A DNA stretch of 6,465 nt from the NCBI GenBank assembly GCA_027295975.1, contig JAPUJX010000584.1, positions 1-6,465 on the forward strand, given 5' to 3'. Under the pieces are notes generated by a model, which saw only the letters and a list, made by a program, of their open reading frames with translations, was not told where the DNA came from and did no database searches. Made by a program: the position numbers and the translations under genes. Of this stretch, positions 1-6,465 are shown in pieces. This DNA is from Gammaproteobacteria bacterium. GTDB taxonomy: Bacteria > Pseudomonadota > Gammaproteobacteria > Pseudomonadales > Azotimanducaceae. The stretch's first letter is position 1; each line of letters starts with the position of its first letter.

Positions 1-402
1 GGCGTAGTGCTCTTCGCGAACGTGGAATCTTCGCGTCGCGCCGAGACTCAATGACGCCACGGGACCACGCAACTCCGCTTCGTCGTCCCGGTGCCAACCC
101 ATCGAATCGGTTCCGTCACGGTATCTGTTCAACAGCACGAAGTTGCTCCCGAGAGAAAAAGTATTTTTCACCCCGGCACAGACCTCGCCGAGAACCCGCG
201 GCCAGCCCGTGGTTGTGTGCTCGACACCGGAGTAGTTATAACGCAATCCCGGGTCGCCGTACCAAGCTACCAGACGCGGAGCCGATACCAATCGGCCGAA
301 CATCCGATATTTTTCCTGACGCCATTCAACCTTTGCCTCCACCCAGGCGAGAAGTTCGTCCGCGTCAGCTTGATTGAGATATTCGGGAATATAACGATAC
401 AT
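1..402 (-). CDS. alkB: AlkB-family 2-oxoglutarate/Fe(II)-dependent dioxygenase, N-terminal part, cut by the window edge
   Basis: The frame is open from an ATG at 402-400 to base 1, giving 134 codons with no stop. An in-frame TAG lies four codons upstream of the ATG, so this is the first available start. The translation begins MYRYIPEYLNQADADELLAW. Residues about 40-50 read SAPRLVAWYGD, matching the PR...YGD substrate loop of ALKBH2/3-like proteins. Residues about 87-108 carry NFVLLNRYRDG followed by GWHRDDE, the double-stranded beta-helix core with the HxD iron ligands at H104 and D106. Residues 117-129 (SLSLGATRRFHVR) match the next core strand. The family is usually about 200 residues; the distal iron histidine and the RxxxxxR 2-oxoglutarate motif should lie beyond the left edge. 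The family removes alkyl groups from 1-methyladenine and 3-methylcytosine in nucleic acids. Family is confident from motifs; exact substrate is not established. No good Shine-Dalgarno sequence is visible before the ATG. Confidence 0.9.
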   Translation of the reverse strand, partial: MYRYIPEYLNQADADELLAWVEAKVEWRQEKYRMFGRLVSAPRLVAWYGDPGLRYNYSGVEHTTTGWPRVLGEVCAGVKNTFSLGSNFVLLNRYRDGTDSMGWHRDDEAELRGPVASLSLGATRRFHVREEHYA

Positions 403-415
403 TTGATGGCTAGAC

Positions 416-421
416 TATAAT
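416..421 (+). promoter_or_regulatory. candidate -10 box for the dehydrogenase gene
   Basis: A perfect TATAAT lies about 70 bases upstream of the dehydrogenase start in the 87-base gap between the two divergent genes. No convincing -35 hexamer is found 16-18 bases upstream (bases about 392-399 read taacgata). The same bases read TATTAT on the minus strand at 422-417, which would leave alkB with only a few bases of leader. The call rests on the -10 box alone, so it is tentative. Confidence 0.35.
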
Positions 422-473
422 ACCCGGCCTTTCACGGTCAGCCGGTGTTTGGTCCTGGCCCAATTTTATTTCC

Positions 474-481
474 AGAGGAGG
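474..481 (+). promoter_or_regulatory. Shine-Dalgarno site that fixes the dehydrogenase start at TTG 490
   Basis: AGAGGAGG ends 8 bases before a TTG at 490-492. An in-frame GTG at 445 would start 15 residues earlier, but it has no comparable site and would add a non-conserved tail. The family normally begins a few residues before the TGGASGLG motif, which also favours the TTG. Confidence 0.75.
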
Positions 482-489
482 ACGCGCGT

Positions 490-1260
490 TTGAAGCTCAA
501 CGACAACGTTGCAGTGATCACCGGAGGAGCGTCGGGTCTCGGTCGTGCCACGGCGGAGATGGTAGTCAACAGCGGCGGGAAAGTCGCGATATTCGATCTC
601 AACGAGGACCTGGGCCGTCAGACCGCCGCCGAACTCGGCAACGACACCCGTGCCTACAAGGTAAACGTGGTCGACGAAGTCTCAACAGCGGAAGCCGTAC
701 GGCAGGTAATAGCCGATTTCGGGAGCATCCACATCAACGTGAACTGTGCCGGTATCGGCGCCGCCGCGCGTACCATCGGCAAGGATGGCCCATTGCCCCT
801 GAAGAATTTCAATTTCGTAATCCAGGTCAACCTCATTGGCACGTTCAACACGCTGAGGTTGTGCGCCGCGGAGATGCAGAAGAACCAGCCGGAAAGCGAG
901 GACGGAGAAAAAGGCGTCATCATCAATACCGCTTCCGTGGCCGCATTTGACGGTCAAATCGGGCAGGCGGCTTATGCTGCCAGCAAAGCCGGCGTAGCAG
1001 GCATGACCCTGCCAATTGCGAGGGACCTCTCGCGCGCCGGTATTCGGATCTGCACCATCGCACCCGGGATTTTCGAGACCCCCATGATGGCGGGCGCACC
1101 AGATCGGGTACGGGATCCCCTCATCGAGATGGTTCAGTTTCCGAAGCGTCTCGGCAATGCCCCGGACTATGCGCTGCTTGCCAGGCAGATCATCGAAAAT
1201 TCTTACCTCAACGGAGAAACTATCCGCCTCGATGGCGCAATACGAATGTCGGCCAGGTAA
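490..1260 (+). CDS. short-chain dehydrogenase/reductase, HSD17B10-like 3-hydroxyacyl-CoA dehydrogenase type II
   Basis: The 256-residue product has a classical SDR Rossmann fold and probably acts in the cytoplasm. Visible motifs are the cofactor loop TGGASGLG (11-18), an acidic residue D36 after the second strand that indicates NAD rather than NADP, NCAG (85-88), and the catalytic tetrad N114, S149, Y162, K166 (YAASK). The stretches VIINTASVAAF, GMTLPIARDL and IRLDGAIRM are almost diagnostic of the HSD10 / 2-methyl-3-hydroxybutyryl-CoA dehydrogenase group, which oxidises 3-hydroxyacyl-CoA in isoleucine or fatty acid breakdown. The exact acyl-CoA substrate is inferred. Length is normal and the C-terminus looks intact. 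The start is a TTG with a strong ribosome-binding site. The gene is divergent from alkB and convergent with kdsB, with no obvious terminator hairpin between its stop and the kdsB stop. No acyl-CoA pathway genes are beside it, so context adds nothing to the substrate question. Confidence 0.92.
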   Translation: MKLNDNVAVITGGASGLGRATAEMVVNSGGKVAIFDLNEDLGRQTAAELGNDTRAYKVNVVDEVSTAEAVRQVIADFGSIHINVNCAGIGAAARTIGKDGPLPLKNFNFVIQVNLIGTFNTLRLCAAEMQKNQPESEDGEKGVIINTASVAAFDGQIGQAAYAASKAGVAGMTLPIARDLSRAGIRICTIAPGIFETPMMAGAPDRVRDPLIEMVQFPKRLGNAPDYALLARQIIENSYLNGETIRLDGAIRMSAR

Positions 1261-1274
1261 GACAGGACACTAGC
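1261..1274. repeat. solitary copy of the terminal sequence of the 4955-5117 element
   Basis: GACAGGACACTAGC here is identical over 14 bases to the minus-strand reading of the left end of the element at 4955-5117 plus two flanking bases, and over 12 bases to its right end. It starts directly after the dehydrogenase TAA and contains the kdsB stop codon (TAG, read 1272-1270). No second end or element body is present, so it is either a remnant or a recombination scar. A chance match of this length to a defined end is unlikely in 6.5 kb, but it is short. Confidence 0.5.
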
Positions 1275-2052
1275 TGGTAGAGGCCCCTACAATCCGCCGC
1301 ATACGATCCAGATCCTCGGCTGTATCCACGCCGCCGGGAACGGGCTCCCGTGCCTTATCCACATGGATTGTTATGCCATGTTCCAGCATACGCAGTTGTT
1401 CCAGCGCCTCCAGTTTCTCCAACCTGGCAACGGGCAACCCGACGAAGCGACGCAGGAGGGCCAACCGGAAACCGTAGATCCCGATATGCCGCCACCACTG
1501 CCCCCCGGGTGGTAACGCTTGTGACTCCAGCTCCGAGTTGGAAAAGTGGCCGCGCGCGTAGGGAATTGGGGCTCGCGAGAAGTACAACGCCCTACCGTCG
1601 GGTCCGGTTACCACTTTCACCACATTGGGATCGAACACCGTCCGCCGATCACGAATCGGTTCGCACAAAGTCGCGACGCCCATCGATGGGTCCGACTCCA
1701 GCATACCCCCCACCTGACGAATCACCGCCGGGGGAATGAGCGGTTCATCACCCTGCGGGTTGATGACAATTGCGTCATCCGGCCATCCACGTGTTTCGGC
1801 AACTTCCATTACCCGATCAGATCCCGAGGCATGATCCGGGTCGGTCAACATCACCTCGATACCGGCGTCGGCAACCACCTCCATCACTCGCACGTCGTCC
1901 GTGGCCACGATGACATCCAGTGGTTCGGCAAGACGCGCCTGTTGAGCGGTACGCACGATCATAGGTTCACCACAGATGTCCGCGAGGGGTTTACCCGGCA
2001 GGCGATGCGATTGATAACGCGCCGGTATCACCACATGGCAACTCAAGCCCAT
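1270..2052 (-). CDS. kdsB: 3-deoxy-manno-octulosonate cytidylyltransferase (CMP-Kdo synthetase)
   Basis: This 260-residue cytoplasmic enzyme joins Kdo to CTP, giving CMP-Kdo for addition of Kdo to lipid IVA by WaaA. Motifs in order: the nucleotide-binding IPARYQSHRLPGKPL (9-23), ATDD (50-53), HASGSDR (74-80), NPQGDEPLI (98-106) with the probable metal ligand D102, YFSRAPIPY (157-165), HIGIYGFR (189-196), LEKLEALEQLRMLEHG (211-226), and GVDTAEDL (241-248) with D243 as probable second metal ligand. Length is normal for the family. Its ATG overlaps the stop of the msbA-lpxK gene as TGATG, so translation is probably coupled. In many relatives a small Trm112-like gene lies between lpxK and kdsB; here it is absent. 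The last codons (ASTS) lead directly into the repeat at 1261-1274, which supplies the stop codon; the conserved core is complete. Confidence 0.96.
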   Translation of the reverse strand: MGLSCHVVIPARYQSHRLPGKPLADICGEPMIVRTAQQARLAEPLDVIVATDDVRVMEVVADAGIEVMLTDPDHASGSDRVMEVAETRGWPDDAIVINPQGDEPLIPPAVIRQVGGMLESDPSMGVATLCEPIRDRRTVFDPNVVKVVTGPDGRALYFSRAPIPYARGHFSNSELESQALPPGGQWWRHIGIYGFRLALLRRFVGLPVARLEKLEALEQLRMLEHGITIHVDKAREPVPGGVDTAEDLDRMRRIVGASTS

Positions 2053-3143
2053 CAGTGCCCTATACCATGTTTGCGCAGCAGTCCCGATAGTCGTTTGCTG
2101 CTGTCGGCGGGGAGTTCAACGTCTATCTCCAGATACCAGCAATTATCCGGAATTTCAGCAAGCCTGCTTATCTTGACCGCATCTTTCTCCGTACAGACCA
2201 CGGGCCACTCATTTTCGAACTTGAACTCGGAACCGTCAAAACGATGGTGATCGCCGTAACCGTGTAACAGAGGAGCGAGACCCAACTCGCGCAAGGTATG
2301 AGCAAACCGCGTCGGGTTGCCGACTCCGGCAATGGCGTGGACATTATGAAAACGGCCGGTAAAATCCTCCCAGGACAACCGTTCGCCACCATCCGTATAC
2401 GGAGATTCCTCTCTGCCCGGGTCAATTTTGACAAATGCAACGGGTACCACCCTCATGACTGTCTCGTCTTCCGCGAGACCCGTGGCGCGACCGTTGCTGA
2501 TCACCCAGTCGACCTCTGCCAAACGAGATACCGGTTCGCGCAGCGGACCGGCCGGTAAGTGCCGACCATTGCCGATACCGCGGTGACCGTCGAGCACTAC
2601 GATTTCCAGGTCCCGCGCGAGGGCGTAATGCTGCAATCCATCGTCGCAAACAACGATATCCGGATTGTGATGTTCGAGTAGAAACCGGGTGGCGGCCACC
2701 CGATTTTTTCCAATCACTACCGGGCAGCCTGCGCGTCTGGCGAGAATGGGCGCTTCGTCACCGACGGTCTCCGGATCGTCGTCCGGCCCTACCAGCAGCG
2801 GCGAGCGGTTGCCGTCTCCACCGTACCCACTGGAAACGATTCCGGGGGAGTACCCTCGGGTTTTGAGCCACTCCACCAACCAGATGACCAAGGGGGTTTT
2901 CCCCGTTCCGCCGGCAGTAATGTTACCTACCACCAACACGGGAACTTCTGCCCGCCACGGGCTCTTTTTACCCGTCAGGTAAGCCCATCGTCTGCGCGCG
3001 GCTATACGCGCGAATATCCATGAGAGCGGGGCGAGCCAACGGGTCCATCCCGCGCCGGAATACCAGGCTCTGGCCAACGGACTAAAAGTGCTTTCGACGT
3101 AACGTGCCGGTTTCACGACAGCGGTTCGCGAAACAACCGGCAC
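2052..3143 (-). other. lpxK: LpxK half of the fusion, with possible internal start
   Basis: This marks the linker tail and kinase domain. The stretch beginning near FSPLARAWYSG and running through APLSW aligns with the membrane-associated N-terminus of stand-alone LpxK. There is no stop between this part and MsbA. An in-frame GTG at 3143-3141 is preceded by GAGG at 3152-3149 with five bases between, and another GTG lies at 3116-3114 without such a site. Separate translation of LpxK from the first GTG is therefore possible in addition to the fusion protein. The LpxK identity is secure; the internal start is a guess. Confidence 0.6.
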
Positions 3144-4970
3144 TTCTACCTCGGGACTCTCTTCTTCGAATTGAGCGTTGTACAACGACGCATACGAACC
3201 CTGTCTGTCGAGCAGTTCCTGATGTTGACCGGATTCGACAATGCGGCCGTTCTCCATCACCAGGATAAGGTCGGCATTTTCTATGGTCGATAACCGATGG
3301 GCGATAACCAGTGTGGTGCGGTTGCGCATGACCTCTTCGAGCGCAGCCTGAATATGGCGTTCGGACTCGGTGTCCAATGCCGACGTTGCCTCATCGAGAA
3401 TGAGAATGGGGGCATCTTTGAGCAACGCCCGGGCAATGGCGACCCGTTGTCTCTGGCCGCCGGAGAGCAGCACCCCATCGTCTCCCACCATGGTCTCCAG
3501 GCCGTGGGGCAATTTGTCGATGAACGGACCCGCATGCGCCCTTTCCAACGCATCGCGCAACTGGACGACACCGGCATCCACCAGCCCACCGTATGCAATA
3601 TTGCGTTCGAGGGTGTCGTTGAACAGGGTAACCTCCTGGGTTACCAGGGCGATCTGTCGGCGCAAAGCTTCCAGCCGGTAGCTGGAAACCGGCACCCCGT
3701 CCAGCAGAATTTCGCCGCTGTCCGGTTCGTAAAACCTTGGAATCATGCTCACGAGGGTAGATTTTCCACTACCAGATTTACCAACCAGGGCAACCGTCTG
3801 ACCAGGCTCGATCGTCAGATTCAGACTCTTGAACACCGCGCTCGATCCTTGTTGATACGTGAACCCGACGTTTTTGAATTCGATCCTTCCGGTGACTCGT
3901 TCCACATCCACCGTACCCTGATCGTCTTCCGCGGGTTGATCCATCTGGCCGAAAATATCCTCCGCCGCCGCCAGTCCCCTCTGCAGGCGGGCATTCACAT
4001 TGGATAGTTTCTGGATGGGTCTCACCAACATGGCTGCCAGTCCGAGGAAGGTGACAATTGAGCCGACGGACAATTCTCCCGCGATCTGGGGCTGGGACAG
4101 CAGCAAAATGAGTAGTGAGATGGTCGCCACGACAAAAATCTGGATGATCTGAGTGCTGGCCACCTTCGTTGCCACCATCTTCAGATTCTGGACCCGATTG
4201 ACCTGGCTCGCCTTGCGGAAGCGCCGGCTCTCATATCTCTCGCCGCCGAATATACGCACCACGCGATAACCGGACACCGTCTCCGATGCTACGTGGGTAA
4301 CGTCCCCCATGGACAGTTGAATGCGTCTGCTGATGCGTCGAAACCGACGACTCGCGTAAACCACTACGAGTCCGACAACCGGCGAGATAACGGCAAACAA
4401 CAGCGTCAGCTCCCAGCTGATCCACAACATCCAGCCCAGAAAGATGATGACCTTGGCCCCGTCCTGAATGATGGACTTGAGCGCATCGGTTCCGGTATCG
4501 CGCAACTGCGCGACGTTGTATGTAAGCCGGGACACCAGGTGACCTTGAGAGCTGGCGTCGAAATACGCACTCGGCATCATCAACAATTGATCGAACAGCT
4601 GGGTGCGCAGGTGGTGGACGACGCTGAAGGAAATTTGGCTCAGCAACATCTCACCGACGATATCGCCCACGGCACGAGCAACGGCCAATCCAAGCAGCAT
4701 CACCGGAATGTACCGTACCGTGCCTACGGGCTCTTTTCCCCACCCATCGATAAAATCGCCGAAGATAGAGACGAAATAGGCTTCCGCACCGCTGCCCAGG
4801 ATGAATCCCATGATCGAGAGAAGAAACAACGCCCAGTAGGGTCGTATGTAGCCGAGAAATCGGCGATACATGGACCAGTCTCCAGCTGCCTCGGGCGTTC
4901 CTTCCGAGGTCAGTACCTGGTTCCCGCCCTTCCCAAGCGGGCCTGGAGTGCTGCTAGTGTCCTGTCCCAT
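2052..4970 (-). CDS. msbA-lpxK: fused lipid A flippase MsbA and tetraacyldisaccharide 4'-kinase LpxK
   Basis: One uninterrupted frame encodes about 972 residues counted from ATG 4970. Residues about 40-600 are MsbA, an inner-membrane ABC exporter that flips core-lipid A. It has six likely membrane helices (about 47-67, 86-106, 173-187, 188-207, 274-292, 302-321), Walker A GKSGSGKS (397-404), Q-loop Q445, signature LSGGQ (502-506), Walker B ILILDEATSALD (522-533) and H-loop H558. Residues about 602-626 form an acidic, valine-rich linker. From about 627 to the end is LpxK, which adds the 4' phosphate to the lipid A disaccharide: P-loop GGTGKT (687-692), GDE (737-739), DDGLQH (776-781), DHH (907-909) and CTEKDAVK (926-933). 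Each half matches its family in order and length (roughly 580 and 330 residues). The start is uncertain: ATG 4970 lies inside a repeat element and lacks a clear ribosome site, while ATG 4871 has GGAG 8 bases upstream. The frame stays open upstream to a TTG at 5057, which is unlikely to be used. Confidence 0.9.
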   Translation of the reverse strand: MGQDTSSTPGPLGKGGNQVLTSEGTPEAAGDWSMYRRFLGYIRPYWALFLLSIMGFILGSGAEAYFVSIFGDFIDGWGKEPVGTVRYIPVMLLGLAVARAVGDIVGEMLLSQISFSVVHHLRTQLFDQLLMMPSAYFDASSQGHLVSRLTYNVAQLRDTGTDALKSIIQDGAKVIIFLGWMLWISWELTLLFAVISPVVGLVVVYASRRFRRISRRIQLSMGDVTHVASETVSGYRVVRIFGGERYESRRFRKASQVNRVQNLKMVATKVASTQIIQIFVVATISLLILLLSQPQIAGELSVGSIVTFLGLAAMLVRPIQKLSNVNARLQRGLAAAEDIFGQMDQPAEDDQGTVDVERVTGRIEFKNVGFTYQQGSSAVFKSLNLTIEPGQTVALVGKSGSGKSTLVSMIPRFYEPDSGEILLDGVPVSSYRLEALRRQIALVTQEVTLFNDTLERNIAYGGLVDAGVVQLRDALERAHAGPFIDKLPHGLETMVGDDGVLLSGGQRQRVAIARALLKDAPILILDEATSALDTESERHIQAALEEVMRNRTTLVIAHRLSTIENADLILVMENGRIVESGQHQELLDRQGSYASLYNAQFEEESPEVEVPVVSRTAVVKPARYVESTFSPLARAWYSGAGWTRWLAPLSWIFARIAARRRWAYLTGKKSPWRAEVPVLVVGNITAGGTGKTPLVIWLVEWLKTRGYSPGIVSSGYGGDGNRSPLLVGPDDDPETVGDEAPILARRAGCPVVIGKNRVAATRFLLEHHNPDIVVCDDGLQHYALARDLEIVVLDGHRGIGNGRHLPAGPLREPVSRLAEVDWVISNGRATGLAEDETVMRVVPVAFVKIDPGREESPYTDGGERLSWEDFTGRFHNVHAIAGVGNPTRFAHTLRELGLAPLLHGYGDHHRFDGSEFKFENEWPVVCTEKDAVKISRLAEIPDNCWYLEIDVELPADSSKRLSGLLRKHGIGH
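4869..4883 (-). promoter_or_regulatory. alternative msbA start with ribosome-binding site
   Basis: GGAG at 4883-4880 precedes an ATG at 4871-4869 by 8 bases. Starting here gives MYRRFLGYIRPYW directly before the first membrane helix and a protein of 939 residues. It would drop the upstream tryptophan (DWS) that seems to align with the E. coli MsbA N-terminus (STWQTFRR), so it is plausible but not clearly better than a start further upstream. Confidence 0.4.
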
Positions 4971-5117
4971 AAATAACTTTGCTAAGTCGCGTAGGATTTT
5001 TCGTGCCACCCAAGGCGGGAGGACGCCGTGTGGTAGGCCCCACACAAGGACGGCCAACGCAGGCGGGGGGGAAAAAGACCAGCGGATTGGTGAATTTGTT
5101 TGTGGGACAGGACACTA
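4955..5117. mobile_element. MITE-like element with terminal inverted repeats, 163 bp
   Basis: The ends are a perfect 15-base inverted repeat: TAGTGTCCTGTCCCA at 4955-4969 and its complement at 5103-5117. The outermost TA on each side may be a target-site duplication, as in IS630/Tc1-mariner-type elements. The inverted symmetry continues inward to 4990/5082 with six G-T pairs and two mismatches, resumes with TTTTTC (4997-5002) against GAAAAA (5071-5076), and a central hairpin pairs 5028-5033 with 5040-5045. The element has no transposase and no credible gene of its own. It lies 14 bases downstream of the exbD stop and overlaps the proposed 5' end of the msbA-lpxK frame, supplying ATG 4970. I do not recognise the named family; the parent transposase would be elsewhere in the genome. 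Confidence 0.8.
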
Positions 5118-5131
5118 ACCACCCAACCCGC

Positions 5132-5557
5132 TCAATCGTCGTCTTCAGATGGTTGGGTGGTGATACTGATATGGGTCAACCCCACCCTTCCCGCCGCATC
5201 CATGGCCTGTACCACCGCCTGATAAGCCACGTTTGCATCGGCGGTGATGATGAGGCGGTCACTCGGTCCCACCGCGGCAAGTGTCTCCTCGAGGGCCCGC
5301 ATCAACGTACGCATCTCCGTATTGGCAAGCAACCTGTCGTTGACCGCATATTCCCCTCGCCGGTCCACCGTTACCTCGATGACGTCTTTGTCAATTTCCA
5401 GCAATTCACCGGCGGCCTCGGGAAGGTCGATCTTGAGCTGTGTTTCGCGAATGAAGGTGGTGGAGACCATGAAGAAGATAAGCAGCAGGAAAACCACGTC
5501 GATGAGCGGTGTCATTTCCACGGTAGCTTCCTCGAGACTTCGTCTGTTTTTCTTCAT
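5132..5557 (-). CDS. exbD: ExbD/TolR-family biopolymer transport protein
   Basis: The 141-residue product has a short basic cytoplasmic tail (MKKNRR), then one membrane helix at about 16-36 (TPLIDVVFLLLIFFMVSTTF), and a periplasmic domain. D20 in the helix matches the proton-carrying aspartate essential in ExbD and TolR. With ExbB it would form a motor that uses the proton gradient to energise an envelope partner. Its ATG overlaps the end of exbB in an ATGA, which suggests coupled translation and fixed stoichiometry. In this genomic position (beside msbA-lpxK-kdsB) the pair is conventionally called exbBD, but no TonB or TolA is in the window, so the energised partner is unknown. It ends in an acidic tail (SEDDD), and the repeat element follows 14 bases after the stop. 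Confidence 0.93.
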   Translation of the reverse strand: MKKNRRSLEEATVEMTPLIDVVFLLLIFFMVSTTFIRETQLKIDLPEAAGELLEIDKDVIEVTVDRRGEYAVNDRLLANTEMRTLMRALEETLAAVGPSDRLIITADANVAYQAVVQAMDAAGRVGLTHISITTQPSEDDD

Positions 5558-6177
5558 AAACGCGGATCCTCCGAGTTATCGCCGTGCATGATGTCGACAA
5601 GTTTGCTTGCCTCCTGCTCCATGTTGATTACCAGTTCATCGACCCGGCGCATGAAAAAGCGGTGGAAGATCAGTGCAGGGATTGCGACGGAGAGCCCGGC
5701 GGCCGTGGTGATCAGGGCTTGAGATATGCCCCCTGCCAGCACGTTGGCATTTCCGGCTCCTTCCAACATCAGGGCGGTGAACACTTTGATCATACCGACC
5801 ACCGTCCCCAGCAATCCCAACAGTGGCGAAACCGAAGCAATGATGCCGAGGGAAGTCAGATATCTTTCCAGGCCGTGACTGACTTGACCGGCGGCCTCCT
5901 CCATGGATTCTTTCATGACATCCCGACCACGTTTCGCGTTGCTGATTCCGGCGGCGAACACCTGTCCCAGTGGACTGGCGTTGCGAAGTTCACGAAGCCG
6001 TTGAGAATCCACCCCATCTGTTTTTATTGCACCCCACACCTGTGCCAAGAGGTTTTTCGGGGTGATACGCGATCTCTGCAGTGTCCATAAACGTTCCACG
6101 CTGATCGCCGCGGCAACGATGCTGCACAGGAGGATGGGCACCATCAACCAACCCCCCGATTGAACGATTTCTAACAC
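5554..6177 (-). CDS. exbB: ExbB/TolQ/MotA-family proton channel protein
   Basis: The 207-residue inner-membrane protein has three expected helices: about 9-29 (GWLMVPILLCSIVAAAISVE), about 110-135 containing SPLLGLLGTVVGMI, and about 150-173 containing ISQALITTAAGLSVAIPALI. The last two motifs are the hallmark of the family and hold conserved threonines (T125, and T157 or T158) that line the proton path with ExbD D20. The loop between helices 1 and 2 is cytoplasmic and includes the conserved ASPLGQVFAAG segment (67-77). The start is a GTG at 6177-6175, chosen because GAGGAG lies 6 bases upstream; an overlapping ATG four bases before it is out of frame and stops after three codons. exbB is the upstream member of an exbB-exbD pair, and the preceding gene ends 30 bases before it, so a longer operon is possible. 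Confidence 0.93.
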   Translation of the reverse strand: MLEIVQSGGWLMVPILLCSIVAAAISVERLWTLQRSRITPKNLLAQVWGAIKTDGVDSQRLRELRNASPLGQVFAAGISNAKRGRDVMKESMEEAAGQVSHGLERYLTSLGIIASVSPLLGLLGTVVGMIKVFTALMLEGAGNANVLAGGISQALITTAAGLSVAIPALIFHRFFMRRVDELVINMEQEASKLVDIMHGDNSEDPRL

Positions 6178-6183
6178 TTCATA

Positions 6184-6189
6184 CTCCTC
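6184..6189 (-). promoter_or_regulatory. ribosome-binding site of exbB
   Basis: GAGGAG on the minus strand ends 6 bases before the GTG start at 6177. It decides the start of exbB, because the nearby ATG at 6181-6179 reads a frame that stops almost at once. Confidence 0.75.
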
Positions 6190-6207
6190 GCGAAATTCCC
6201 TGTTCGT

Positions 6208-6465
6208 TTACCAGGAACATCCTCTGGCTGCGATCGGCCAGAAACTGTGAACCAGGTCATCGTTGCACACCCAATACCCATCATGCAGGTTCACCGTTGG
6301 ATCGCAGTGCGGGGTGATAAACCGCTGAATGCCTCCGAGCACCGGTTCCTGGGTGCCCTTCTGCAGAATAACGATCCCATGTTCGTCCCCGCCAAAACGA
6401 AACTTGCTCCCGGCAATTGTCATTGGCTCGGGGTTCACCGTATCCGAGGCGAACGCCTTGTACCC
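6208..6465 (-). CDS. C-terminal fragment of an unrecognised protein, cut by the window edge
   Basis: The frame is open from the right edge to a TAA at 6210-6208, giving 85 codons without a confirmed start; GTG 6438 is in frame but the reading continues upstream of it. Codon use resembles the neighbouring genes, and no competing frame is open on either strand, so it is probably real. The sequence has three cysteines (C54, C67, C83 of the visible part) and three tryptophans, with segments such as GIQRFITPHCDPTVNLHDGY and a GCSW end. No membrane helix is visible. It does not resemble the C-terminus of ComEC, which often precedes exbB in related clusters. The stop lies 30 bases before exbB, so it may be co-transcribed. 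I do not recognise the family and assign no function. Confidence 0.6.
   Translation of the reverse strand, partial: GYKAFASDTVNPEPMTIAGSKFRFGGDEHGIVILQKGTQEPVLGGIQRFITPHCDPTVNLHDGYWVCNDDLVHSFWPIAARGCSW

What the first reader, a model, noticed from the sequence alone, without database searches (positions are those of the whole stretch)
2052..4970. MsbA and LpxK encoded as a single polypeptide
Complete MsbA motifs (Walker A to H-loop) are followed, without a stop, by a roughly 25-residue linker rich in Glu and Val and then a complete LpxK with P-loop, DDGLQH and DHH motifs. Normally these are adjacent separate genes. The fusion would tether the 4'-kinase to the cytoplasmic face of the flippase, although Kdo transfer and late acylation normally lie between the two steps. 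That raises the possibility of a scaffolded lipid A assembly site. I cannot tell from sequence how common this architecture is.
Basis: partly seen in the sequence, partly recalled or inferred. Interest (0 to 1): 0.75.

Follow-up and report, generated by a model that had tools for sequence, protein, structure and literature searches.

The report
MsbA flippase fused to LpxK kinase
In this bacterium, and in most sampled members of its family, the lipid A flippase MsbA and the lipid A kinase LpxK are encoded as one long protein instead of two; it is a real fusion of two neighbouring genes that likely keeps both activities and would tether the kinase to the flippase, but some relatives appear to have split it again, so the tether is probably not essential.

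Summary
One open frame on the minus strand (2052-4970, 972 aa from the ATG at 4970) carries a complete MsbA (TIGR02203, 718 bits, cut-off 602) and a complete LpxK (TIGR00682, 238 bits, cut-off 92), joined by a linker predicted to be disordered. It is not an assembly slip: in the window's own GTDB family 114 of 129 genomes with a readable junction have the fusion. It is the only MsbA over cut-off in 10 of 10 fused family genomes tested, with LpxC, WaaA and acyltransferases present, so it probably does both jobs. Ten genomes of other families of the class are also fused; trees need several independent changes. Fourteen family members are not fused, and one group of seven is clearly a later split. 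The linker is variable, without a conserved internal start. I read it as an ordinary neighbouring-gene fusion giving 1:1 co-production and co-location; substrate channelling is possible but unsupported. I found no description in the literature searched; the database names seen call it MsbA only. Side finding: nine family genomes lack LpxK, LpxC, LpxB, WaaA and a clear MsbA, yet eight keep LptD.

The parts
2052..4970 (-). msbA-lpxK fusion gene, 972 aa from the ATG at 4970 (a longer TTG start at 5057 and a shorter ATG at 4871 are also possible)
   Evidence: most of the 20 homologues aligned have an N-terminal extension before the conserved DWxTYRRLL
3177..4871 (-). MsbA part (residues 1-565 in the numbering of P0002, used throughout)
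   Evidence: TIGR02203 720 bits, Pfam ABC_membrane + ABC_tran, Foldseek best hit P. aeruginosa MsbA 9bd6
3756..3782 (-). MsbA Walker A (GKSGSGKST)
   Evidence: lysine invariant in 40 of 40 rows aligned
3453..3467 (-). MsbA ABC signature LSGGQ
3390..3404 (-). MsbA Walker B with catalytic Glu (E494)
3297..3299 (-). MsbA H-loop histidine (H525)
3090..3161 (-). linker, residues 571-594, predicted disordered
   Evidence: pLDDT under 50; family length from Y564 to W603 27-83 residues, median 41, window 38
2976..3050 (-). predicted N-terminal helix of the LpxK part (residues 608-632), candidate membrane-contact helix
   Evidence: helix H608-632, block pLDDT 89-95; W603, W609, P615, R627, R628 conserved
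2055..3071 (-). LpxK part (residues 601-939)
   Evidence: TIGR00682 238 bits, PF02606 339 bits; A. aeolicus LpxK 4ehx E 9.1e-21
2895..2912 (-). LpxK P-loop GGTGKT (K658, T659)
2829..2831 (-). Ser681 at the place of A. aeolicus Arg72, a lipid A contact; Arg in nearly all relatives compared
   Evidence: 57 of 59 relatives Arg; same-genus G306 and G333 Arg
2628..2645 (-). LpxK DDGLQH (D743, D744, H748)
2244..2252 (-). LpxK DHH (H875 = A. aeolicus His261)
1270..2052 (-). kdsB (CMP-Kdo synthetase), shares one base with the fusion stop
   Evidence: found downstream of lpxK in 106 of 108 fused and 14 of 14 unfused family loci with room
5132..5557 (-). exbD/tolR-like gene
   Evidence: found upstream in 69 of 83 fused and 12 of 13 unfused family loci with room
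5554..6177 (-). exbB/tolQ-like gene

Best explanation
The gene at 2052-4970 on the minus strand encodes one protein in which a complete MsbA lipid A flippase is followed, across a linker predicted to be disordered, by a complete LpxK lipid A 4'-kinase, and it likely works as a normal MsbA dimer that carries two active LpxK domains on flexible tethers. Shown from sequence: one frame, both families over their curated cut-offs, the catalytic motifs of both intact, and in the 77%-complete assembly no second LpxK and no second MsbA over the family cut-off. Inferred: the MsbA half dimerises and flips Kdo-lipid A as in E. coli; each LpxK half reaches the inner leaflet with its own N-terminal helix and phosphorylates the tetraacyl disaccharide; WaaA and the late acyltransferases, encoded elsewhere, act between the two steps. 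Inferred effect of the fusion: the two enzymes are made in a fixed 1:1 ratio and end up at the same place in the membrane. Inferred origin: msbA and lpxK are neighbours that overlap or nearly touch in many relatives, often in the same frame with a single stop between them, so loss of that stop joins them.
For: One frame and both families over cut-off. All LpxK residues named in passages of PMC6286764 as catalytic in A. aeolicus (K51, T52, D99, E100, D138, D139, H261) are present in the window, and apart from one Ser for T52 they are invariant in the 59 relatives compared (59 of the 119 in alignment A2). MsbA ATPase motifs invariant in 40 of 40 rows. One LpxK in the assembly; the fusion is the only MsbA over the TIGR02203 cut-off in 10 of 10 fused family genomes tested, 7 of them single-contig assemblies, and in 7 of 7 fused genomes of other families tested. 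LpxC, WaaA and Lip_A_acyltrans proteins present in the 10. Nine of nine LpxK-less family genomes tested also lack MsbA over cut-off. Model: both domains mostly confident, residues 571-594 under pLDDT 50, helix 608-632 confident. In-frame start codons with a Shine-Dalgarno-like site in the linker in 9 of 114 genomes against 20% of 2,036 control stretches, so no sign that free LpxK is made from an internal start. In the nine best-scoring unfused relatives that were fetched (L053-L061) the two frames are in register, eight separated by one stop codon and one by six bases.
Against: No experiment. The genome held is 77% complete, so a second copy could be missing from it. The window's LpxK has Ser at the Arg72 lipid A contact and its MsbA has Gln at E. 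coli K299 and R148 (those roles are recalled), so its own activity could be reduced. NF008381, the E. coli-type MsbA model, is not reached (608.6 bits, cut-off 867). The amphipathic character of the LpxK helix is weak by hydrophobic moment (5.5% of shuffles as high). Two stretches of the MsbA half are also under pLDDT 50 (173-178, 257-264), and pTM of the whole model is 0.57, so the relative placing of the domains is unknown.
Confidence: 0.62

Rival explanations
1. The fusion is selectively neutral or nearly so: a stop codon between two neighbouring genes was lost, both halves work independently, and nothing is gained by the tether.
For: Linker variable in length (27-83 residues) and less conserved than the domains (25 and 22 of 35 residues identical to G306 and G333, against 81-87% in the domains); seven g4 genomes went back to two genes inside fused relatives (four of the seven also); G317 likewise.
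Against: 114 of 129 readable family junctions are fused and both deep branches of the family are mostly fused, longer-lived than a freely reverting state would suggest; fusion arose several times, though neighbouring genes make that easy.
Confidence: 0.28
2. A scaffold that channels substrate: the tethered kinase feeds lipid IVA to MsbA or to a WaaA/LpxL complex gathered around it.
For: A linker of about 40 residues leaves room for it. A passage of PMC6286764 says E. [quoted passage not shown]
Against: WaaA and acyltransferases are kept as separate genes in 10 of 10 fused genomes tested; none of six recalled lipid A contact columns of MsbA changes in character with the fusion; unfused relatives exist. 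No test of interaction was possible.
Confidence: 0.1
3. Two products are made: the fusion is cleaved in the linker, or free LpxK is also made from an internal start.
For: The linker is predicted disordered, a usual site for proteases; the window has one GTG in the linker with a weak purine-rich site upstream.
Against: Internal start plus Shine-Dalgarno-like site is rarer in the linker (9 of 114) than in control stretches (20%). Cleavage was not testable.
Confidence: 0.08
4. Assembly or base-calling error joined two separate genes.
For: The window is from a fragmented genome of 680 contigs.
Against: Same architecture in 113 further family genomes, in proteins from other contigs at 82-83% identity, and in single-contig genomes (G323, G325, G345, G356, G358, G360, G400).
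Confidence: 0.01

Closest known systems
E. coli MsbA and LpxK (msbA-lpxK operon)
   Same: Both domains, their order, and kdsB further downstream; genes co-transcribed (passages of PMC10328246 and PMC4412817)
   Different: Two proteins from two genes that overlap by 4 bases; here one polypeptide
P. aeruginosa MsbA (PDB 9bd6) and A. aeolicus LpxK (PDB 4ehx)
   Same: Closest solved relatives of the two halves: 9bd6 by sequence and fold, 4ehx by sequence
   Different: Stand-alone proteins
LpxC-FabZ fusion of Bacteroidetes, Chlorobi and Verrucomicrobia
   Same: Another fusion of neighbouring lipid A genes (passage of PMC3087551)
   Different: Different enzymes, one of lipid A and one of fatty acid synthesis
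waaA-lpxK gene cluster
   Same: LpxK beside another lipid A gene (passage of PMC3087551)
   Different: Consecutive steps, clustered rather than fused; LpxK and MsbA are not consecutive steps

Membership tests
MsbA (TIGR02203) | Full-length match over the curated cut-off | tested here: met
   718.2 bits, cut-off 602, positions 1-572
MsbA (TIGR02203) | Walker A, Q-loop, LSGGQ, Walker B Glu, H-loop | tested here: met
   K370, Q412, S470, D493, E494, H525, invariant in 40 of 40 rows
MsbA (TIGR02203) | Basic residues of the lipid A pocket at E. coli R78, R148, K299 (roles recalled) | tested here: inconclusive
   R78 kept; R148 and K299 are Gln in the window. In the family R148 is Gln in 59 and Arg in 43 of 115 fused rows and Gln in 8 of 13 split rows; K299 is Gln in 3 of 115 fused rows
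E. coli-type MsbA (NF008381) | Match over the curated cut-off | tested here: not met
   608.6 bits, cut-off 867
MsbA (TIGR02203) | Flips core-lipid A | not testable with these tools
   needs a transport or complementation assay
LpxK (TIGR00682, PF02606) | Full-length match over the curated cut-offs | tested here: met
   238 bits (91.95) and 339 bits (27)
LpxK (TIGR00682, PF02606) | Catalytic residues K51, T52, D99, E100, D138, D139, H261 (A. aeolicus) | tested here: met
   K658, T659, D705, E706, D743, D744, H875 (roles from passages)
LpxK (TIGR00682, PF02606) | Lipid A contacts R72, R119, H143 (not a defining feature of the models, but of the known site) | tested here: not met
   R119 and H143 kept; R72 is Ser681 in the window although Arg in 57 of 59 relatives. 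This lowers confidence in full activity of this one sequence, not in the family placing of the fusion type
LpxK (TIGR00682, PF02606) | N-terminal amphipathic membrane helix | tested here: inconclusive
   helix 608-632 predicted; hydrophobic moment 0.51, reached by 5.5% of shuffles
LpxK (TIGR00682, PF02606) | 4'-kinase activity | not testable with these tools
   needs an enzyme assay

The most novel reading that the evidence does not exclude
A covalent flippase-kinase station: each MsbA dimer holds two LpxK domains against the inner leaflet, so that 4'-phosphorylation and flipping are coupled in space and in amount, with WaaA and the acyltransferases recruited around it, making lipid A assembly and export one local unit in this bacterial family.
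Probability: 0.12. Interest if true: 0.7.

Novelty: new variant of a known kind. Interest (0 to 1): 0.4.

Why it matters
Two enzymes of the outer membrane lipid pathway are one protein across most of a sampled bacterial family, and the fusion arose several times. Every source name shown for these proteins mentions MsbA only (most rows have no name and some names are cut), so pathway reconstruction by name would report lpxK missing. Because close relatives in genus g4 have split the gene again, the family is a natural experiment: comparing fused and split members would test directly whether tethering LpxK to MsbA changes lipid A flux. It also offers a construct for studying both enzymes together.

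Tried and rejected
Assembly artefact: rejected. Internal start for free LpxK: not supported. A change in the MsbA lipid A contacts that goes with the fusion: not found. In one search the six columns (E. coli R78, R148, K299, R188, R238, K243; roles recalled) keep their character in fused and split family rows; the one visible difference, Arg more often than Lys at K299 in fused rows (74 and 35 of 115, against 4 and 8 of 13), is basic for basic, and many rows have gaps at R78. Open-frame length alone as a sign of fusion: rejected as unreliable; G102 has a 968-aa frame over LpxK but MsbA lies in another frame (L094), and twelve loci picked for long frames or split matches held no fusion (0 of 12). 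Family counts therefore rest on DNA read locus by locus.

The genome-contig scan was meant to give organism names; its two peptide patterns were too general and it returned mostly other ABC transporters. Only L103 helped: titled Pseudomonadales bacterium isolate HKST-UBA223, its contig length (10,797) and its fused fragment equal those of family genome G341, so I infer that the family belongs to Pseudomonadales, and the class to Gammaproteobacteria.

Foldseek: the 50 rows shown are all ABC transporters, so the fold of the LpxK half was not tested separately. One search used a gapped query by mistake and its FUSED labels for L108, L111, L116, L118 and L120 are wrong; one search replaces it. Phylum search (299 genomes): among the matches listed only the window and G515 are unstopped over the full length; the list is cut, so other classes are not excluded.

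Literature: searches for MsbA+LpxK+fusion, MsbA-LpxK, LpxK+gene fusion, LpxK+MsbA+fused and a four-term search (titles and starts of abstracts seen) listed no paper on this fusion. Searches were searches for background. I read passages only of PMC12444477, PMC6286764, PMC3087551, PMC10328246 and PMC4412817. Most subscription papers and all bioRxiv preprints are outside the library.
Full report
What is there. The minus strand of 2052-5057 is one open frame. From the ATG at 4970 it encodes 972 residues, 106.8 kDa. Pfam finds ABC_membrane, ABC_tran and LpxK in order, all over threshold; NCBIfam finds the equivalog models TIGR02203 (MsbA, 718.2 bits, cut-off 602) and TIGR00682 (LpxK, 238 bits, cut-off 91.95). 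The stricter E. coli-type MsbA model NF008381 is not reached (608.6, cut-off 867). Upstream on the same strand are exbD/tolR-like and exbB/tolQ-like genes, downstream kdsB, which shares one base with the fusion's stop; a short-chain dehydrogenase gene lies on the plus strand at 445-1260. In E. coli K-12 the order is msbA, lpxK, ycaQ, ycaR, kdsB, with msbA and lpxK overlapping by 4 bases.

Both halves look functional. In LpxK, residues described as catalytic in the A. aeolicus enzyme (K51, T52, D99, E100, D138, D139, H261; passages of PMC6286764) correspond to K658, T659, D705, E706, D743, D744 and H875 by the alignment, and are invariant in the 59 relatives compared (of 119 in alignment A2) except one Ser for T52. 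One exception counts against this particular sequence: the lipid A contact R72 is Ser681 in the window, Arg in 57 of 59 relatives and Arg in the two same-genus genomes G306 and G333. In MsbA the ATPase motif residues checked are invariant in 40 of 40 rows; of the recalled E. coli lipid A pocket residues R78 is kept but R148 and K299 are Gln in the window. Across the family these columns show no change of character between fused and split members, so they do not go with the fusion.

Linker and model. AlphaFold2 on an alignment of 120 fused homologues gives mean pLDDT 86.4 and pTM 0.57; residues 571-594 fall below 50 (as do 173-178 and 257-264 in the MsbA half), and a helix at 608-632 at the start of LpxK is confident. 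Foldseek's top hit is P. aeruginosa MsbA 9bd6. Between the conserved Y564 and W603 the linker has 27-83 residues, median 41, in 116 loci of 114 genomes (two genomes counted twice), 38 in the window. Against G306 and G333, 25 and 22 of 35 linker residues are identical, compared with 81-87% in MsbA's two domains and LpxK; dN/dS of the linker is 0.08 and 0.20, with dS near saturation for the first, so this is a rough figure. In-frame start codons with a Shine-Dalgarno-like site occur in the linker of 9 of 114 genomes against 20% of 2,036 control stretches.

How common it is. In a drawn sample of 150 genomes of the window's GTDB family, 135 have LpxK. I took DNA for 133 of them and read each junction: 114 fused; 1 (G344) fused at the junction but with an in-frame TAG inside MsbA; 14 not fused; 4 cut by a contig end (G369, G398, G359, G389). 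The two not fetched (G397, G380) begin at a contig end. So 114 of 129 readable junctions. Of the 14 not fused (five of genus g147, seven of g4, G317, G417), 12 have a whole MsbA frame just upstream; in G321 only a short C-terminal MsbA piece matches, and in G417 most of MsbA is missing. The 120 proteins listed by the protein search all have the three-domain architecture, but that list is the best-scoring 120 of 7,998, includes the window's own, and favours full-length matches. In 369 genomes of the class, 10 outside the family align over the full length without a stop in the rows listed and all 10 are fused when read from DNA (L084-L093). In the order sample (293 genomes, about half of the matches listed) frames long enough for a fusion appear only in the window's family, apart from G102, which is not a fusion.

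History. A FastTree of MsbA plus LpxK without the linker (173 rows, 891 columns) puts the 129 family rows together (0.89) with fused members on both deep branches; the fewest fused/unfused changes are 10. An IQ-TREE of 83 chosen rows, leaving out G417, needs 9, and its starred branches alone force 5. The seven unfused g4 genomes form one group beside three fused g4 genomes inside fused genera (1.0 and 0.995; four of the seven, with support 99 and 100), so that is a split of a fused gene; MsbA ends shortly after its last conserved residues and lpxK frames open near the W603 position. G317 also lies among fused relatives (0.94, 93). For g147, near the base of one branch, primitive separation and a split are equally likely. 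G417 is peculiar: an N-terminal MsbA scrap runs straight into the linker and LpxK, and no other MsbA over cut-off exists; I regard it as a probable assembly deletion. Outside the family the fused rows lie in at least four places of the tree (G494; G515; G788 with G693, near G623 and G608; G604, G710 and G460), with moderate to good support (84-100), and G475 is unresolved.

Mechanism. In 10 fused family genomes, seven of them on a single contig, the fusion is the only MsbA over the TIGR02203 cut-off, as it is in 7 of 7 fused genomes of other families tested. LpxC, WaaA and Lip_A_acyltrans proteins are present in all 10. So the protein most likely performs both the 4'-kinase step and flipping, with WaaA and acylation in between carried out by separate proteins. 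The inferred arrangement is an MsbA dimer with two LpxK domains on flexible tethers. Nothing shows channelling, and reversion to two genes argues that the tether is not essential. What remains is fixed 1:1 production and co-location; whether it is an advantage or neutral cannot be settled from sequence. One modelling paper estimated about two LpxK per MsbA in E. coli (PMC4412817 passage), so 1:1 would be a change. A likely route to the fusion is visible in unfused relatives: in nine of nine fetched as the best-scoring unfused matches (L053-L061) the two frames are in register, with one stop codon between them in eight and six bases in one.

Novelty. Five searches of the open full-text library listed no report of an MsbA-LpxK fusion. 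A known parallel is the LpxC-FabZ fusion (PMC3087551 passage). I file it as a new variant of a known kind: two known enzymes in a fused architecture.

Side result. Fifteen of the 150 family genomes show no LpxK. I tested nine of these (g126 five, g129 two, G312, G322): none has LpxC, LpxB, WaaA over cut-off (G322 has a weak match below it) or MsbA over cut-off, yet eight of nine have LptD over cut-off and all nine have Lip_A_acyltrans homologues. All but one of the nine are 90% complete or better. The lipid A pathway seems lost while the outer-membrane LPS translocon is kept. Of the other six, not tested, two are well below 90% complete.

Noticed in passing
genomes G299, G327, G347, G363, G379 (g126), G302, G330 (g129), G312, G322; Nine family genomes lack LpxK, LpxC, LpxB, and WaaA and MsbA over cut-off, but eight of nine keep LptD: apparent lipid A-free lineages that retain the LPS translocon, perhaps for another lipid.
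   Followed up: partly
window 2829-2831 (Ser681): The LpxK half has Ser where nearly all relatives compared have the lipid A-contacting Arg (A. aeolicus R72); real change or base-calling error unknown.
   Followed up: partly
L078 (G344): In-frame TAG inside the MsbA part of an otherwise fused gene, near the start of the ATPase domain; error or real interruption not known.
   Followed up: no
L074 (G417): Most of MsbA is missing between its N-terminus and the linker, and no other MsbA over cut-off is in the genome; probably an assembly deletion.
   Followed up: partly
L066 (G321): Upstream of an unfused lpxK only a short C-terminal MsbA piece matches; MsbA may be broken or misassembled there.
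   Followed up: no
G000 C498 and C426; G323; G358: Two LpxC matches in the window's genome and in two single-contig relatives, suggesting an lpxC duplication in part of the family.
   Followed up: no
genomes of group f9/g15: Five of six sampled genomes of another family of the order (G008, G113, G140, G164, G186; G051 has one) show no LpxK match.
   Followed up: no
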